A DNA stretch of 64,000 nt from NCBI RefSeq assembly GCF_000334215.1, contig NZ_AMQY01000023.1, positions 62,001 to 126,000 on the forward strand. Reading direction: 5' to 3'. Every line of letters begins with the position of its first letter. The first letter of the stretch is position 1. The position numbers were made by a program, and so were the translations under genes. The notes beneath the pieces were generated by a model that did no database searches, had not been told where the DNA came from, and saw only the letters and a list, made by a program, of their open reading frames with translations. Below are positions 1 to 64,000 of the stretch, one piece after another. This stretch comes from Vreelandella jeotgali Hwa. Lineage in GTDB: Bacteria > Pseudomonadota > Gammaproteobacteria > Pseudomonadales > Halomonadaceae.

Positions 1-204
1 GGCAAGCGCTCGGTCCGGCGCCTCGGCGGCCACGGCCTCGGCGCCGGCGGCGCTGTTGCGATAGTTGACGACGACGCGGGCGCCGGCGTTCAGAAAGGCG
101 CGCGCCAGGCTTGCGCCCAGGCCGCGGCCGGCGCCGGTCACCAGCACGATTTGCTGATCGAGCGGCAGCGCAGCGGAAGAAGAAGCGTGGGAAGCGGTAC
201 TCAT
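1..204 (-). CDS. SDR-family NAD(P)-dependent oxidoreductase, N-terminal part (cut by window edge)
   Basis: The first 68 codons of a short-chain dehydrogenase/reductase are visible; the rest lies beyond the left edge. A Rossmann nucleotide-binding start is clear: after a short Ser/Ala-rich leader comes [15 protein letters not shown], which contains the TGxxxGxG motif, followed by a hydrophobic strand ending VVVNYRNS. This resembles 3-oxoacyl-ACP reductase-like SDRs, but the substrate cannot be told from this part. The ATG at 204 has an AAGAGG ribosome site seven bases upstream. The gene follows a TPP riboswitch on the same strand, so its expression is expected to fall when thiamin pyrophosphate is plentiful. 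That suggests a role in thiamin or thiamin-precursor metabolism, which is inference. Confidence 0.8.
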
Positions 205-210
205 GGTGTG

Positions 211-275
211 GCCTCTTGATCACGAAAGCGAAAGAGGCAAAGGGCGCACGCCGGGTGCTCGGCCGAGCACTGCGC
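211..275 (-). promoter_or_regulatory. Expression platform of the TPP riboswitch (two hairpins, SD-sequestering)
   Basis: Two hairpins lie between the aptamer and the SDR start. The first contains the perfect 16-base palindrome GTGCTCGGCCGAGCAC (255-270), closed further out by GCGCA/TGCGC (244-248 with 271-275). The second pairs GCCTCTT (232-238) with AAGAGGC (211-217), which covers the AAGAGG ribosome site. No U-tract follows either hairpin. Control of translation initiation is therefore more likely than premature termination. The structure was found by eye, not by folding software. Confidence 0.65.
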
Positions 276-357
276 TGACATCCCTTCGCCGGTATGAACA
301 GGTTCAGGTTCGGCGGGTGTTCTCTCAGCCCCGCCGCTGGCGGGACACCCCGTGTCA
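276..357 (-). promoter_or_regulatory. TPP (THI-element) riboswitch aptamer
   Basis: Read on the minus strand, the segment holds the THI-box signatures in order: a GGGGTG block, the GCTGAGA block, then GAACCTGAACCTG and ATACCGGCGAAGGGA. A terminal P1 helix can pair TGACA (353-357) with TGTCA (276-280). These match the known TPP aptamer consensus closely. The aptamer lies 72 bases upstream of the SDR start codon and is on its strand. Confidence 0.93.
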
Positions 358-499
358 TGCAACGTCGACCTTAGCCTATAGCCTTACCCCCAACAAGGCG
401 GCCGGGCGTCCGGCATGGCCTCGCCGACGCTTGTGGCGTAAAATCAGGCTTCTTGTCGGCCGCGTCAGGCGCGGCGTTGAACCAACACAGGACTGCAAC

Positions 500-1231
500 A
501 TGGGTAGGGCATTTCAGAACCGTAAGGAAGACATGGCCAAAACGGCCGCTGCGAAGACCAAGGTATACAGCAAATACGGGCGCGAGATTTACGTCTGCGC
601 CAAGTCCGGCGGCCCCGACCCCCACAGCAACCTGGCGCTGCGCAGCCTGCTCGACCGCGCCAAGAAGGATCAGGTCCCCGGCCATGTGGTGGACAAGGCG
701 CTGGACAAGGCGGCCGGTGCCGGCGGCGAGGACTTTGCGCCGGCACGCTATGAAGGCTTCGGCCCGGGCAGCGCGATGATTATCATCGAGTGCCTCACCG
801 ACAACCCCAACCGCACCTTCGGCGATATTCGCGGCTGCTTTACCAAGAACAAAAGCAAGCTCGGCACGCCCGGCAGCGTCAGCCACCTGTTTGATCACTG
901 CGCGATTTTCGCTTTCGCCGGGGAAGACGAGGAAGGCGTGCTGGAAGCGCTGACGGAAGCCGATATCGACGTCACCGATATCGAGTGCGAAGACGGCCGC
1001 ATTACCGTGTTTGCCCCGCATACCGAATATGCTCAGGCACGCAAGGCACTGGTGGACGCCTTCGGCGAGCTGGACTTCGAGGCCGACGACATCCAGTTTT
1101 TGCCCCAGACCACCACGCCGGTGGAAGGCGACGACGTGGCGGCGCTGGAAAAGCTGCTGGCCATGCTCCACGACCTCGACGACGTGCAAAACATCTACCA
1201 CAGCGCCGAATTCCCCCAGACGGCCGAATAA
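500..1231 (+). CDS. YebC/PmpR-family protein, YeeN-like
   Basis: A 243-residue member of the YebC family, which are DNA-binding transcription regulators and, in more recent work, factors that relieve ribosome stalling. The N-terminus [14 protein letters not shown] and the block [18 protein letters not shown] are characteristic. The SGGPDP variant and the C-terminal [13 protein letters not shown] resemble E. coli YeeN more than YebC. The open frame runs back to 203, but similarity begins at the ATG at 500; the upstream part overlaps the riboswitch region on the other strand and is not believed. A TAAAAT -10-like box at 438-443 may drive it. The gene ends 9 bases before the convergent ABC transporter gene. 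Confidence 0.93.
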
Positions 1232-1240
1232 GCACCGCGG

Positions 1241-3124
<1,884 letters not shown>

Positions 3125-3157
3125 GGACTCTCCTGTAGAAAACAAACCTGCCGGGTA

Positions 3158-3676
3158 CTAGTCGATAACGCCCGGATAGCGACGCCTGGCGCGGTACAGG
3201 CGATAAACGGTAACCGCGTTGGTCACGATGATCATCATTTCGGCCAGCGCTCCGCCAATTGATCCCACCATCAGGTGGCTGAGGGTCCAGGCCACCGCCG
3301 CCAGCCCCAGCAAAACGCGCATGGCGATCCCGCGGAACACAAACATGCCTACCGTTCCCAGCACCATCGCCGCGAGAGCCGGTAGATCGGCGAGGCTCTG
3401 CCAGGTCAGCGCGGCGGCCAGCCCGCTTGCCGCCAGCACCGCGGCCATGGCCGCCAGGTTGCTCGGGTAGCGGCGCGCCAACGCAATACGTGCGAGCACC
3501 AGCAGCGACAGCGCGGCGGCCGTCCAGCTGTGGAACACGGCAAACTGTAAAGCGAAAGCCACGTTGGCCGAGAGCAGCAGCACCAGCAGGCGGTCGTCCT
3601 GCCGGCTGGCAAAGGCCAGCACGCAGAGCACCAGCGCCATCAGGCCAAAAAACTGACCGACAAGGGTTTCGACCAT
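3158..3676 (-). CDS. YgjV-family inner membrane protein
   Basis: A 172-residue protein made almost entirely of hydrophobic segments (about six), with short polar links such as ASRQDDRLLV and ARRYPSN. Length, the early FxxSRQDDR stretch and the C-terminal YRLYRARRRYPG fit the YgjV/Imp family of unknown function. The ATG at 3676 is preferred; the TTG just before it is nearer to the AAGGAG at 3688-3693 and could also be used. The spacer upstream holds a 9-bp tandem repeat. No function is assigned. Confidence 0.75.
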   Translation of the reverse strand: MVETLVGQFFGLMALVLCVLAFASRQDDRLLVLLLSANVAFALQFAVFHSWTAAALSLLVLARIALARRYPSNLAAMAAVLAASGLAAALTWQSLADLPALAAMVLGTVGMFVFRGIAMRVLLGLAAVAWTLSHLMVGSIGGALAEMMIIVTNAVTVYRLYRARRRYPGVID

Positions 3677-3695
3677 CAAACGGCGTGCTCCTTAT

Positions 3696-3776
3696 CACTC
3701 AATTCACTCAATTCACTCAACGCACTTAATGCACTTAATGCACTTAATGCACTTAATGCACTCAACCCAATCAACT
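3696..3776. repeat. 9-bp tandem repeat array, about nine units
   Basis: Consecutive 9-base units read CACTCAATT x2, CACTCAACG, CACTTAATG x4, CACTCAACC and then a weaker CAATCAACT. The four central units are identical. The array is AT-rich against a GC-rich background. It lies between the end of the RIO kinase gene and the ribosome site of the YgjV-like gene, so it forms the leader or promoter region of the latter. Confidence 0.95.
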
Positions 3777-3803
3777 CATTAACACGCTAATAATATCAAC
3801 AGA

Positions 3804-4670
3804 CTACCCGGACGCGTCGTCGTCTTCGGCGTCGCGCAGCCGCGCCAGGCGCTCGGCCTCTTCTTCTTTGGCGTCGTCGATGACCGCCATGACGTCATCG
3901 ACATCGGCCAAATGGGTGGCAAAGGTAAACTCGCCGGTGAGCGGCGAATCCGGGTGCAGCTCGCCGCTCTCGTACAGCGCCCAGATTTCCTCGGCGTAGT
4001 GAGTATCGGCAAGCTCGGGGGCAAAGCGGGCAAAGTAGCCGCGTATGTTGTTGACGTCACGCTTGAACAGCGCCTCGGCGCTGTTGTTGCCGGCGGCGTC
4101 CACCGCCTGGGGCAGGTCGATAATCACCGGGCCCCGGGCGTCTTCGAGCACGTTGAACTCCGACAGATCGCCGTGGATCAGCCCGGCGCAGAGCATCCTG
4201 ACCACGTCTTCCAGCAGGCTCTGGTAGTAGGCCCGAGCGGTGTCGGCATCCAGCACCACGTCATCCAGCCTGGGGGCGACGCTGCCGTCGGCATCCGTGA
4301 CCATATCCATCAGCAGCACGCCGTCGACAAAGCCGTGGGGTCGAGGCGCATGCACGCCGGCATCCGCCAGGCGGTAGAGGGCATCCACCTCGGCGGTCAG
4401 CCAGGCCTCTTCCTGCTGCTGCTGGCCGTAGCGGGTCTTTTTAGCCATCGCCCGGGCACGGCGGCTGTTGCGCTCGCGGCGGCCTTCCTGATACTGCGCC
4501 GCCTGCTTGAAGCTGCGCTTTTGGGCCTCCTTGAACACCTTGGCGCAGCGCCGCTCGTCGCCGCAGCGCACCACGTAGACCTGGGCTTCCTTGCCGCTCA
4601 TCAGCTGCTGTTCGACCGCACTGATCAGGCCGTCGTCGATCAGCGGCTGGAGTCGTTGGGGGATTTTCAT
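3804..4670 (-). CDS. RIO-type serine protein kinase
   Basis: A 288-residue RIO-family atypical kinase. A conserved lysine sits in CAKVFK (about residue 44), the catalytic loop is LIHGDLSEFN (HGD at 166-168), and the metal-binding loop is IIDLPQ (183-188), all diagnostic for RIO1/RIO2-like proteins. Eukaryotic and archaeal RIO kinases act in small-subunit ribosome maturation; the bacterial role is not well defined. The ATG at 4670 is chosen over the adjacent TTG at 4673. It sits between a YgjV-like gene and the RNA helicase dbpA, whose job in 50S assembly makes a ribosome-linked role attractive but unproven. Confidence 0.92.
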   Translation of the reverse strand: MKIPQRLQPLIDDGLISAVEQQLMSGKEAQVYVVRCGDERRCAKVFKEAQKRSFKQAAQYQEGRRERNSRRARAMAKKTRYGQQQQEEAWLTAEVDALYRLADAGVHAPRPHGFVDGVLLMDMVTDADGSVAPRLDDVVLDADTARAYYQSLLEDVVRMLCAGLIHGDLSEFNVLEDARGPVIIDLPQAVDAAGNNSAEALFKRDVNNIRGYFARFAPELADTHYAEEIWALYESGELHPDSPLTGEFTFATHLADVDDVMAVIDDAKEEEAERLARLRDAEDDDASG

Positions 4671-4715
4671 CAATGCCTCATGGCTGGGTAACCGAGTACC
4701 GGGTGTTCGAGTGCG

Positions 4716-6128
4716 TTAGCGACTAACGCGGCGTACGCGAACGTTACGCCCCTTGATCCTGTCCTGCTCGAGCCGAGCCAGTGCCTGCGCAGCCACGCCA
4801 CGCGCCACCGCCACGTAGGCGCTGCGGGCGAGCACCTTGATTTTGCCCACCTGATCGCCGGCAATGCCGCCGTCGCCGGTCAGCGCGCCGAGGATATCGC
4901 CCGGGCGCAGCTTGTCCTTTTTGCCCGCGCCCAGCTGCAGCGTGGCCATGGGGGCACAAAGCGGCCGAGCATCCTCGATCTCGGGCAGCGGCTCCGGCTC
5001 GTAGTCGACGCCCAGCTTCTCACCCAGCTGCAGCAGGCGGTAGCGATCCTTATCGCTGACCAGCGTGCAGGCCACGCCGCTCTCGCCGGCGCGGCCGGTA
5101 CGCCCCACACGGTGGGTATGAACGTCGAGTTCACGGGCTATCTCAAGGTTGAAAACGGCGTCGACGCCGTCGATATCCAGCCCTCGGGCGGCGACGTCGG
5201 TGGCCACCAGCAGCGTCACGCTGCGGTTGGCAAACATCACCAGTATGCGCTCGCGATCCTTCTGCTCCAGGTCGCCGTTGAGCGCCAGTGCGCTCATGCC
5301 CGCCGCATTGAGGTCGTCGGCCACGGCGTGGGTATCGCGTTTGGTATTGCAAAACACCACGCCGCTCTCCGGCCGGTAATGCAGCAGCAGCCGGCGCAGC
5401 GCGGCCAGTCGCGCAGCTTCATCGGTGGCGCTACGCTCGCGCAGAGAGTAAAAATGCTGCTCGATGGTGGCCTCACTGTGGGCATCTGCCACCCGGACAA
5501 TATGCGGCTCGCGCAGAAGCCCGCGGGTAAAGCCCGCAAGCCCGCCTTCGGCCGCCTCGGCCGGATAGGTGGCGCTGAATAACAGCGTCTGCCGACGCGC
5601 CGGGGTTTGCGCGACGATGTCATCGATGGCGGCCTGAAAGCCCATATCGAGCATGCGGTCGGCCTCGTCCAGCACCAGGGCGGCGAGCCCGCCCAGGTCG
5701 AGGGTGCCCTTGCGCAGGTGGTCTTCCACCCGGCCGGGCGTGCCCACCACGATGTGCGCGCCGTGCTCCAGGGAAGCCAGCTGGGGGCCAAAGGGCGCGC
5801 CGCCGCAAAGCGTGAGCACCTTGACGTTGGCCAGCTGCCGCGCAAGCCCGCGCAGCGCCTCGCTCACCTGCTCGGCAAGCTCGCGGGTGGGGCACAGCAC
5901 CAGACCCTGCACGCGGGTTGATGCCAGGTTCAACCGGGCCAGAAGCGCCAAACCAAAGGCGGCGGTTTTGCCCGAACCGGTTTGCGCCTGGGCCAGCACG
6001 TCGCGCCCTTCGAGCGCGGCGGGCAGCGCTCGCGCCTGCACCGGCGTCATGGCGCGATAGCCCAACGAATCCAGATTCGTCAACAGAGCGTCGGGCAGGG
6101 CCAGACGCGAGAAGGAAGTGGTCGACAC
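4716..6128 (-). CDS. dbpA: ATP-dependent RNA helicase DbpA
   Basis: A 470-residue DEAD-box helicase with Q-motif (TPVQ), AQTGSGKT (48-55), PTRELA, TPGR, VLDEADR (153-159), SATY, a RecA2 domain with DVAARGLD and HRVGRTGRAG, and a C-terminal DbpA RNA-binding domain beginning around KLRPGDILGAL. In E. coli DbpA binds hairpin 92 of 23S rRNA and helps 50S assembly. The frame is open to 6242, but similarity starts at the GTG at 6128 (VSTTSFSRLALP), with CAGG eight bases upstream. I take GTG as the start. Confidence 0.95.
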   Translation of the reverse strand: MSTTSFSRLALPDALLTNLDSLGYRAMTPVQARALPAALEGRDVLAQAQTGSGKTAAFGLALLARLNLASTRVQGLVLCPTRELAEQVSEALRGLARQLANVKVLTLCGGAPFGPQLASLEHGAHIVVGTPGRVEDHLRKGTLDLGGLAALVLDEADRMLDMGFQAAIDDIVAQTPARRQTLLFSATYPAEAAEGGLAGFTRGLLREPHIVRVADAHSEATIEQHFYSLRERSATDEAARLAALRRLLLHYRPESGVVFCNTKRDTHAVADDLNAAGMSALALNGDLEQKDRERILVMFANRSVTLLVATDVAARGLDIDGVDAVFNLEIARELDVHTHRVGRTGRAGESGVACTLVSDKDRYRLLQLGEKLGVDYEPEPLPEIEDARPLCAPMATLQLGAGKKDKLRPGDILGALTGDGGIAGDQVGKIKVLARSAYVAVARGVAAQALARLEQDRIKGRNVRVRRVSR

Positions 6129-6372
6129 GGAAAATACCTGAAAAACGTACGCGACACGTACTTGAAGAAGAAGCGAGCTCGGCATAAGCCGTAGCCTTCT
6201 ACCGCCCGGATGGGGGCGGGCACCGCGAGGGGGCGCTGTCAATCCTTCCGTGGACGCTACCTACGCCATCCATGGCGTAGAACCCCCGCGCAGACCCGCT
6301 CCCCGCCTCAAGGCGCATATCGCAATGGGGCAAGCTTGTGGATGCCGCGCAGTTTACCAGAAAAGCCCGCGG

Positions 6373-6840
6373 CTAAACCGCCAGCGGAGCAAATTCCGCC
6401 CGGGCAAGCGCGGCCAGATCGGCCGGCGCCAGGGCGATTTCCAACCCGCGCTTGCCGGCGCTGACGTAGAGTGTTTCCAGCGCCTCGGCGGAGGCATCGA
6501 TATAGGTGGGCAGGCGTTTTTTCTGCCCCAGCGGGCTGACCCCGCCGAGCACGTAGCCCGTAGCACGCTCGACCTCGGCGGTAGCAGCCAGGGCGGCCTT
6601 TTTGGCCCCCGCCGCCCGGGCGATGGGCTTCAGGCCAAGCTGGCTTTCCACCGGCACGATCCCCACCGCCAGGCGCTTGCCGTCGAGGCTGACCACCAGC
6701 GTCTTGAAGATGCACTCGGGCGCCACGCCCAGCTTTTCGGCGGCTTCAAGACCGTAGGAGGCGGCGCTGTCGTCGTGGTTATAAGTATGGGTGGTAAAGG
6801 CAATCCGCGCGCGGTTGGCAGCCTCAACGGCGGGTGTCAT
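6373..6840 (-). CDS. ybaK: Cys-tRNA(Pro)/Cys-tRNA deacylase, YbaK/EbsC family
   Basis: A 155-residue single-domain protein of the YbaK/aminoacyl-tRNA editing family, which hydrolyses Cys mischarged on tRNA-Pro. Typical features are ASYGLEAAEKLGV near the start, FKTLVV, the lysines in GAKKAALA, and the glycine-rich GYVLGGVSPLGQKKRLPTYID block. Full length. It lies upstream of dbpA on the same strand with a 244-base gap, and 51 bases from the hydrolase gene, so it is probably its own small unit or co-transcribed with the hydrolase. Confidence 0.93.
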   Translation of the reverse strand: MTPAVEAANRARIAFTTHTYNHDDSAASYGLEAAEKLGVAPECIFKTLVVSLDGKRLAVGIVPVESQLGLKPIARAAGAKKAALAATAEVERATGYVLGGVSPLGQKKRLPTYIDASAEALETLYVSAGKRGLEIALAPADLAALARAEFAPLAV

Positions 6841-6891
6841 AAGCGGGTCTCCGGCGAAAGGAAGAATACAGCCGGCAGGCGAGGCCCGGCG

Positions 6892-7557
6892 CTACCTCAG
6901 CCGCGCCTGCAAAAAACGGCTGATGTCGCCCAGCTGTTCGGGGCACAGCGCGTGGCCCATCTCATAGGAGCGATACGTTATCTCATAGCCGCGAGCCTCA
7001 AGCGCCCTGATGCTGTCACGCCCCAGGCTTTCGGGCACCACGGGATCCGCCGTGCCGTGATGGACCTCGACAGGCAGCGCACGATTCGACGTGCTGTCGG
7101 CCAGCGCCTGGGTATTGGCCAGATAGGTTGACATGGCCAGCAGCCCGCCCAGCGGCTGAGCAAACGTCAGGGCTGCCTGGTAGGCAACGGCACCGCCCTG
7201 AGAGAAGCCGGCGACTACAATACGGCGGCTATCAATGCCCTGGTCAATCTGCGCCTGAATCAGCGCCTGTATACGCTCGACCGACTGATCCAACTGCGCG
7301 GTGTCCACCTGGCGCCCCAGATCCATGGAGAGAATGTCGTACCACGCCGGCATGGTCATGCCGTTGTTCACCGTTACCGCTAGCTGCGGCGCGTGGGGCA
7401 TGATGAAGCGCACATCGGCATCGTCGGGCAAATCCAGCTGAGGGACCAGGGGCTCAAAGTCGTGCCCATCGGCCCCCAGGCCGTGCAGAATCAGCACGCA
7501 GGCGTTGGCCGGCCGGCCTGACGGCGGTTCAACAACAAGCTCGTTACGTTGGGTCAT
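6892..7557 (-). CDS. Alpha/beta hydrolase, phospholipase/carboxylesterase family
   Basis: A 221-residue cytosolic serine hydrolase of the acyl-protein-thioesterase/carboxylesterase group. The oxyanion-hole segment LHGLGADGHDF (about 24-34), the nucleophile elbow GFSQGG (117-122, Ser119), an acid residue in HGTADPVV and the histidine in MGHALCPEQL complete the triad. Members hydrolyse short-chain esters or lysophospholipids; the natural substrate here is unknown. The start is the ATG at 7557. No signal peptide is seen. Confidence 0.92.
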   Translation of the reverse strand: MTQRNELVVEPPSGRPANACVLILHGLGADGHDFEPLVPQLDLPDDADVRFIMPHAPQLAVTVNNGMTMPAWYDILSMDLGRQVDTAQLDQSVERIQALIQAQIDQGIDSRRIVVAGFSQGGAVAYQAALTFAQPLGGLLAMSTYLANTQALADSTSNRALPVEVHHGTADPVVPESLGRDSIRALEARGYEITYRSYEMGHALCPEQLGDISRFLQARLR

Positions 7558-7644
7558 GGTGGCTCCAGCCTGGTGTTCGCTTTTTATCCCGGGCGGCAGC
7601 TTACCAGGAGACGAATCAAAGGGCTATCCGCCAGGTATCGGGTA

Positions 7645-7673
7645 ATAAAAAACCCCGCCGTAGCGGGGTTTTT
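7645..7673 (-). terminator. Intrinsic terminator of the cold-shock gene
   Basis: A strong stem AAACCCCGC/GCGGGGTTT with a CGTA-type loop is flanked by A and T runs on both sides. On the minus strand a T-run follows, about 55 bases past the cold-shock stop codon. Confidence 0.9.
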
Positions 7674-7728
7674 CAGCATGCCGGTTGAACCGGCAGCCAA
7701 CGCTGCAGAAAGCGTTTAGTCGTTGTGA

Positions 7729-7935
7729 CTAGTCTTCTGCGACAACGTTGGAAGCCTGGAGGCCTTTCTTGCCCTGTGTGACGTCGAAGGTAACCTTCTG
7801 GCCGTCCTGCAGGGATTTGAAGCCTTCAGCCTGAATTTCGGAGAAGTGGACGAACAGGTCGTCGCCGTTGTCGTCCGGAGAGATGAAGCCGAAGCCTTTA
7901 GTGTCGTTAAACCACTTAACGGTGCCAGATGCCAT
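7729..7935 (-). CDS. Cold-shock-domain protein (CspA family)
   Basis: A 68-residue single cold-shock domain, the usual CspA length. The RNP1 motif KGFGFIS and RNP2-like DLFVHFSEI are intact, followed by [15 protein letters not shown]. It binds single-stranded RNA/DNA and acts as an RNA chaperone. The frame is open farther upstream, but the MASGTVKWF start at 7935 is unmistakable and has GAGGA at eight bases. A sigma70 promoter is visible about 145 bases upstream, giving a long leader of the kind that controls csp mRNAs by structure. Confidence 0.96.
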
Positions 7936-8338
7936 TATCGAAATCCTCGATGTAGCGAGATATGGAGCCGGGTAATACCCGAATTGCAGTGGGTAGAACA
8001 AGAAACTTTCACCAGGACTCAACGCTTGAGGCGCTTCGATGCTGCTGACAACGTTCGACTTGCTAACCAACTGCCAAGCATCATGGCCTTTCCCCGCCCG
8101 AACGTCAACACAATACCCAAAACAATTTACGAAACCGGTCACGCGCCTTTTAACCCCGCGTTAACCTTCCTTGACCTGTATCAATGTATTTCTGCTTTGT
8201 TACCTATTACATATAGACGTCACATACCCTCGAAGAGGTATGCCGTCTTCGGCTGTCACCTACACCAGCCTCGAGACCTGTCAGAACCGCATATACCCCG
8301 ATTCCGCCGACAACAACAATCCCGAGAGAGCCTTGACG
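7936..8338. other. Intergenic region between csp and the chemoreceptor gene
   Basis: 403 bases without a supported gene. It holds the csp leader and promoter (7936-8108) and a long imperfect hairpin at 8215-8248: AGACG/CGTCT outside and CATACC/GGTATG inside. It also holds the untranslated stretch before the chemoreceptor ATG. A TTGACC at 8170-8175 might be a -35 box for the plus strand, but no convincing -10 goes with it. Confidence 0.7.
8080..8108 (-). promoter_or_regulatory. Sigma70 promoter of the cold-shock gene
   Basis: On the minus strand, -35 TTGACG (8103-8108) is separated by 17 bases from -10 CATGAT (8080-8085). Transcription would start near 8073 and give a leader of about 138 nt before the csp ATG at 7935. 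Confidence 0.65.
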
Positions 8339-10042
8339 ATGCAGTCCGATGCTATTGCCAAAGCACCCGAGCCACGCCGTTTTGGCTGGCTGAAACGACT
8401 AAGCCTCCAGCACAAGATCCTGATGCTGGTACTTACGCCACTGCTGATTGCCTGCGTGGGGCTGGTCGGCGCAGAAGCCCTGGAACGCGCCCAGGATAAC
8501 GAGGAGCATCTGGCCAACCAGCGCCAGATGCTGATTGATTCGCGCATTGAAGGCGTTTCCAACATCGTGGGGATGGCGGCATCGTCGATCCAGTCCATTA
8601 TCAACGGCGAAGGCAGTATCGAGGAACGCAAGGCGGTGGCCCGTCAGCGCCTGCGGGAGCTGCGATTCGAGAACGACAACTATGTCTTTGCCCTGAATAC
8701 GGACGGCATCATGCTGGTCCAGTCGGCGGTTCCCGAACAGGAAGGCACGCCCATGCTGGATGCCGAGGACGAAAACGGGCGCCCGTTCATGCGCGACCTG
8801 ATTGAAACCGCACAGAGCGGCGGCGGCGTGTCCCGATACGCCTGGCCCAACCCCGAAACCGGCGACGTCGAGACCAAATACTCCTACTCCATGCTCATTC
8901 CCGAGTGGGACTGGGTTCTCGGCGCGGGTGTCTACATGACCGATATCAACGCCGAAATGGCCGAGATCAGAGCGGCTGCCAATGCCGACCTGCGCCAGAC
9001 GCTGATCAAGATTGTCGGCGCGTCCCTGCTGCTGTTCGCGGTCATCGTCGCGGTAACCGTCTGGGTGACCCGGCGTATTGTCGGGCAGATTCAACACACG
9101 GCGGCCACGATGGGCGACATCGCCCACGAAATTGCCGAAGGCAGGGGCGATCTGACCCGCCAGATGGCGGTCAACAGCCATGACGAAGTGGGTCAGCTGG
9201 CGGAACAGTTCAACGCCTTCATGACCCGCATCCGGGAAACGCTGCTGACCGTGCGGGAAAGTGCCGATACCGTTTATCAGGCATCCAACGAAATTGCCCA
9301 AAGCAGCGAAGAGCTTGCCTCGCGGACCGACCAGTCGGCTGCCAACCTCCAGGAAACGTCATCGGCGATGGAAGAAATCACCTCCACGGTGGGTCAGAGC
9401 GCGGAAAATTCCCAGCAGGCCAACAAGCTGGCCGCCGATACCGCCGAGGTGGCCAGGGACGGCAATGAAACCATGCAGCAGGTCGTGCAGACCATGCACG
9501 ATATCGACGATTCTTCGTCGCAAATCGGCGATATCGTCAGCATGATCGACTCCATTGCCTTCCAGACCAATATCCTGGCGCTGAATGCTTCCGTGGAGGC
9601 AGCCCGTGCCGGCGAGCACGGTCGCGGCTTTGCGGTCGTCGCCCAGGAAGTTCGCAAACTGGCAACCCGCTCAAGCGAGTCGGCGCAGGAAATCCGTACG
9701 CTTATCGACACCTCGATCAACCGCTCACAGCACGGCAAGAAGATTGTCGGACAGGCCGGCGACACCATGCGCCAGATCATGGATGACATCACCAGCGTGG
9801 CCAACGTGGTGGCCGAGATCAGCTCCGGTGCTCAGGAGCAAAGCAACGGCATCGACGAGGTCAACCTGGCGGTGGGTGAGATGGATACCATGACCCAGCA
9901 AAACGCCAGCATGGTGGAGCAATCCTCGACCACGGCCAGCGAAATGCGCCAGCAGGCCCAGCACCTGAGAACGCTGATCGGCACCTTCCAGCTGGACGAT
10001 ACCACGGCGCTGCCCGACAGCCGGACCCCGCGTCTGGCCTGA
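8339..10042 (+). CDS. Methyl-accepting chemotaxis protein with a single periplasmic Cache domain
   Basis: A 567-residue chemoreceptor. A first membrane segment ([17 protein letters not shown], about 30-46) is followed by a periplasmic sCache-type sensor ([29 protein letters not shown]), a second membrane segment ([14 protein letters not shown]), a HAMP domain and a long methylation/signalling domain. The hairpin tip [20 protein letters not shown] is the conserved CheA/CheW contact site. There is no CheR-binding pentapeptide at the C-terminus (ends DSRTPRLA). Ligands of such Cache domains are often organic acids or amines, which is not decided here. The frame is open to 8171, but the ATG at 8339 gives a normal cytoplasmic tail before TM1. 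Confidence 0.95.
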
Positions 10043-10180
10043 GCCGACTGCCCGCCGTTACGGCGGGCACTGCATTGTATATACAAAAACGATACAGCAC
10101 GACGGAACTTATACATCAACAAATGGACTCAAGGGGGAAACACGTTTTACCTCGACTCGAGAAGTCCATAAGGAGTCTGT

Positions 10181-10837
10181 ATGTTGATGTCCCGCTCGCT
10201 TCGTCGGCTGCTACCGCTGGCCGCTGCCCTTGCTACCGGGCTTGCGGCCACAACGGCTGCGGCCGACAACCCCGATGAATCGGCCACCGCCAGCGACAGC
10301 GTGAGCAAGGCAATATTTGCCGGCGGCTGTTTCTGGTGTATGGAACCCCCCTTTGATCGCCAGTCCGGCGTTATTGACGTCACCTCGGGCTATACCGGCG
10401 GTGACGTTGACGACCCGGGCTATGAAGCCGTTTCGTCCGGCAATACCGGCCATGCCGAAGCCGTGGAAGTGACCTACGATGCCGACCGGATCGGCTACGA
10501 CGAACTGCTGCAGGTTTTCTGGCGCAACGTCGATCCCTTTGCCGAAAACTACCAGTTCTGCGATCACGGCAATCAGTATCGCGCGGCGATTTTCTATCGC
10601 AACGAGCAGCAGCGCGAGCTTGCCGAAGCGTCGCTTGCCGACATGCGGGAGCGTTTTGATCAGCCTCTGGCCACCGGTCTCGAACCGGCCGACACCTTCT
10701 GGGACGCCGAGGATTACCACCAGGATTACGCCGACAAGAACCCGGTGCGCTACAAGTTCTACCGCTTCCGCTGCGGACGGGATGATCGCCTGGAGGCCGT
10801 CTGGGGCGATGAAGCCGGCGGTCCGACCTTCGACTAA
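10181..10837 (+). CDS. msrA: Exported peptide-methionine (S)-S-oxide reductase MsrA
   Basis: A 218-residue MsrA with an N-terminal signal peptide (basic MSRSLRRLL, hydrophobic core, cleavage expected near TTAAA-DN). The catalytic GGCFWC (Cys50) is followed by the usual GYTGG, GHAEAVEVTYD and NQYRAAIFY blocks. It reduces methionine-S-sulfoxide in proteins and here should work in the periplasm. AAGGAG lies seven bases before the ATG. The gene overlaps the end of the convergent pgpA-like gene by four bases. Confidence 0.94.
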   Translation: MLMSRSLRRLLPLAAALATGLAATTAAADNPDESATASDSVSKAIFAGGCFWCMEPPFDRQSGVIDVTSGYTGGDVDDPGYEAVSSGNTGHAEAVEVTYDADRIGYDELLQVFWRNVDPFAENYQFCDHGNQYRAAIFYRNEQQRELAEASLADMRERFDQPLATGLEPADTFWDAEDYHQDYADKNPVRYKFYRFRCGRDDRLEAVWGDEAGGPTFD

Positions 10838-11346
10838 CCCTTGCCCTGGCGCTGGCCGGCAACACGCCCAATGCACCGGGGCACCGCGATGCCAATCCAC
10901 GCCAACCCGGCGGCAACCAGATCATCGGCGACAATGCCCACGCCGCCGGGCAGCATCTCGGCCCAGCTGACCGGCGGCAGCTTGAGCGCATCGAACAGGC
11001 GAAACAGGCCAAACGCCAGCAACAGCCGGAGCCAGCGCCGGGCGGCCGGTAACGCCGCGCCGGACCTCCACCCCAATAGCGCCAGCGGAAAGGCGACGAT
11101 TTCATCCAGCACGATGCTGCCGGCATCGCCGCCGGTAAAAAACGCGACGGAGGCCCAGTGGCATACCGGTACCGCCAGCATGGCCAGTGCCGCAATGATC
11201 AGCGCCTGACGCCCGGTAGGCTTGCCGCCCAGCCACCACGCCAACGGCAATCCCCACAGCGAGCCCAGCGTGCCCGGGGCCAGCGGCGCAAAGCCGACGC
11301 CCAGCCCCGTTGCCAGCCACAGATTCAACGTTTCCCATATATTCAT
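10834..11346 (-). CDS. pgpA: Phosphatidylglycerophosphatase A-like protein
   Basis: A 170-residue membrane protein of the PgpA family, which removes phosphate from phosphatidylglycerophosphate. Recognisable blocks are GFAPLAPGTLGSLWGLP near the start, GSIVLDEIVAF in the middle, and LPGGVGIVADDLVAAG at the end, the last two carrying the conserved acidic residues. E. coli PgpA is of similar length. A longer open frame runs to 11931 but is antisense to the neighbouring CDP-alcohol enzyme; the ATG at 11346 gives the family N-terminus. It is divergent from a lipid head-group transferase 66 bases away, a pairing that fits phospholipid synthesis. Confidence 0.88.
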   Translation of the reverse strand: MNIWETLNLWLATGLGVGFAPLAPGTLGSLWGLPLAWWLGGKPTGRQALIIAALAMLAVPVCHWASVAFFTGGDAGSIVLDEIVAFPLALLGWRSGAALPAARRWLRLLLAFGLFRLFDALKLPPVSWAEMLPGGVGIVADDLVAAGLAWIGIAVPRCIGRVAGQRQGKG

Positions 11347-11412
11347 CGATAACCTACTCTGTTGATCCGCCCTCGCCGGGTCATGCCACACCGCCACCGC
11401 AGGAAGCCTGCC

Positions 11413-12024
11413 ATGCTCGATCGTTTCACCATGCCGCTGAGCCACCGCCCGCTGGCATGGCTGGCCCAGCGCCTGCACCCAAACGTCACAGCGGACCGGG
11501 TCACCCTGATCGCCTTTGTGATCGGTATGGCCGCGCTGCCGCTGCTGACGCTGGAATACTACGGCTGGGCGCTGTTGGCCATCGGGCTCAATCGCCTCGG
11601 CGACGGCCTGGACGGCGCGCTTGCTCGACTCAGCGATGACGCCAGCGATGCCGGCGGCTTTCTGGATATCGGGCTGGATTTTGTCTTCTACGCCGCCGTG
11701 GTGTTTGGCATGGCGCTGGCCGACCCGGCAGCCAATGCGCTGGCGGCGGCGTTTTTGCTCTTTGCTTTCATGGGCACCAGCACGTCCTTTCTGGCTTTTG
11801 CCATCGTCGCCGGCCGGCGCGGCATCGAACGCCCGCACTTCCCGCAGAAGACCTTTTACTACATGGCGGGGCTGACCGAAGGCACCGAAACCCTGGCGGC
11901 GCTGGTGCTGTTCTGCCTGTTTCCCGAGCACTTTGCCTGGCTGGCCACGCTGTTTGCTCTGGCCTGCCTGATCACCACGGCCACCCGGCTGTGGGGCGGC
12001 TACCGCGCGCTGCGTGGCCTATAG
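11413..12024 (+). CDS. CDP-alcohol phosphatidyltransferase family protein
   Basis: A 203-residue membrane enzyme with the complete CDP-alcohol signature: DGLDGALAR followed at the right spacing by G-x3-D-x3-D (in GGFLDIGLD). Members transfer a phosphatidyl group from CDP-diacylglycerol to an alcohol. The acceptor (glycerol phosphate, inositol phosphate or other) cannot be read from the motif. AGGA lies nine bases before the ATG at 11413. The 3' end overlaps the convergent LysR gene by six bases. Neighbouring pgpA makes a phosphatidylglycerol-related role possible. Confidence 0.88.
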   Translation: MLDRFTMPLSHRPLAWLAQRLHPNVTADRVTLIAFVIGMAALPLLTLEYYGWALLAIGLNRLGDGLDGALARLSDDASDAGGFLDIGLDFVFYAAVVFGMALADPAANALAAAFLLFAFMGTSTSFLAFAIVAGRRGIERPHFPQKTFYYMAGLTEGTETLAALVLFCLFPEHFAWLATLFALACLITTATRLWGGYRALRGL

Positions 12025-12936
12025 CGCATCGCGCTGCTCGGCGAGAAATACCTTGAACGCCTGCCACAGCGGACTGCGGTAGCGCTCGGGATGCCACACC
12101 AGCGAAAAGGTCCGCGACAGCGCCAGACGATGATTCAGCGCCACCAGCTCGCCGCGCTCCAGCTCACCGGCCACGCTCAGCTGCGACAGACACCCCAGCC
12201 CGAACCCCGCCATCACGGCCTGCTTGATCGCCTCGTGCTGGCTGAGCTCCATACGCACCGACAGCCGGGTGACGTGACTCAGTACCGCTGCCTCGAAAAT
12301 CTCCCGGGTCCCCGAGCCGTTCTCGCGCAGGATCCACTCGGCATCGGCCAGTTCGGCGTCGCTGAGCGGCTGCCGCGTATCGTCAACCCGGTGCTGCGCC
12401 AGCGGATGACCGGGCGCGGCGATGACGACCAGGCGGTCTTCGCACCAGGTTTCGCTTTGCAGGCGGGGCTCGTGGCAGAGGCCCTCGATCAGCCCCAGGT
12501 CGGCATCAAAGCGCAAAAGGTCGCTAATCACTTCGCCGGTGTTGCGCAGCCCGAGGCGCAGATCCACTCCCGGGTGGGCATCGCTGAAGCGCCCGGCCAG
12601 CGGCGGTAGCAGGTAGGTCCCCACCGTGGCGCTCGCCGAGACGTTGAGCGTGCCGCGCAGCTGACCTTCCGGCTCTTCGGCGGCCGCGACCAAATCGGCC
12701 ATGTCGTCCAGCAGCCGCTCGGCCCGGGGCAGCAGATGACGCCCCATGGCGTTCAGACGCAGCTTGCGCCCCGGGCGCTCAAACAGCGCCACGCCCAGCT
12801 GACGCTCCAGATCGGCGAGCGCCTGGCTGGTGGCCGACTGCGACAGACGCAAATAGCGTGCCGCCGCCATCACCGTGCCCTCCCGGGTAACGGCAACAAA
12901 GACCTGTAGCTGGCGAAACGTCACGCCATGATTCAT
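12019..12936 (-). CDS. LysR-family transcription regulator, YeiE-like
   Basis: A 305-residue LysR regulator: winged helix-turn-helix at about residues 8-66 (FRQLQVFVAVTREGTVMAAARYL, SATSQALADLERQLG) and a periplasmic-binding-like effector domain from about 90. It is divergent from yeiH, the arrangement seen in E. coli for yeiE-yeiH, where YeiE responds to sulfite. ATG at 12936 is preferred over GTG at 12942 because AAGGA is eight bases before the ATG but only two before the GTG. It probably controls yeiH and itself through the intergenic inverted repeats. Confidence 0.88.
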   Translation of the reverse strand: MNHGVTFRQLQVFVAVTREGTVMAAARYLRLSQSATSQALADLERQLGVALFERPGRKLRLNAMGRHLLPRAERLLDDMADLVAAAEEPEGQLRGTLNVSASATVGTYLLPPLAGRFSDAHPGVDLRLGLRNTGEVISDLLRFDADLGLIEGLCHEPRLQSETWCEDRLVVIAAPGHPLAQHRVDDTRQPLSDAELADAEWILRENGSGTREIFEAAVLSHVTRLSVRMELSQHEAIKQAVMAGFGLGCLSQLSVAGELERGELVALNHRLALSRTFSLVWHPERYRSPLWQAFKVFLAEQRDAL

Positions 12937-13074
12937 GGCCACTGTCCTTTCTCGTGTTGGTATAGCGGTTGGTCTATCGCGTCTGGGTATGTCGCGCCCC
13001 GGTGCGTCGCGCGCTTGTGCCGCGTTCGTTCTGGCCAGGCGTCGCTACTTATCGGTTTTACCGAACAGTTATAT

Positions 13075-13116
13075 GGTTATTTAATGATAACCCGATTGCA
13101 TTTTGCCGCATAGAAT
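13075..13116 (+). promoter_or_regulatory. Candidate LysR operator and yeiH -10 box
   Basis: The perfect inverted repeat GGTTAT-TTAATG-ATAACC (13075-13092) fits the LysR T-N11-A box style and sits about 20 bases before a -10-like TAGAAT (13111-13116). A second small inverted repeat TCGGT-TTT-ACCGA lies at 13052-13064. No good -35 hexamer is present, as is usual for activator-dependent promoters. The assignment to the divergent LysR protein is inference. Confidence 0.6.
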
Positions 13117-13149
13117 ACGCATCAGACGTCCACTCAAGGAGCCCTCATC

Positions 13150-14154
13150 ATGTGGCAAGGTCTGATTCTCTGCACCGCCCTCACCCTGGCCGGCTTTGGC
13201 ATGGCCATGCTGCCCGGCATCAGCGACAGCGGTGTCAGCCCGCTGGTGTTTTCACTGCTGCTGGGGCTGATACTCGGCAACCTGCCGGTAGCGCGCGGGC
13301 TGGCCACGTCGGCCAGGCCGGGGCTGGGCTTTGCCACCCGCTGGCTGTTGCGCGGCGGTATCGTGCTGTTCGGCTTTTCGCTCACCGTCCAGCAGATTTT
13401 CGTGCTGGGGCCGAAGATTATCCTGCTGGATGCGCTGGTAATCACCAGCGTGCTTGTCGTGGGCTATTTCATCGGCACCCGCCTTCTGGGCATGGACCGT
13501 GAAACCACCCTGCTGACCAGCGCCGGTAGCGCTATCTGCGGCGCCGCGGCGGTGCTGGCAACGGAAGCGACCATTCGTTCACGCCCGGCAGCGGCGTCGA
13601 TGGCGGTGGCTACCGTAGTGCTGTTCGGCTCGCTGGCGATGGTCGTCCATCCGCTGCTGTATTCGCTACTGCACATGACCGAGGGGCTCTACGGCGTCTA
13701 TATCGGCGCCACGGTTCACGAAGTCGCCCAGGTCATCGCCGCCGGTGATGCCGTAGGCCCCGACGCGTTGACCAACGCCATCGTGGTCAAGCTGGTGCGG
13801 GTGATGCTGCTGGTGCCCTTTTTGCTGATCGTCGGCCAGTGGTGGCTGCGCAAATACGCCAACCGGGCAGCAAGCGATAGCGGCGAAACCGCTCGACTGC
13901 CGATTCCCTGGTTTGCCTTCGGCTTCATGGCCATGGTGGGCGTCAACAGCGTCATCACGCTGCCGGTAGCGCTACAGGATGCGCTGGTGCTGACGGGGCA
14001 GATCGGCATGACCATGGCGATGGCCGCGCTGGGCTTTGAAACCCGGATCGAGAAGCTCAAGGCGCTGGGTATCCGGCCTTTCATTCTCGGACTGATCCTC
14101 TTTACCCTGCTGATTGTCGGCGGCGGCGCCGCCAGCCAACTGCTCATGGGGTGA
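13150..14154 (+). CDS. yeiH: YeiH-family putative sulfate exporter
   Basis: A 334-residue inner membrane protein with about ten hydrophobic segments. Family marks include FSLLLGLILGNLP, RWLLRGGIVLFGFSLTVQQI, AGSAICGAAAVLATE and GATVHEVAQVIAAG. The family (conserved hypothetical 698) is annotated as a sulfate exporter, but direct transport evidence is thin. AAGGAG lies upstream of the ATG at 13150. Divergent from a YeiE-like regulator. Confidence 0.9.
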   Translation: MWQGLILCTALTLAGFGMAMLPGISDSGVSPLVFSLLLGLILGNLPVARGLATSARPGLGFATRWLLRGGIVLFGFSLTVQQIFVLGPKIILLDALVITSVLVVGYFIGTRLLGMDRETTLLTSAGSAICGAAAVLATEATIRSRPAAASMAVATVVLFGSLAMVVHPLLYSLLHMTEGLYGVYIGATVHEVAQVIAAGDAVGPDALTNAIVVKLVRVMLLVPFLLIVGQWWLRKYANRAASDSGETARLPIPWFAFGFMAMVGVNSVITLPVALQDALVLTGQIGMTMAMAALGFETRIEKLKALGIRPFILGLILFTLLIVGGGAASQLLMG

Positions 14155-14299
14155 ATCCGGCATCTGCATGGAAATCGGCGACAACGGCAGAGCTATCGCC
14201 GTTGGCTACGACGGCCGATGAATTGAAGGTTGCAGCAGAGACGCGCACTATACGCGGACACCTTTATCAGCACGTTATACATCAGTCTTCGAGGGGTTC

Positions 14300-15883
14300 A
14301 TGTTCGGCAAACCAAGGATAATTTACTACGCGTTTCTGGTTCTTTCGGCCCTGCTGGGCATCATTCTTGCCTTTCTGGCACCCCAATGGCTGTGGCTATG
14401 GTGCCTGCTGCCGGTGCTGGGGGCGCTGGGCGCCTGGGACCTGGCTTCCCGCAGCAACGTCCTGCGCAACTATCCCGTCATCGGCCACATGCGCTATCTG
14501 TTCGAGTTTATCCGCCCGGAAATGCGCCAGTATTTCTTTGAGTCCGACGTCAGCGGCCGCCCCTTTAACCGGGCCCAGCGCGATATCGTCAATGCCCGCG
14601 CCAAGGGCGAAGGCGATACCTCGCCGTTCGGCACCCGGCGCGACATGGAAGACACCGGCTTTCACTTCGTGCAGCATTCCATGGCGCCGCGAACCGTGGC
14701 GCCCCGGCATGCGCGGGTGACCATCGGCAACGCCCAGTGCCGTCAGCCGTACAGCTCGTCGCGGCTGAACATTTCGGCCATGAGCTTTGGCTCGCTCTCC
14801 GGCAATGCCGTGGCCGCCATGAACCGCGGCGCCCGGCTCGGCGGCTTTGCCCAGGACACCGGCGAAGGCGCCATCAGCCCTTACCATGAGGCCCAGGGCG
14901 GCGACCTGATCTGGGAAATTGGCAGCGGCTATTTTGGCTGCCGCAACGACGACGGCACCTTCAATGCCGAACGCTTCGGGCAGAAGGCCACCCTCGATCA
15001 GGTCAGGATGGTCGAGCTCAAGATTTCCCAGGGCGCCAAACCCGGGCACGGCGGGCTACTGCCGGGCAGCAAGGTCAACCGCGAAATTGCCAGCACCCGG
15101 GAGATTCCCGAGGGTCAGGACTGCGCCTCGCCAGGCACGCATCCCGAATTTGATACCCCCGTAGGCATGCTCAGGTTCCTTCAGCGGCTACGCGAGCTGA
15201 GCGACGGCAAGCCGGTGGGCTTCAAGCTCTGTATCGGCCAGCGCCACGAGTTCATGGCGGTGTGCAAGGCGATGCTGGACACCGGCATCGTGCCCGATTT
15301 CATCACCGTGGACGGCGCCGAAGGCGGCACCGGCGCCGCACCCACGGAGTTTTCCGACTTTATCGGCACCTATATCGATGAAGCCCTGCCCTTCGTGCAT
15401 AACTGTCTGGTGGGTATCGGCAAACGCGATGAGATCACCGTGATCGCCAGCGGCAAGGTGGCCATGGGCTTCGACATGGTGGAAAAACTCGCCCTGGGCG
15501 CGGACATGTGCAACGCCGCCCGGGCATTCATGTTTTCGGTAGGCTGCATTCAGGCGCTACGCTGCCACGCCAATACCTGCCCCACCGGCGTTGCCACCCA
15601 GGACCCGGCACGCAGCCGCTCGCTGGATGTGGAATCCAAGGGGGACCGGGTTTACCGCTACCAAAAAGCCACCGTGGATTCGCTCATGGATATCGTGGGC
15701 AGCCTGGGGCTGGAAAGTCCCGACGAGCTCGGCCCGCAGCATATTTTCCGCCGCTCGGTCAAAGGGCCGTCGCGTCCCTGCACCTTCCTGCATCCCAGCG
15801 TGAAATCCGGCGCTTTTCTCGACGGCGACGTCCCCGAGGAATACGCCGTCGCCTGGGAAATGGCCCACGCGGACCATTTCTAA
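14300..15883 (+). CDS. FMN-binding glutamate-synthase-domain protein
   Basis: A 527-residue protein with two N-terminal membrane segments (about 9-28 and 33-47) and a cytoplasmic glutamate-synthase central/FMN domain. Visible blocks are NISAMSFGSLSGNAVAAMNRGA, TGEGAISPYH, QGAKPGHGGLLPGSKV, DGAEGGTGAAPTEFSD and the cysteine-rich ALRCHANTCPTGVATQ, which binds an iron-sulfur cluster in GOGAT enzymes. It lacks the glutaminase domain and FAD subunit, so it is not a classical glutamate synthase; the reaction is unknown. GAGGGG precedes the ATG. It is followed by a convergent ArsA-like gene. Confidence 0.9.
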   Translation: MFGKPRIIYYAFLVLSALLGIILAFLAPQWLWLWCLLPVLGALGAWDLASRSNVLRNYPVIGHMRYLFEFIRPEMRQYFFESDVSGRPFNRAQRDIVNARAKGEGDTSPFGTRRDMEDTGFHFVQHSMAPRTVAPRHARVTIGNAQCRQPYSSSRLNISAMSFGSLSGNAVAAMNRGARLGGFAQDTGEGAISPYHEAQGGDLIWEIGSGYFGCRNDDGTFNAERFGQKATLDQVRMVELKISQGAKPGHGGLLPGSKVNREIASTREIPEGQDCASPGTHPEFDTPVGMLRFLQRLRELSDGKPVGFKLCIGQRHEFMAVCKAMLDTGIVPDFITVDGAEGGTGAAPTEFSDFIGTYIDEALPFVHNCLVGIGKRDEITVIASGKVAMGFDMVEKLALGADMCNAARAFMFSVGCIQALRCHANTCPTGVATQDPARSRSLDVESKGDRVYRYQKATVDSLMDIVGSLGLESPDELGPQHIFRRSVKGPSRPCTFLHPSVKSGAFLDGDVPEEYAVAWEMAHADHF

Positions 15884-15944
15884 GCTTTTTGCCTGGTGCT
15901 TTCTACCTGCAACCCTCCGCTCTGAGCCCCTGCTGGCTATCCGT

Positions 15945-16952
15945 CTAAAAGCCGGCCTGTTCCAGATGGCCGGCCATGTCTTCCAGCACTTCAAGCCCTT
16001 GCACATCGGTTTCCAGCAGGGGCAGCCGCGGGCGTGGATAGCCGGCGAGCTCGCGATCAATGCGCGCCAGGTACTGCGCTTCCTGGTCACGGCGGCGGCT
16101 TAGGAACGCGCCGTCCGCACTGGACGGAATCACGCGGTTGACCAGCGTTGCCGCCACGGGGATCCCCGCCTCCTTCAGTGCCTCCACCGAGCGTACGGTT
16201 TCCAGAATCGGTAACCGCTCCGGCGTCATCACGAACAGGAAGTTGCTGATGTCCGCATCTTCGACCGCGCGGCGCGCCTGCATGAAGAGCCGGCGACGAT
16301 CCTTCAGCGTCTCCGCTATCGACCGGGCACGGTCGTCGAGGTCGCTTTCGCCTTCGTTTGCCGGGTCGGCAAAGGGCGAAGCGACGTCCTGACCGCCCTT
16401 GGGCGTCAGGTGCTTGAGCACCTTGTTGAGTTCCTCGGACTTGCGGCTGTGGGATAGCAGCCCGTCGGTCCAGGCAGCCATGGCTTCGGGCAGGCTCAAA
16501 AGGCGCAGCGTGTGGCCGGTCGGCGCGGTATCGAACACGATCAGGTCGTAGGCGTCGCCCTCTTCGGCCACCAGCCGCGCGATGCGCTCCAGCAGCGCGG
16601 CTTCCTGGGTGCCGGGGGACTGGCGCGACAGGCGCATCTGGCGTTCCATTTCGTCCATCATGCGCGGCACGGTGAAGCGTCGCATCTGGCTGGTTACGCG
16701 TTTGAGGTGGGCCTCGACCTCGGCATCGGGGTCAATCTCCATGGCATCGAGCCCCGGCGCCAGCCGGCGCGGCTCATCGCCCAGGGAGTGATCAAAAACA
16801 TCGCCCAGGCTGTGCGCCGGGTCGGTGGAAACCACCAGCACGTTGCGCCCGCGTTTACCCGCCAGCAGCGCCAGCGACGCGGCAACGCTGGTTTTACCTA
16901 CGCCGCCCTTGCCGCCTACCCAGAGCAGGCGGCGATCGAGAAGTTCCTTCAT
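15945..16952 (-). CDS. ArsA/GET3-family ATPase
   Basis: A 335-residue single-domain ArsA-type ATPase. The deviant P-loop GGKGGVGKTS (13-22) carries the intermonomer lysine; switch I is STDPAHS, and FDTAPTGHTLRLL is the conserved A-loop/switch II. Bacterial ArsA homologues power arsenite pumps or, as GET3/TRC40 relatives, handle tail-anchored proteins. No arsB or arsR is nearby, so an arsenic role is unlikely. It starts 28 bases after a 97-residue protein that ends in Cys-Cys. The two form an obvious transcription unit and probably work together. Confidence 0.92.
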   Translation of the reverse strand: MKELLDRRLLWVGGKGGVGKTSVAASLALLAGKRGRNVLVVSTDPAHSLGDVFDHSLGDEPRRLAPGLDAMEIDPDAEVEAHLKRVTSQMRRFTVPRMMDEMERQMRLSRQSPGTQEAALLERIARLVAEEGDAYDLIVFDTAPTGHTLRLLSLPEAMAAWTDGLLSHSRKSEELNKVLKHLTPKGGQDVASPFADPANEGESDLDDRARSIAETLKDRRRLFMQARRAVEDADISNFLFVMTPERLPILETVRSVEALKEAGIPVAATLVNRVIPSSADGAFLSRRRDQEAQYLARIDRELAGYPRPRLPLLETDVQGLEVLEDMAGHLEQAGF

Positions 16953-16980
16953 GGTTGGCCCTTTACGTTATCGAGCGCTG

Positions 16981-17274
16981 TCAGCAGCAGCGCATATCAT
17001 CCAGCGGCGAATGTTCCATGCCCATGCGGCGATGCCAGTCGTGGAAGCGTTCCAGCATCAGCGGCTGCAGCTCCAGGGTGTAATACCCCACCGGATTGGG
17101 CACGCCCATCAGCTCGGAAAACACCATGAGCATGAACAGATCGTCTTCGTCGCGCTTGGCGCGGGCAATAGCACCCCGATACGGAGCGCTGTAGAACTCT
17201 TCGGCATAGTAGCGAGCCCGGCTCAGCCAGGCCTTGAGCCTTTCCCCCCGGGAAAGGTCGGCGTCGTCGGACAT
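16981..17274 (-). CDS. Small protein ending in Cys-Cys, partner of the ArsA-like ATPase (cory-CC-star type)
   Basis: A 97-residue soluble protein: an aromatic/arginine helix SRARYYAEEFYSAPYRG (18-34), an acidic link DEDDLF, a hydrophobic helix MLMVFSELMGVPNPVGYY and a terminal RCC just before the stop codon. The shape (RYY motif near the start, invariant Cys-Cys-stop) matches what I recall of the NCBI 'cory-CC-star' family, which neighbours ArsA-type ATPases; I could not check this. The start at ATG 17274 has GGAGG five bases upstream; the longer open frame to 17337 is not supported. The terminal cysteines could bind metal, carry a disulfide or dock to the ATPase, which is inference. Confidence 0.75.
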   Translation of the reverse strand: MSDDADLSRGERLKAWLSRARYYAEEFYSAPYRGAIARAKRDEDDLFMLMVFSELMGVPNPVGYYTLELQPLMLERFHDWHRRMGMEHSPLDDMRCC

Positions 17275-17314
17275 GATGCCTCCCGAATGAATAACGTCCA
17301 TCCCTGCGCAGACT

Positions 17315-17496
17315 TTCAAGCAATGAGTCTCAAGCAATGAATCTCAAGCAATGAATCTCAAGCAAGAAATTCCAGGAAAAAAGCCTCAAGAGAAGAATTT
17401 CAAGAAAGGGGTCTTCAAGAAAGAGCCTCAGGAAATAGAGCCTTGAGAAAGGCGTCTCAGCAAAGGAACCTCAGAACAGACGCTTCAGTAAAAAGG
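17315..17496. repeat. Degenerate tandem array, about thirteen units of about 14 bp
   Basis: Successive units begin TCAAG or TCAG and read like TCAAGCAATGAATC. The first three are almost identical and later units drift (TCAAGAAAGAGCC, TCAGGAAATAGAGCC, TCAGCAAAGGAACC). Unit length varies from 13 to 15 bases. The array fills the spacer between the cstA terminator and the start of the Cys-Cys protein gene, so it covers the likely promoter of the Cys-Cys/ArsA unit. Confidence 0.85.
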
Positions 17497-17515
17497 GCGG
17501 CCCGAAGGCCGCCCC
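17490..17515 (-). terminator. Intrinsic terminator of cstA
   Basis: The stem GGGCGGCC/GGCCGCCC with a four-base loop lies 9 bases past the cstA stop and is followed on the minus strand by TTTTT. Confidence 0.9.
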
Positions 17516-17523
17516 CTGTGCGA

Positions 17524-19197
17524 TCAGGATGCCTGTTCGGCGCTTTCCTGACGCAGACGCTTGAGCGTGGCCACACACTCCATGGCCACCAGAATCGAGG
17601 CGATCAGCACCACGATATCCAGCCCCAGCAAAAAGTAGTTCTCTGCCATGTAGAAGCTTTTCAGCTGGGCAAACAGCGCCAGCACTGTCATGACCAGCAG
17701 GAAAACCAGCGGCGCGAGGGTATACACGGTCGGACGCCCCAGACGACGCAGCATGACCGTGACCACCAGCAGCGTGAGTCCCGCCAGCAGCTGGTTGGTG
17801 GTGCCAAACAGCGGCCAGATGATCAGACCGCCCGAGCCGTCGGCGCCGGCACCGAAGGCCAGCACCAGGCAGCTGCCAACCGCCAGCAGCGTGGCTACCG
17901 CGGGCTTTTTCATCCACTGCTGGTTATAGATTTCGCCCCATTCCTGAAAGATATAGCGCTGCAGACGCAGGCCGGTATCCATGGTGGTGCCGGCAAACAG
18001 CGCCGCCATCACGGTCAGCAGCGTTGAAGCAGTGGCTTCGGGCAGGCCGATGCCGTTGCTGATGATGTAGGCACCGCCTTCGACAAACGCATTGACGCCG
18101 CCCTTGCCGAAGGCGTCGTACATCGCGCTCCACTCGCCGTAGGTAGCAAAGCCGGCGGTGGCGGCGAGAATCGCACCCAGCGCCAGCATGCCTTCACCGA
18201 CCGCGCCAAAGTAGCCGACGAAGCGTACGTCCGACTCCTTGTTAAGCTGCTTGGAGGTGGTGCCGCCGGCGACCAGGCCGTGGAAGCCCGAAATCGCCCC
18301 GCAGGCAATGGTCACGAACAGCAACGGCAGCATCGACGGCGTTCCCTCGGGCACATCGGTATTGACCATGGGCGCTACCAGCGAGGGATTGAACACTACC
18401 AGAGCGCCGTAAAGGATGATCAGCCCGATAAACAGCTGCAGGCCGTTGATGTAGTCGCGCGGCTGCAACAGCATCCATACCGGCAGCAGCGACGCAATCG
18501 CGGCGTAGCCGAACAGGATCAGAATCCACACGGCGTTGCCGGACAGCGCGCCCACCTGCTCGGGCATCTGCACCGGCACCGAGGGCCCGATGCCGATCAG
18601 CGCGTACAGCGCTACCACGCCGATAATCGACACCATGCCCAGACTCAGAATGCGGCGGTAGATCAGCTGGCCGATGATCAGCGCCACGGCAATGGCGCCC
18701 CAGACCGGCACGACGGCGCTGGAAAAATCCATCATCAGGCCGGCGATCACCACGGCAAAGACCGCGTTGACCATGAGCAGCAGGAGGAAAATCACGATCA
18801 TGAACACGCTGCGAGCGCGCTTGCCCACAACGTCGCCGGTCAGGGCACCTACCGAGCGCGCCTTGTTGCGCACGCTGGCCCAGACCGCGCCACTATCGTG
18901 CACGCCGGCAAACAGAACGGTGCCGATAACGACCCAGAGGGCAGCCGGCAGCCAGCCCCAGATCACCGCGATTGCCGGCCCCACAATGGGCGCGGCGCCG
19001 GCCACGGAGGTAAAGTGGTGGCCCCAAAGCACATAGCGGTTGGTAGGCACAAAATCGATGCCGTCCTCAAACTCGTGAGCCGGCGTCTTGAAATCCGGAT
19101 CCAGCCGAAAAATCTTCTCGGCAATAAACTTCGAGTACACCAGGTACCCGAGCGCCATGAAGCCAAGCCCCAGCGCCAATAGAATGACTGCACTCAT
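17524..19197 (-). CDS. cstA: Carbon starvation protein CstA family transporter
   Basis: A 557-residue multi-spanning membrane protein (about 15 hydrophobic segments) of the CstA family, which takes up pyruvate or peptides. Typical blocks are GHHFTSVAGAAPIVGPAIAV near the start, GVHDSGAVWASVRNKARSVG, and the mid-protein FHGLVAGGTTSKQLNKESD. It is shorter than E. coli CstA (about 700) and of the shorter subfamily. GGGACAG precedes the ATG at 19197. The small ybdD-like gene that often follows cstA is absent. Confidence 0.93.
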   Translation of the reverse strand: MSAVILLALGLGFMALGYLVYSKFIAEKIFRLDPDFKTPAHEFEDGIDFVPTNRYVLWGHHFTSVAGAAPIVGPAIAVIWGWLPAALWVVIGTVLFAGVHDSGAVWASVRNKARSVGALTGDVVGKRARSVFMIVIFLLLLMVNAVFAVVIAGLMMDFSSAVVPVWGAIAVALIIGQLIYRRILSLGMVSIIGVVALYALIGIGPSVPVQMPEQVGALSGNAVWILILFGYAAIASLLPVWMLLQPRDYINGLQLFIGLIILYGALVVFNPSLVAPMVNTDVPEGTPSMLPLLFVTIACGAISGFHGLVAGGTTSKQLNKESDVRFVGYFGAVGEGMLALGAILAATAGFATYGEWSAMYDAFGKGGVNAFVEGGAYIISNGIGLPEATASTLLTVMAALFAGTTMDTGLRLQRYIFQEWGEIYNQQWMKKPAVATLLAVGSCLVLAFGAGADGSGGLIIWPLFGTTNQLLAGLTLLVVTVMLRRLGRPTVYTLAPLVFLLVMTVLALFAQLKSFYMAENYFLLGLDIVVLIASILVAMECVATLKRLRQESAEQAS

Positions 19198-19311
19198 GGA
19201 CTGTCCCTTAGCAGGTTGGTTTTTGTATACGGGTTATATTTCGCAGACGACTGTCCGAGAGTCAACCTCGTTCCTGTGCGCCAGCGCTTACGCCGCAAGA
19301 TCGGAAGAGAG

Positions 19312-19881
19312 CTAAAAGCCCACGCTGACGCCGAATACGGCGCCCTTATCGAGGGTGTGCGAGCCCCGGTGGTCAAAGTCGGCGCGATAATACCGATACC
19401 CGCCAAAGGCATAAGTCTGCGACGTCAGCTTGATGCGGGCCTCGGCCATGTACTCACGGCTATCCTCAAGGTCGCCGTGGGTCATGCCTTCGGGGGTATA
19501 AAAGCCACGGCCGCCAACCTTGAGCAGCGGTATCGGCGTCGGCACAAACAGCGAGCCGCCAATGCCCACGCCGCCGCCGTCACCGTAGTAGGTCGTCTGA
19601 TAACGATAGCGGGCCCCCACCTCAACGTCCGCCACCGGCAGGGGCGGGGAAAACATCAGCGAGCCGGAGTAGATATCCGCATGGTGACCGCTGTCATCGG
19701 ATGAAAAATACCCGGCCCCCGCGCGCACGCTCGGCAGAATGCCTTGGCTGGCCTGAACACCGTAGCCATCGGGATTGGCGCTGCCGGAGACACTCAGCGC
19801 CATGGCGCTTTGGCTGCCGGCCAGCAGCATGGTCGACGCCAGAAACGCTGTGGCTTTCAACACCGTCGCTTTCGTATACAT
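19312..19881 (-). CDS. YfaZ-family outer membrane protein
   Basis: A 189-residue exported protein. A signal peptide ends near SAMA, followed by alternating amphipathic strands (VRAGAGYFSSDD, VEVGARYRYQTTYYG, EARIKLTSQTYAFGGYRYYRA) and a terminal phenylalanine (GVSVGF), the usual ending of outer membrane beta-barrels. The pattern and size fit the YfaZ family of unknown function. ATG at 19881 is chosen; a GTG at 19884 is an alternative. It lies 114 bases upstream of cstA on the same strand. Confidence 0.8.
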   Translation of the reverse strand: MYTKATVLKATAFLASTMLLAGSQSAMALSVSGSANPDGYGVQASQGILPSVRAGAGYFSSDDSGHHADIYSGSLMFSPPLPVADVEVGARYRYQTTYYGDGGGVGIGGSLFVPTPIPLLKVGGRGFYTPEGMTHGDLEDSREYMAEARIKLTSQTYAFGGYRYYRADFDHRGSHTLDKGAVFGVSVGF

Positions 19882-20156
19882 CACGCTTGAATCCTGAAAA
19901 AGAAGGTCCCGAAAAAAAGTCCCGAGGAAAGGTCACGAAAAAGGGGCCGAGTGTTCGAACCGCTGCGCGCACTGCCCCGGCATGGCGTTTTGACGTGCGT
20001 CAAGAAAGACAGAGTTTGCTACCCCTGACGGCTGGCAAACTACCTCCCCCGGGTTACCTTTATGGTTAAGCAGACATTAAAACAACACCGAGCTGCCACT
20101 CACTATTCCATCGTGGCGTTGCGGCGCTGTCGATGCTTTCACCAGGGGATCTCATC

Positions 20157-21206
<1,050 letters not shown>

Positions 21207-21273
21207 AGCCAGCACTGGGGACACCTCACACCGGCCCGGCCTTGCTTACTGCCGGGCTTGCCATACCTGCATT

Positions 21274-21304
21274 CGGGCGGCCTGACGGCTGCCCGATTGT
21301 TTTT
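21274..21304 (+). terminator. Probable terminator of the cytochrome c peroxidase gene
   Basis: The CGGGC/GCCCG stem with a GC-rich inner part is followed by ATTGTTTTTA. A second hairpin GCCCGGC/GCCGGGC precedes it at 21234-21257. Confidence 0.65.
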
Positions 21305-21388
21305 AGGCTCAATGTCGGTATTGGCAACGCAACACGGGTAACATTATGCTGTTTACCCTGCTGTTAGCCCCCTGCCCCGGAGCCCGCC

Positions 21389-22084
21389 ATGTCTGACGAT
21401 ACAACCTCTCTGCTGCTATATCTCGGCGCTGCCTGGCTGGCGGGCAGTCTGATTGGTCTGGAGCGCAGCTTTCACGGGCGACCGGCGGGATTTCGCACCC
21501 ATGCGCTGGTGTGCGCGGCTTCGGCGCTGCTGATGCTGGTTTCCACCCACCAGGCGCAGTGGCTGGATGCCAGCCTGCCGCTGTCATCGATCCGTACGGA
21601 CCCGACCCGCATGGCCCAGGGGATCATGACCGGCATCGGCTTCCTCGGCGCGGGGGTTATCTTCAAGGAGGGGTTGACGGTACACGGCCTGACCACGGCC
21701 GCGTCCATCTGGATGACCTCGGTGCTCGGGCTTCTGTTCGGCGTCGGTTTCATTTTCCCCGCCGTTGTCGCCACCCTGGGCACGTTACTGACGCTCTCGC
21801 TGTTCCGCCGCGTTGAGGCGCTGATGCCGCGGGAGCTGTTTGCCCACCACGACCTCTGCTATCCCATCGACGCGGTGGCAGGCGAAGACCAGGTGCGCGA
21901 AATGATCAACCATTACGACTGCACCATTAAAACCATGAGCTACCGGCTCAGCGACAACGGCGCGCTATTCCACTACCAGATGATGCTGCAGACTCACGAC
22001 CGGCGGAACATTGCCCGGCTGGCCGAGCACCTGCGCCAGTCCCGCAGCATCCTGGAATACCGCCTGGCACCTACCGGCGGCTGA
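21389..22084 (+). CDS. MgtC/SapB-family membrane protein
   Basis: A 231-residue protein with four or five N-terminal membrane segments and a soluble C-terminal part. The conserved GSLIGLERSFHGRPAGFRTHALV, the MAQGIMTGIGFLGAGVIFKEG block and LTTAASIWMTSVLG are diagnostic. MgtC proteins are linked to survival in low magnesium and, in pathogens, to inhibition of F-ATPase. The C-terminal domain (from about 145) resembles an ACT-like fold but is not assigned with confidence. The role in this organism is unknown. Confidence 0.92.
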   Translation: MSDDTTSLLLYLGAAWLAGSLIGLERSFHGRPAGFRTHALVCAASALLMLVSTHQAQWLDASLPLSSIRTDPTRMAQGIMTGIGFLGAGVIFKEGLTVHGLTTAASIWMTSVLGLLFGVGFIFPAVVATLGTLLTLSLFRRVEALMPRELFAHHDLCYPIDAVAGEDQVREMINHYDCTIKTMSYRLSDNGALFHYQMMLQTHDRRNIARLAEHLRQSRSILEYRLAPTGG

Positions 22085-22104
22085 TCCCGACCGGCAACGT
22101 CCCA

Positions 22105-22719
22105 TCAGGCATCGTCGGCGCCTTGCGACGCCTGGTTCCAGACCGGCGAGCCGTCTTTCAGCTTAACGCGATCACCGTTCGGCTTTTCGTCCAGGCGGGT
22201 GGTGTGCATACCGCCCTGATCACGCCACGACACCTTATAGCCGTCGGTTTCCTCGTGGGTATCGGTGACGGTCCGGCACTGTTCGCGGGTGACCGTACGC
22301 GTTTTGGGCTGCGACGCCGCCGCTTCGGCACGCTGGCGGTTTTCCACCCGTTCCTGAACTTCACGCCCCGCCAGGCCGCCGCCAATCGCGCCGGCCGCCG
22401 TGGCAATGTCCTTGCCGCTGCCGCCGCCGACCTGGTTACCCAGGAGTCCTCCCACGACCGCACCGGCCGCTGACCCCAGCAGCTTGTTGGGGTCGCTGCT
22501 TTGCGCCTGCTGCTGAGGCTGTTGCCTGACGGGCTCCTGAACCTGCACCTCTTCGCACTTTTCGCGCGGCGTCTCGACGGTGTGCGTCAGCGCCTCGACG
22601 TCAATAATATCGGCGTACTCGGGCTGATTCGGCTGGTCCTGAATTTGCCAGGCGCCCAGCGCCAAACCGCCCAGGCCCAGCAGGGCAAGCGTGGAACCCA
22701 CAACAATGGACTTGCTCAT
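22105..22719 (-). CDS. Glycine-zipper 2TM-domain protein
   Basis: A 204-residue envelope protein. An N-terminal hydrophobic segment (VVGSTLALLGLGGLALGAW) acts as anchor or signal and lacks a lipobox cysteine. After a Gln-rich linker comes a glycine zipper, GSAAGAVVGGLLGNQVGGGSG and AAGAIGGGLAG, of the Rick17kDa/SlyB-like type, and a C-terminal domain (YKVSWRDQGGMHTTRLDEKPNGDRV). Such proteins sit in or near the outer membrane and affect envelope integrity; the exact role is unknown. It converges with the mgtC gene, 20 bases away. Confidence 0.85.
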   Translation of the reverse strand: MSKSIVVGSTLALLGLGGLALGAWQIQDQPNQPEYADIIDVEALTHTVETPREKCEEVQVQEPVRQQPQQQAQSSDPNKLLGSAAGAVVGGLLGNQVGGGSGKDIATAAGAIGGGLAGREVQERVENRQRAEAAASQPKTRTVTREQCRTVTDTHEETDGYKVSWRDQGGMHTTRLDEKPNGDRVKLKDGSPVWNQASQGADDA

Positions 22720-22943
22720 CGACTGTCCTCCCGTCCAACAATCCGGCGTGTTTTGAAACTCTGCCGTGTTTTGAATTCTGGTCGTATCGTCACTCTCAAG
22801 GAGTGCACTTGACTCGGACCGGAGGATAACCAGGCTGCCCCTGCCGTTGAAGGCGACAGCGCAGGTTGCACGATATTTGTCGAAGCCGGGAAGGGGGCTC
22901 GCATCGGTAGGCGCTCAAGTGTAGCCTCGCTTTTCCGCATCCG

Positions 22944-22949
22944 GTACAA
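22944..22949 (+). promoter_or_regulatory. -10 box of the tRNA promoter
   Basis: TACAAT lies 16 bases before the tRNA 5' end and is followed by a GC-rich discriminator (GCGCCCTCCC), as in stringently controlled stable-RNA promoters. No convincing -35 hexamer was found at 16-18 bases. Confidence 0.55.
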
Positions 22950-22965
22950 TGCGCCCTCCCGCGAT

Positions 22966-23042
22966 GGGCCCATAGCTCAGTTGGTTAGAGCAGAGAACTC
23001 ATAATTCTTTGGTCGCTGGTTCAAGTCCGGCTGGGCCCACCA
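22966..23042 (+). tRNA. tRNA with CAT anticodon, probably tRNA-Ile2 (lysidine-modified)
   Basis: A 77-base cloverleaf with an encoded CCA end. The acceptor stem is GGGCCCA/TGGGCCC, the D arm is GCTC...GAGC, the anticodon stem is GAGAA/TTCTT around the loop CTCATAA, and the T arm is GCTGG/CCGGC. Automated tools would call it Met. The variable-loop/T-arm stretch TTGGTCGCTGGTTCAAGTCC is that of E. coli tRNA-Ile2 (CAU) rather than elongator tRNA-Met. I therefore favour isoleucine (AUA codons after TilS modification of C34). Confidence 0.85.
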
Positions 23043-23343
23043 TCGCGCCCCTGTTTATTACCCCCTTGTTTTTATTACGCCCTTTTTTTTTCATTTCCAG
23101 CTTTTCTTACCGGTTTTTACCTGCCTTACCTGCCTAATAATGGGTTGGCTGCCTCACTCGGCTTATTCCCCTCTCGTTTCTTCTATTTTGTCTTTCCGCG
23201 ATGACACGTACCTCGATGCGACGCGACCCTCGCGCAGGCTTCCGCTTGCCAGCCGGCCGATTTCGGCGGTTTCCGGCCATATCCGCGACGGCATTGGCGA
23301 CAGCGCCGACAAAATAGCCGCCGGGTACCGTTGAATACACTTT
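23043..23343. other. Non-coding region downstream of the tRNA
   Basis: Together with the proV leader this makes 476 bases without a supported gene. A T-rich stretch ending in a nine-T run (about 23083-23091) may stop tRNA transcription, although no clear stem precedes it. No integrase, direct repeat of the tRNA 3' end or conserved short ORF was seen. Confidence 0.6.
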
Positions 23344-23403
23344 GTGACAGGTCCGGGGCATTTATGTATAGTGCGTGGCAATACTGTTTTACGTATTGCA
23401 CGC
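23344..23403 (+). promoter_or_regulatory. proV promoter with overlapping inverted repeat
   Basis: -35 GTGACA (23344-23349), 17-base spacer, -10 TATAGT (23367-23372). Immediately after it lies an inverted repeat, GCGTGGCAATAC (23373-23384) against GTATTGCACGC (23393-23403), with one bulged G. The repeat covers the expected start site, so it could be a repressor site or the first hairpin of the mRNA. The leader to the proV ATG is about 140 nt. Confidence 0.65.
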
Positions 23404-23518
23404 CTTGTCTCGTTATGGTGATCGACAGCAGCCGAGCTGACTCGGTGTTTTCCGGGCCAGCCGGTTTGGGGTCGTGCCTTACCCGGGCGTGATTTCTTTT
23501 CACCAACCAGGCATGCCT

Positions 23519-24721
23519 ATGGACGACAATCAAAACGTCAAAATCAAGGTACGCGGGCTCAGCAAGGTTTTTGGCAAGCATCCCGAAAAAGCGCTGGAGC
23601 TACGCAACCAGGGGATGAAACGCCCGGAAATACTCGAGCAGACCGGCCAGACGCTGGGGCTTTCCAACATCGACTTCGATGTCCACGAAGGCGAGCTGCT
23701 GGTGGTGATGGGGCTTTCCGGCTCGGGCAAATCCACCCTGATCCGCTGCCTTAACCGCCTGATCGACACCAGTGAAGGGGAAATCGTCATCGACGATGAA
23801 AACATCCCCGATCTGAGCGAAAAGGCGCTGCTGGAATGCCGCCGCCGGCATTTTTCCATGGTATTCCAGAACTTCGCCCTCTTCCCCCACCGTACTGTAC
23901 AGAAAAACGCCGAGTTCGGTCTTGAAGTGCGTAACATCAGCAAGAGCGAACGCTTCAAGCTGGCGCGCAACTCCCTGGCTCAGGTTGGCCTGGACGGCTG
24001 GGAAGACGCCTATCCCAGCCAGCTGTCGGGCGGCATGCAGCAGCGCGTCGGCCTGGCACGGGCACTGGCCAACGATGCCAGCGTGCTGCTGATGGACGAG
24101 GCGTTCTCCGCGCTCGACCCGCTGATCCGCAAGGACATGCAGCAGGAGCTCATGCAGCTGCAGGCGGAAACCCAGAAAACCACGGTTTTCATTACCCACG
24201 ACCTCGACGAAGCGCTCAACATCGGGGATCGCATCGTGCTGCTCAAGGATGGCGAAATCGTCCAGAACGGCACGCCCGAGGAGATTCTGACCAACCCCGC
24301 CGATGACTACGTGCGTCGTTTCATCGAGGGGGTCGACATGTCGCGCATCCTCACGGCGGAAAACGCCATGCGCCGCGTGCGCGAGACGGCCAGGGAAACC
24401 GACGGGCCGCGCACGGTGTTGCACAAGATGCGCGAAAACAGCATCGATTCCATTTATGTCATGGGTCGCAACCGCAAACTGCTCGGTCTACTGGAAGTGG
24501 ATGCAGCCAGCCAGGCGATCGACCAGGGCGCTGATACGGTGCTGGACTACATGACTCAGGACTTCCGTCGCGTGAAGCCCGATGAGCCCATGCAGAACCT
24601 GTTTGCCATGTTCAGTGAAAAGGGCTTTCCCATTGCCGTGGAAGACGACGAAGAACGTCTTCTTGGCGTCGTGGTGAAGGGCGCCGTTCTGGATGAACTT
24701 GCACGGGCAGGAGACCAATAA
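23519..24721 (+). CDS. proV: Glycine betaine/proline-type ABC transporter, ATP-binding protein
   Basis: A 400-residue ProV/OpuAA-type ATPase. Walker A GLSGSGKS (65-72), the Q-loop in VFQNFALFPHRTV, signature LSGGMQQR, Walker B VLLMDEAFSALD and H-loop THDLDEA are all intact. Two C-terminal CBS domains follow (about 275-395), the ionic-strength/nucleotide sensor part in OpuA. The helix-rich segment HPEKALELRNQG near the N-terminus is typical of the family. ATG at 23519 has AGG at seven bases; the ATG at 23513 is too close to it. The stop overlaps the proW start by one base. Confidence 0.95.
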   Translation: MDDNQNVKIKVRGLSKVFGKHPEKALELRNQGMKRPEILEQTGQTLGLSNIDFDVHEGELLVVMGLSGSGKSTLIRCLNRLIDTSEGEIVIDDENIPDLSEKALLECRRRHFSMVFQNFALFPHRTVQKNAEFGLEVRNISKSERFKLARNSLAQVGLDGWEDAYPSQLSGGMQQRVGLARALANDASVLLMDEAFSALDPLIRKDMQQELMQLQAETQKTTVFITHDLDEALNIGDRIVLLKDGEIVQNGTPEEILTNPADDYVRRFIEGVDMSRILTAENAMRRVRETARETDGPRTVLHKMRENSIDSIYVMGRNRKLLGLLEVDAASQAIDQGADTVLDYMTQDFRRVKPDEPMQNLFAMFSEKGFPIAVEDDEERLLGVVVKGAVLDELARAGDQ

Positions 24722-25551
24722 TGGATATCGTACGCATTCCCCTCGGGAGCTGGATCGAGGGCGGTCTTAACTGGCTGACCAGCGAATACTCGATCGTCAC
24801 CCGCGGTATTTCCCGCGTTACGCAAACCGGCATCGACGGCCTCAATAACTCGCTGATGTGGCTGCCCGAATGGGCGCTGATGGCGATCATCGTCGCGCTC
24901 TGCTGGAAGGCCTCTTCTACCCGTCTGGCAATCGGTGCCGCCGCAGGGCTGGCATTGATCTGGAACATGGGCCTCTGGGATCCGATGATCGAGACGCTGA
25001 CGCTGGTGGTGATTGCCACCCTGGTTGCCGTGGTCATCGCCCTGCCGGTGGGTATTGCCGCTGCGCTTTCCGAGCGACTCTACCGCGGCATCATGCCGGT
25101 ACTCGACTTCATGCAGACCATGCCGGCGTTCGTCTATCTGATTCCGGCCATTCCGTTTTTCGGTATCGGCTCGGTGTCGGCCATCTTCGCCACGGTTATC
25201 TTTTCCATGCCGCCGGCGATTCGCTTTACCACCCTGGGTATCCGCCAGGTACCGAGCGACCTCATCGAGGCCGCCGATGCCTACGGCGCCACCCGGAGCC
25301 AGAAGCTGTTCAAGGTTCAGCTGCCGCTGTCGCTGCCGACGCTGATGGCGGGTATCAACCAGACCATCATGCTGGCGCTCTCCATGGTCGTCATCGCGGC
25401 CATGATCGGCGCCGACGGCCTGGGCAGTGAAGTCTGGCGCGCTATCCAGCGCCTGCGCCCGGGTGACGGCTTCGAGGCCGGTATCGCCGTGGTCATTCTG
25501 GCCATGCTGCTGGACCGACTGACCCAGTCACTGCGCGGCTCGCGCAGCTAG
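24721..25551 (+). CDS. proW: Glycine betaine/proline-type ABC transporter, permease
   Basis: A 276-residue inner membrane permease with about six to seven segments. The EAA loop (LIEAADAYGATRSQKLFKVQLP) that contacts ProV is clear, and AGINQTIMLALSMVVIAAMIGADGLG is the conserved C-terminal block. Start codon and proV stop share a base (TAATG), which indicates translational coupling. A strong hairpin follows the gene, so less message should reach the binding-protein genes unless they have their own promoter. Confidence 0.95.
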   Translation: MDIVRIPLGSWIEGGLNWLTSEYSIVTRGISRVTQTGIDGLNNSLMWLPEWALMAIIVALCWKASSTRLAIGAAAGLALIWNMGLWDPMIETLTLVVIATLVAVVIALPVGIAAALSERLYRGIMPVLDFMQTMPAFVYLIPAIPFFGIGSVSAIFATVIFSMPPAIRFTTLGIRQVPSDLIEAADAYGATRSQKLFKVQLPLSLPTLMAGINQTIMLALSMVVIAAMIGADGLGSEVWRAIQRLRPGDGFEAGIAVVILAMLLDRLTQSLRGSRS

Positions 25552-25579
25552 GCACGCCCTTTTCGGCGTGTCGTCAGGA

Positions 25580-25618
25580 CACCGCCGGATCAAGCCCGCC
25601 TTGATCCGCGGTGGTTTC
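25580..25618 (+). terminator. Strong hairpin after proW (terminator or attenuator)
   Basis: CACCGCCGGATCAAG (25580-25594) pairs with CTTGATCCGCGGTG (25600-25613), with one unpaired base, and is followed by GTTTCATT. The T-run is poor, so partial termination or mRNA 3' end stabilisation is as likely as full termination. Confidence 0.55.
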
Positions 25619-25628
25619 ATTACCACGC

Positions 25629-25683
25629 TGTACTGGTGTTAGGCTGTACTCGCACGCAGGACAATGACAGTACAAGTTGTACT
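25629..25683 (+). promoter_or_regulatory. Cluster of TGTACT half-sites including a 15-base palindrome
   Basis: TGTACT occurs at 25629-25634, 25645-25650 and 25678-25683, and its complement AGTACA at 25669-25674. The last two form the perfect palindrome AGTACAAGTTGTACT (25669-25683). The cluster lies 150-200 bases before the first binding-protein gene and is not found before the second. Confidence 0.6.
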
Positions 25684-25693
25684 TCAGTCTGCC

Positions 25694-26725
25694 GCATGAT
25701 GCTGGTACACGCCCCTCCGGCGGCACCTCGCCGGTCACATACAGCTATCAATACGTGCGCTTTATATTCCCGGACAGCTTTGTATTTCCGGGCAACAGGG
25801 CGCACGTCACTTCCCAAGGGAGCCAAGACACCATGACAACATCTGTGCTGACCCACCGTATCCGCACCGCTTCAGTGGCCCTGCTGGCCAGCGCCGGCCT
25901 GGCAACAGGCGGCACCGCCGTCGCTGCCGACAAGGGCACGGTCAACCTGTCCTACGTTGAGTGGGCATCCGCCGTGGCCTCCACCGAAGTCGTGAAGGCC
26001 GTGCTGGAAGACGCCGGCTATGACGTCAAGACCACGTCGCTGTCCGCCGCTGCCATGTGGCAGTCGGTCGCCACCGGCGATACCGACGCCTTCACCGCCG
26101 GCTGGCTACCCGTTACCCACGAGGACTACTACGCCAAGCTCAAGGATGACCTGGTCGACGTTGGCATTAACCTCGAGGGTGCCGGACTCGGCATGGTAGT
26201 TCCCGAATACAGCGACGTTGATTCCATCGCCGACATGAACGACAACGTCGACAGCTTCGACGGCAAGATCACCGGTATCGATCCGGGCGCCGGCGTCATG
26301 CGCCTGACCGAAAAGACCATCGAGGAATACGACCTCGACTATGATCTGGTCAGCGGCAGCGGTGCCACCATGACGGCAGCCCTCCAGAGCGCTATCAAAA
26401 ACAACGAGGATATCGCCATTACCGGCTGGACGCCGCACTGGATGCTCGCTCGCTGGGACCTCAAGTTCCTCGACGACCCGAAAGGCACCTACGGTAGCGC
26501 CGAGCAGCTCCACACCATCGCCCGCCAGGGGCTGAAGGACGACATGCCCGGCGCCTACGCGATTCTCGACAACTTCAAGTGGTCACCGGACGACATGAAC
26601 GCCGTCATGCTGATGCAGGAAGAAGGCGATGATCCTGCAGCAGCCGCTGAAGAGTGGGTTGATGAGCATCCGGACATGGTCAACGAGTGGATTGACGGCT
26701 AAGCGACCAAGCGGTCGTCACGCCT
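25694..26725 (+). repeat. Tandem duplication, copy 1 (leader plus binding-protein gene)
   Basis: Begins at GCATGATGCTGGTAC and ends just before the next occurrence of the same 15 bases at 26726. Start codons and left boundaries of both copies are exactly 1032 bases apart. Confidence 0.9.
25833..26702 (+). CDS. proX: Glycine betaine/proline-type ABC transporter, substrate-binding protein, copy 1
   Basis: A 289-residue periplasmic binding protein of the ProX/OpuAC type. A signal peptide is cleaved near AVAA-DKG (about residue 32). The mature part starts VNLSYVEWASAVAST and carries aromatic residues for quaternary-amine binding (YVEW, GWLPVTHEDYY, GWTPHWMLARWDLKFLDDP). The open frame reaches back to 25677, but the ATG at 25833 follows AAGGGAG and begins the signal peptide. 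It is intact and about 90% identical by eye to the next gene. It probably delivers betaine, choline or a related osmolyte to ProVW; the ligand is not proven. Confidence 0.94.
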   Translation: MTTSVLTHRIRTASVALLASAGLATGGTAVAADKGTVNLSYVEWASAVASTEVVKAVLEDAGYDVKTTSLSAAAMWQSVATGDTDAFTAGWLPVTHEDYYAKLKDDLVDVGINLEGAGLGMVVPEYSDVDSIADMNDNVDSFDGKITGIDPGAGVMRLTEKTIEEYDLDYDLVSGSGATMTAALQSAIKNNEDIAITGWTPHWMLARWDLKFLDDPKGTYGSAEQLHTIARQGLKDDMPGAYAILDNFKWSPDDMNAVMLMQEEGDDPAAAAEEWVDEHPDMVNEWIDG

Positions 26726-27757
26726 GCATGATGCTGGTACCTATTCATCCGGCGATTCTATCGCCGGATGAATACAACCATTAATACGTGCGCCTTATAC
26801 GCCAGGACAACCTTTATTTTCAGGCAACAGGGTGCGCGTCACTTGACAAGGGAGCCAAGACACCATGACAACATCTGTACTGACCCATCGTATCCGTACC
26901 GCTTCAGTAGCGCTGCTGGCCGGCGTCGGCCTGGCAACAGGCGGCAGCGCCATCGCCGCCGACAAGGGCACGGTCAACCTGTCCTACGTTGAATGGGCAT
27001 CCACCGTTGCTTCCACTGAAGTCATGAAAGCCGTGCTGGAAGACGCCGGCTATGACGTCAAGACCTCGTCGCTGACGGCGGCTGCCATGTGGCAATCAGT
27101 CGCTACCGGCGACACCGATGCCTTCCTCGCCGGCTGGCTGCCCGTCACCCACGAAGATTACTACGCCAAGCTCAAGGATGACGTGGTCGACGTGGGCGTA
27201 AGCCTTGAGGGCGCCAAACTGGGTATGGTGGTTCCCGAATACAGCGATGTTGACTCCATCGCCGATATGAACGATCACGTCGACAGCTTCGACGGCAAGA
27301 TCACCGGTATCGATCCGGGCGCCGGCGTCATGCGCCTGACCGGCAAAACCGTCGAGGAATACGACCTCGACTATGATCTGGTCAGCGGTAGCGGTGCCAC
27401 CATGACCGCTGCCCTCAAGACCGCCATCGACAACAACGAGGATATCGCCGTCACCGGCTGGACGCCGCACTGGATGCTCGCTCGCTGGGACCTCAAGTTC
27501 CTCGACGATCCGAAGGAAACCTACGGCGGGGCCGAGCAGATCCACACCATTGCACGCCAGGGACTGAAAGACGACCTGCCCGGCGCCTATGCCATTCTGG
27601 AAAACTTTGAATGGTCATCAGACGACATGAACGCCGTCATGCTGATGCAGGAAGAAGGCGATGATCCCTCGGCAGCCGCTGAAAAGTGGGTTGACGAGCA
27701 CCCGGACATGGTCAACGAGTGGATTGACGGCTAAGCGACCACCCGGTCGTCCTTCCC
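26726..27757 (+). repeat. Tandem duplication, copy 2 (leader plus binding-protein gene)
   Basis: Same layout as copy 1 with period 1032. The leaders share GCATGATGCTGGTAC, AATACGTGCGC and the last 18 bases before the start codon. In both, a hairpin core CCGGCG/CGCCGG sits at the same place. In copy 2 this hairpin is a perfect 14-bp stem with a three-base loop (26743-26773). In copy 1 the stem is only 6 bp (25717-25734). Confidence 0.9.
26865..27734 (+). CDS. proX: Glycine betaine/proline-type ABC transporter, substrate-binding protein, copy 2
   Basis: A 289-residue paralogue of the preceding gene with the same signal peptide, length and C-terminus (EWVDEHPDMVNEWIDG-like). By eye about 29 residues differ, spread along the protein; the aromatic GWTPHWMLARWDLKFLDDP block is identical. 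Differences such as G117K, E160G and swaps in the KT/QS-D/K region change surface charge. Both copies are full length, so neither is a pseudogene. Different affinity, ligand or expression is possible. A terminator at 27779-27805 closes the unit. Confidence 0.94.
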   Translation: MTTSVLTHRIRTASVALLAGVGLATGGSAIAADKGTVNLSYVEWASTVASTEVMKAVLEDAGYDVKTSSLTAAAMWQSVATGDTDAFLAGWLPVTHEDYYAKLKDDVVDVGVSLEGAKLGMVVPEYSDVDSIADMNDHVDSFDGKITGIDPGAGVMRLTGKTVEEYDLDYDLVSGSGATMTAALKTAIDNNEDIAVTGWTPHWMLARWDLKFLDDPKETYGGAEQIHTIARQGLKDDLPGAYAILENFEWSSDDMNAVMLMQEEGDDPSAAAEKWVDEHPDMVNEWIDG

Positions 27758-27778
27758 GGACGATACTTTTGCTTACCA

Positions 27779-27805
27779 GGCCACGCCATGCAGCGTGGCC
27801 TTTTT
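27779..27805 (+). terminator. Intrinsic terminator after the second binding-protein gene
   Basis: The stem GGCCACGC/GCGTGGCC with a CATGCA-type loop is followed by TTTTT. Confidence 0.92.
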
Positions 27806-27845
27806 AAGCACAACACGTCTCGGCAAGCAAATCAGGGAGATTAGT

Positions 27846-28274
27846 ATGTTTCAGCACATCATGGTGCCGGTGGACCTTGCGCACATGGACACACTGGAAC
27901 CGGCGTTGGGAGTCGTCGCCGACATGGCGCGCCACTACGACGCCAACATTACCTACGTGGGCATTACCACCGGCACGCCAAGCAGCGTGGCGCGTACGCC
28001 CGGCGAGTATGAGCAGAAACTCGAAGCCTTTGCCCAGCAGCGCCATTCGGTGCACGGCCGCCCGGTAACGGCAAAGGTCTATCAGTCACCCGATCCGATC
28101 GCCAACATGGATGATCTGCTGGTGGACGCCGTGGATGACACCAATGCCGACCTTGTCATCATGGCCACCCACCTGCCCAGGTCACTCGATGCCATTATTC
28201 CCGCCAATGGCGACAAGGTAGCGGCACGCACCAGCAGCTCGATCTTTCTGGTACGCGCCCCGCAGGACAAATAA
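27846..28274 (+). CDS. Universal stress protein (UspA family), TeaD-like context
   Basis: A 142-residue UspA-fold protein: MFQHIMVPVDLAH at the start, DLVIMATHLPRSLD in the middle and the nucleotide-binding-like region ending in SSIFLVRAP. The usual ATP motif G-x2-G-x9-G-(S/T) is not clear (PANGDKVAARTSSS). AGGGAG precedes the ATG at 27846. It is 35 bases upstream of a BCCT carrier with no terminator between. In Halomonas elongata the UspA protein TeaD regulates the ectoine transporter TeaABC, so a similar control of the BCCT carrier is a reasonable inference. Confidence 0.9.
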   Translation: MFQHIMVPVDLAHMDTLEPALGVVADMARHYDANITYVGITTGTPSSVARTPGEYEQKLEAFAQQRHSVHGRPVTAKVYQSPDPIANMDDLLVDAVDDTNADLVIMATHLPRSLDAIIPANGDKVAARTSSSIFLVRAPQDK

Positions 28275-28309
28275 CTTCCCTACGTCGTTAACTGCAGGAG
28301 AGATAGCTC

Positions 28310-29944
28310 ATGGCTAATGACGATACGCACCAGGCACCGCCGGAAGACGGTGGCCAGGGCATACCGGCGCCTTCGGGGGCCGCCAACCTGATCGACACGG
28401 ATTACGTGATCGGTCAGGACAACATCAAGTCGAGCAAATTCGGTATCGACTTTGACCTGCACGGCAAGGTTTTTACCTTTTCCGCGCTGGTCATTCTGAT
28501 TTTTGTGGTACTCACCCTGGCACTGCCCGACCAGATGGGCCCGCTGTTTGCCGGCGCCAAGGGCTGGCTGACCAATAACCTCAGCTGGGTATTTCTGCTG
28601 GCCGCCAATATTTTCGTGATACTCACCGTGGCGCTGATTTTCACGCCATTGGGCAAGGTCCGCCTGGGCGGCGCCGACGCCAAACCCGACTTCAGCTACG
28701 CCGGCTGGTTCGCCATGCTGTTTGCGGCGGGCATGGGCATCGGCCTGATGTTCTACGGCGTTTCCGAGCCGATGACGCACTTTGGCACATCGGTCAACGG
28801 CGGCTCCTGGGCACCGCTGGCCGGCGCCGAAGGTGACACCGACGGCGCCATTCGGCTGAGCATGGCTTCCACCATCTATCACTGGGGCCTGCATCCCTGG
28901 GGTACCTACGCCGTAGTGGCTCTGGCACTGGCGCTGTTCTCGTACAACAAGGGCCTGCCGCTGACCATGCGCTCGATCTTCTACCCCGTGCTGGGCGAGC
29001 GTATCTGGGGCTGGCCGGGTCACGTCATCGACATCCTCGCGGTGTTTGCCACGCTGTTCGGTCTGGCAACCTCGCTGGGGCTGGGCGCGACCCAGGCATC
29101 GGCAGGGCTTGAGTACCTGTTCGGCATTCCCAACAACAACGTCACCATGGTGCTGCTGATTCTGGGCATTACCATTGTGGCGCTGGGCTCCGTGGTCGCC
29201 GGCGTGGACAAGGGCGTGCAGCGTCTTTCACAGCTCAACATGACGCTGGCCTTCCTGCTGCTGTTCTTTGTCATCGGCGTAGGCCCAACTCTGGCTATTG
29301 CTACCGGGTTTTTCGATAACCTGCTGGCCTACTTCCAGGAATTGCCGGCGCTCTCCATGCCGTTCGGCCGTGACGACTCCAACTTCGTCGGCGGCTGGAC
29401 CGCTTTCTACTGGGCCTGGTGGATTTCCTGGTCGCCGTTCGTGGGCATGTTTATCGCCCGGGTGAGCCGCGGCCGCAGCGTGCGTGAGTTCCTGATCGCC
29501 GTACTGCTGGTGCCGATGCTGGTATCCGTACTCTGGATGACCGCTTTCGGCAGCACCGCCATTGACCAGCTGCTCGCCGGTTTTGAAGGTGCCAGGGATG
29601 CTGCCAACGAGCTTCAGCTGTTCGAAATGCTGGGTCAGCTGCCGCTCTCTGCCGTTACATCCTTTGTAGGTATCGTGCTGGTGCTGGTGTTCTTCATCAC
29701 CTCGTCGGATTCCGGCTCGCTGGTAATCGACTCCATCACCGCCGGCGGCAAGGTCGACGCGCCCAAACCGCAGCGCATTTTCTGGGCGCTGATCGAGGGC
29801 TTCATCGCCATTGCCCTGCTGCTGGGCGGCGGTCTCGAAGCGCTGCAGGCGGCGGTACTCACCACCGGCCTGCCGTTTGCTCTGATCCTGCTGGTCGGGT
29901 GCTACTCGATCGTCAAGGGACTGATGAGCGAACCGCGCGGCTAA
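28310..29944 (+). CDS. BCCT-family osmolyte transporter
   Basis: A 544-residue secondary carrier of the betaine/carnitine/choline family with twelve membrane segments. The conserved GMGIGLMFYGVSEPMTHF and the signature WTAFYWAWWISWSPFVGMFIARVSRGRSVREF are complete. A hydrophilic N-terminal tail of about 50 residues precedes TM1; the C-terminal tail is very short, unlike BetP, whose long tail senses osmotic change. Na+- or H+-coupled uptake of betaine or a related solute is expected. AGGAGAG precedes the ATG. Confidence 0.94.
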   Translation: MANDDTHQAPPEDGGQGIPAPSGAANLIDTDYVIGQDNIKSSKFGIDFDLHGKVFTFSALVILIFVVLTLALPDQMGPLFAGAKGWLTNNLSWVFLLAANIFVILTVALIFTPLGKVRLGGADAKPDFSYAGWFAMLFAAGMGIGLMFYGVSEPMTHFGTSVNGGSWAPLAGAEGDTDGAIRLSMASTIYHWGLHPWGTYAVVALALALFSYNKGLPLTMRSIFYPVLGERIWGWPGHVIDILAVFATLFGLATSLGLGATQASAGLEYLFGIPNNNVTMVLLILGITIVALGSVVAGVDKGVQRLSQLNMTLAFLLLFFVIGVGPTLAIATGFFDNLLAYFQELPALSMPFGRDDSNFVGGWTAFYWAWWISWSPFVGMFIARVSRGRSVREFLIAVLLVPMLVSVLWMTAFGSTAIDQLLAGFEGARDAANELQLFEMLGQLPLSAVTSFVGIVLVLVFFITSSDSGSLVIDSITAGGKVDAPKPQRIFWALIEGFIAIALLLGGGLEALQAAVLTTGLPFALILLVGCYSIVKGLMSEPRG

Positions 29945-29974
29945 ACGGTAGCCACCGTCAGCCGTTGACTATTG

Positions 29975-30000
29975 GGGCAGCCTGCGGGCTGCCCTTTTTC
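29975..30000 (+). terminator. Intrinsic terminator of the BCCT gene
   Basis: The stem GGGCAGCC/GGCTGCCC with a TGCG loop is followed by TTTTTC, 30 bases past the stop codon. Confidence 0.93.
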
Positions 30001-30034
30001 ATGGCCGAACGGTAGCGTTACGGGCGCGGCGGTA

Positions 30035-30760
30035 TCAGCACCACAGAGCGCCCAGCGGGGTTTGCGGATGGTAGTGGCTGGCCACCTGCGCCTGCAGCAG
30101 CTCGGCCGTAGCCAGCGCGTCGACCAGCGCATGGTGTCCCTGGTAGGCGGGCAGACCATAGCGGGCGCGGCTGGCATTGAGCCGGATGGAGACCGGCGGA
30201 CGCCCCAGCCAGCGGCGGAAACGCGCCCACAGGCTCTGCCGATAGCGCCGCGCTTCTATCGACATGGTATCGATCATGGGGAACAGCACGCCCTCGCCGC
30301 GGCGCACGCGAACCGCAGCGTCGAGAAAGGGGCGCTCAATGTTGCGAAAGTGCACCACCACAATGCGCCCGGCCAGCAGCGGTAGCAGCTCGTCGATCAC
30401 GCTATCGAAGTCCGGCGCGCCGGCAATTTCGGAATGGGTAATGTGGTGGTAGGCAATGGACGTGCCGGACAGCGGCCGCGACGGTTTGACCACCCAGTAG
30501 CGCCGCCGGGCCGGGGTAATACGCCCCAGCGTGAATGGCACCATACCCACGCTGACAATCGCGTGGCGACGCTCGTCCAGGCCGGTGGTTTCCATATCCA
30601 GCGCCACCATCGGCACTTCGTCTATCGGCGTCTCGGCAGCCGGAGCCGGCGTGGCAAAAAAATCCCGTACGGCGCTGCTCCGGGCACGGGCCGCGCGGTC
30701 ACCCAGGTAGGCGCCCCAGTCGGCCTGAACCACCTTGTGCCGTGGCCGGATGCCGCGCAT
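30035..30760 (-). CDS. DEDDh 3'-5' exonuclease (DnaQ/PolC-like)
   Basis: A 241-residue exonuclease-fold protein. Motif I is VALDMETTGLD (D, E), motif II lies in VVHFRNIERPFLD (asparagine in the usual N-x3-F/D setting), and motif III is HHALVDALATAEL (H and D), so all DEDDh residues can be placed. An N-terminal stretch of about 45 residues precedes the domain. The ATG at 30760 overlaps the upstream stop codon (TGATG), which indicates translational coupling to the cNMP/CBS/DUF294 protein. The substrate is not known. Confidence 0.9.
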   Translation of the reverse strand: MRGIRPRHKVVQADWGAYLGDRAARARSSAVRDFFATPAPAAETPIDEVPMVALDMETTGLDERRHAIVSVGMVPFTLGRITPARRRYWVVKPSRPLSGTSIAYHHITHSEIAGAPDFDSVIDELLPLLAGRIVVVHFRNIERPFLDAAVRVRRGEGVLFPMIDTMSIEARRYRQSLWARFRRWLGRPPVSIRLNASRARYGLPAYQGHHALVDALATAELLQAQVASHYHPQTPLGALWC

Positions 30761-32691
30761 CAGGAGCGCTCCCGATGCCCTGACGATGACGGATTGGCAG
30801 ACGGCTGCGGATAGCGGAATTTGAGAAATTTCTGCGCATTGCTGAGGACCTGGAAAGCGTCCTTGAGGGTATGGCGCTCGCTGCTTTCGACGTTTTCCGG
30901 TTCGATGTTGTTGTCCGGCGTACGGTTCTTTTCGATATCGATGGCCTGGTGGCGCAGGCGCGACATACACAGGAACTCGAAGGCATAGCGCAGTTTGTCG
31001 CTGACGCCGGATCCCAGCACCCGGGTCTGATGAATGGCATCCAGCCGCTCAAAGGTGTTCTGGGCCTTGGAGCCGCAGGCCAGGGCGTGAATGCGGATCA
31101 CATCGACCATGGGCGCCGTGCCCCGGCGCTTGAGGTTGATGGAATTATTGTGCTTGCCGTCCTTTTCCATGACGAAGGTGCGGAAAAACCCCAGCGGCGG
31201 CGTACGGTTGAGCGCATTGCGCGCCATGGCGGCAAGGAAGCGCGGCGAATGCGGCGCCTGCCCGGCGACCAGATCCTGCAGCTGCTCCACCAGCCCGGCT
31301 TCGCCGAAGGCGCTGTCGAGGTCGAAGAAAATCGAACTGTGCAGCAGGGTTTCGGGGGTGGGATGGGTCATCCAGTCGCGGAAATAGCCTTTCCACACCC
31401 GCAGCGGCTGGCGCCAGCGGGGGTTGGTGGCCATGATATCGCCCTTGCAGTAGGTATAGCCGCAGGCATCCAGCCCGTCGGTGACAAAGACCGCCAGGCG
31501 ACGGAAATAGTCGTCGTGCTGCGCCGGGTCAAAGGTATCGTCGAGCACCAGGGCGTTGTCCTGATCGGTGACGATGCTTTGCTCGTTGCGCGCCATGGAA
31601 CCGTTGACCATGAAGGCATAGGAAACCGGCGGCGGCCCCAGCGACTCTTCGGCCAGCTCGCACAGCCGGCGGACAAAGCTGCGCCCGATGGTCGACAGCG
31701 CGCTGCCGACCATCTGCGAGTTGGCGCCTTCCTGCACCATGCGCGAAAAGGCCGCGCGCACGTCGGGTGCCAGCCGCGCCAGGCCTTCAACGCTCAGGCG
31801 GCTGAAGATATTGCTCACCAGATAGAGCCCGCTGTGGGTCTCGTAGCGAATAATATCCGACAGGTGAACAATGCCCATGGGCCGCTGGCGATACAGCACC
31901 GGCAAATGGTGAACATTGTTGCGCAGCATGGTCAGCATCGCTTCGTAGATGGAGACATCCGCCTGCACGCTGAGCAGCGCCGGCGAAATCACTTCGCCGA
32001 CCGGCGTCTGGGCGGATAATCCGCGGCCCACGATGCGGGTGCGAAAATCGCTGTTGGTCATGATGCCGTGAATCCGGCGATGGCGCCCCTGGTCGTCGCG
32101 GAAACGGCGCGCATCCTGGGCGCTGCATTCGCGTGTGACCAGCAGCGCCGAGGCCTGGTCGTCGCTCATGCGCAGGGCGGCATCCTGAACGCTGATATCC
32201 ACATCCACCATCACCGGCGCGCGGGACAGCAGGCGGCGAATCCGGGTAATCATCATGTCGTTGGACTGCCGCTGGTCTCTGGCCGCCGTTTCCAGACGCG
32301 GACGCTCCAACTCGACAAAGTCGGCAAAGTGCTCGTCCTGTTCGCAGAGCTGAATAAACATCGCGTCGGAAATGAAGTAGATCAGGGTGTCTTCGATCGC
32401 CCTGGCGGGAAACCGCACCTTGTGGTCGCGCAGCAGGTTGAAGTGGCCGAAAATATCCCCTTCGCCCAGGCAGTTGTGCAGATCCCCCTGACGGCGGTAG
32501 ACCTCGACCGCCCCGCTGCGGATGTAGCAAAGCTCGCGCGCCTCTTCATTGAGCCGCAACACATCGCTGCCGGCCTTGAAGTAGCGCACTTCCACCTGCC
32601 CGGCCACCTCGTCCAGCAGCGCGTCGCTCAACGCATTGAACGGCGGAAACTGACTCATGTGCTGGCGGAGTTCCATTATATCGGCGTCCAT
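30760..32691 (-). CDS. cNMP-binding / CBS / DUF294 putative nucleotidyltransferase
   Basis: A 643-residue soluble protein with four parts in order: a cyclic-nucleotide-binding domain (about 12-125; GDIFGHFNLLRD), two CBS motifs (about 160-285), a DUF294 nucleotidyltransferase-like domain with GSMARNEQSIVTDQDNALV (about 350-375), and the DUF294 C-terminal substrate-binding-like domain. The G-S-x-A-R and D-x-D-N pattern resembles GlnD-type nucleotidyltransferases. Members are predicted signal transducers; none of the ligands is known here. AGGGGG precedes the ATG. It is translationally coupled to an exonuclease. Confidence 0.9.
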   Translation of the reverse strand: MDADIMELRQHMSQFPPFNALSDALLDEVAGQVEVRYFKAGSDVLRLNEEARELCYIRSGAVEVYRRQGDLHNCLGEGDIFGHFNLLRDHKVRFPARAIEDTLIYFISDAMFIQLCEQDEHFADFVELERPRLETAARDQRQSNDMMITRIRRLLSRAPVMVDVDISVQDAALRMSDDQASALLVTRECSAQDARRFRDDQGRHRRIHGIMTNSDFRTRIVGRGLSAQTPVGEVISPALLSVQADVSIYEAMLTMLRNNVHHLPVLYRQRPMGIVHLSDIIRYETHSGLYLVSNIFSRLSVEGLARLAPDVRAAFSRMVQEGANSQMVGSALSTIGRSFVRRLCELAEESLGPPPVSYAFMVNGSMARNEQSIVTDQDNALVLDDTFDPAQHDDYFRRLAVFVTDGLDACGYTYCKGDIMATNPRWRQPLRVWKGYFRDWMTHPTPETLLHSSIFFDLDSAFGEAGLVEQLQDLVAGQAPHSPRFLAAMARNALNRTPPLGFFRTFVMEKDGKHNNSINLKRRGTAPMVDVIRIHALACGSKAQNTFERLDAIHQTRVLGSGVSDKLRYAFEFLCMSRLRHQAIDIEKNRTPDNNIEPENVESSERHTLKDAFQVLSNAQKFLKFRYPQPSANPSSSGHRERS

Positions 32692-32779
32692 GCGGCCCCC
32701 TGAAACCTGGTCGAAACAGTGTAAGGTACTATTTTGCAGTGGCCCGGCTATACCGGTAAAGCCTTGATGTTTTACTCAC

Positions 32780-32812
32780 AAAAAATCCCGGCGCATCGGC
32801 ACCGGGATTTTT
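32780..32812 (-). terminator. Intrinsic terminator of the DUF4168 gene
   Basis: AAAAATCCCGG pairs with CCGGGATTTTT around a ten-base loop. On the minus strand a T-run follows, about 100 bases past the DUF4168 stop codon. The arrangement is symmetrical and may also work on the plus strand. Confidence 0.85.
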
Positions 32813-32912
32813 CGCAAGGCTGCCGGGGCGGATCGGATTCCCGCCGTTCGAGGCAGCGACTTGTGCTGGCCGACCGCTCTCAGGCGGTCAGTCATTGTCT
32901 ACTGTCGGGATC

Positions 32913-33314
32913 TCAGGACTGGCCCTTGTCACCGGCCATTTTCTGAACACGCTGCATCATTTCGGGATCCTGCTGGATCGCCTGACCGATAGCGTTGAAG
33001 GTATCCACGTCCAGGCCGCTGTTCTCAACGATCTGAATCATTTTCTCGTTGGCCTCGGCGCGCACGTCCTGCTGGGCTTCTTCGCCTTCAGCGGATTGCA
33101 GACGCTGGGTATACTCCTGAGAGACGACGGCAATTTCCTGCGACGCATCGGCAAACTGCTGAAGCTGGGAATCGCTGAAATCCTGAGCCGGCGCTTCGGC
33201 GCTGGGCGACGGGGCCTGTGCTGCATCGTCTGTGGTTTGCTGGGCCTGGGCAGCGCCTGCCATCAGGCCGGTAGCAAGTAGCGCAGCAGAGAACAGGGCG
33301 GTAAAGCGTGGCAT
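32913..33314 (-). CDS. DUF4168-domain exported protein
   Basis: A 133-residue small exported protein. A signal peptide ends near AAQAQ (about residue 24), followed by an Ala/Pro/Ser-rich linker and a helical DUF4168 domain: DFSDSQLQQFADASQEIAVV, then EANEKMIQIVENSGLDVDTFNAIGQAIQQDPEM. The function is unknown. The frame is open 12 codons upstream, but the ATG at 33314 follows GAGGT at eight bases and starts the signal peptide. Confidence 0.85.
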   Translation of the reverse strand: MPRFTALFSAALLATGLMAGAAQAQQTTDDAAQAPSPSAEAPAQDFSDSQLQQFADASQEIAVVSQEYTQRLQSAEGEEAQQDVRAEANEKMIQIVENSGLDVDTFNAIGQAIQQDPEMMQRVQKMAGDKGQS

Positions 33315-33525
33315 GAATCGAACCTCATGGGATATTGTGAGTGTGCTCATGGGACGCTGGCATTTACCGCAGGTTCCTGATTTAATGTTTCAAAATGTAA
33401 CTGACGCGGCAACCCATGTCGGCCGGCGCGTGCCGGCACCCGGCTAATCCGCGCCCTGTCCGGCCACCGGACCTTTCAACACCAGACTTTCCCGTACACG
33501 ACCAGACACAAAGGCATTATTCACC

Positions 33526-34290
33526 ATGACCCAGCATCATTGCGCTCGTGTTGATCACCACTGCAATCGGTGCGATACGCCCGTACCGTTTGATTTCACC
33601 ATGGCGTTCCAGCCCATCGTCAACGTCAACCGGCATACCACCGTGTACCACGAGGCTCTGGTACGCGGCCCGAACGGTGAATCCGCCGGTAGCATCCTCC
33701 ACGGCGTGACCGATGAGTTGATGTACCGCTTTGACCAGGCGTGTCGCATCAAGGCCATCGAGCTTGCCAGCCGGCTGGGCATGCAGGAGCCGCTGTCCAT
33801 CAACTTCATGCCCAACGCGGTCTATGAACCGGAGGCGTGCATCAAGGCAACGCTGGAAACGTCCCGGCGCGTGGGCTGGCCCACCGAACGGCTCAATTTT
33901 GAAATTACCGAGACCGAGCGAGTCCAGGATCGCGCCCACATGCGGAGCATCATTGATAGCTACCGCGCCATGGGATTTACCACCTCGCTGGATGATTTCG
34001 GCAGTGGCTATGCCAACCTGGACCTGCTCACCGAGCTGCGTCCGGATACGCTCAAGGTGGACCGCCAGCTGGTGATGGGCTGCGATACCGACACTCGCCG
34101 CCAGGCGCTGCTGCGCGGCATTGCCACCCTGGCCGAAAGCCTCGACGTGGCGCTGGTGGCCGAGGGAGTCGAAACCCGGGAAGAGTCCCGCTGCCTGGTT
34201 GATCTCGGCATGCCGGTCCAGCAGGGTTTCTACTATGCGCGCCCGGCCTTTGAGGCCATTGCCGATATTGCCCCCGAGAAGTTTGCCTGA
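33526..34290 (+). CDS. EAL-domain cyclic-di-GMP phosphodiesterase with a Cys/His-rich N-terminus
   Basis: A 254-residue stand-alone EAL protein. Catalytic marks are present: HEALVRG (EAL at 43-45), SINFMP, NFEITE, DDFGSGY, KVDRQL and AEGVET, so hydrolysis of c-di-GMP to pGpG is expected. The first 20 residues are unusual, HHC...HHCNRC, with the spacing of a possible metal site. No GGDEF, membrane or receiver domain is attached. It converges with mtgA. Confidence 0.92.
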   Translation: MTQHHCARVDHHCNRCDTPVPFDFTMAFQPIVNVNRHTTVYHEALVRGPNGESAGSILHGVTDELMYRFDQACRIKAIELASRLGMQEPLSINFMPNAVYEPEACIKATLETSRRVGWPTERLNFEITETERVQDRAHMRSIIDSYRAMGFTTSLDDFGSGYANLDLLTELRPDTLKVDRQLVMGCDTDTRRQALLRGIATLAESLDVALVAEGVETREESRCLVDLGMPVQQGFYYARPAFEAIADIAPEKFA

Positions 34291-34329
34291 CGGTCCGGGC
34301 AAGCGGAACGCTGGTCAGGCGACGTGCGT

Positions 34330-35229
34330 TCAACCGTCGTCCAGACGCTCGAGATAGCGGGTGCCGCCCAGGTTACTCACCTGCCGGCGAATCCAGCGGC
34401 TGCGCTGAGCCACCGCGGGCGACGGCGTGGCGGCGCTGCGGGTCCGCGGGGCGGGGAGAATCGCCGCCAGCCGGCTTGCCTGGCGGGCATTAAGCTCGCT
34501 CGCCGGCACGCCGAAGTAGTGCTGCGAAGCGGCTTCGAGGCCGAACACCCCGCGATCCCATTCGGCCACGTTGAGATAGACTTCGAGTATGCGTTCCTTG
34601 CCCCAAAGCAGCTCGATCAGCAGGGTAAACCACGCCTCGAGCCCCTTGCGCAGCCAGCTGCGGCCGCTCCACAGGAACACATTCTTGGCGGTCTGCTGGC
34701 TAAGCGTGCTGGCACCGCGCAGACCACCGCCGTCGAGGCGAGTGGCCAGCGCGCGGCGAATTTCCACCAGGTCAAAACCGTGGTGATCGGGAAACCGCTG
34801 ATCCTCGGCGGCCAACACCGCAATTTTAGCGGTATCGGCCAGCGCCTCCCGGCTGCGCCATCGGTAGTCCAGGCGCATCGGCGAACTTTCCACCCAGCTT
34901 TGCACCTTGCGCTCGACCATGACCATCGAGCCCGGCAGCGGCACGACGCGAAACAGCAGCACCAGCGCCACGGACAGCAGGATAAAGGCCACGGCCAGGC
35001 GCGCCAGCAGCCGCACCAGACGCTGCCCCAAAGCACCCGCCGCCAGGCGCAAGCGACCGTGACGGCGGGACTTCGCTTGCGGCCGGGTAGCCGACCCACG
35101 GCGCTTGCTGCTCTCTTTACCGGCGCGGGCGGGCGCGGTTTGTTGGCGGCGTTTACTTATACAAGTGCTCGGCGTGGTAGCGCAGGTGGTCTTCAATGAA
35201 GGAGGCAATGAAGAAGTAGCTGTGATCAT
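34330..35229 (-). CDS. mtgA: Monofunctional biosynthetic peptidoglycan transglycosylase MtgA
   Basis: Glycosyltransferase family 51 enzyme that polymerises lipid II. After a basic cytoplasmic tail there is one membrane anchor (LAVAFILLSVALVLLF) and then AAEDQRFPDHHGFD (catalytic Glu), GASTLSQQTAKN, RKGLEAW and ERILEVYLNVAEWD, all typical of MtgA. The start is uncertain. The in-frame ATG at 35229 gives 299 residues but overlaps the upstream fghA by 77 bases and has no good ribosome site. A start just past the fghA stop has no ATG or GTG available. The true N-terminus may be shorter. Confidence 0.9.
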   Translation of the reverse strand: MITATSSLPPSLKTTCATTPSTCISKRRQQTAPARAGKESSKRRGSATRPQAKSRRHGRLRLAAGALGQRLVRLLARLAVAFILLSVALVLLFRVVPLPGSMVMVERKVQSWVESSPMRLDYRWRSREALADTAKIAVLAAEDQRFPDHHGFDLVEIRRALATRLDGGGLRGASTLSQQTAKNVFLWSGRSWLRKGLEAWFTLLIELLWGKERILEVYLNVAEWDRGVFGLEAASQHYFGVPASELNARQASRLAAILPAPRTRSAATPSPAVAQRSRWIRRQVSNLGGTRYLERLDDG

Positions 35230-36004
35230 AGCCCGGCTGGCGACGCAGCGTCAGCGGATGATCGTGGGCCTCGCACACCGCCTCCAGATGCCCGGGCTTG
35301 AGCTGTTCGTCAAGGAAGTTGTCGGCCTCGCCCTGATCGATGAACAGCCGCTGGCGGGACGCGCCGTTGGCGACCAGCTCGCAGGCGTCGTAAGGGCGCC
35401 AGCGCGACTTGTCCTCGCCCAGGTAGTGACGAAAGGCGTTCTGCCCCCAGGGGCACTCCATGGGATTCACCACGGGGGAAAAGGCCGATACCGAGCGGAA
35501 ACGGCCGGGATGACGCAGCGCCAGCATCAGCGCGCCGTGCCCTCCCATGGAATGACCGCTGATGGATTCGCGGCCGTTGACCGGGAAGTGCAGCCGGACG
35601 ACCGAAGGCAGCTCTTCCACAATGTAGTCGTACATGCGGTAGTGCGCCTTCCACGGCGCCTGGGTGGCGTTGACGTAGAAGCCGGCGCCCGACCCCAGAT
35701 CAAAGCTGTCGTGCTCACCTGGCACATTGGTGCCCCGGGGGCTGGTATCCGGGCAGATAATCGCCACGCCCAGCTCGGCGGCCAGACGCTGGGCCCCGGC
35801 CTTCTGCATGAAGTTTTCGTCGTTGCAGGTCAGCCCCGACAGCCACCACAGCAGCGGCACCCGACTGTCCTCGGCCTGGGGTGGCAGGTAGACGGCAAAA
35901 ATCATGTCGCAGTCCAGCGCCCGCGAATAATGCCGATAGCGCTGATGCCGGCCGCCAAAGCTGCGGTTTTCCGACACTAACTCCAGGGTTTCACTCATGC
36001 TCAT
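35153..36004 (-). CDS. fghA: S-formylglutathione hydrolase
   Basis: A 283-residue esterase-D-type serine hydrolase that converts S-formylglutathione to formate and glutathione, the second step of glutathione-dependent formaldehyde removal. The blocks LTCNDENFMQKAGAQR and SPRGTNVPGE, the nucleophile in SGHSMGGHG (Ser152), and the His in GYDHSYFFI are present. GGAG precedes the ATG at 36004. It lies 124 bases downstream of frmA on the same strand and is its functional partner. Confidence 0.96.
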   Translation of the reverse strand: MSMSETLELVSENRSFGGRHQRYRHYSRALDCDMIFAVYLPPQAEDSRVPLLWWLSGLTCNDENFMQKAGAQRLAAELGVAIICPDTSPRGTNVPGEHDSFDLGSGAGFYVNATQAPWKAHYRMYDYIVEELPSVVRLHFPVNGRESISGHSMGGHGALMLALRHPGRFRSVSAFSPVVNPMECPWGQNAFRHYLGEDKSRWRPYDACELVANGASRQRLFIDQGEADNFLDEQLKPGHLEAVCEAHDHPLTLRRQPGYDHSYFFIASFIEDHLRYHAEHLYK

Positions 36005-36128
36005 GGCAGGCTCCCGTTAATACCCGCGCATTGGCGCGCAAGGCGCGGCCCAGGGCCGCGCAGATGGAACTGACGTCTATATTCGGGCGGTGGGTCAGCC
36101 ACACTCCCCGATCACCGCGCCGTTACGA

Positions 36129-38730
<2,602 letters not shown>

Positions 38731-38872
38731 TTGTCCCCTCATGAGTTGCAGATGAGTATCACTGTCATGTTGTCGTGCACAACGCAGCATAACGCGATAG
38801 TATGACATTCATAGACGAATGTTTAACTTCCGGCCGCAACGTCTCCAGCGGTCACGCGATCCAGGACGCCAC

Positions 38873-39529
38873 ATGCCATCTCCTTCTTCCTCTTCTGCCG
38901 GCTCCGGTGCGCTCGTACTGCGCACACTGGTTTATTTTATCGTTACCGGGGCGATTGCCCAAATCGCTCTGCTGGAGGCCCGCTATTTGCCCGAGCTCCG
39001 CTTTTCAGAGCTGGGCCTGACCGAGCTGACCCAGTCGCTGGTGCTGGCCAGCGGCTGCGCCATCCTGCTGTATGTCCGCCAGGTGCTCAAGGTCTGGCCT
39101 TACGTCACCCTGCTGCTGCTGGCTTTTCTCGCCGCTTCGCTGATTCGCGAGCAGGATGCGCTGCTGGATCATTACGCCGGCCGGCACGTATGGAAAGTGC
39201 TGGTTGCCCTTGTCGTGCTGCCGAGCATTACCTGGGTACTGGTTCACCGGCGCCGTTTCAGCGCCGAAATGGCCGAATACAGCGGGAGTTTTTCGCTGGG
39301 ACTGTTCAGTGCCGGCCTGCTGACGACCTATGCGTTTTCGCGGCTGTACGGGCGCAAGATATTCTGGCAGGCGGTCATGGGCGACGGCTACATGGGCAGT
39401 GTCAAAAGCATGGCCGAAGAAGTTGTCGAGCTGTTGGGCTACAGCCTGATCCTGTTTGCCATGATCGAACTGCTACTGCTGGCTCGGCGCCTTCATCGCG
39501 ACCGCCAGCAGGCCGCCATGCCCGGCTGA
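38873..39529 (+). CDS. Membrane protein of unknown function
   Basis: A 218-residue protein I do not recognise. After a Ser-rich start it has about five to six hydrophobic segments (LRTLVYFIVTGAIAQIALLEA, LVLASGCAILLYV, YVTLLLLAFLAASLI, LVALVVLPSITWVLV, GLFSAGLLTTYAFSRL, LGYSLILFAMIELLLLA) with a polar loop FWQAVMGDGYMGSVKSMAEEVVEL before the last one. AGGAC lies eight bases before the ATG at 38873; the open frame begins at 38819. It is a single gene between divergent sdaA and convergent rpoD, closed by a strong terminator. Confidence 0.75.
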   Translation: MPSPSSSSAGSGALVLRTLVYFIVTGAIAQIALLEARYLPELRFSELGLTELTQSLVLASGCAILLYVRQVLKVWPYVTLLLLAFLAASLIREQDALLDHYAGRHVWKVLVALVVLPSITWVLVHRRRFSAEMAEYSGSFSLGLFSAGLLTTYAFSRLYGRKIFWQAVMGDGYMGSVKSMAEEVVELLGYSLILFAMIELLLLARRLHRDRQQAAMPG

Positions 39530-39556
39530 CCGGGCTCATTTGCTCCTTAAAACGTA

Positions 39557-39591
39557 AAGCCCGCCGGTGCATGCACCGGCGGGCTTTTTAC
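39557..39591. terminator. Bidirectional terminator between the membrane protein gene and rpoD
   Basis: The perfect stem AAGCCCGCCGGTGC/GCACCGGCGGGCTT is followed by TTT on the plus strand and by a TTTACGTTTTAAGG stretch on the minus strand. It can serve both convergent genes. Confidence 0.9.
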
Positions 39592-39646
39592 AGGGCACGC
39601 TGCGCGACGCGCTGTGCAGCGTGAGAAACCGACTCGTGTGGGAAAC

Positions 39647-41470
<1,824 letters not shown>

Positions 41471-41547
41471 AGAAAACCTATCTCGACGAAGAAGAATGAA
41501 GCACCTGACGCGCAAGCGACGTAGCCAAAGCGCCCGGAAAGCCGAAC

Positions 41548-41553
41548 AGTATA
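41548..41553 (-). promoter_or_regulatory. Possible rpoD -10 box
   Basis: TATACT on the minus strand, about 78 bases before the rpoD start codon. No clear -35 hexamer is found at the right spacing. Farther upstream (41658-41679) the inverted repeat GTTGAA-N10-TTCAAC, with CCATCT after it, looks somewhat like a sigma32 promoter. rpoD has heat-shock promoters in E. coli, but the match here is weak. Confidence 0.4.
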
Positions 41554-41735
41554 GCGTTGGCCCCGGTCACGTTTCCAGCGTAGCCTGTTTGCGCGGTCAC
41601 TGCGGTGTGTTAGCTTGTTTGGTTGGGCCGGCGTCCCGCGTTTGTTGCCTAGATGGTGTTGAAGACGACAAAGTTCAACCCTGCCTCCTGCTTTCCGGCC
41701 CCGGCGGAATCACTGCCCCACGGCATGATCGCCTG

Positions 41736-43565
41736 TCAGCGGCCGGCCGCCAGTTCCATGACCAGGCTGGCCAACCGCTGCTTCTGTGATTTGTCCAGTT
41801 TCTCGCCGGCCTGCTCCCGGGCCAGCAGATTGTCGTATTCCTGCCTCGGCGAGCGCGACTGATGCTTGCGCTCAAGGTGCGCCACCAGCCCTTCCAGTTC
41901 GGCTTTTCGCGCCTCGCGCGGAATCAACAGCTCCCGGCGAGCAAGCACGGCGAGCGTCTGCCCCTGGGCGCTGCCCTGAAAGTGCGACAGCACCACCTGC
42001 GGGCTGGTATAGCGCCCGGCCTGCAGCAGCGCTATCAGCTCTCGGCAGAGCTCGCCCTCGGGGCTGCCCGGCAACCATTCCAGTGCCTGCGGCAGCTCGT
42101 CGACCAGGCGCGGCTCGTGGAGCAGCAGCTGCAGCACCCGGCCTTCGGGCGACAGCACCTCGAGCGCCCAGCGCTCCGCTGTTTCATCCGGCTCGCCCGC
42201 CGAAGGGGGCGGCGCCGCATCCGGAGCAGCGCCGGCCGGAGACGACGGCGCCGAGGTGTCGAGTCGCGCCAGCAATGTCTGCAGCTGCTCCTGACGCAGG
42301 CCGCTGCGTTCGGCCAGCTCTTCCAGCAGCAGCGACTGCAACATGCCCCCGGGCACCCGGTTCAGCGCGGCCAGCACATCGCTGGCGAAGCGCTCGCGGC
42401 CTTCCACCGTCTGCAGATCCTGACCGCTTGCCGCCTGCTCAAAAAGAAACTCCGACAGCGGCATGGCACAGGTAACGCGGTCGGTAAACGCCTGAGCGCC
42501 TTCCCGACGCACCAGATCATCGGGATCGTCACCGTCGGGCAAAAACAGAAAGCGCGCCTCGCGGCCGTCAAGCATCTGCGGCAGCGCGGTATCCAGCGCG
42601 CGGCTGGCGGCCTGGCGCCCGGCACGGTCGCCGTCAAAGCAGAACACTACCCGGTTGACCAGACGAAACAGCCGCTTCAAGTGCTCTTCGGTGGTGGCGG
42701 TGCCCAGCGTGGCCACGGCGTTGCGCACGCCGAACTGGGCCAGCGCCACCACGTCCATGTACCCTTCGACAATCACCAGCTGATCGAGTTTACCCGGGGC
42801 CTTGCGCGCCTCGTACAGCCCGTACAGCTCGCGCCCCTTGTGAAACACCGGGGTTTCCGGCGAATTCAGATACTTGGGCTTTCCGTCGCCCAGCAGCCGG
42901 CCGCCAAAGGCCACGGTACGCCCGCGCAGATCGCGGATGGGAAACATCACCCGATCGCGAAAGCGGTCATAGGTACGCCCGCTGTCTTCGCGGTGCACCA
43001 GCAGCCCGTACTCGACCTGCACCGCATCGCTGACACCACGCTCGCTCAGGTGGCGCCTGAGCGCCTCCCAGCCGTCGGGGGCATAGCCGATGCCGTAGGC
43101 GTCGATGACCTCGGGCGACAGGCCGCGCTCCTGCAGATAGTTCCGGGCGCCGCTGCCTTCCGGCATGACACGGCGCTCGCGATAAAAGCTCGCGGCCAGC
43201 TCCAGCAGGTTCACGCCCTGCTTGCGCTTCTGTTCGCGCTGCCGAGCGTGTGGGTCGTCGGCGCCTTCGCGCTCTACCTCCACTCCCAGGCCGGTCGCCA
43301 GCTGTTCCACCGCCTCGGGAAACCCCAGCCGCTCGTATTCCATCAGAAAGCGCAGCGCATTGCCGTGAGCACCGCAGCCGAAGCAGTGATAAAACTGCTT
43401 GTCGGCACTCACGGTAAACGAGGGCGACTTTTCCTGATGGAAGGGACAAAGACCGGCGTGGTTGCGTCCGGCCTTTTTCAGCTGAACCCGGGCGCCGACA
43501 ATATCAACCACGTCGACCCGGGATAGCAGGTCATCGATGAAATGCTGGGGAATACGGCCAGCCAT
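41736..43565 (-). CDS. dnaG: DNA primase DnaG
   Basis: A 609-residue primase making RNA primers at the replication fork. The N-terminal zinc finger has Cys40, His43, Cys61 and Cys64 (CPFH...CFGC). The catalytic core has RVMFPIRDLRGRTVAFGGR and the Toprim motif VIVEGYMDVVAL, followed by FCFDGDRAG. A Pro/Ala-rich linker (about 440-465) leads to the C-terminal DnaB-interacting domain. Full length. The rpsU gene and its terminator lie upstream and rpoD downstream, as in the classic MMS operon. Confidence 0.97.
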   Translation of the reverse strand: MAGRIPQHFIDDLLSRVDVVDIVGARVQLKKAGRNHAGLCPFHQEKSPSFTVSADKQFYHCFGCGAHGNALRFLMEYERLGFPEAVEQLATGLGVEVEREGADDPHARQREQKRKQGVNLLELAASFYRERRVMPEGSGARNYLQERGLSPEVIDAYGIGYAPDGWEALRRHLSERGVSDAVQVEYGLLVHREDSGRTYDRFRDRVMFPIRDLRGRTVAFGGRLLGDGKPKYLNSPETPVFHKGRELYGLYEARKAPGKLDQLVIVEGYMDVVALAQFGVRNAVATLGTATTEEHLKRLFRLVNRVVFCFDGDRAGRQAASRALDTALPQMLDGREARFLFLPDGDDPDDLVRREGAQAFTDRVTCAMPLSEFLFEQAASGQDLQTVEGRERFASDVLAALNRVPGGMLQSLLLEELAERSGLRQEQLQTLLARLDTSAPSSPAGAAPDAAPPPSAGEPDETAERWALEVLSPEGRVLQLLLHEPRLVDELPQALEWLPGSPEGELCRELIALLQAGRYTSPQVVLSHFQGSAQGQTLAVLARRELLIPREARKAELEGLVAHLERKHQSRSPRQEYDNLLAREQAGEKLDKSQKQRLASLVMELAAGR

Positions 43566-43740
43566 GAGCTATCTGCCTCCGACCGCCACGGCGCTGGATA
43601 AATCCCGGCCTCCGGTAATAGCACGGCATAACGCCCTGGCATTACCACAGTCCGCTGCCCCGATACCGGTCAAGTGTCCGACCATGCCCGGAGCCGTTTA
43701 TGCCCGGGGAATGCGGGACGACAATTTCCCGTACGCCATG

Positions 43741-43775
43741 AAAAAACAAACGGCCACCGGACCGGCGGCCGTTTG
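43741..43775 (-). terminator. Terminator between rpsU and dnaG
   Basis: AAACGGCC pairs with GGCCGTTT around a GC-rich loop, followed on the minus strand by GTTTTTT. It stands about 50 bases past the rpsU stop. An rpsU-dnaG attenuator like this lowers primase expression in E. coli. Confidence 0.88.
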
Positions 43776-43824
43776 CTGTCCTTCCAGGCAAGAGCGGCCG
43801 GAACGGGCGCTCTTGCCGTACGGA

Positions 43825-44040
43825 TCAATAGAGCCGTTCGAACCGCTTGCGTTCACGCTGAAGCTTCTTGGCGTGACGCTTGACTGCGGCAGCTGCCTTG
43901 CGCTTGCGCTCGGCCGTCGGCTTTTCGTAGCTTTCACGACGACGAACCTCGGACAAAACGCCGGCTTTTTCACAGGAACGCTTGAAACGACGCAGCGCGA
44001 CGTCAAACGGCTCGTTATCACGTACTTTAACAGAAGGCAT
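43825..44040 (-). CDS. rpsU: 30S ribosomal protein S21
   Basis: The 71-residue S21, same length as in E. coli: [27 protein letters not shown] start, then a long basic helix rich in Arg and Lys, ending ERKRFERLY. It binds near the 3' end of 16S rRNA and helps base-pair with the Shine-Dalgarno. First gene of the rpsU-dnaG-rpoD unit, with its own promoter at 44145-44173. Confidence 0.98.
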
Positions 44041-44144
44041 TAAGCACTCACCTACCTTAAGGAGTCTTGAGTTCGGATAGTCCGTTCATGCCCAAGGCGC
44101 GCTGAGCACCACTGTGCACGATCGGTTTTTTTACAGCGCACCGT

Positions 44145-44173
44145 ATTCTAGTCGTCGAGCGGTATTTTTGCAA
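44145..44173 (-). promoter_or_regulatory. Sigma70 promoter of rpsU
   Basis: -35 TTGCAA (44168-44173), 17-base spacer, -10 TAGAAT (44145-44150) on the minus strand, about 105 bases before the rpsU start codon. On the other strand an extended -10-like TGCTAGACT (44213-44221) may serve tsaD. Confidence 0.75.
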
Positions 44174-44273
44174 CTGACAACCAGGTGCAGCCTCAACGCC
44201 GTTGCGGGAAAATGCTAGACTCCCGGCTCCTGTAAATGACCTCTACCTTGAACCGGACGGGAAAACGCTCGCT

Positions 44274-45344
44274 ATGCGCGTACTGGGCATTGAAACATCC
44301 TGCGATGAAACCGGCGTAGCCGTTTACGATACCGCGCTCAGCGGCGGCGATGGCCTTCTGGGCGATGCCCTTTACAGTCAGGTAGCCATGCACGCCGACT
44401 ACGGCGGCGTGGTGCCGGAGCTGGCCTCGCGGGACCACACCCGCAAACTGCTGCCACTGGTGGAACAGGTGCTGGCCGACGCCCGGATGACCCGCGGCGA
44501 GCTCGACGGTATCGCCTATACCGCCGGCCCGGGGCTGGTCGGCGCGCTGATGGTGGGTGCCGCCACCGCCCACGGCATGGCCCGGGGGCTGAACATTCCC
44601 GCCCTGGGCGTGCACCACATGGAAGGCCACCTGCTCGCGCCGATGCTGGAAGACGACGCCCCGGCGTTCCCCTTTGTCGCGCTGCTGGTATCCGGCGGGC
44701 ATACCCAGCTGGTAGAGGTACAGGGTCTGGGCGAGTATCGCCTGCTGGGCGAGTCGGTGGACGACGCCGCCGGCGAAGCCTTCGACAAGACCGCCAAAAT
44801 GCTCGATCTACCCTACCCCGGCGGCCCCCACGTCGCCAGGCTGGCCGAACAGGGCGACCCCGCGCGCTTGCGCTTCCCCCGGCCGATGACCGACCGCCCG
44901 GGGCTGGACTTCAGCTTCTCGGGGCTCAAGACCCATACCCTGACCGCCATCCATAAGCTCAACGCCGCCGGCGAGCTCACCGAACAGGGGCGCGCTGACG
45001 TGGCCCGCGCCTTTGAAGACGCCGTGGTGGATACCCTGACGATCAAATGCCGCCGAGCGCTGGATGACACCGGCCTCAAGCGGCTGGTGGTGGCCGGCGG
45101 CGTCAGCGCCAACGCCCGCCTGCGCGAAGGCCTGGCCAAGGCCTGCGCCAAACGCCGGGCCGCCGCGTTTTATCCGCGCGGACGCTTTTGTACCGACAAC
45201 GGCGCGATGATTGCCTACGTGGGCGCCCAGCGCCTGGCCGCCGGGGAACGCGATACCCCTGGCCAAATGCAGGCGACCCCGCGCTGGCCACTTGAGCAGC
45301 TGCGCGCCCCCGCCGGCGCTGAGACGGAGTCCCCCACGCCATGA
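44274..45344 (+). CDS. tsaD: tRNA threonylcarbamoyladenosine synthase subunit TsaD
   Basis: A 356-residue Kae1/TsaD ASKHA-fold enzyme that attaches the threonylcarbamoyl group to A37 of ANN-decoding tRNAs. [14 protein letters not shown] starts the protein, metal ligands are in HHMEGH, and SGGHTQL and [12 protein letters not shown] are conserved. The in-frame 24 codons upstream are not supported. It is divergent from rpsU, as in E. coli, and overlaps folB by four bases. The plsY gene that often lies between tsaD and folB is absent here. Confidence 0.96.
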
Positions 45345-45733
45345 CCGACCGTATCGTGATCGAAGCGCTGGAAGTGGACACCGTGATCGGCGTTTACGCC
45401 TGGGAGCGTAGCGTTCAGCAACGCCTGAGCCTGGATCTCACGCTGGCCACCGATATCCGCCCCGCAGCGGCCACCGACGATCTGGCGCTGACGCTGGACT
45501 ACGCGGCCGTCTGCGAGCGCATCCAACGCTTTGCCGCCGACCACTGCTTTGAGCTGGTGGAAACCTTTGCCGAACGGCTGGTAGCTACCCTGCGCGAAGC
45601 GTTCGGCATTGCCGGCATCACGCTGACGCTGCGCAAGCCCGGCGCGGTACCGGCAGCGTCAAGCGTAGGGCTTGAAATAACCCGGGGCAGTTTTGCCCCG
45701 CCGGCGCCCGAAAAAGGCGAAGCCCGGACGTGA
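45341..45733 (+). CDS. folB: Dihydroneopterin aldolase
   Basis: A 130-residue enzyme of folate synthesis, cleaving dihydroneopterin to 6-hydroxymethyl-dihydropterin. [39 protein letters not shown] and the catalytic lysine in LRKPGAVP match the family. ATG overlaps the tsaD stop (ATGA), and its own stop overlaps the GTG start of folK. Full length with a short tail rich in Pro and Glu. Confidence 0.95.
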
Positions 45734-46299
45734 GCGAGCCGCGACAGATACTGCTGGGGCTGGGCAGCAACCGCGACGCCCTCGCCAACATCCGGCGCTG
45801 CCTGGCCGCGCTGGAAGCCCGCTTTGGTGCCATACAGGTTTCACCGGTGTATCAAAGCGAGGATATACAAAGTATCGATATAGAAAGCACCGGGGCGAAC
45901 CGCCCCGATGCGGGTTCGGCGTCTGTCTTTCACAATATGGCGGTGGCGCTTTTCAGCGACGCCGCGCCAACGGAGATAAAAGCCTGGTGCATGGCGCAGG
46001 AGCGTGCTCAGGGCCGCCTGCCGAAAAGCGCCGGGGCAACCACCCATCCCATCGATATTGACCTGCTGGCCGTGGGCGAGCTGTGCGGCGAGTTCACCGG
46101 CCCCGGCGGGCGGGCTTTTGCCCTGCCGCATCCGGATATCACCGCGTACGCCTTTGTGCTCCGGCCGCTCGCCGAGCTGGTGCCCCGGGCGCACCACCCC
46201 CGTATCGGCGAGACCTACGCCGAGCTGTGGGCAAGCGCGCGGGCCACGGCCTCGCCGCGGCTGACGGCGATCTGCTTGCCCAGCTCGGCCCCTTTATAG
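45730..46299 (+). CDS. folK: 2-amino-4-hydroxy-6-hydroxymethyldihydropteridine diphosphokinase, divergent
   Basis: A 189-residue HPPK-like protein, next enzyme after Fol[15 protein letters not shown] and VSPVYQSE are typical, and the magnesium aspartates are kept in [11 protein letters not shown], followed by [19 protein letters not shown]. Two things are odd. There is an insert [19 protein letters not shown] before FHNMAV. The usual G-P-R-(T/S)-L-D before the aspartates reads GATTHPID, losing the conserved arginine. The start is GTG overlapping the folB stop. The last 85 bases overlap the convergent cca gene. Confidence 0.85.
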
Positions 46300-47351
46300 C
46301 CTTCCGCCATGAGCGTCTGCGGGCTGACCGCCGCGGCCTGATCAAAGGCCTGCTCAAGCGCTGCGTGCTTCTCGGGCGCGAGCACTTTCACCAGCGCCAG
46401 CTGCGCCCGCGCGCGTTCGGGGTTGCGCCAGCTGTCCTGGCCGTTCAGCCAGGCCATCACCGCCGCAACGGTCAGCGGCGCCTCTACCAGCCTTGCCGTA
46501 GCGGCGCTGTAGCGGGCCAGCTGTGCCACGGCCCGGGGCAGCTTAAGGCGCTCGGCGAGACCAATGCGCGCCTCCTCCTCCAGCGGCGTGACCAGGCGAG
46601 CGTAGCGCCAGTGGGCCAGCGCAAAATCCGGCCAGTCGGGCAGCGTCTGAATGGCCTCAAGGCAGGCGTCGAGGCTCGTATCCGAGAGCTCCGGCCACCA
46701 GGCGTCGAGCGCTCCGCACTCCTCCAGCGCGCGAAAATAGGCCTCGGGACGCGGCTCGCCCAGCGCCTTTTCGCTTTCCGTCCACACGCGTTCGGCGGCA
46801 AGGTGGGCCAGCTCGCCGCTTTCGCTGACGGTTTGCATCAGCGCGCGAGTCTCGGCGGCGATGGTAAAGCCGAGCTCGGCGTAGCGGGCGAGAAAGCGCG
46901 CCGTGCGCAGCACCCGCAGCGGGTCTTCGCTGAACGCCGCAGAAACGTGGCGCAGCCGGCGGCGTTCGATATCGTCGCGGCCGCCGTAGGGGTCCACCAG
47001 GGTGCCGTCCGGCGCCTCGGCGATGGCGTTGACCGTGAGATCCCGGCGCACCAGATCGTCTTCCAAAGTGACATCGGGGCTGGCGTGGACGCTGAAGCCC
47101 GAGTAGCCGTGGCCGGCCTTGCGCTCGGTGCGCGCCAGGGCGTATTCCTCGGCGGTTTGCGGGTGGAGAAACACGGGGAAGTCGCGGCCCACGGGCTTGA
47201 AGCCTCGCTTGCGCATGGCGTCGGGCGTGGCGCCGACAACCACCCAGTCGTTGTCCCATACCGGGCGGCCCAGCAGCGCATCGCGCACCGCACCGCCCAC
47301 GCGGTAAACGTCCAGTCCGGCTTCCGGGGCGCTATCACCTGCCCGGCTCAT
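46215..47351 (-). CDS. cca: CCA tRNA nucleotidyltransferase
   Basis: A 378-residue class II nucleotidyltransferase that adds or repairs the tRNA 3' CCA end. [13 protein letters not shown], the catalytic DND in WDNDWVVVG, the [10 protein letters not shown] block and [16 protein letters not shown] (template residues) are intact. The C-terminal part lacks an obvious HD phosphohydrolase motif, unlike E. coli Cca. The start overlaps the apaH stop by two bases (coupled). The 3' end is antisense to the end of folK. Confidence 0.94.
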
Positions 47352-48166
47352 CGCGTTGTCTCCTCAACCAGACCGGGCACCTGGATACGACGGCCGCTTT
47401 CCAGCTCCAGCGCGGTAAGCGTACCGCCCCAGGCACAGCCGGTATCCAACGCCCGAGCGTCCACCTGCGCGCCCGGCGTCCGGCCTTCCAGCGCCGCCCA
47501 GTGGCCGAACAGCAGCGTGGCGTCATCGTCGCGGGGGTAGCAAAACCAGGGCCGAAAACCTGCCGGCGCGCTATCCAGGCCGCGCTTGCCGGTAAAGTCC
47601 AGGTGCCCCCGGCCATCGATAAAGCGCATGCGCGTCATGACGTTGACAATGCAGCGCAGCCGATCCATCCCCTCCAGTTCGTCGCGCCAGCGGCGGAGCT
47701 CATCGCCGAACAGTCGGGCCAGAAAATCGCCGGACCGGTCGCCGGCAAGCGCGGTTTCCACCTCGGCGGCAAGCGCTTCCGCCCGGCTGAGGCTCCACGC
47801 CGGGATAATGCCGGCGTGGGTCATCAGGGTATTGCCCCGGCGTACGGCCAGCGGCTGGCTCTGCAGCCAGTCCAGCAGGGCGTCGCCGTCGGCGGCATGG
47901 GCCACTGCCGCAAAGTCGCTGCCGGGCTTGAGGTGGCCGCTACGGGCGGCGACCAGACAGTGAAGGTCGTGGTTGCCCAGCACGCAGCGCACCGAATCGC
48001 CCAACGCTCGGGCTTCGCGCACGCAGCCCGGCGAGTCCGGCCCGCGGTTGACCAGATCGCCCACCAGCCAAATTTGATCTTTGGCCGGATCGAACGACAG
48101 CGTTTCCAGCAGCGCGACAAAGGCATCACGGCAGCCGTGCAGATCGCCGATAACGTAGGTGCTCAT
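47348..48166 (-). CDS. apaH: Bis(5'-nucleosyl)-tetraphosphatase, symmetrical
   Basis: A 272-residue calcineurin-like phosphatase cleaving Ap4A to two ADP; it also decaps Np4-capped RNA. Metal motifs are [20 protein letters not shown] and MTHAGI. A much longer frame runs to 48466, but the ATG at 48166 starts [11 protein letters not shown] and follows AGGAATAG. It begins four bases after the rsmA stop. The small apaG gene that normally separates the two is missing. Confidence 0.96.
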
Positions 48167-48170
48167 ACGG

Positions 48171-48998
48171 CTATTCCTGCCCGTCCGTACCGGCCGTCTC
48201 CCCCGGCGCGCCGGCCAGGTGGTTGGCCAGGCGAACAAACTCGCCAACCCTGACGGTTTGCGGCCGACGACTCGGATCGATGTCCAGCGTTTCCAGCGTC
48301 TCGGCGCTGACCCGGCCCTTGAGATTGTTGCGCAGGGTTTTACGCCGCTGGCCGAACGCCTGCTTGACCAGATCAAACAGCAGCGCGGGATCGTCGGCCG
48401 GGCACGGCAGCTTGGCATGGGGCGCCAGACGGACAATCGCGGAATCCACCGCCGGGCGCGGTACAAAGGCCTCCGGCGGCACGTTAAACAGCTGCTCCAC
48501 CCGGCAGTAATACTGCGCCATCACCGACAGCCGCCCCCAGTCCTTGCCGCCGGGCTCGGCCGACAGCCGCTCGACCACCTCTTTTTGCAACATGAAATGC
48601 ATATCCGCCACCGCGCTGCCTTCGCCGAGCAGATGGATAATCAGCGGCGTGGCGATGTTGTACGGCAGGTTGCCTACCACGCGCAGCGGCTCACCGTCGC
48701 CCTTGAGCTCGGCAAAATCGATCTTCAGCGCGTCGCCTTCGTGGATCACCAGGCCCGGGTAGTTGAAAAACTGCACCCGCAGTCCGGGAATCAGATCGCG
48801 GTCGAGTTCGATAACGTCCAGTTCACCAACGGCGTCCAGCAGCGGCTGGGTCAGCGCTCCCTGGCCGGGGCCGATTTCCACCAGACGCTCGCCGGCGCGC
48901 GGCTGCACGGCATCGACAATGCCGCCGATAACGCCGGTATCCTGAAGAAAGTTCTGCCCGAAGCGTTTACGGGCACGATGGTGAGGCATTGATGGCAT
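48171..48998 (-). CDS. rsmA: 16S rRNA dimethyladenosine transferase (A1518/A1519)
   Basis: A 275-residue KsgA/RsmA methyltransferase using S-adenosylmethionine. KRFGQNFL, VEIGPGQGALT (SAM loop), the motif IV VGNLPYNIATPL and FVPRPAVDSAIV are diagnostic. Full length with a short Gly/Thr-rich tail. Located between pdxA and apaH on the same strand, part of the lptD-surA-pdxA-rsmA-apaH series. Confidence 0.96.
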   Translation of the reverse strand: MPSMPHHRARKRFGQNFLQDTGVIGGIVDAVQPRAGERLVEIGPGQGALTQPLLDAVGELDVIELDRDLIPGLRVQFFNYPGLVIHEGDALKIDFAELKGDGEPLRVVGNLPYNIATPLIIHLLGEGSAVADMHFMLQKEVVERLSAEPGGKDWGRLSVMAQYYCRVEQLFNVPPEAFVPRPAVDSAIVRLAPHAKLPCPADDPALLFDLVKQAFGQRRKTLRNNLKGRVSAETLETLDIDPSRRPQTVRVGEFVRLANHLAGAPGETAGTDGQE

Positions 48999-49043
48999 GA
49001 AGCGAGATTCCGGGATGAGGAGAAAAGTCAGCGTCGGCGCGAT

Positions 49044-50099
49044 TCAGCCCGCGCGCTGTTGGGCGAGCTGATGCGCCAGCGTCACGGCTACGCCCAGGCT
49101 TGAAGGCGATGCCTGGCCGGTGCCGGCCATATCCAGCGCGGTACCGTGATCCACCGAGGTCCGCACCAGCGGCAGGCCCAGGGTAATGTTGGCCGCGCTG
49201 CCAAAGCCGGCGTATTTCAGCACGGCCAGCCCCTGATCGTGGTACATGGCCAGCACCGCGTCGACGCCGGCCAGATGGCGCGGAGTGAATAGCGTATCCG
49301 CCGGATAGGGACCGCGCAGATCCAGCCCCTCGTCGCGCAGGGCCTCCAGGGCGGGAATCACGACGTCGAGCTCTTCGCGGCCCAGATGACCGTCCTCGCC
49401 GGCGTGGGGATTCAGCCCGCACACCGCGATACGCGGCGTAGCGATGCCGAACTGATCGCGCAGGTCGGCGTGCAAAATCCGCGCCACACGCTGTATACAG
49501 CCGGCGGTCACGGCATCGGCCACCTCGCGCAGCGGCAGATGGGTCGTCGCCAGCGCCACACGCAGCGCCGAGGGGCCGGCATAGTCTTTGCGGGTGGCGT
49601 GCAGAGCATCGTCGGTGGCCAGCAGCATGACGACGTCTTCAACGCCGCAGGCGTCGCGCAGCCATTCGGTGTGGCCGGTAAAGTCCGGGTAGCCGCCTTC
49701 GATGATCACGCCCTTGTGCAGCGGGGCGGTGGTCATGGCGGCGGCATGGCCGTCACGGCAGGCATCCACGGCCATCTGTAGCGTTTCCAGTACGTAGTCG
49801 GCGTTGGCCGGTTCGGTCACGCCCGGCGTACAGGGCGCCCCGAGCGACACCGGCCACACCGGCAGGACGCCGGCACCCTGCGCCAGCGGCTCGCCGGGGC
49901 GGCAGGGTACCGGCGTGACGGCCAGCCCCAACCGAGCGGCACGCCGGGCCAGCATCGCCGGGTCGCCCACCGCGACGCTCGCCGCCGGCAGGGTGCCGTT
50001 TGCCGCCAGCATCAGCACCAGCTCGGGGCCGATCCCCGCCGGTTCGCCGGTGGTGATGGCCACCGGCAGGCAGGGGGCAGCGCGGGTTGCGGCCGGCAT
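49044..50099 (-). CDS. pdxA: 4-hydroxythreonine-4-phosphate dehydrogenase
   Basis: A 351-residue enzyme of the DXP-dependent pyridoxal phosphate route. ITTGEPAGIGPEL, MTTAPLHKG, FTGHTEWL, GLNPHAGEDGHLG, GPYPADTLF and MYHDQGL are the family blocks, including zinc-binding histidines. The ATG at 50099 follows AAGGACG. It starts 10 bases after the surA stop. Confidence 0.96.
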   Translation of the reverse strand: MPAATRAAPCLPVAITTGEPAGIGPELVLMLAANGTLPAASVAVGDPAMLARRAARLGLAVTPVPCRPGEPLAQGAGVLPVWPVSLGAPCTPGVTEPANADYVLETLQMAVDACRDGHAAAMTTAPLHKGVIIEGGYPDFTGHTEWLRDACGVEDVVMLLATDDALHATRKDYAGPSALRVALATTHLPLREVADAVTAGCIQRVARILHADLRDQFGIATPRIAVCGLNPHAGEDGHLGREELDVVIPALEALRDEGLDLRGPYPADTLFTPRHLAGVDAVLAMYHDQGLAVLKYAGFGSAANITLGLPLVRTSVDHGTALDMAGTGQASPSSLGVAVTLAHQLAQQRAG

Positions 50100-50109
50100 A
50101 CGGGCGTCC

Positions 50110-51216
50110 TTACAAGCGGATATCAACAAAGGCCTGCGAGCGAATCTCGCGCTGCCAGGTGTCCATCTCTTCGTTGGCGCGACGCTGGAACATGGCCTGA
50201 CGGGCCTGCTTGCGCCGCTCTTCCTGATTCACGCGCTGGCGGCGCCGCTCTTCCACCTCGATGAGGTGAAAGCCGAACTGCGAGCGAACGGGCTCCGAGA
50301 CCTCGTCAACCGACAGACCCTGCATGGCGTCTTCAAAGGCGGGTACGGTCTGACCCGGGCGCAGCCAGCCGAGCTCGCCGCCGTTGAGCGCGCTGCCGTC
50401 GTCATCGCTGAGCTCCCGGGCCACCGCGGCGAAGTCGTCGCCCTGCGCAATGCGCCGACGGGTTTTCTCCGCCAGCGCCCGGGCTTCATCCTCGCTGCGT
50501 TCGGCGTTGACTTCGATCAGGATGTGCCGAGCCCGATTCTCCACGATGACGTTGCCGCTGCTGCCCTGCTGATCCAGAGTGCGCTCCACGTCGCGCTTGC
50601 TGATCGACACGCGCTGACCGATCTGGCTCTGCTGTACCTTGCGGATCAGCATTTCCCGGCGCACCTGCCGACGCACCTGCGCCAGGCTGCTGCCGTCCTC
50701 TTCCAGCTGGTCGGCAAACGCCTCCAGGCTGAGGCCGTTGGACTCGGCGATACCGCGCAGCTGCCGATTAAGGCGGGTATCGTCCACGCTCATCCGGGCA
50801 TCATCGGCCATCTGCAGCTGGATTTCTTCCAGCACCATGCGGTCCAGAACCTGTTGCTCCATATCCGACCGCGCGGGCAGCGCACCGCCGTCGGCCTTGC
50901 GGCGAATACGCTGAATGCGGTTATCCAGTTCGCTGCGCATGATGGCGCTGTCGTTGACGACCGCGACGATATGGTCCAGCGGCTGGCGCTTGGCGCCCGC
51001 CGCCGATGCTTCCTCAACCGCTGAGGCCTTATCCGGCGCGGGCGCGGCGTTGACGGCCGATGGCATGAAGGCAGCGCCGGCCCCCAGGCACAGCGCCAGG
51101 GTGCCGGAGAGCACCAGGCGGCCGGCGCCCTTGCCGGACAGGGCGGTAACCGGCGCGGCGGGTAAGCGGTTGGTGCGCATTGTGGCGCGCAAAAGCCGGG
51201 GCGTTGTCGTCGTCAT
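50110..51216 (-). CDS. surA: Periplasmic chaperone/peptidyl-prolyl isomerase SurA, single parvulin domain
   Basis: A 368-residue exported chaperone for outer membrane proteins. An N-terminal region with a late hydrophobic core (LVLSGTLALCLGAGAAF, about residues 34-50) and AxA cleavage precedes the SurA N-terminal domain (DHIVAVVNDSAIMRSELDNRI). One parvulin domain follows (RARHILIEV, GELGWLRPGQTVPAF, SQFGFHLIEVEE). E. coli SurA (428 residues) has two, the first inactive; only one is present here. The long n-region could mean a later start at Met13, but that codon has no ribosome site. Confidence 0.92.
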   Translation of the reverse strand: MTTTTPRLLRATMRTNRLPAAPVTALSGKGAGRLVLSGTLALCLGAGAAFMPSAVNAAPAPDKASAVEEASAAGAKRQPLDHIVAVVNDSAIMRSELDNRIQRIRRKADGGALPARSDMEQQVLDRMVLEEIQLQMADDARMSVDDTRLNRQLRGIAESNGLSLEAFADQLEEDGSSLAQVRRQVRREMLIRKVQQSQIGQRVSISKRDVERTLDQQGSSGNVIVENRARHILIEVNAERSEDEARALAEKTRRRIAQGDDFAAVARELSDDDGSALNGGELGWLRPGQTVPAFEDAMQGLSVDEVSEPVRSQFGFHLIEVEERRRQRVNQEERRKQARQAMFQRRANEEMDTWQREIRSQAFVDIRL

Positions 51217-51250
51217 AGCACTTTGATCTCTTGAAAGGGTCCGCACCGGC

Positions 51251-53695
51251 CTACAGCGCCGGCGGGCGATAGCCCGGAATGGTACGTTCAAAATAGCTGT
51301 CGGCATCCTGCCCCGCGCCGCCAAGGCCGTGGAGGACAAAACGCAGAAACAGCCCGCGGTCGTTGAAGTCGTCGCCGACCCGCGCGGTGTCGTTGTCATC
51401 CACCCAGCGGCGCCACACAGCCTGGATTCCGTAACAGCAGCTGTTCCACTGCACACCGGCCAGCTGTTCGAGGGGGCGATGGTTGGTCTGATCGTGCAGG
51501 TAGCGGCCGATCAAATCAATCGCCGGGCTCGCGTTCCAGGCGAAGGACAGATCCCACTCCTCGCGGTCGTAGTCATGGTAGGCGTCGTCGCCGGGCTCCA
51601 GCCCCGGATCAAAACCTTCGATTTCCCAGCGGTAGCCCAGGTTCATCACATGCCCGTCCGGATGCCGGTAGCGCAGGTCGACACTGGAGCGTTCGGACAC
51701 ATTGCGCTCGTCATCGTAAAGCCACTGGGCACCGGTGCTCCAGCGCGAATTGATCTGCCAGTCGAGCTGAGTCACCACCGGCGAACGATCGCGCGTTACC
51801 TGATAATAGCTTTCCGGGCTGGCATAGGCGCTGTCCTCGGGCATCGGGGCATCGTCTCGGCCGTCCAGCCCCACTCGGCGATCCTCGAAATACAGGCTCT
51901 GGCCGATGCCGGCGGAGACTTTTTCGCGCCCGCTTTCATCTTCGAGCAGGCGGGTTTGTACCCCGTAGGAGAGACGATTCAAATCGCCCACGCGGTCTTC
52001 CCCGGAAAAGCGGTGCGGCGACCACAGCTGCGACCACGAAAAGGGGCGCTCGCGGCTGTCAAATTCGGGCAGGTCGCGCTGATCGGTACGCGGCACAAAC
52101 GCATAGTTGAGACGCGGCTCGAGGGTCTGGCGGTAAGCATCGTCCCCCAGCGACAGCTCGCGCTCGAAGGTCAGACCGGCATCGACCGACGTGACCGCGA
52201 CGCTGCGCGTCGGTTCGGTATCCCGTGACGTATCCAGACGACCGTAATCCAGCGAATAGGCGGTATTCCACAGCTCGGTTTTGGGCTCAATATAGCCCCA
52301 GGGCCGCTCGAAGCGCGCCCCGAGTGTCGGCGCCAGGTGCAGCCGCCCGCCGGTCGCCGCTTCGCGCCGGGGCACCTGGGTTTCGTCCACGTCACGCCAG
52401 AAATACGCGGCCGAGGAATGCCACTCGCCGTAGAAGCCGTGGCCCAGCTGCCAGCGGGCGTCGGCGGTGAAGGCGGGCAGCCGGTAAAACGGCTTATCCT
52501 GATCGCTCAGCGGATCATCCAGGCGCTGATACCCCTGCGCCCGGGCGTCCAGCTGCCAGGTCTCGCCGCGGTAGTCAATCTGCGCCAGGCGCTCCATGCG
52601 GTTGCGCTCGCTTTCACCGAAATTGCCGCTGAAGTCGTTGAAATAGCGCCCGTCGCTGGCCGCGCCGTAGCGCAGCCGATAATCGCTGCGCGAACTGACA
52701 CGGCCGGTATGCCGGGCATCAATATACCAGCGGTCGTCGCCTTCGTAGCGATTGGCATCACCGCCGGAGCCGCCGCGGTCATTGCCGAGCCAGGCGCCTT
52801 CGACACTGCCCTTTCCGTTATCCATGAGGTAGCGGTACTCGCCCCCCAGCAGCAGACCCCGGTCGCTGACCCAGCGCGGGGTAATGGTGGCATCGCGATC
52901 GGGCGCGATGTTCCAGTAAAACGGCTGGGCATAGTCCAGCTGGTCGCTGGAAAAGCCGATCGTCGGCGTCAGCAGACCGGTGTGGCGGCGATCGTCGATG
53001 GGAAAACGCAGCCACGGCGAATAAAAGACCGGCACGTCCTTGACCTCCAGACGCGCATTCCGGGCGGTACCAAAACCGCTGGCCTGATCCAGGCGAATGT
53101 CACTGCTTACCAGCTGCCAGGTGTTGGCCCCTGGCGCGCAGGTGGTAAAGCTGGCATCGTGCAGACGATACTGCTGCTCGCCGGTTTGCTCGAGCCTGTC
53201 GGCCTGACCGCGCAAGCTCTCGTCGTAGAGCACGTAATGGCTGTTTTCGACTTCGCCGCGGTCGCTGTTCAGCGACAGCGTGGCTTCGCTGCCACGCACC
53301 AGAGCACGGCCGTCGCGCAGGGCCAGGTCCCCCCGCGCCTCGACCCGTTCGCGGTTGGCGGGTACGAAAATGCGCTCGGCTTCCAGCTGGGTGTCACCGC
53401 GTCGCAGCACCACGTCACCGCGCAGCAGCGCTTCGCCGTCGGTCGAATAGTTCGATTCGCGGGTAGCAGCAGTCAGTTCCCGAGGGTCGCGGTTGGCCGG
53501 CAGGCGGTAATCCGGCATGACGTAGCGCCCGCCGCAGACATGCCCGGCGGCCTGTTCATCGTCCCAGGGCTGCCAGTCCAGGGCTTCGGCCGGCAGCATC
53601 TCGCCGTCCGCCTGCACCGGCAGCACCGCCCCCATCAGCAGCATGGCGGCGAGCGTCGGCGTAATTGGCGCGGTGCGCATCAATCGCTTGCCCAT
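51251..53695 (-). CDS. lptD: LPS-assembly protein LptD
   Basis: An 814-residue outer membrane protein that inserts lipopolysaccharide, working with LptE and, for folding, SurA and disulfide enzymes. A signal peptide ends near VQA-DGE. The periplasmic LptA-like beta-jellyroll carries DVVLRRGDTQLEAERI, and the rest is a large beta-barrel. The four cysteines needed for the interdomain disulfides are visible: one in HVCGGRY, one in FTTCAPG and an adjacent pair in NSCCYG. ATG at 53695 is preferred over 53701 on ribosome-site spacing (AGGA eight bases away). Confidence 0.95.
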   Translation of the reverse strand: MGKRLMRTAPITPTLAAMLLMGAVLPVQADGEMLPAEALDWQPWDDEQAAGHVCGGRYVMPDYRLPANRDPRELTAATRESNYSTDGEALLRGDVVLRRGDTQLEAERIFVPANRERVEARGDLALRDGRALVRGSEATLSLNSDRGEVENSHYVLYDESLRGQADRLEQTGEQQYRLHDASFTTCAPGANTWQLVSSDIRLDQASGFGTARNARLEVKDVPVFYSPWLRFPIDDRRHTGLLTPTIGFSSDQLDYAQPFYWNIAPDRDATITPRWVSDRGLLLGGEYRYLMDNGKGSVEGAWLGNDRGGSGGDANRYEGDDRWYIDARHTGRVSSRSDYRLRYGAASDGRYFNDFSGNFGESERNRMERLAQIDYRGETWQLDARAQGYQRLDDPLSDQDKPFYRLPAFTADARWQLGHGFYGEWHSSAAYFWRDVDETQVPRREAATGGRLHLAPTLGARFERPWGYIEPKTELWNTAYSLDYGRLDTSRDTEPTRSVAVTSVDAGLTFERELSLGDDAYRQTLEPRLNYAFVPRTDQRDLPEFDSRERPFSWSQLWSPHRFSGEDRVGDLNRLSYGVQTRLLEDESGREKVSAGIGQSLYFEDRRVGLDGRDDAPMPEDSAYASPESYYQVTRDRSPVVTQLDWQINSRWSTGAQWLYDDERNVSERSSVDLRYRHPDGHVMNLGYRWEIEGFDPGLEPGDDAYHDYDREEWDLSFAWNASPAIDLIGRYLHDQTNHRPLEQLAGVQWNSCCYGIQAVWRRWVDDNDTARVGDDFNDRGLFLRFVLHGLGGAGQDADSYFERTIPGYRPPAL

Positions 53696-53724
53696 CTTCA
53701 TTATCCTTGGCGTCGAGAAGGCGT

Positions 53725-53730
53725 ATTATA
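53725..53730 (-). promoter_or_regulatory. -10 box of the lptD promoter
   Basis: Perfect TATAAT on the minus strand, 29 bases before the lptD start codon, in the 70-base gap to divergent amgK. A -35 hexamer is not clear. Confidence 0.6.
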
Positions 53731-53765
53731 CAGCCCGCATGATGCCCGACCAGCAAGGAGCTTGC

Positions 53766-55438
<1,673 letters not shown>

Positions 55439-55485
55439 TGAACCCAATCAATCGCTACAAATCCACGATGCAAACGGAGAATGAC

Positions 55486-55908
55486 ATGCAAGCACGGGTA
55501 AAATGGACCGACGGCCGCCAGTTTCTGGCGGAATCCGGCAGCGGGCACAGCGTCGTCATCGACGGCCCACCCGACCACGGCGGACGCAATACCGGCGCGC
55601 GCCCCATGGAAATGCTGCTGATGGGCACCGGCGGCTGCAGCGCCTTCGACGTGCTGAACATTCTCGAAAAGGCCCGCGCCGATGTCACCGACTGCGTGGC
55701 CGAGGTCAACGCCGAACGCGCCGACACCACGCCATCGGTGTTCACCCGGATTCACCTGCACTTTATCGTCACCGGCCGCGCGCTCAGGGAAAAACAGGTG
55801 CAGCGTGCCGTGGAGCTGTCCGCCGACAAATACTGCAGCGCCTCGATCATGCTGGCCGGCGGCGGTGTCGACATCACGCACTCGTTCGAGATTATCGCAG
55901 CCGACTGA
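55486..55908 (+). CDS. OsmC-family protein, YhfA-like
   Basis: A 140-residue OsmC/Ohr-fold protein. Two conserved cysteines are in MGTGGCSAFD and DKYCSASIML, the pair used for thiol-dependent peroxide reduction in OsmC and Ohr; the YhfA branch is less well understood. The block ARPMEMLLMG and the end GVDITHSFEII are typical. The ATG at 55486 follows GGAGA; 16 upstream in-frame codons are not supported. Converges with the acyltransferase gene. Confidence 0.9.
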   Translation: MQARVKWTDGRQFLAESGSGHSVVIDGPPDHGGRNTGARPMEMLLMGTGGCSAFDVLNILEKARADVTDCVAEVNAERADTTPSVFTRIHLHFIVTGRALREKQVQRAVELSADKYCSASIMLAGGGVDITHSFEIIAAD

Positions 55909-55922
55909 GCGCCAGGCGCAGG

Positions 55923-56837
55923 TCAGTAAACGCTCGCCTCGCCTTCGGGGCGGGTCTTGAAACGCCGATGAAGCCACAGGTACTGCTCGGGCTGCCGACG
56001 AATCGCCTGCTCGATAATGGCATTGATACGCGTCGCATCGGCGACATCATCGCCGGTGGGGAAATTCTCCAGCGCGGGCAGCGCTTCGAGGGTATAGGTG
56101 GCGTTATCCGGGTTGCGATGAAACATCAGCGGGACCACCGGCGCGCCGGTCATGCGGGCAATTTTCGCCGTGAGCTTGATGGTCGCCGCCTGGTGGCCAA
56201 AAAACGGCGCGAACACGCTGGCCTCGCGGCCGAAATCCTGATCCGGGGAATACCACACGGCATGGCCGGCCTTGAGCCGCCGCACCACGCCGCGCAGATC
56301 GTGGCGATCAATCGTCGCGCCAAAAATGCGCTGGCGTGCACGGGTCATGAAGCGCTCGAACAGCGGGTTGTCGTGGGGCCGGTACACCGCATCGGCGGGG
56401 AAAAACAGCGAGTGCAGGGCGCCGCCCATATCCAGCGTCGAGAAATGAATACCGATAATCAGCACGCCCTTGCCCTGCGCCCGGGCACGCGCCATGTTGT
56501 CCTGCCCCAGATACACCGCACGATGGCGCAAGGCGTCGGGGTTGGTACACCAGGCGGTAGCGGTCTCGATCAGCCCGATCCCGTTGGCGATAAACGCCTC
56601 TTTAACCAGTCGGCGCCTGTCTTCGGCGCTTTTTTCGGGAAAGCACAGTGCAATGTTGCTGGCCGTAATATCCCGACGCCGCCGGGCAAAACGCCACGCC
56701 AGCCGACCAATGCCGCTGCCCAGCCACATTTTCAGCCGCCACGGCAGCCGCGCCGCCGCGTGCATGGCAGCAATCGCCAGCCAGGTGGGCCAATAGCGCG
56801 GATGAGCAAACGAGCGGGGATACTGCGATTTTGCCAT
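55923..56837 (-). CDS. Lipid A acyltransferase-like protein (LpxL/HtrB family)
   Basis: A 304-residue membrane-bound acyltransferase. The family H-x4-D motif is HFSTLD, followed by YRPHDNPLFERFM, DQDFGREASVFAPFFG and VVPLMFHRNPDNATYTL, all typical of late lipid A acyltransferases. One N-terminal anchor (WPTWLAIAAMHAAARLP) is present. It should add a secondary acyl chain to Kdo2-lipid IVA. Which paralogue (LpxL or LpxM) cannot be told. Next gene on the strand is alr, upstream by 70 bases. Confidence 0.9.
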   Translation of the reverse strand: MAKSQYPRSFAHPRYWPTWLAIAAMHAAARLPWRLKMWLGSGIGRLAWRFARRRRDITASNIALCFPEKSAEDRRRLVKEAFIANGIGLIETATAWCTNPDALRHRAVYLGQDNMARARAQGKGVLIIGIHFSTLDMGGALHSLFFPADAVYRPHDNPLFERFMTRARQRIFGATIDRHDLRGVVRRLKAGHAVWYSPDQDFGREASVFAPFFGHQAATIKLTAKIARMTGAPVVPLMFHRNPDNATYTLEALPALENFPTGDDVADATRINAIIEQAIRRQPEQYLWLHRRFKTRPEGEASVY

Positions 56838-56907
56838 TGAAAGTTAAACGCCTGTAGAAAATCCTGACGCTGCGCATCAGCGATGCGAGCAGAACGCCGT
56901 GTTGACA

Positions 56908-58026
56908 TCAGGGAGCCGGCGCGGGCTGCCGGAGCGAATCGTGATAGCGCCGTGGCACCCGGGGCAGCACACCGGTGAGCAGCGTATAGCTGATGGTATC
57001 GCAATGACGCGCCACCTCATCCACGGATAGCACCGCGCCGTTTGTCGCCCGGCCCCACAGGACCACTTCGCTGCCGATGTCGACGCCGTCCAGGTCGGTC
57101 ACGTCGACAGTCAGCATGTCCATGGACACCTTGCCCGCCAGGGGCGCACGCTGACCGTTGACCAGTACCGGGGTGCCGTCGGCCGCGTGGCGATCGTAGC
57201 CGTCGCCGTAGCCGGCCGCGACCACCGCAATGCGTGTGGGTCGATCGGTACGAAAGCGGCCGCCGTAGCCCACCACCTCGTCGGGGTCAATGTCGCGCAG
57301 GGCGATCACCGCCGAGCACAGCGTCATCACCGGTGCCAGCGATGCCGATACGGCATTGCCCTTTTCCAGCGGATCACTGCCGTAGAGCATCACCCCGGGC
57401 CGATTGAACGCCGCGTGGGCATCCGGATGGGCCAGGGTGGCCGGCGAATTCGCCAGGCTCAGGGGCGCGCCCAGCCGCCTGGCCAGATCGTGCACGCAGG
57501 CCAGTTGGCGAGCGTAATGCTCGCTGTGGCGGGCATCGGCGGTGGCCAAGTGGCTCATCAGGTGCAGCTCACCCGCCTGGGGCGCTTCGCGCAACATCGC
57601 CCAGGTGCGATCGGCCTCGTCGGGCGTAAAGCCCAGCCGATGCATGCCGGAATCCACCTTGAGCCATACCGGAATCGGCGCGTCCGGGGTGAACGCCAGC
57701 AGCGCGTCCAGCTGCCAGCGGCTGTGCACCGCCATCCACAGGCGATAGGCATCCACCGCCGCCAGCTCATCGGCGCTGAAGATACCCTCCAGCAGCACAA
57801 TCGGCGCCTCGATGCCGCCGTGGCGCAGGACGAGAGCTTCTTCCAGGCTGGCCACGGCAAATGCGGGGGCATGGACTTCCAGCGCCCGGGCACACGCCAG
57901 CGCGCCGTGACCGTAACCGTCGGCCTTGACCACCGCGACGGACCGGCTTTGCGGGGCACAGTCACACGCCAGGCGGTAATTCTGCCGCAAGGCATCAAGG
58001 TCAATATGGGCGATCAGCGGGCGCAT
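56908..58026 (-). CDS. alr: Alanine racemase
   Basis: A 372-residue PLP enzyme making D-alanine for peptidoglycan. The PLP lysine is in AVVKADGYGHG (Lys34), the carbamylated-lysine/HR region is in VDSGMHRLGF, the catalytic tyrosine is in GYGGRFR, and GKVSMDMLTVDVTD is near the C-terminal domain. Full length. Lies 42 bases downstream of rpoS on the same strand. Confidence 0.96.
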   Translation of the reverse strand: MRPLIAHIDLDALRQNYRLACDCAPQSRSVAVVKADGYGHGALACARALEVHAPAFAVASLEEALVLRHGGIEAPIVLLEGIFSADELAAVDAYRLWMAVHSRWQLDALLAFTPDAPIPVWLKVDSGMHRLGFTPDEADRTWAMLREAPQAGELHLMSHLATADARHSEHYARQLACVHDLARRLGAPLSLANSPATLAHPDAHAAFNRPGVMLYGSDPLEKGNAVSASLAPVMTLCSAVIALRDIDPDEVVGYGGRFRTDRPTRIAVVAAGYGDGYDRHAADGTPVLVNGQRAPLAGKVSMDMLTVDVTDLDGVDIGSEVVLWGRATNGAVLSVDEVARHCDTISYTLLTGVLPRVPRRYHDSLRQPAPAP

Positions 58027-58068
58027 GGGAGGTTCTCGACAGGTTGACGCGGAGAATCAGCAGTGGCG

Positions 58069-59052
58069 TCAACTTTCAAAAATGGATTCAAGTGAAAGCC
58101 CTTGTTTTTCCAGCAATCGGCGCAGTTTCTTCAGCGCCTCGACCTGAATCTGGCGCACGCGTTCACGCGTGAGGCCGATCTCGGCGCCGACGTTTTCCAG
58201 GGTGGCCGCATCGTGGCCGCGCAGGCCAAAGCGCCGCACAACGACCTCGCGCTGTTTGTCGTTCAGCGACTCCAGCCAGTGATCGACGTGCTCCTTGACG
58301 TCGCCGTCCACCAGCGACCCCTCGGGGCCGATCTCATCGTTGTCGGCCAGGGTATCCAACAGGGGCTTGTCGCTGTCGCCGCCGACGGGATAATCCACCG
58401 ACGATACCCGCTCGTTGAGCCCGAGCATTTTCTTGACCGTGGCGACCGGCTTGTCCAGATGCTCGGCAATTTCCTCGGCCGTGGGTTCGTGGTCAAGCTG
58501 CTGGGTCAGCTCGCGGGCGGCACGCAGGTAGATATTGAGTTCCTTGACGACGTGAATCGGCAGGCGAATCGTGCGGGTCTGGTTCATCAGCGCCCGCTCG
58601 ATGGTCTGACGAATCCACCAGGTCGCATAGGTGGAAAAGCGGAAGCCGCGTTCAGGATCAAACTTTTCCACCGCGCGAATCAGCCCCAGGTTGCCTTCCT
58701 CGATCAGGTCCAGCAGCGTCAGCCCACGATTGAGATAGCGCCGGGCAATCTTGACCACCAGCCGCAGGTTGGACTCGATCATGCGCGAGCGCCCCAGGGC
58801 GTCCTGCTGGCGCGCCAGGCGGCCGTAGTAAACCTCTTCGTCGGGGGTGAGAAGCGGCGAAAACCCGATTTCATCCAGATACATCTGGGTCGCATCCAGA
58901 CTCTGGTGGGGGTTCTGCGACCGGTTTTCGCGCCCCAGGGCCTTTTCAAAGGCATCGTCTTCGGCGGCCGTCTGCTTTTCATCCAGCTCGCTTAGCGCTT
59001 CTTCCACCTCATGCAGGTCGACGTCCTGCAGCTCCTGCTCCAATGTGCTCAT
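58069..59052 (-). CDS. rpoS: Stationary-phase sigma factor RpoS
   Basis: A 327-residue sigma38, nearly the E. coli length (330). Region 1.2 is [17 protein letters not shown], region 2 has [16 protein letters not shown] and [19 protein letters not shown], and region 4.2 is [25 protein letters not shown]. The N-terminal 55 residues are acidic. It directs the general stress and stationary-phase regulon, including osmotic stress. The 244-base gap to nlpD holds a long leader; in E. coli the main rpoS promoter lies inside nlpD, and the same is likely here. Confidence 0.97.
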
Positions 59053-59296
59053 CGCTATTGCTTCCCCCTGAACCCACCAGTCGCTTTCCGGCCCGGTTGC
59101 GGCCCTGTTCCGGCGCTTGCCACGCTGGACAAGGACGCTGCGCGGTTACGCACGCCGACCGGGTGAAAAAGCGGGATTGTTGGCGAGCCGGACAGCTCGC
59201 CTTGTTGTTGTATGTCCGGGTTGTTGCCTGTTGGCGCCGCTGACCGGCACCGTCAGCCGTGCGTCGGGCACGGCTGTCAGGGGCGCAAAGTACGGT

Positions 59297-60337
59297 TCAG
59301 CGCGAAGGCAGATACGTCATCGGGTCCTGAGGCTCGCCGTCCTTGCGCACTTCAAAATGCAGCTTGACGCTGTCCGCATCGCTGTCGCCCATGGTGGCAA
59401 TCACTTCTCCCGACCGGATGACGTCGTTTTCGCTGACGTTGAGGCTGTCGTTGTGCGCGTAGGCAGACAGGAAACGGTCGTTGTGCTTGAGCAACACCAG
59501 CTTGCCGTAGCCGCGCACACCGCTGCCGGCATACACCACGATGCCGGGGCCGGCCGCCTTGACAGACTGCCCCTTTTCCCCGGCGATATCAATGCCCGCG
59601 GTGATACTGCCCTTCTCGTCAAACTGCGCTGCCAGCTTGCCGTCAGCGGGCCACTGCCACTCGATATCCTCGGCGGGCTCGTAGCTGCGATCCTGCCGCT
59701 GTTTTCCGGTGTCGCCGGCCGCGGCGGTGTTGTCCGCCTTGTCCCGGGAATCCGCTCCGGCAACCCCGGTCTTGTTCGACGCTGGGTTATCGGTCTCGCT
59801 GCCGGTTTCGCTGCCTTTGTCATCGCTGCCGGCATCCGCTGATGCGGTACCGTCGGCGCTGCTTTTTTGATCCTTGGATGTGTCACCGCCGGCTTTATCG
59901 TCGTCTGCCGTGTCTGCCGGCTCGTTGGGCAGCAGCCAGTCAACCTGCTGAGAGTCGCTACCGCCCTGCCCGGCAGACTTTTGCCCCTGATTGAGGCCGG
60001 CGGCCACCGCACCGCCGGAGACCGCGGCGGTTTGCGTCCGGTTTGCCTCATCGCTGCCGTTCGGCTCAATGCCGCCCGGCTGCAGGCGAATTTCCTGGCC
60101 CGGATAGATGTTGTACGGCGCGTCAATATCGTTGATCTCGGCCAGATCGCGATAGTCGCGGTTGTGCTCCCAGGCAATACCGTAGAGGGTATCTCCCGCC
60201 TTGACGGTGTAAGACGGCACACTCTCGGCTACCCCGGGGGTATCGCTCAGATCACGCACTTCGGGGCGGGAATCCTGCTGGTTGGCGCAACCGGCAATGG
60301 CCAACGCCAGCACCGACATCACAAAAATCCTGCGCAT
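59297..60337 (-). CDS. nlpD: Lipoprotein NlpD-like LytM-domain amidase activator
   Basis: A 346-residue outer-membrane lipoprotein. The lipobox IAGC (Cys17) is followed by a LysM domain (YTVKAGDTLYGIAWEHNRDYRDLAEIN, about 43-88), a long Asp/Ser/Gly/Lys-rich low-complexity linker (about 110-215) and a C-terminal LytM/M23 domain. The first zinc ligand is lost (TAGIDIAG where active enzymes have His), though LHFEVR is kept, as in E. coli NlpD. It is therefore expected to activate the amidase AmiC at division rather than cut peptidoglycan. Located directly upstream of rpoS, the classic position. Confidence 0.94.
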   Translation of the reverse strand: MRRIFVMSVLALAIAGCANQQDSRPEVRDLSDTPGVAESVPSYTVKAGDTLYGIAWEHNRDYRDLAEINDIDAPYNIYPGQEIRLQPGGIEPNGSDEANRTQTAAVSGGAVAAGLNQGQKSAGQGGSDSQQVDWLLPNEPADTADDDKAGGDTSKDQKSSADGTASADAGSDDKGSETGSETDNPASNKTGVAGADSRDKADNTAAAGDTGKQRQDRSYEPAEDIEWQWPADGKLAAQFDEKGSITAGIDIAGEKGQSVKAAGPGIVVYAGSGVRGYGKLVLLKHNDRFLSAYAHNDSLNVSENDVIRSGEVIATMGDSDADSVKLHFEVRKDGEPQDPMTYLPSR

Positions 60338-60353
60338 GGGACTATGTCTCCTG

Positions 60354-61355
60354 TTATTCCGCGCTTGTTGGGGTAGCGTTTGATGTGGAGCGAAGCGTGC
60401 GGCGTTTGGTCTGGCGATGCAATGCCACCACCAGCACCGCGCCGACCAGCATCAGCGCCAGCACGCCCAGTGTCTGCGCTGACCCACCGATCAGCGTGGC
60501 GTAGTCGCCGGGCAGCAGATAACGGTGCGCCAGCGGGATCCGCTGCCCGTCCGGGCCCAGCTGGTAGCGTACCAGCTCGCGCCAGGGCCAGAGAAGCGGC
60601 AGCGCGCCGAGGATAAACCCCAGCAACAGCTGCATGGTGGCCGCATGATAGCGATCCAGCAGCCATGATAACAGGCGCGAAAACAGCATGATCCCAACGA
60701 CACAGCCGCCCCCGAACAGCGCCATGACCTGAAGATCGAGACCGCGTACGGCCTGCATGACCGTGCCATAAAGTCCCATGGTCAACAGCAGAAAGCTGCC
60801 CGAGACGCCCGGCAGCAGCATCGCACCAATCGCTATACTGCCGGCCAGCACCAGCGCCAGCGACGAGCTGCCGACCTGGAGCACCAGCGGCATCAGCGAC
60901 GGCAGCGCCTGCGCCAGCCACAGCCCCAGCCCCAGCGCTATCAGATAGCGCCACTTGAAACGCTCGCGGGCCTCATTGACCACCAGCGCCGAGGCCGCTA
61001 CCAGGCCGAAAAAGAAGCCGTCCAGCAACAGCGGCCAGGTATCCATCAGCCAGACGGCAAGATGGGCAACGCTAAAGGCAGCCAGCGCTACCCCGGCCAG
61101 CAGCGGGATGAGAAAGGCCAGATTCAAGTGGCGACACAGCCCCGCCAGCCCCTGGCGCCGCCAGACGCCCAGCGCCCCGGGGCCAAAGCGGCGCAGGGTG
61201 TGAATCAACTCGGTATAAAAACCGCTGATAAAGGCAATGGTGCCGCCGGAAACACCGGGCACGGCATCGGCGGCGCCCATACCCGCGCCGGTCAGAAAAA
61301 CACGCCATGTGCGACGCTGGCCCCCTGGTAAGCTCACGGCATTATCCTGTTCCAT
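60354..61355 (-). CDS. DUF368 membrane protein (PopT-type undecaprenyl-phosphate transporter family)
   Basis: A 333-residue inner membrane protein with about nine hydrophobic segments. GAADAVPGVSGGTIAFISGFY near the start and the repeated motif MLLPGVSGSFLLLTMGLYG are the DUF368 hallmarks. DUF368 proteins (PopT) have been reported to recycle undecaprenyl phosphate across the membrane, with importance at alkaline pH; that is family knowledge, not shown here. The ATG at 61355 has AGGATAA upstream; the longer frame is not used. It sits between pcm and nlpD, where E. coli has nothing. Confidence 0.88.
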   Translation of the reverse strand: MEQDNAVSLPGGQRRTWRVFLTGAGMGAADAVPGVSGGTIAFISGFYTELIHTLRRFGPGALGVWRRQGLAGLCRHLNLAFLIPLLAGVALAAFSVAHLAVWLMDTWPLLLDGFFFGLVAASALVVNEARERFKWRYLIALGLGLWLAQALPSLMPLVLQVGSSSLALVLAGSIAIGAMLLPGVSGSFLLLTMGLYGTVMQAVRGLDLQVMALFGGGCVVGIMLFSRLLSWLLDRYHAATMQLLLGFILGALPLLWPWRELVRYQLGPDGQRIPLAHRYLLPGDYATLIGGSAQTLGVLALMLVGAVLVVALHRQTKRRTLRSTSNATPTSAE

Positions 61356-61359
61356 AAGT

Positions 61360-62031
61360 TTATCCTGTGCCTTGCACGACGCCTTCGAGCAGGGGCACAA
61401 AGCGCACGGGTTCAAGACGCTGCTGCTCAAGGGTATGGCCGTGGCGGCGCACCCGGGTCAGCCACTGCTCGCCGTCGGCCGTTGCCAACGGAGCAATCAG
61501 CACGCCACCATCGCTGAGCTGTTCCAGCAGCGCCGAGGGCAGCGCGGAAGCGCAGGCGGTCAGCAAAATAACGTCAAAGATTGCCGCACCGGGCCAGCCC
61601 CGGCGACCGTCGGCGGCGCGCAGCCGTGCCGGCGCGCCCAGCGACTCAAGGCGCCGGGCCGCGCGCTGATACAGCGCCGGAATCCGCTCCACGGAATGCA
61701 CGCCGGACACCAGCCGCGACAGAATCAGCGTCTGATACCCCGAGCCGGTTCCCAGCTCCAATACGCGCCCGGGCGCTTCTCGATGCACCAGCTCGCTCAT
61801 CCGGGCCACGGTGACCGGCCGCGACAGCGTCTGGCCAAAACCCAGAGGCAGCGACGTATCCTCATAGGCGCGATGCGCCAGCGCCTCATCCACGAACAGA
61901 TGACGCGGTTCTTCCGCCATGACCGCCAGCACGCGCTCGTCGACAATGCCCTGATCCGCCAGGCGTTCCACCATGCGGTCCCGGGTTCGCTGCGAGGTCA
62001 TGCCCCGGCCGCGCCGTGCCCGATGGGTCAT
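61360..62031 (-). CDS. pcm: Protein-L-isoaspartate O-methyltransferase
   Basis: A 223-residue repair methyltransferase for isoaspartyl residues. RMVERLADQGIVDERVLAVM, PRHLFVDEALAHRAYEDTSLPLGFGQTLS, and the SAM motif VLELGTGSGYQT are diagnostic. The start may be ATG 62031 or ATG 62046; neither has a strong ribosome site. It normally follows surE with a short overlap, but here the upstream region is a degenerate repeat array and surE is absent. Four bases separate its stop from the DUF368 ATG. Confidence 0.94.
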   Translation of the reverse strand: MTHRARRGRGMTSQRTRDRMVERLADQGIVDERVLAVMAEEPRHLFVDEALAHRAYEDTSLPLGFGQTLSRPVTVARMSELVHREAPGRVLELGTGSGYQTLILSRLVSGVHSVERIPALYQRAARRLESLGAPARLRAADGRRGWPGAAIFDVILLTACASALPSALLEQLSDGGVLIAPLATADGEQWLTRVRRHGHTLEQQRLEPVRFVPLLEGVVQGTG

Positions 62032-62091
62032 GTCAGACGCCAGCATCCGAGCCGTCCCGGGTGTGGTGGCAAAAGCGTCTCATGTATCTTT

Positions 62092-62176
62092 CCTTACCCA
62101 ACATTCGTCCTTGCCCAAAATTTCGTCCTTGTTCAGTATTCATCGTTGTCCAACATCCGTCTTTGTACACATCCGT
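62092..62176. repeat. Degenerate tandem array, five units of about 17 bp
   Basis: Units on the plus strand: CCTTACCCAACATTCGT, CCTTGCCCAAAATTTCGT, CCTTGTTCAGTATTCAT, CGTTGTCCAACATCCGT, CTTTGTACACATCCGT. Spacing is 16-18 bases and the sequence is AT-rich. The array is in the gap between the end of truD and the start of pcm, the place where surE is usually found. Confidence 0.85.
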
Positions 62177-62222
62177 TAAGCCGCATCCCGCGGTTCCGGA
62201 CTGCCGTAGAGCCCGCTGATGC

Positions 62223-63371
62223 TCATTGCCGCGCCGAGCTGTCAGCCACGGTGACAGGGGCAAAATCCGGGTGGTCGATCAGCTCGCGCAGCACCGCCGT
62301 GGCAAAGCTGCCTTTCGGCAGGGAGAATGTCAGCTGCATGCCGTTGTCCAGCGGCACCCGCTGAGGGTCGCCCAGACGCAGCCGCAGTGCCCGACGAGCC
62401 GGTTTGGCGCCGGCCTGTTCAATGCCGTCGCAGAGAGCCGGATAGTCGCGGCGGAGCTGCTTCTCAAAGCGCTCGGCCGGGGCCACGGTGTCGCTGTCAG
62501 CGTCGTCAGCCGAGATGCCTTGCGTCACTGAGCCACCATTGACTCCTGGGCCAGCCTTGCTCCCCGACGCATCCCGGCCCCATAAAAGTCCCGCCGGGTG
62601 GAGATCCAGCTCGGCGGCGCGACGCTGCAATGCGCCGTCGATGTGTTCGGCGGTAAAAAGGCTTTGAGTTCCGTCGAGCATCAGGGTGTCGCCGTCCAGC
62701 GGGGTCGCCCAGCAGCCCGCCGCCATACGCGCACTCAACAGCTCGTTGAACAGAAAACTCCGCGCGCTCGACAGCAGCATGCCCTGGCGGTCATCGCGCT
62801 TGCGCCAGCCCCGGGCAAACAGCGCCTGCGCCCGTAGCAGATTGCGCCCGCCGGCACCGAAGCGCTGGGGGCCAAAATAGTTGGGTACGCCATGCTCGCA
62901 CAGCGCCTGCCAGCGGGCGTCAAAGTGGCCTGACTGCACCGCTTCGCCGGTCACTTTGAGGCAGAAGCGGTTGGCACGATGCACGCCGCGCTTGAGCTTG
63001 CGCGGGTGACGCGCCTGCTCCAGCACCCGGCACCCCAGGGCGTCCAGCCGCTTTTCCAGCGCCGGCGGCGCGTCAAGACCGGGCAGATGCACGCTGAGCC
63101 ATTGGCGGGTAATCGCCGAGCGGTCTTTCATGCCCGAATAGCCCACGTCCCGGGGCGTCACATCGCACAGTCGCGCCAGCGCTCTTACCAGATCCCGGGT
63201 GGTTTGGTCACGTTTCTCGATACGCAGCCAAAGGTGCTCACCGTGGCCTTCCGGAGTGAAATCCAGCACTTCATCGACGACGAAGTCCTCGGGCACGGCA
63301 CGATAGCCCCCGGGGCGCGGCGGGCCGAAGTCCGCCGTTAGGCAGCGCTTCCCGTCGAGTACCAGGCTCAT
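62223..63371 (-). CDS. truD: tRNA pseudouridine(13) synthase TruD
   Basis: A 382-residue pseudouridine synthase for U13 of tRNA-Glu. The catalytic aspartate is in [17 protein letters not shown], and [16 protein letters not shown] and [13 protein letters not shown] are conserved. It is a little longer than E. coli TruD (349), with an extra Gly/Ser/Asp-rich stretch around [17 protein letters not shown] in the C-terminal part. Its ATG overlaps the ispF stop by two bases (coupled). Confidence 0.95.
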
Positions 63372-63850
63372 GAGCCGCTGCGGCGCGTCAGCAGCACCAC
63401 CGCTTCGGCGGCAATACCCTCACCGCGGCCGGTAAAGCCCAGGCGCTCGGTAGTGGTCGCCTTGAGGTTGACCTGGCCCGAGGACAGCCGCAGATCGTCC
63501 GCCATGTTGGCGCGCATGGCCGCCAGATGCGGCGCCATTTTTGGTGCCTGAGCTATCAGGGTGGTATCCAGGTTCACCGGCGCGAAGCCTTCGCTGTCTA
63601 CCAGCATCAGCACTCGGCGCAGCAGATCGCGGCTGTCTGCGCCCTGCCACGCCGGATCGGTATCGGGAAAGTGGTAGCCGATATCACCCAATGCACAAGC
63701 GCCCAGCAAGGCGTCACATAGCGCGTGCAGCAGCACATCGCCGTCGGAGTGAGCGACAAACCCTCGATCAAACGGCAGCTGCACGCCGCCGATGGTCAAA
63801 TGATCGCCGGGGCCGAAGCGGTGAACGTCAAAGCCGTGGCCGATGCGCAT
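63368..63850 (-). CDS. ispF: 2-C-methyl-D-erythritol 2,4-cyclodiphosphate synthase
   Basis: A 160-residue trimeric zinc enzyme of the MEP isoprenoid route. Zinc ligands Asp8 and His10 are in GHGFDVHRF and a further His is in [44 protein letters not shown] closes the fold. The ATG at 63850 has CAGGAG upstream; the open frame beyond is not used. Confidence 0.96.
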
Positions 63851-63936
63851 GGCAAACTCCTGGTAGCCAAAAAGGATGCGAAATCCTGTCACAAAAAAGG
63901 GCAAAAATCCTTGCGGGCCGCGAATGGCCGGGTAAC

Positions 63937-64000
63937 TCAGCCATTGGCGGTACCGGCCGCCGCATGATGCTCCGGCAGCTCCTGTGACGCGAGAACAGCC
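63937..64000 (-). CDS. C-terminal end of a gene upstream of ispF, probably ispD (cut by window edge)
   Basis: Only the last 21 codons are in the window, reading [20 protein letters not shown] before TGA at 63937-63939. The position directly upstream of ispF on the same strand is that of ispD (MEP cytidylyltransferase) in gammaproteobacteria, and the fragment could be its C-terminal tail after the usual D-L-A-L-A. Too short to prove from sequence. Confidence 0.45.

Follow-up and report, generated by a model that had tools for sequence, protein, structure and literature searches.

In E. coli two CstA-family carriers are encoded next to a small protein of the YbdD/YjiX family (PF04328). The gene orders are cstA-ybdD and btsT-yjiX-yjiA, YbdD and YjiX both end in RCC, and BtsT carries the annotation pyruvate:H+ symporter. 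No arsA gene adjoins the cstA or the btsT locus, and we know of no ArsA elsewhere in E. coli K-12. Compared with the wild type, pyruvate uptake was found to fall to 13% without cstA and to 20% without ybdD (Hwang et al. 2018, PMC5847655). With both genes deleted the uptake was 25%, which is no significant further effect; the authors did not demonstrate direct contact between CstA and YbdD and allow for indirect effects (PMC5847655). Adjacent cstA and ybdD-like genes have been reported to be induced jointly (PMC13356812). YjiA, a member of COG0523, has a preference for Zn(II) and an undefined function (PMC7895991, PMC2770081). The DUF466 (YbdD/YjiX) family has a Cys-Sec end in Campylobacterales, from which its discoverers inferred redox chemistry (PMC4607533); the Cys-Sec DUF466 protein is listed as KCU-star (PMC9312934, PMC13188914).

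A second described system is a gene trio. Castillo and Saier (2010, PMC2963123) found 26 associations of CstA with ArsA, 24 of them together with a further protein, CstX, which has one transmembrane segment and about 90 aa in the cluster for which a size is given. The ArsA of this trio is a single-domain protein of about 330 aa, ars genes are absent, and the arsenic cysteines are not conserved; in the arsenical pump ArsA the cysteines 113, 172 and 422 are important for activity (PMC2963123). The trees of the trio members coevolve, and it was proposed that ArsA energises CstA through CstX (PMC2963123). An earlier note on the DNA studied here had stated that no pathway is assigned to pairs of a small protein and an ArsA-type ATPase; this statement is overtaken by the transport role with CstA put forward in 2010. 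The main text of PMC2963123 contains no mention of ybdD, yjiX or a GTPase, and no mention of a Cys-Cys end of CstX was noticed in the accessible part of the paper.

The locus lies on the minus strand of the window, by which we mean the whole stretch of 64,000 nucleotides that was analysed. The first gene (17524..19197) codes for a CstA-family transporter of 557 aa (PF02554, 458.6 bits, cut-off 27). The second gene (16981..17274) follows directly on the same strand and codes for a protein of 97 aa whose translation ends in Cys-Cys (codons at 16984..16989) and the stop. This protein is a member of the NCBIfam family NF041419 "cory-CC-star protein" (135.3 bits, cut-off 80). After a further 28 bp, again on the same strand, the gene for the ArsA/GET3-type ATPase is found (15945..16952, 335 aa). 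The earlier note had correctly placed a 97-residue protein ending in Cys-Cys upstream of the ATPase, and the search for the small family and its neighbourhoods which it suggested led to NF041419 and to the neighbourhood cstA-cory-arsA. Its two-part system has to be extended, since the unit comprises three genes and the CstA-family transporter upstream had been missed. Its statement that no arsenic genes are near was upheld: none was present among the neighbours compared with the family libraries, from about 12.0 to 21.2 kb of the window. The genome has an arsR-arsH-arsB cluster on another contig (C10, L146:2998-5438); ArsA was absent among the open frames neighbouring this cluster, and Acr3 had no match in the window genome. 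At 20133-21206 the window also encodes a MauG/MbnH-like di-heme enzyme, with matches to TIGR04039 and TIGR03791 below their cut-offs.

The ATPase matched TIGR00345 with 253.4 bits (cut-off 135), and PF02374 covers residues 8-330 of its 335 residues. The P-loop GGKGGVGKT with the extra (intermonomer) lysine (residues 13-21; 16890..16916, minus strand) was invariant across 79 aligned ArsA rows, the alignment leaving out 2 of 80 ArsA rows as short. The earlier description as a single-domain ArsA ATPase with an intact intermonomer P-loop was therefore right. The ATPase of the window is entirely free of cysteine, as are 37 of the 79 aligned rows. Its structure was predicted with a mean pLDDT of 79, residues 171-205 being poorly modelled. 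The best fold match of this model was GET3/TRC40 (3zq6, Z 30.2, 279 residues, rmsd 2.4), ArsA structures matched slightly less well (Z about 26), and the sequence search agreed with the structure search on these two families. The model fits a protein that we take to be a dimeric SIMIBI ATPase, and such a structure would be compatible with a pump, a chaperone and a loader alike. A Met-rich stretch (residues 85-112) was considered as a client groove and dropped as too weak as evidence; the rows have 1 to 5 Met in this stretch, with 4 in 42/79 and 2 in 20/79.

For the small protein no match was found in Pfam up to E 0.1, PF04328 included. Its C-terminus in the window is RCC followed by the stop. 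The Cys-Cys end was present in 80 of 80 cory loci, which are the best 80 of 586 confirmed candidates, and neither Cys-Sec nor another tail variant occurred among them. Both terminal cysteines were invariant in two alignments with 12 rows (A1) and 41 rows (A3). The conserved core as seen in the 12 rows of alignment A1 is YxAPYR...RDEDDLFMLLVFSE..GVPNP..YTLELQPLLLERFHDWHxRMGMEHSPLDxxRCC. The aromatic RYY motif emphasized in the earlier note turned out not to be conserved, relatives reading RFF, RYL and others. The predicted structure (mean pLDDT 78, pTM 0.55) comprises helices at 9-56 (long), 61-64 (short) and 69-84, and a loose tail bearing the two cysteines. Against the PDB the predicted fold gave 28 matches, none reaching E 0.001, and the sequence gave no relative at E 1. 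The CC tail, exposed in the model, would fit an interaction or loading site. As the ATPase is free of cysteine, any thiol or thiol-metal chemistry would sit on this tail. A metal or thiol client of the small protein, as suggested in the earlier note, is possible.

How strictly the three genes are linked was assessed in two sets of loci. In the 58 genomes comprising the window genome and its relatives together with a phylum sample of 397 genomes, the order cstA-cory-arsA on one strand was found in 22 of 22 loci. The second set, the best 80 of 586 confirmed candidates, is dominated by close relatives and shows this order in 79 of 80 loci. The sets overlap, at least four loci (L072, L093, L109 and L117) being common to both. 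The lone exception among the best 80 of 586 is L132 (2794-4133), where cory and arsA have no adjoining CstA gene. An ArsA-type ATPase is encoded downstream of cory in all 80 of these best 80 loci, so that the fixed pairing assumed in the earlier note stood the co-occurrence check. All loci of both sets were collected via the small protein and are thus uninformative on CstA without cory. ArsA is split over two frames in L106 and L109, and CstA in L108 and L109. Behind arsA another CstA gene is present in L094 and in L135, so cory and the ATPase gene sit between two transporter genes.

Within the 58 genomes cory is present in 13, and these are exactly the 13 whose CstA is of the strong type, with 370-381 bits in 12 of them and a match in pieces in G032. 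A single-domain ArsA adjoins cory in each of them, in G032 again in pieces. Beyond the cory loci, G011, which lacks cory, also has an ArsA match over the cut-off (in an open frame of 579 aa), and so does a second contig of G032. In the phylum sample 10 of 397 genomes contain cory, the window genome counted.

The window differs from its closest relative in the spacer between cstA and cory. This spacer comprises 249 bp (17275-17523), and in the window the cory core lies at a distance of 300 from the stop of cstA, compared with a median of 63 (19-204) in 79 loci. A terminator-like hairpin with a UUCG loop leading into a T tail is situated just 3' of cstA (17492..17517, minus strand; RNA fold -22 kcal/mol, z -4.09); it is absent from the output of the consensus scan. 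In addition, the spacer contains 3.6 copies of a 14-bp tandem repeat (17316-17365). As the spacer is long, carries this hairpin and is short in the closest relative (L061), the cory-arsA pair of the window strain may be transcribed separately from cstA.

We compared these loci with those of the YbdD/YjiX family. PF04328 was found in 37 of 199 sampled genomes. CstA is encoded upstream in 28 of the 30 PF04328 loci; the other two are L033, which is cut by the contig start, and L060, with no CstA within 1.5 kb. A YjiA-type GTPase gene follows downstream in 8 of 30 loci, perhaps an undercount since contig ends cut some of them. The CC end is present in 29 of 30, while L051 ends in CPC. Two apparent CstA-YbdD fusions (L042 and L045) were discarded because the CstA match lies in another open frame of the same locus. 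YbdD and YjiX match the KCU-star model NF033934 below its cut-off, and YbdD compared with the PDB by sequence gave chance-level rows (best E 0.37).

The two small families were not found together. Among 148 sampled genomes of one bacterial family (that of G297), 23 contain cory, 79 contain PF04328, none contains both and 46 contain neither; for these counts the two profile searches were taken as the same draw, as genome number and handles are the same, although the genomes lacking a match are listed in part only. Fisher's test gives P 2e-9, a value that ignores shared ancestry. Counted by genus, cory occurs in 4 and PF04328 in 14 of 19 genera with an overlap of 0 (P 0.0013). PF04328 was also absent from 30 genomes hand-picked from non-Halomonas cory loci, for which 30 of the 80 loci were used. 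The 37 PF04328 genomes (of 199) and the 9 other cory genomes (of 397) do not overlap either, few overlaps being expected. PF04328 occurs in none of the 58 genomes of the window genome and its relatives, so this group gives no contrast.

The CstA proteins divide in the same manner. A quick tree of 55 rows separated cory-linked (21), YbdD-linked (28) and partnerless (6) CstA proteins with the minimum of 2 changes, and the support values were 99 (YbdD group), 100 (partnerless group) and 69 (cory group). The rows were hand-picked, with 21 cory-linked ones out of 102 cory loci and 6 partnerless ones; the YbdD-linked rows come from 26 of the 30 PF04328 loci and two E. coli genes, L033 and L060 (no CstA) as well as L037 and L050 being left out. 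The partnerless proteins represent a second CstA subtype of about 490 aa (107-114 bits) from genus relatives and one order member (L141-L145). None of the 6 genes of this subtype, in five regions, has a CC-ending neighbour as judged from the ends of greedily chosen open frames, a check by which a small gene can be missed, and ArsA over the cut-off is absent from the five regions. It follows that CstA proteins as a whole need no such neighbour. We set aside 35 CstA columns that the cory-linked and the YbdD-linked class conserve and the partnerless class lacks, because divergence of the whole subfamily explains it equally well. By sequence, the window CstA has no relative in the PDB at E 0.01.

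Four tests for homology of the two small families gave no support. In two comparisons hhalign gave 1.4% and 1.2%, the latter alignment spanning GVPN to the shared RCC, and over all hhalign runs the probability lay within 1.2-1.9%. When YbdD was column-shuffled, 2 of 60 versions reached the observed score with cory. With the CC masked, the 76 listed cory ORFs, ranked by the YbdD profile, had a median of 2281 of 12796; for the 26 listed YbdD ORFs, ranked by the cory profile, it was 474 of 1082. The only hint of homology is the shared G-x-P-[DN] stretch together with the RCC end. Therefore, our claim is that cory works like YbdD/YjiX, not that it is a member of that family. The pattern looks like replacement in one slot.

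At the level of sequence comparison, the trio with its fixed order, the invariant Cys-Cys, the intact ATPase motifs and the lack of overlap with YbdD/YjiX are established for the tested samples. We give an even chance to a three-part uptake system of the CstA family in which an NTPase assembles or services a subunit with a CC tail. The CstA protein would be the carrier in the membrane. Pyruvate is imported by the related E. coli proteins CstA and BtsT, and pyruvate or a similar acid is the presumable cargo here. The cory-CC-star protein would be a small accessory subunit in the YbdD/YjiX slot, presumably required for transport. That it is accessory to CstA we regard as highly probable, and that it is a functional stand-in for YbdD/YjiX as fairly probable. 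The ArsA-type ATPase would spend ATP to assemble, load or reset cory on CstA, most likely via the exposed Cys-Cys tail, comparable to the GTPase YjiA beside YjiX. It would thereby act on cory rather than directly power CstA; to the role of assembly or servicing factor we assign slightly less than an even chance. YjiA is encoded at only 8 of 30 YbdD/YjiX loci, so not every CC protein has an NTPase next to it; this weakens the case for a general loader. The terminator-like hairpin between cstA and cory in the window, the locus L132 with cory-arsA and no CstA, and the support of only 69 for the cory-linked CstA group also count against this proposal.

A wider reading, which we consider doubtful, is that CstA importers use interchangeable "CC-star" subunits (cory-CC-star, YbdD/YjiX, KCU-star), some of them switched on by a dedicated NTPase that sets metal or redox state on the last two residues. 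Such subunits would have arisen more than once or diverged past recognition. If this is true, the ArsA-type ATPase and the COG0523 GTPase would be two solutions to one job, and a secondary transporter would be matured by an NTPase. In the three-part uptake system proposed above, an ATPase pair once thought to lack a pathway would move into carbon-acid uptake. One testable idea would join two puzzles, the role of the CC (in some cases Cys-Sec) tail of YbdD/YjiX and the client of the Zn-preferring GTPase YjiA. The exclusion pattern in one bacterial family moreover predicts which genes should replace each other.

We considered several alternatives to assembly or servicing of cory by the ATPase. 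The ArsA homologue could directly energise CstA with the small protein as coupling link, which would make the trio an ATP-driven importer (Castillo and Saier 2010, PMC2963123). The same trio and the coevolving trees reported there as well as the strict linkage found here speak for this mechanism, but arsA is lacking next to cstA and btsT in E. coli, BtsT bears the annotation of a pyruvate:H+ symporter, and the fold comes closest to the targeting ATPases GET3/TRC40, the pump ArsA being slightly behind. We regard direct energisation as unlikely. Similarly unlikely, by a shade more, is metal delivery, in which the two terminal cysteines would receive a metal ion, possibly zinc, with the help of the NTPase, so that the accessory subunit is metallated. 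The invariant CC in the best 80 of 586 candidates and the Zn(II) preference of the parallel NTPase YjiA, a COG0523 protein (PMC7895991, PMC2770081), agree with this idea; however, the window ArsA and 37 of 79 rows are cysteine-free, so ArsA itself is no thiol metal carrier.

Third, the terminal cysteines could form and open a disulfide that gates the transporter, the ATPase resetting or reading this state. The Cys-Sec end of DUF466 in Campylobacterales, taken as a sign of redox chemistry (PMC4607533), points in this direction, whereas the best 80 of 586 cory loci lack Cys-Sec or any other tail variant and the conserved trio includes no redox gene; such a switch is rather improbable. Still less probable is a GET3-like targeting factor, with CstA or the small protein as the client brought to the membrane. 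TRC40/GET3 is the best structural match (Z 30.2), but the ATPase model is poor over residues 171-205, and in the cory model the long helix spans 9-56 while the C-terminus is a loose tail rather than an anchor. Eukaryotic GET3 has a zinc-binding CxxC at its dimer interface, for which the window ATPase has no cysteine. Finally, arsenic resistance with the ATPase working in trans on the ArsB encoded on the other contig would agree with membership in the ArsA family and with the lack of a second TIGR00345 protein over the cut-off among the matches listed for the window genome, yet it is very improbable, as ArsB belongs to its own arsR-arsH-arsB cluster, Acr3 has no match, and the cysteine-free ATPase is encoded with CstA and not with ars genes.

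The trio itself is already described (2010), and cory-CC-star is already a named family. Like the cstA-cstX-arsA trio (PMC2963123), the window has a CstA gene and a single-domain ArsA, here of 335 aa, without the arsenic cysteines. CstX has about 90 aa and one transmembrane segment; the 97 aa of the cory protein fit this size, and its model shows a helix at 9-56. From size and position we infer that CstX is cory-CC-star. In the literature searched, from which most subscription papers were outside, neither an experiment on the cory-CC-star protein or its ArsA type nor a link of cory-CC-star or CstX to YbdD/YjiX was found. The arsenical pump ArsA has two ATPase domains in about 580 aa and cysteines at 113, 172 and 422 (PMC2963123), whereas the window ATPase is a cysteine-free protein of one domain. 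With GET3/TRC40, which binds tail-anchored clients, the latter shares the fold, the P-loop with the extra lysine and the single domain, but it differs in the lack of cysteine and in its gene context with CstA. The KCU-star/DUF466 proteins (NF033934, PF04328) resemble cory in having a C-terminal residue pair before the stop; KCU-star ends in Cys-Sec, a form absent from cory in the best 80 of 586 candidates. YbdD/YjiX and the window cory have in common the gene position after CstA and the C-terminal CC, without a supported alignment between them, and the CstA proteins linked to each fall into separate groups on the quick tree. In E. coli as in the window, the gene for a CstA-family carrier is followed by that for a small RCC-ending protein, and after yjiX as after cory a P-loop NTPase gene comes next. 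This NTPase is the COG0523 GTPase YjiA in E. coli and of the ArsA type in the window. The new element, a parallel that we did not find in print and that is open to testing, is that the trio appears to take the place of YbdD/YjiX, its NTPase being of another kind.
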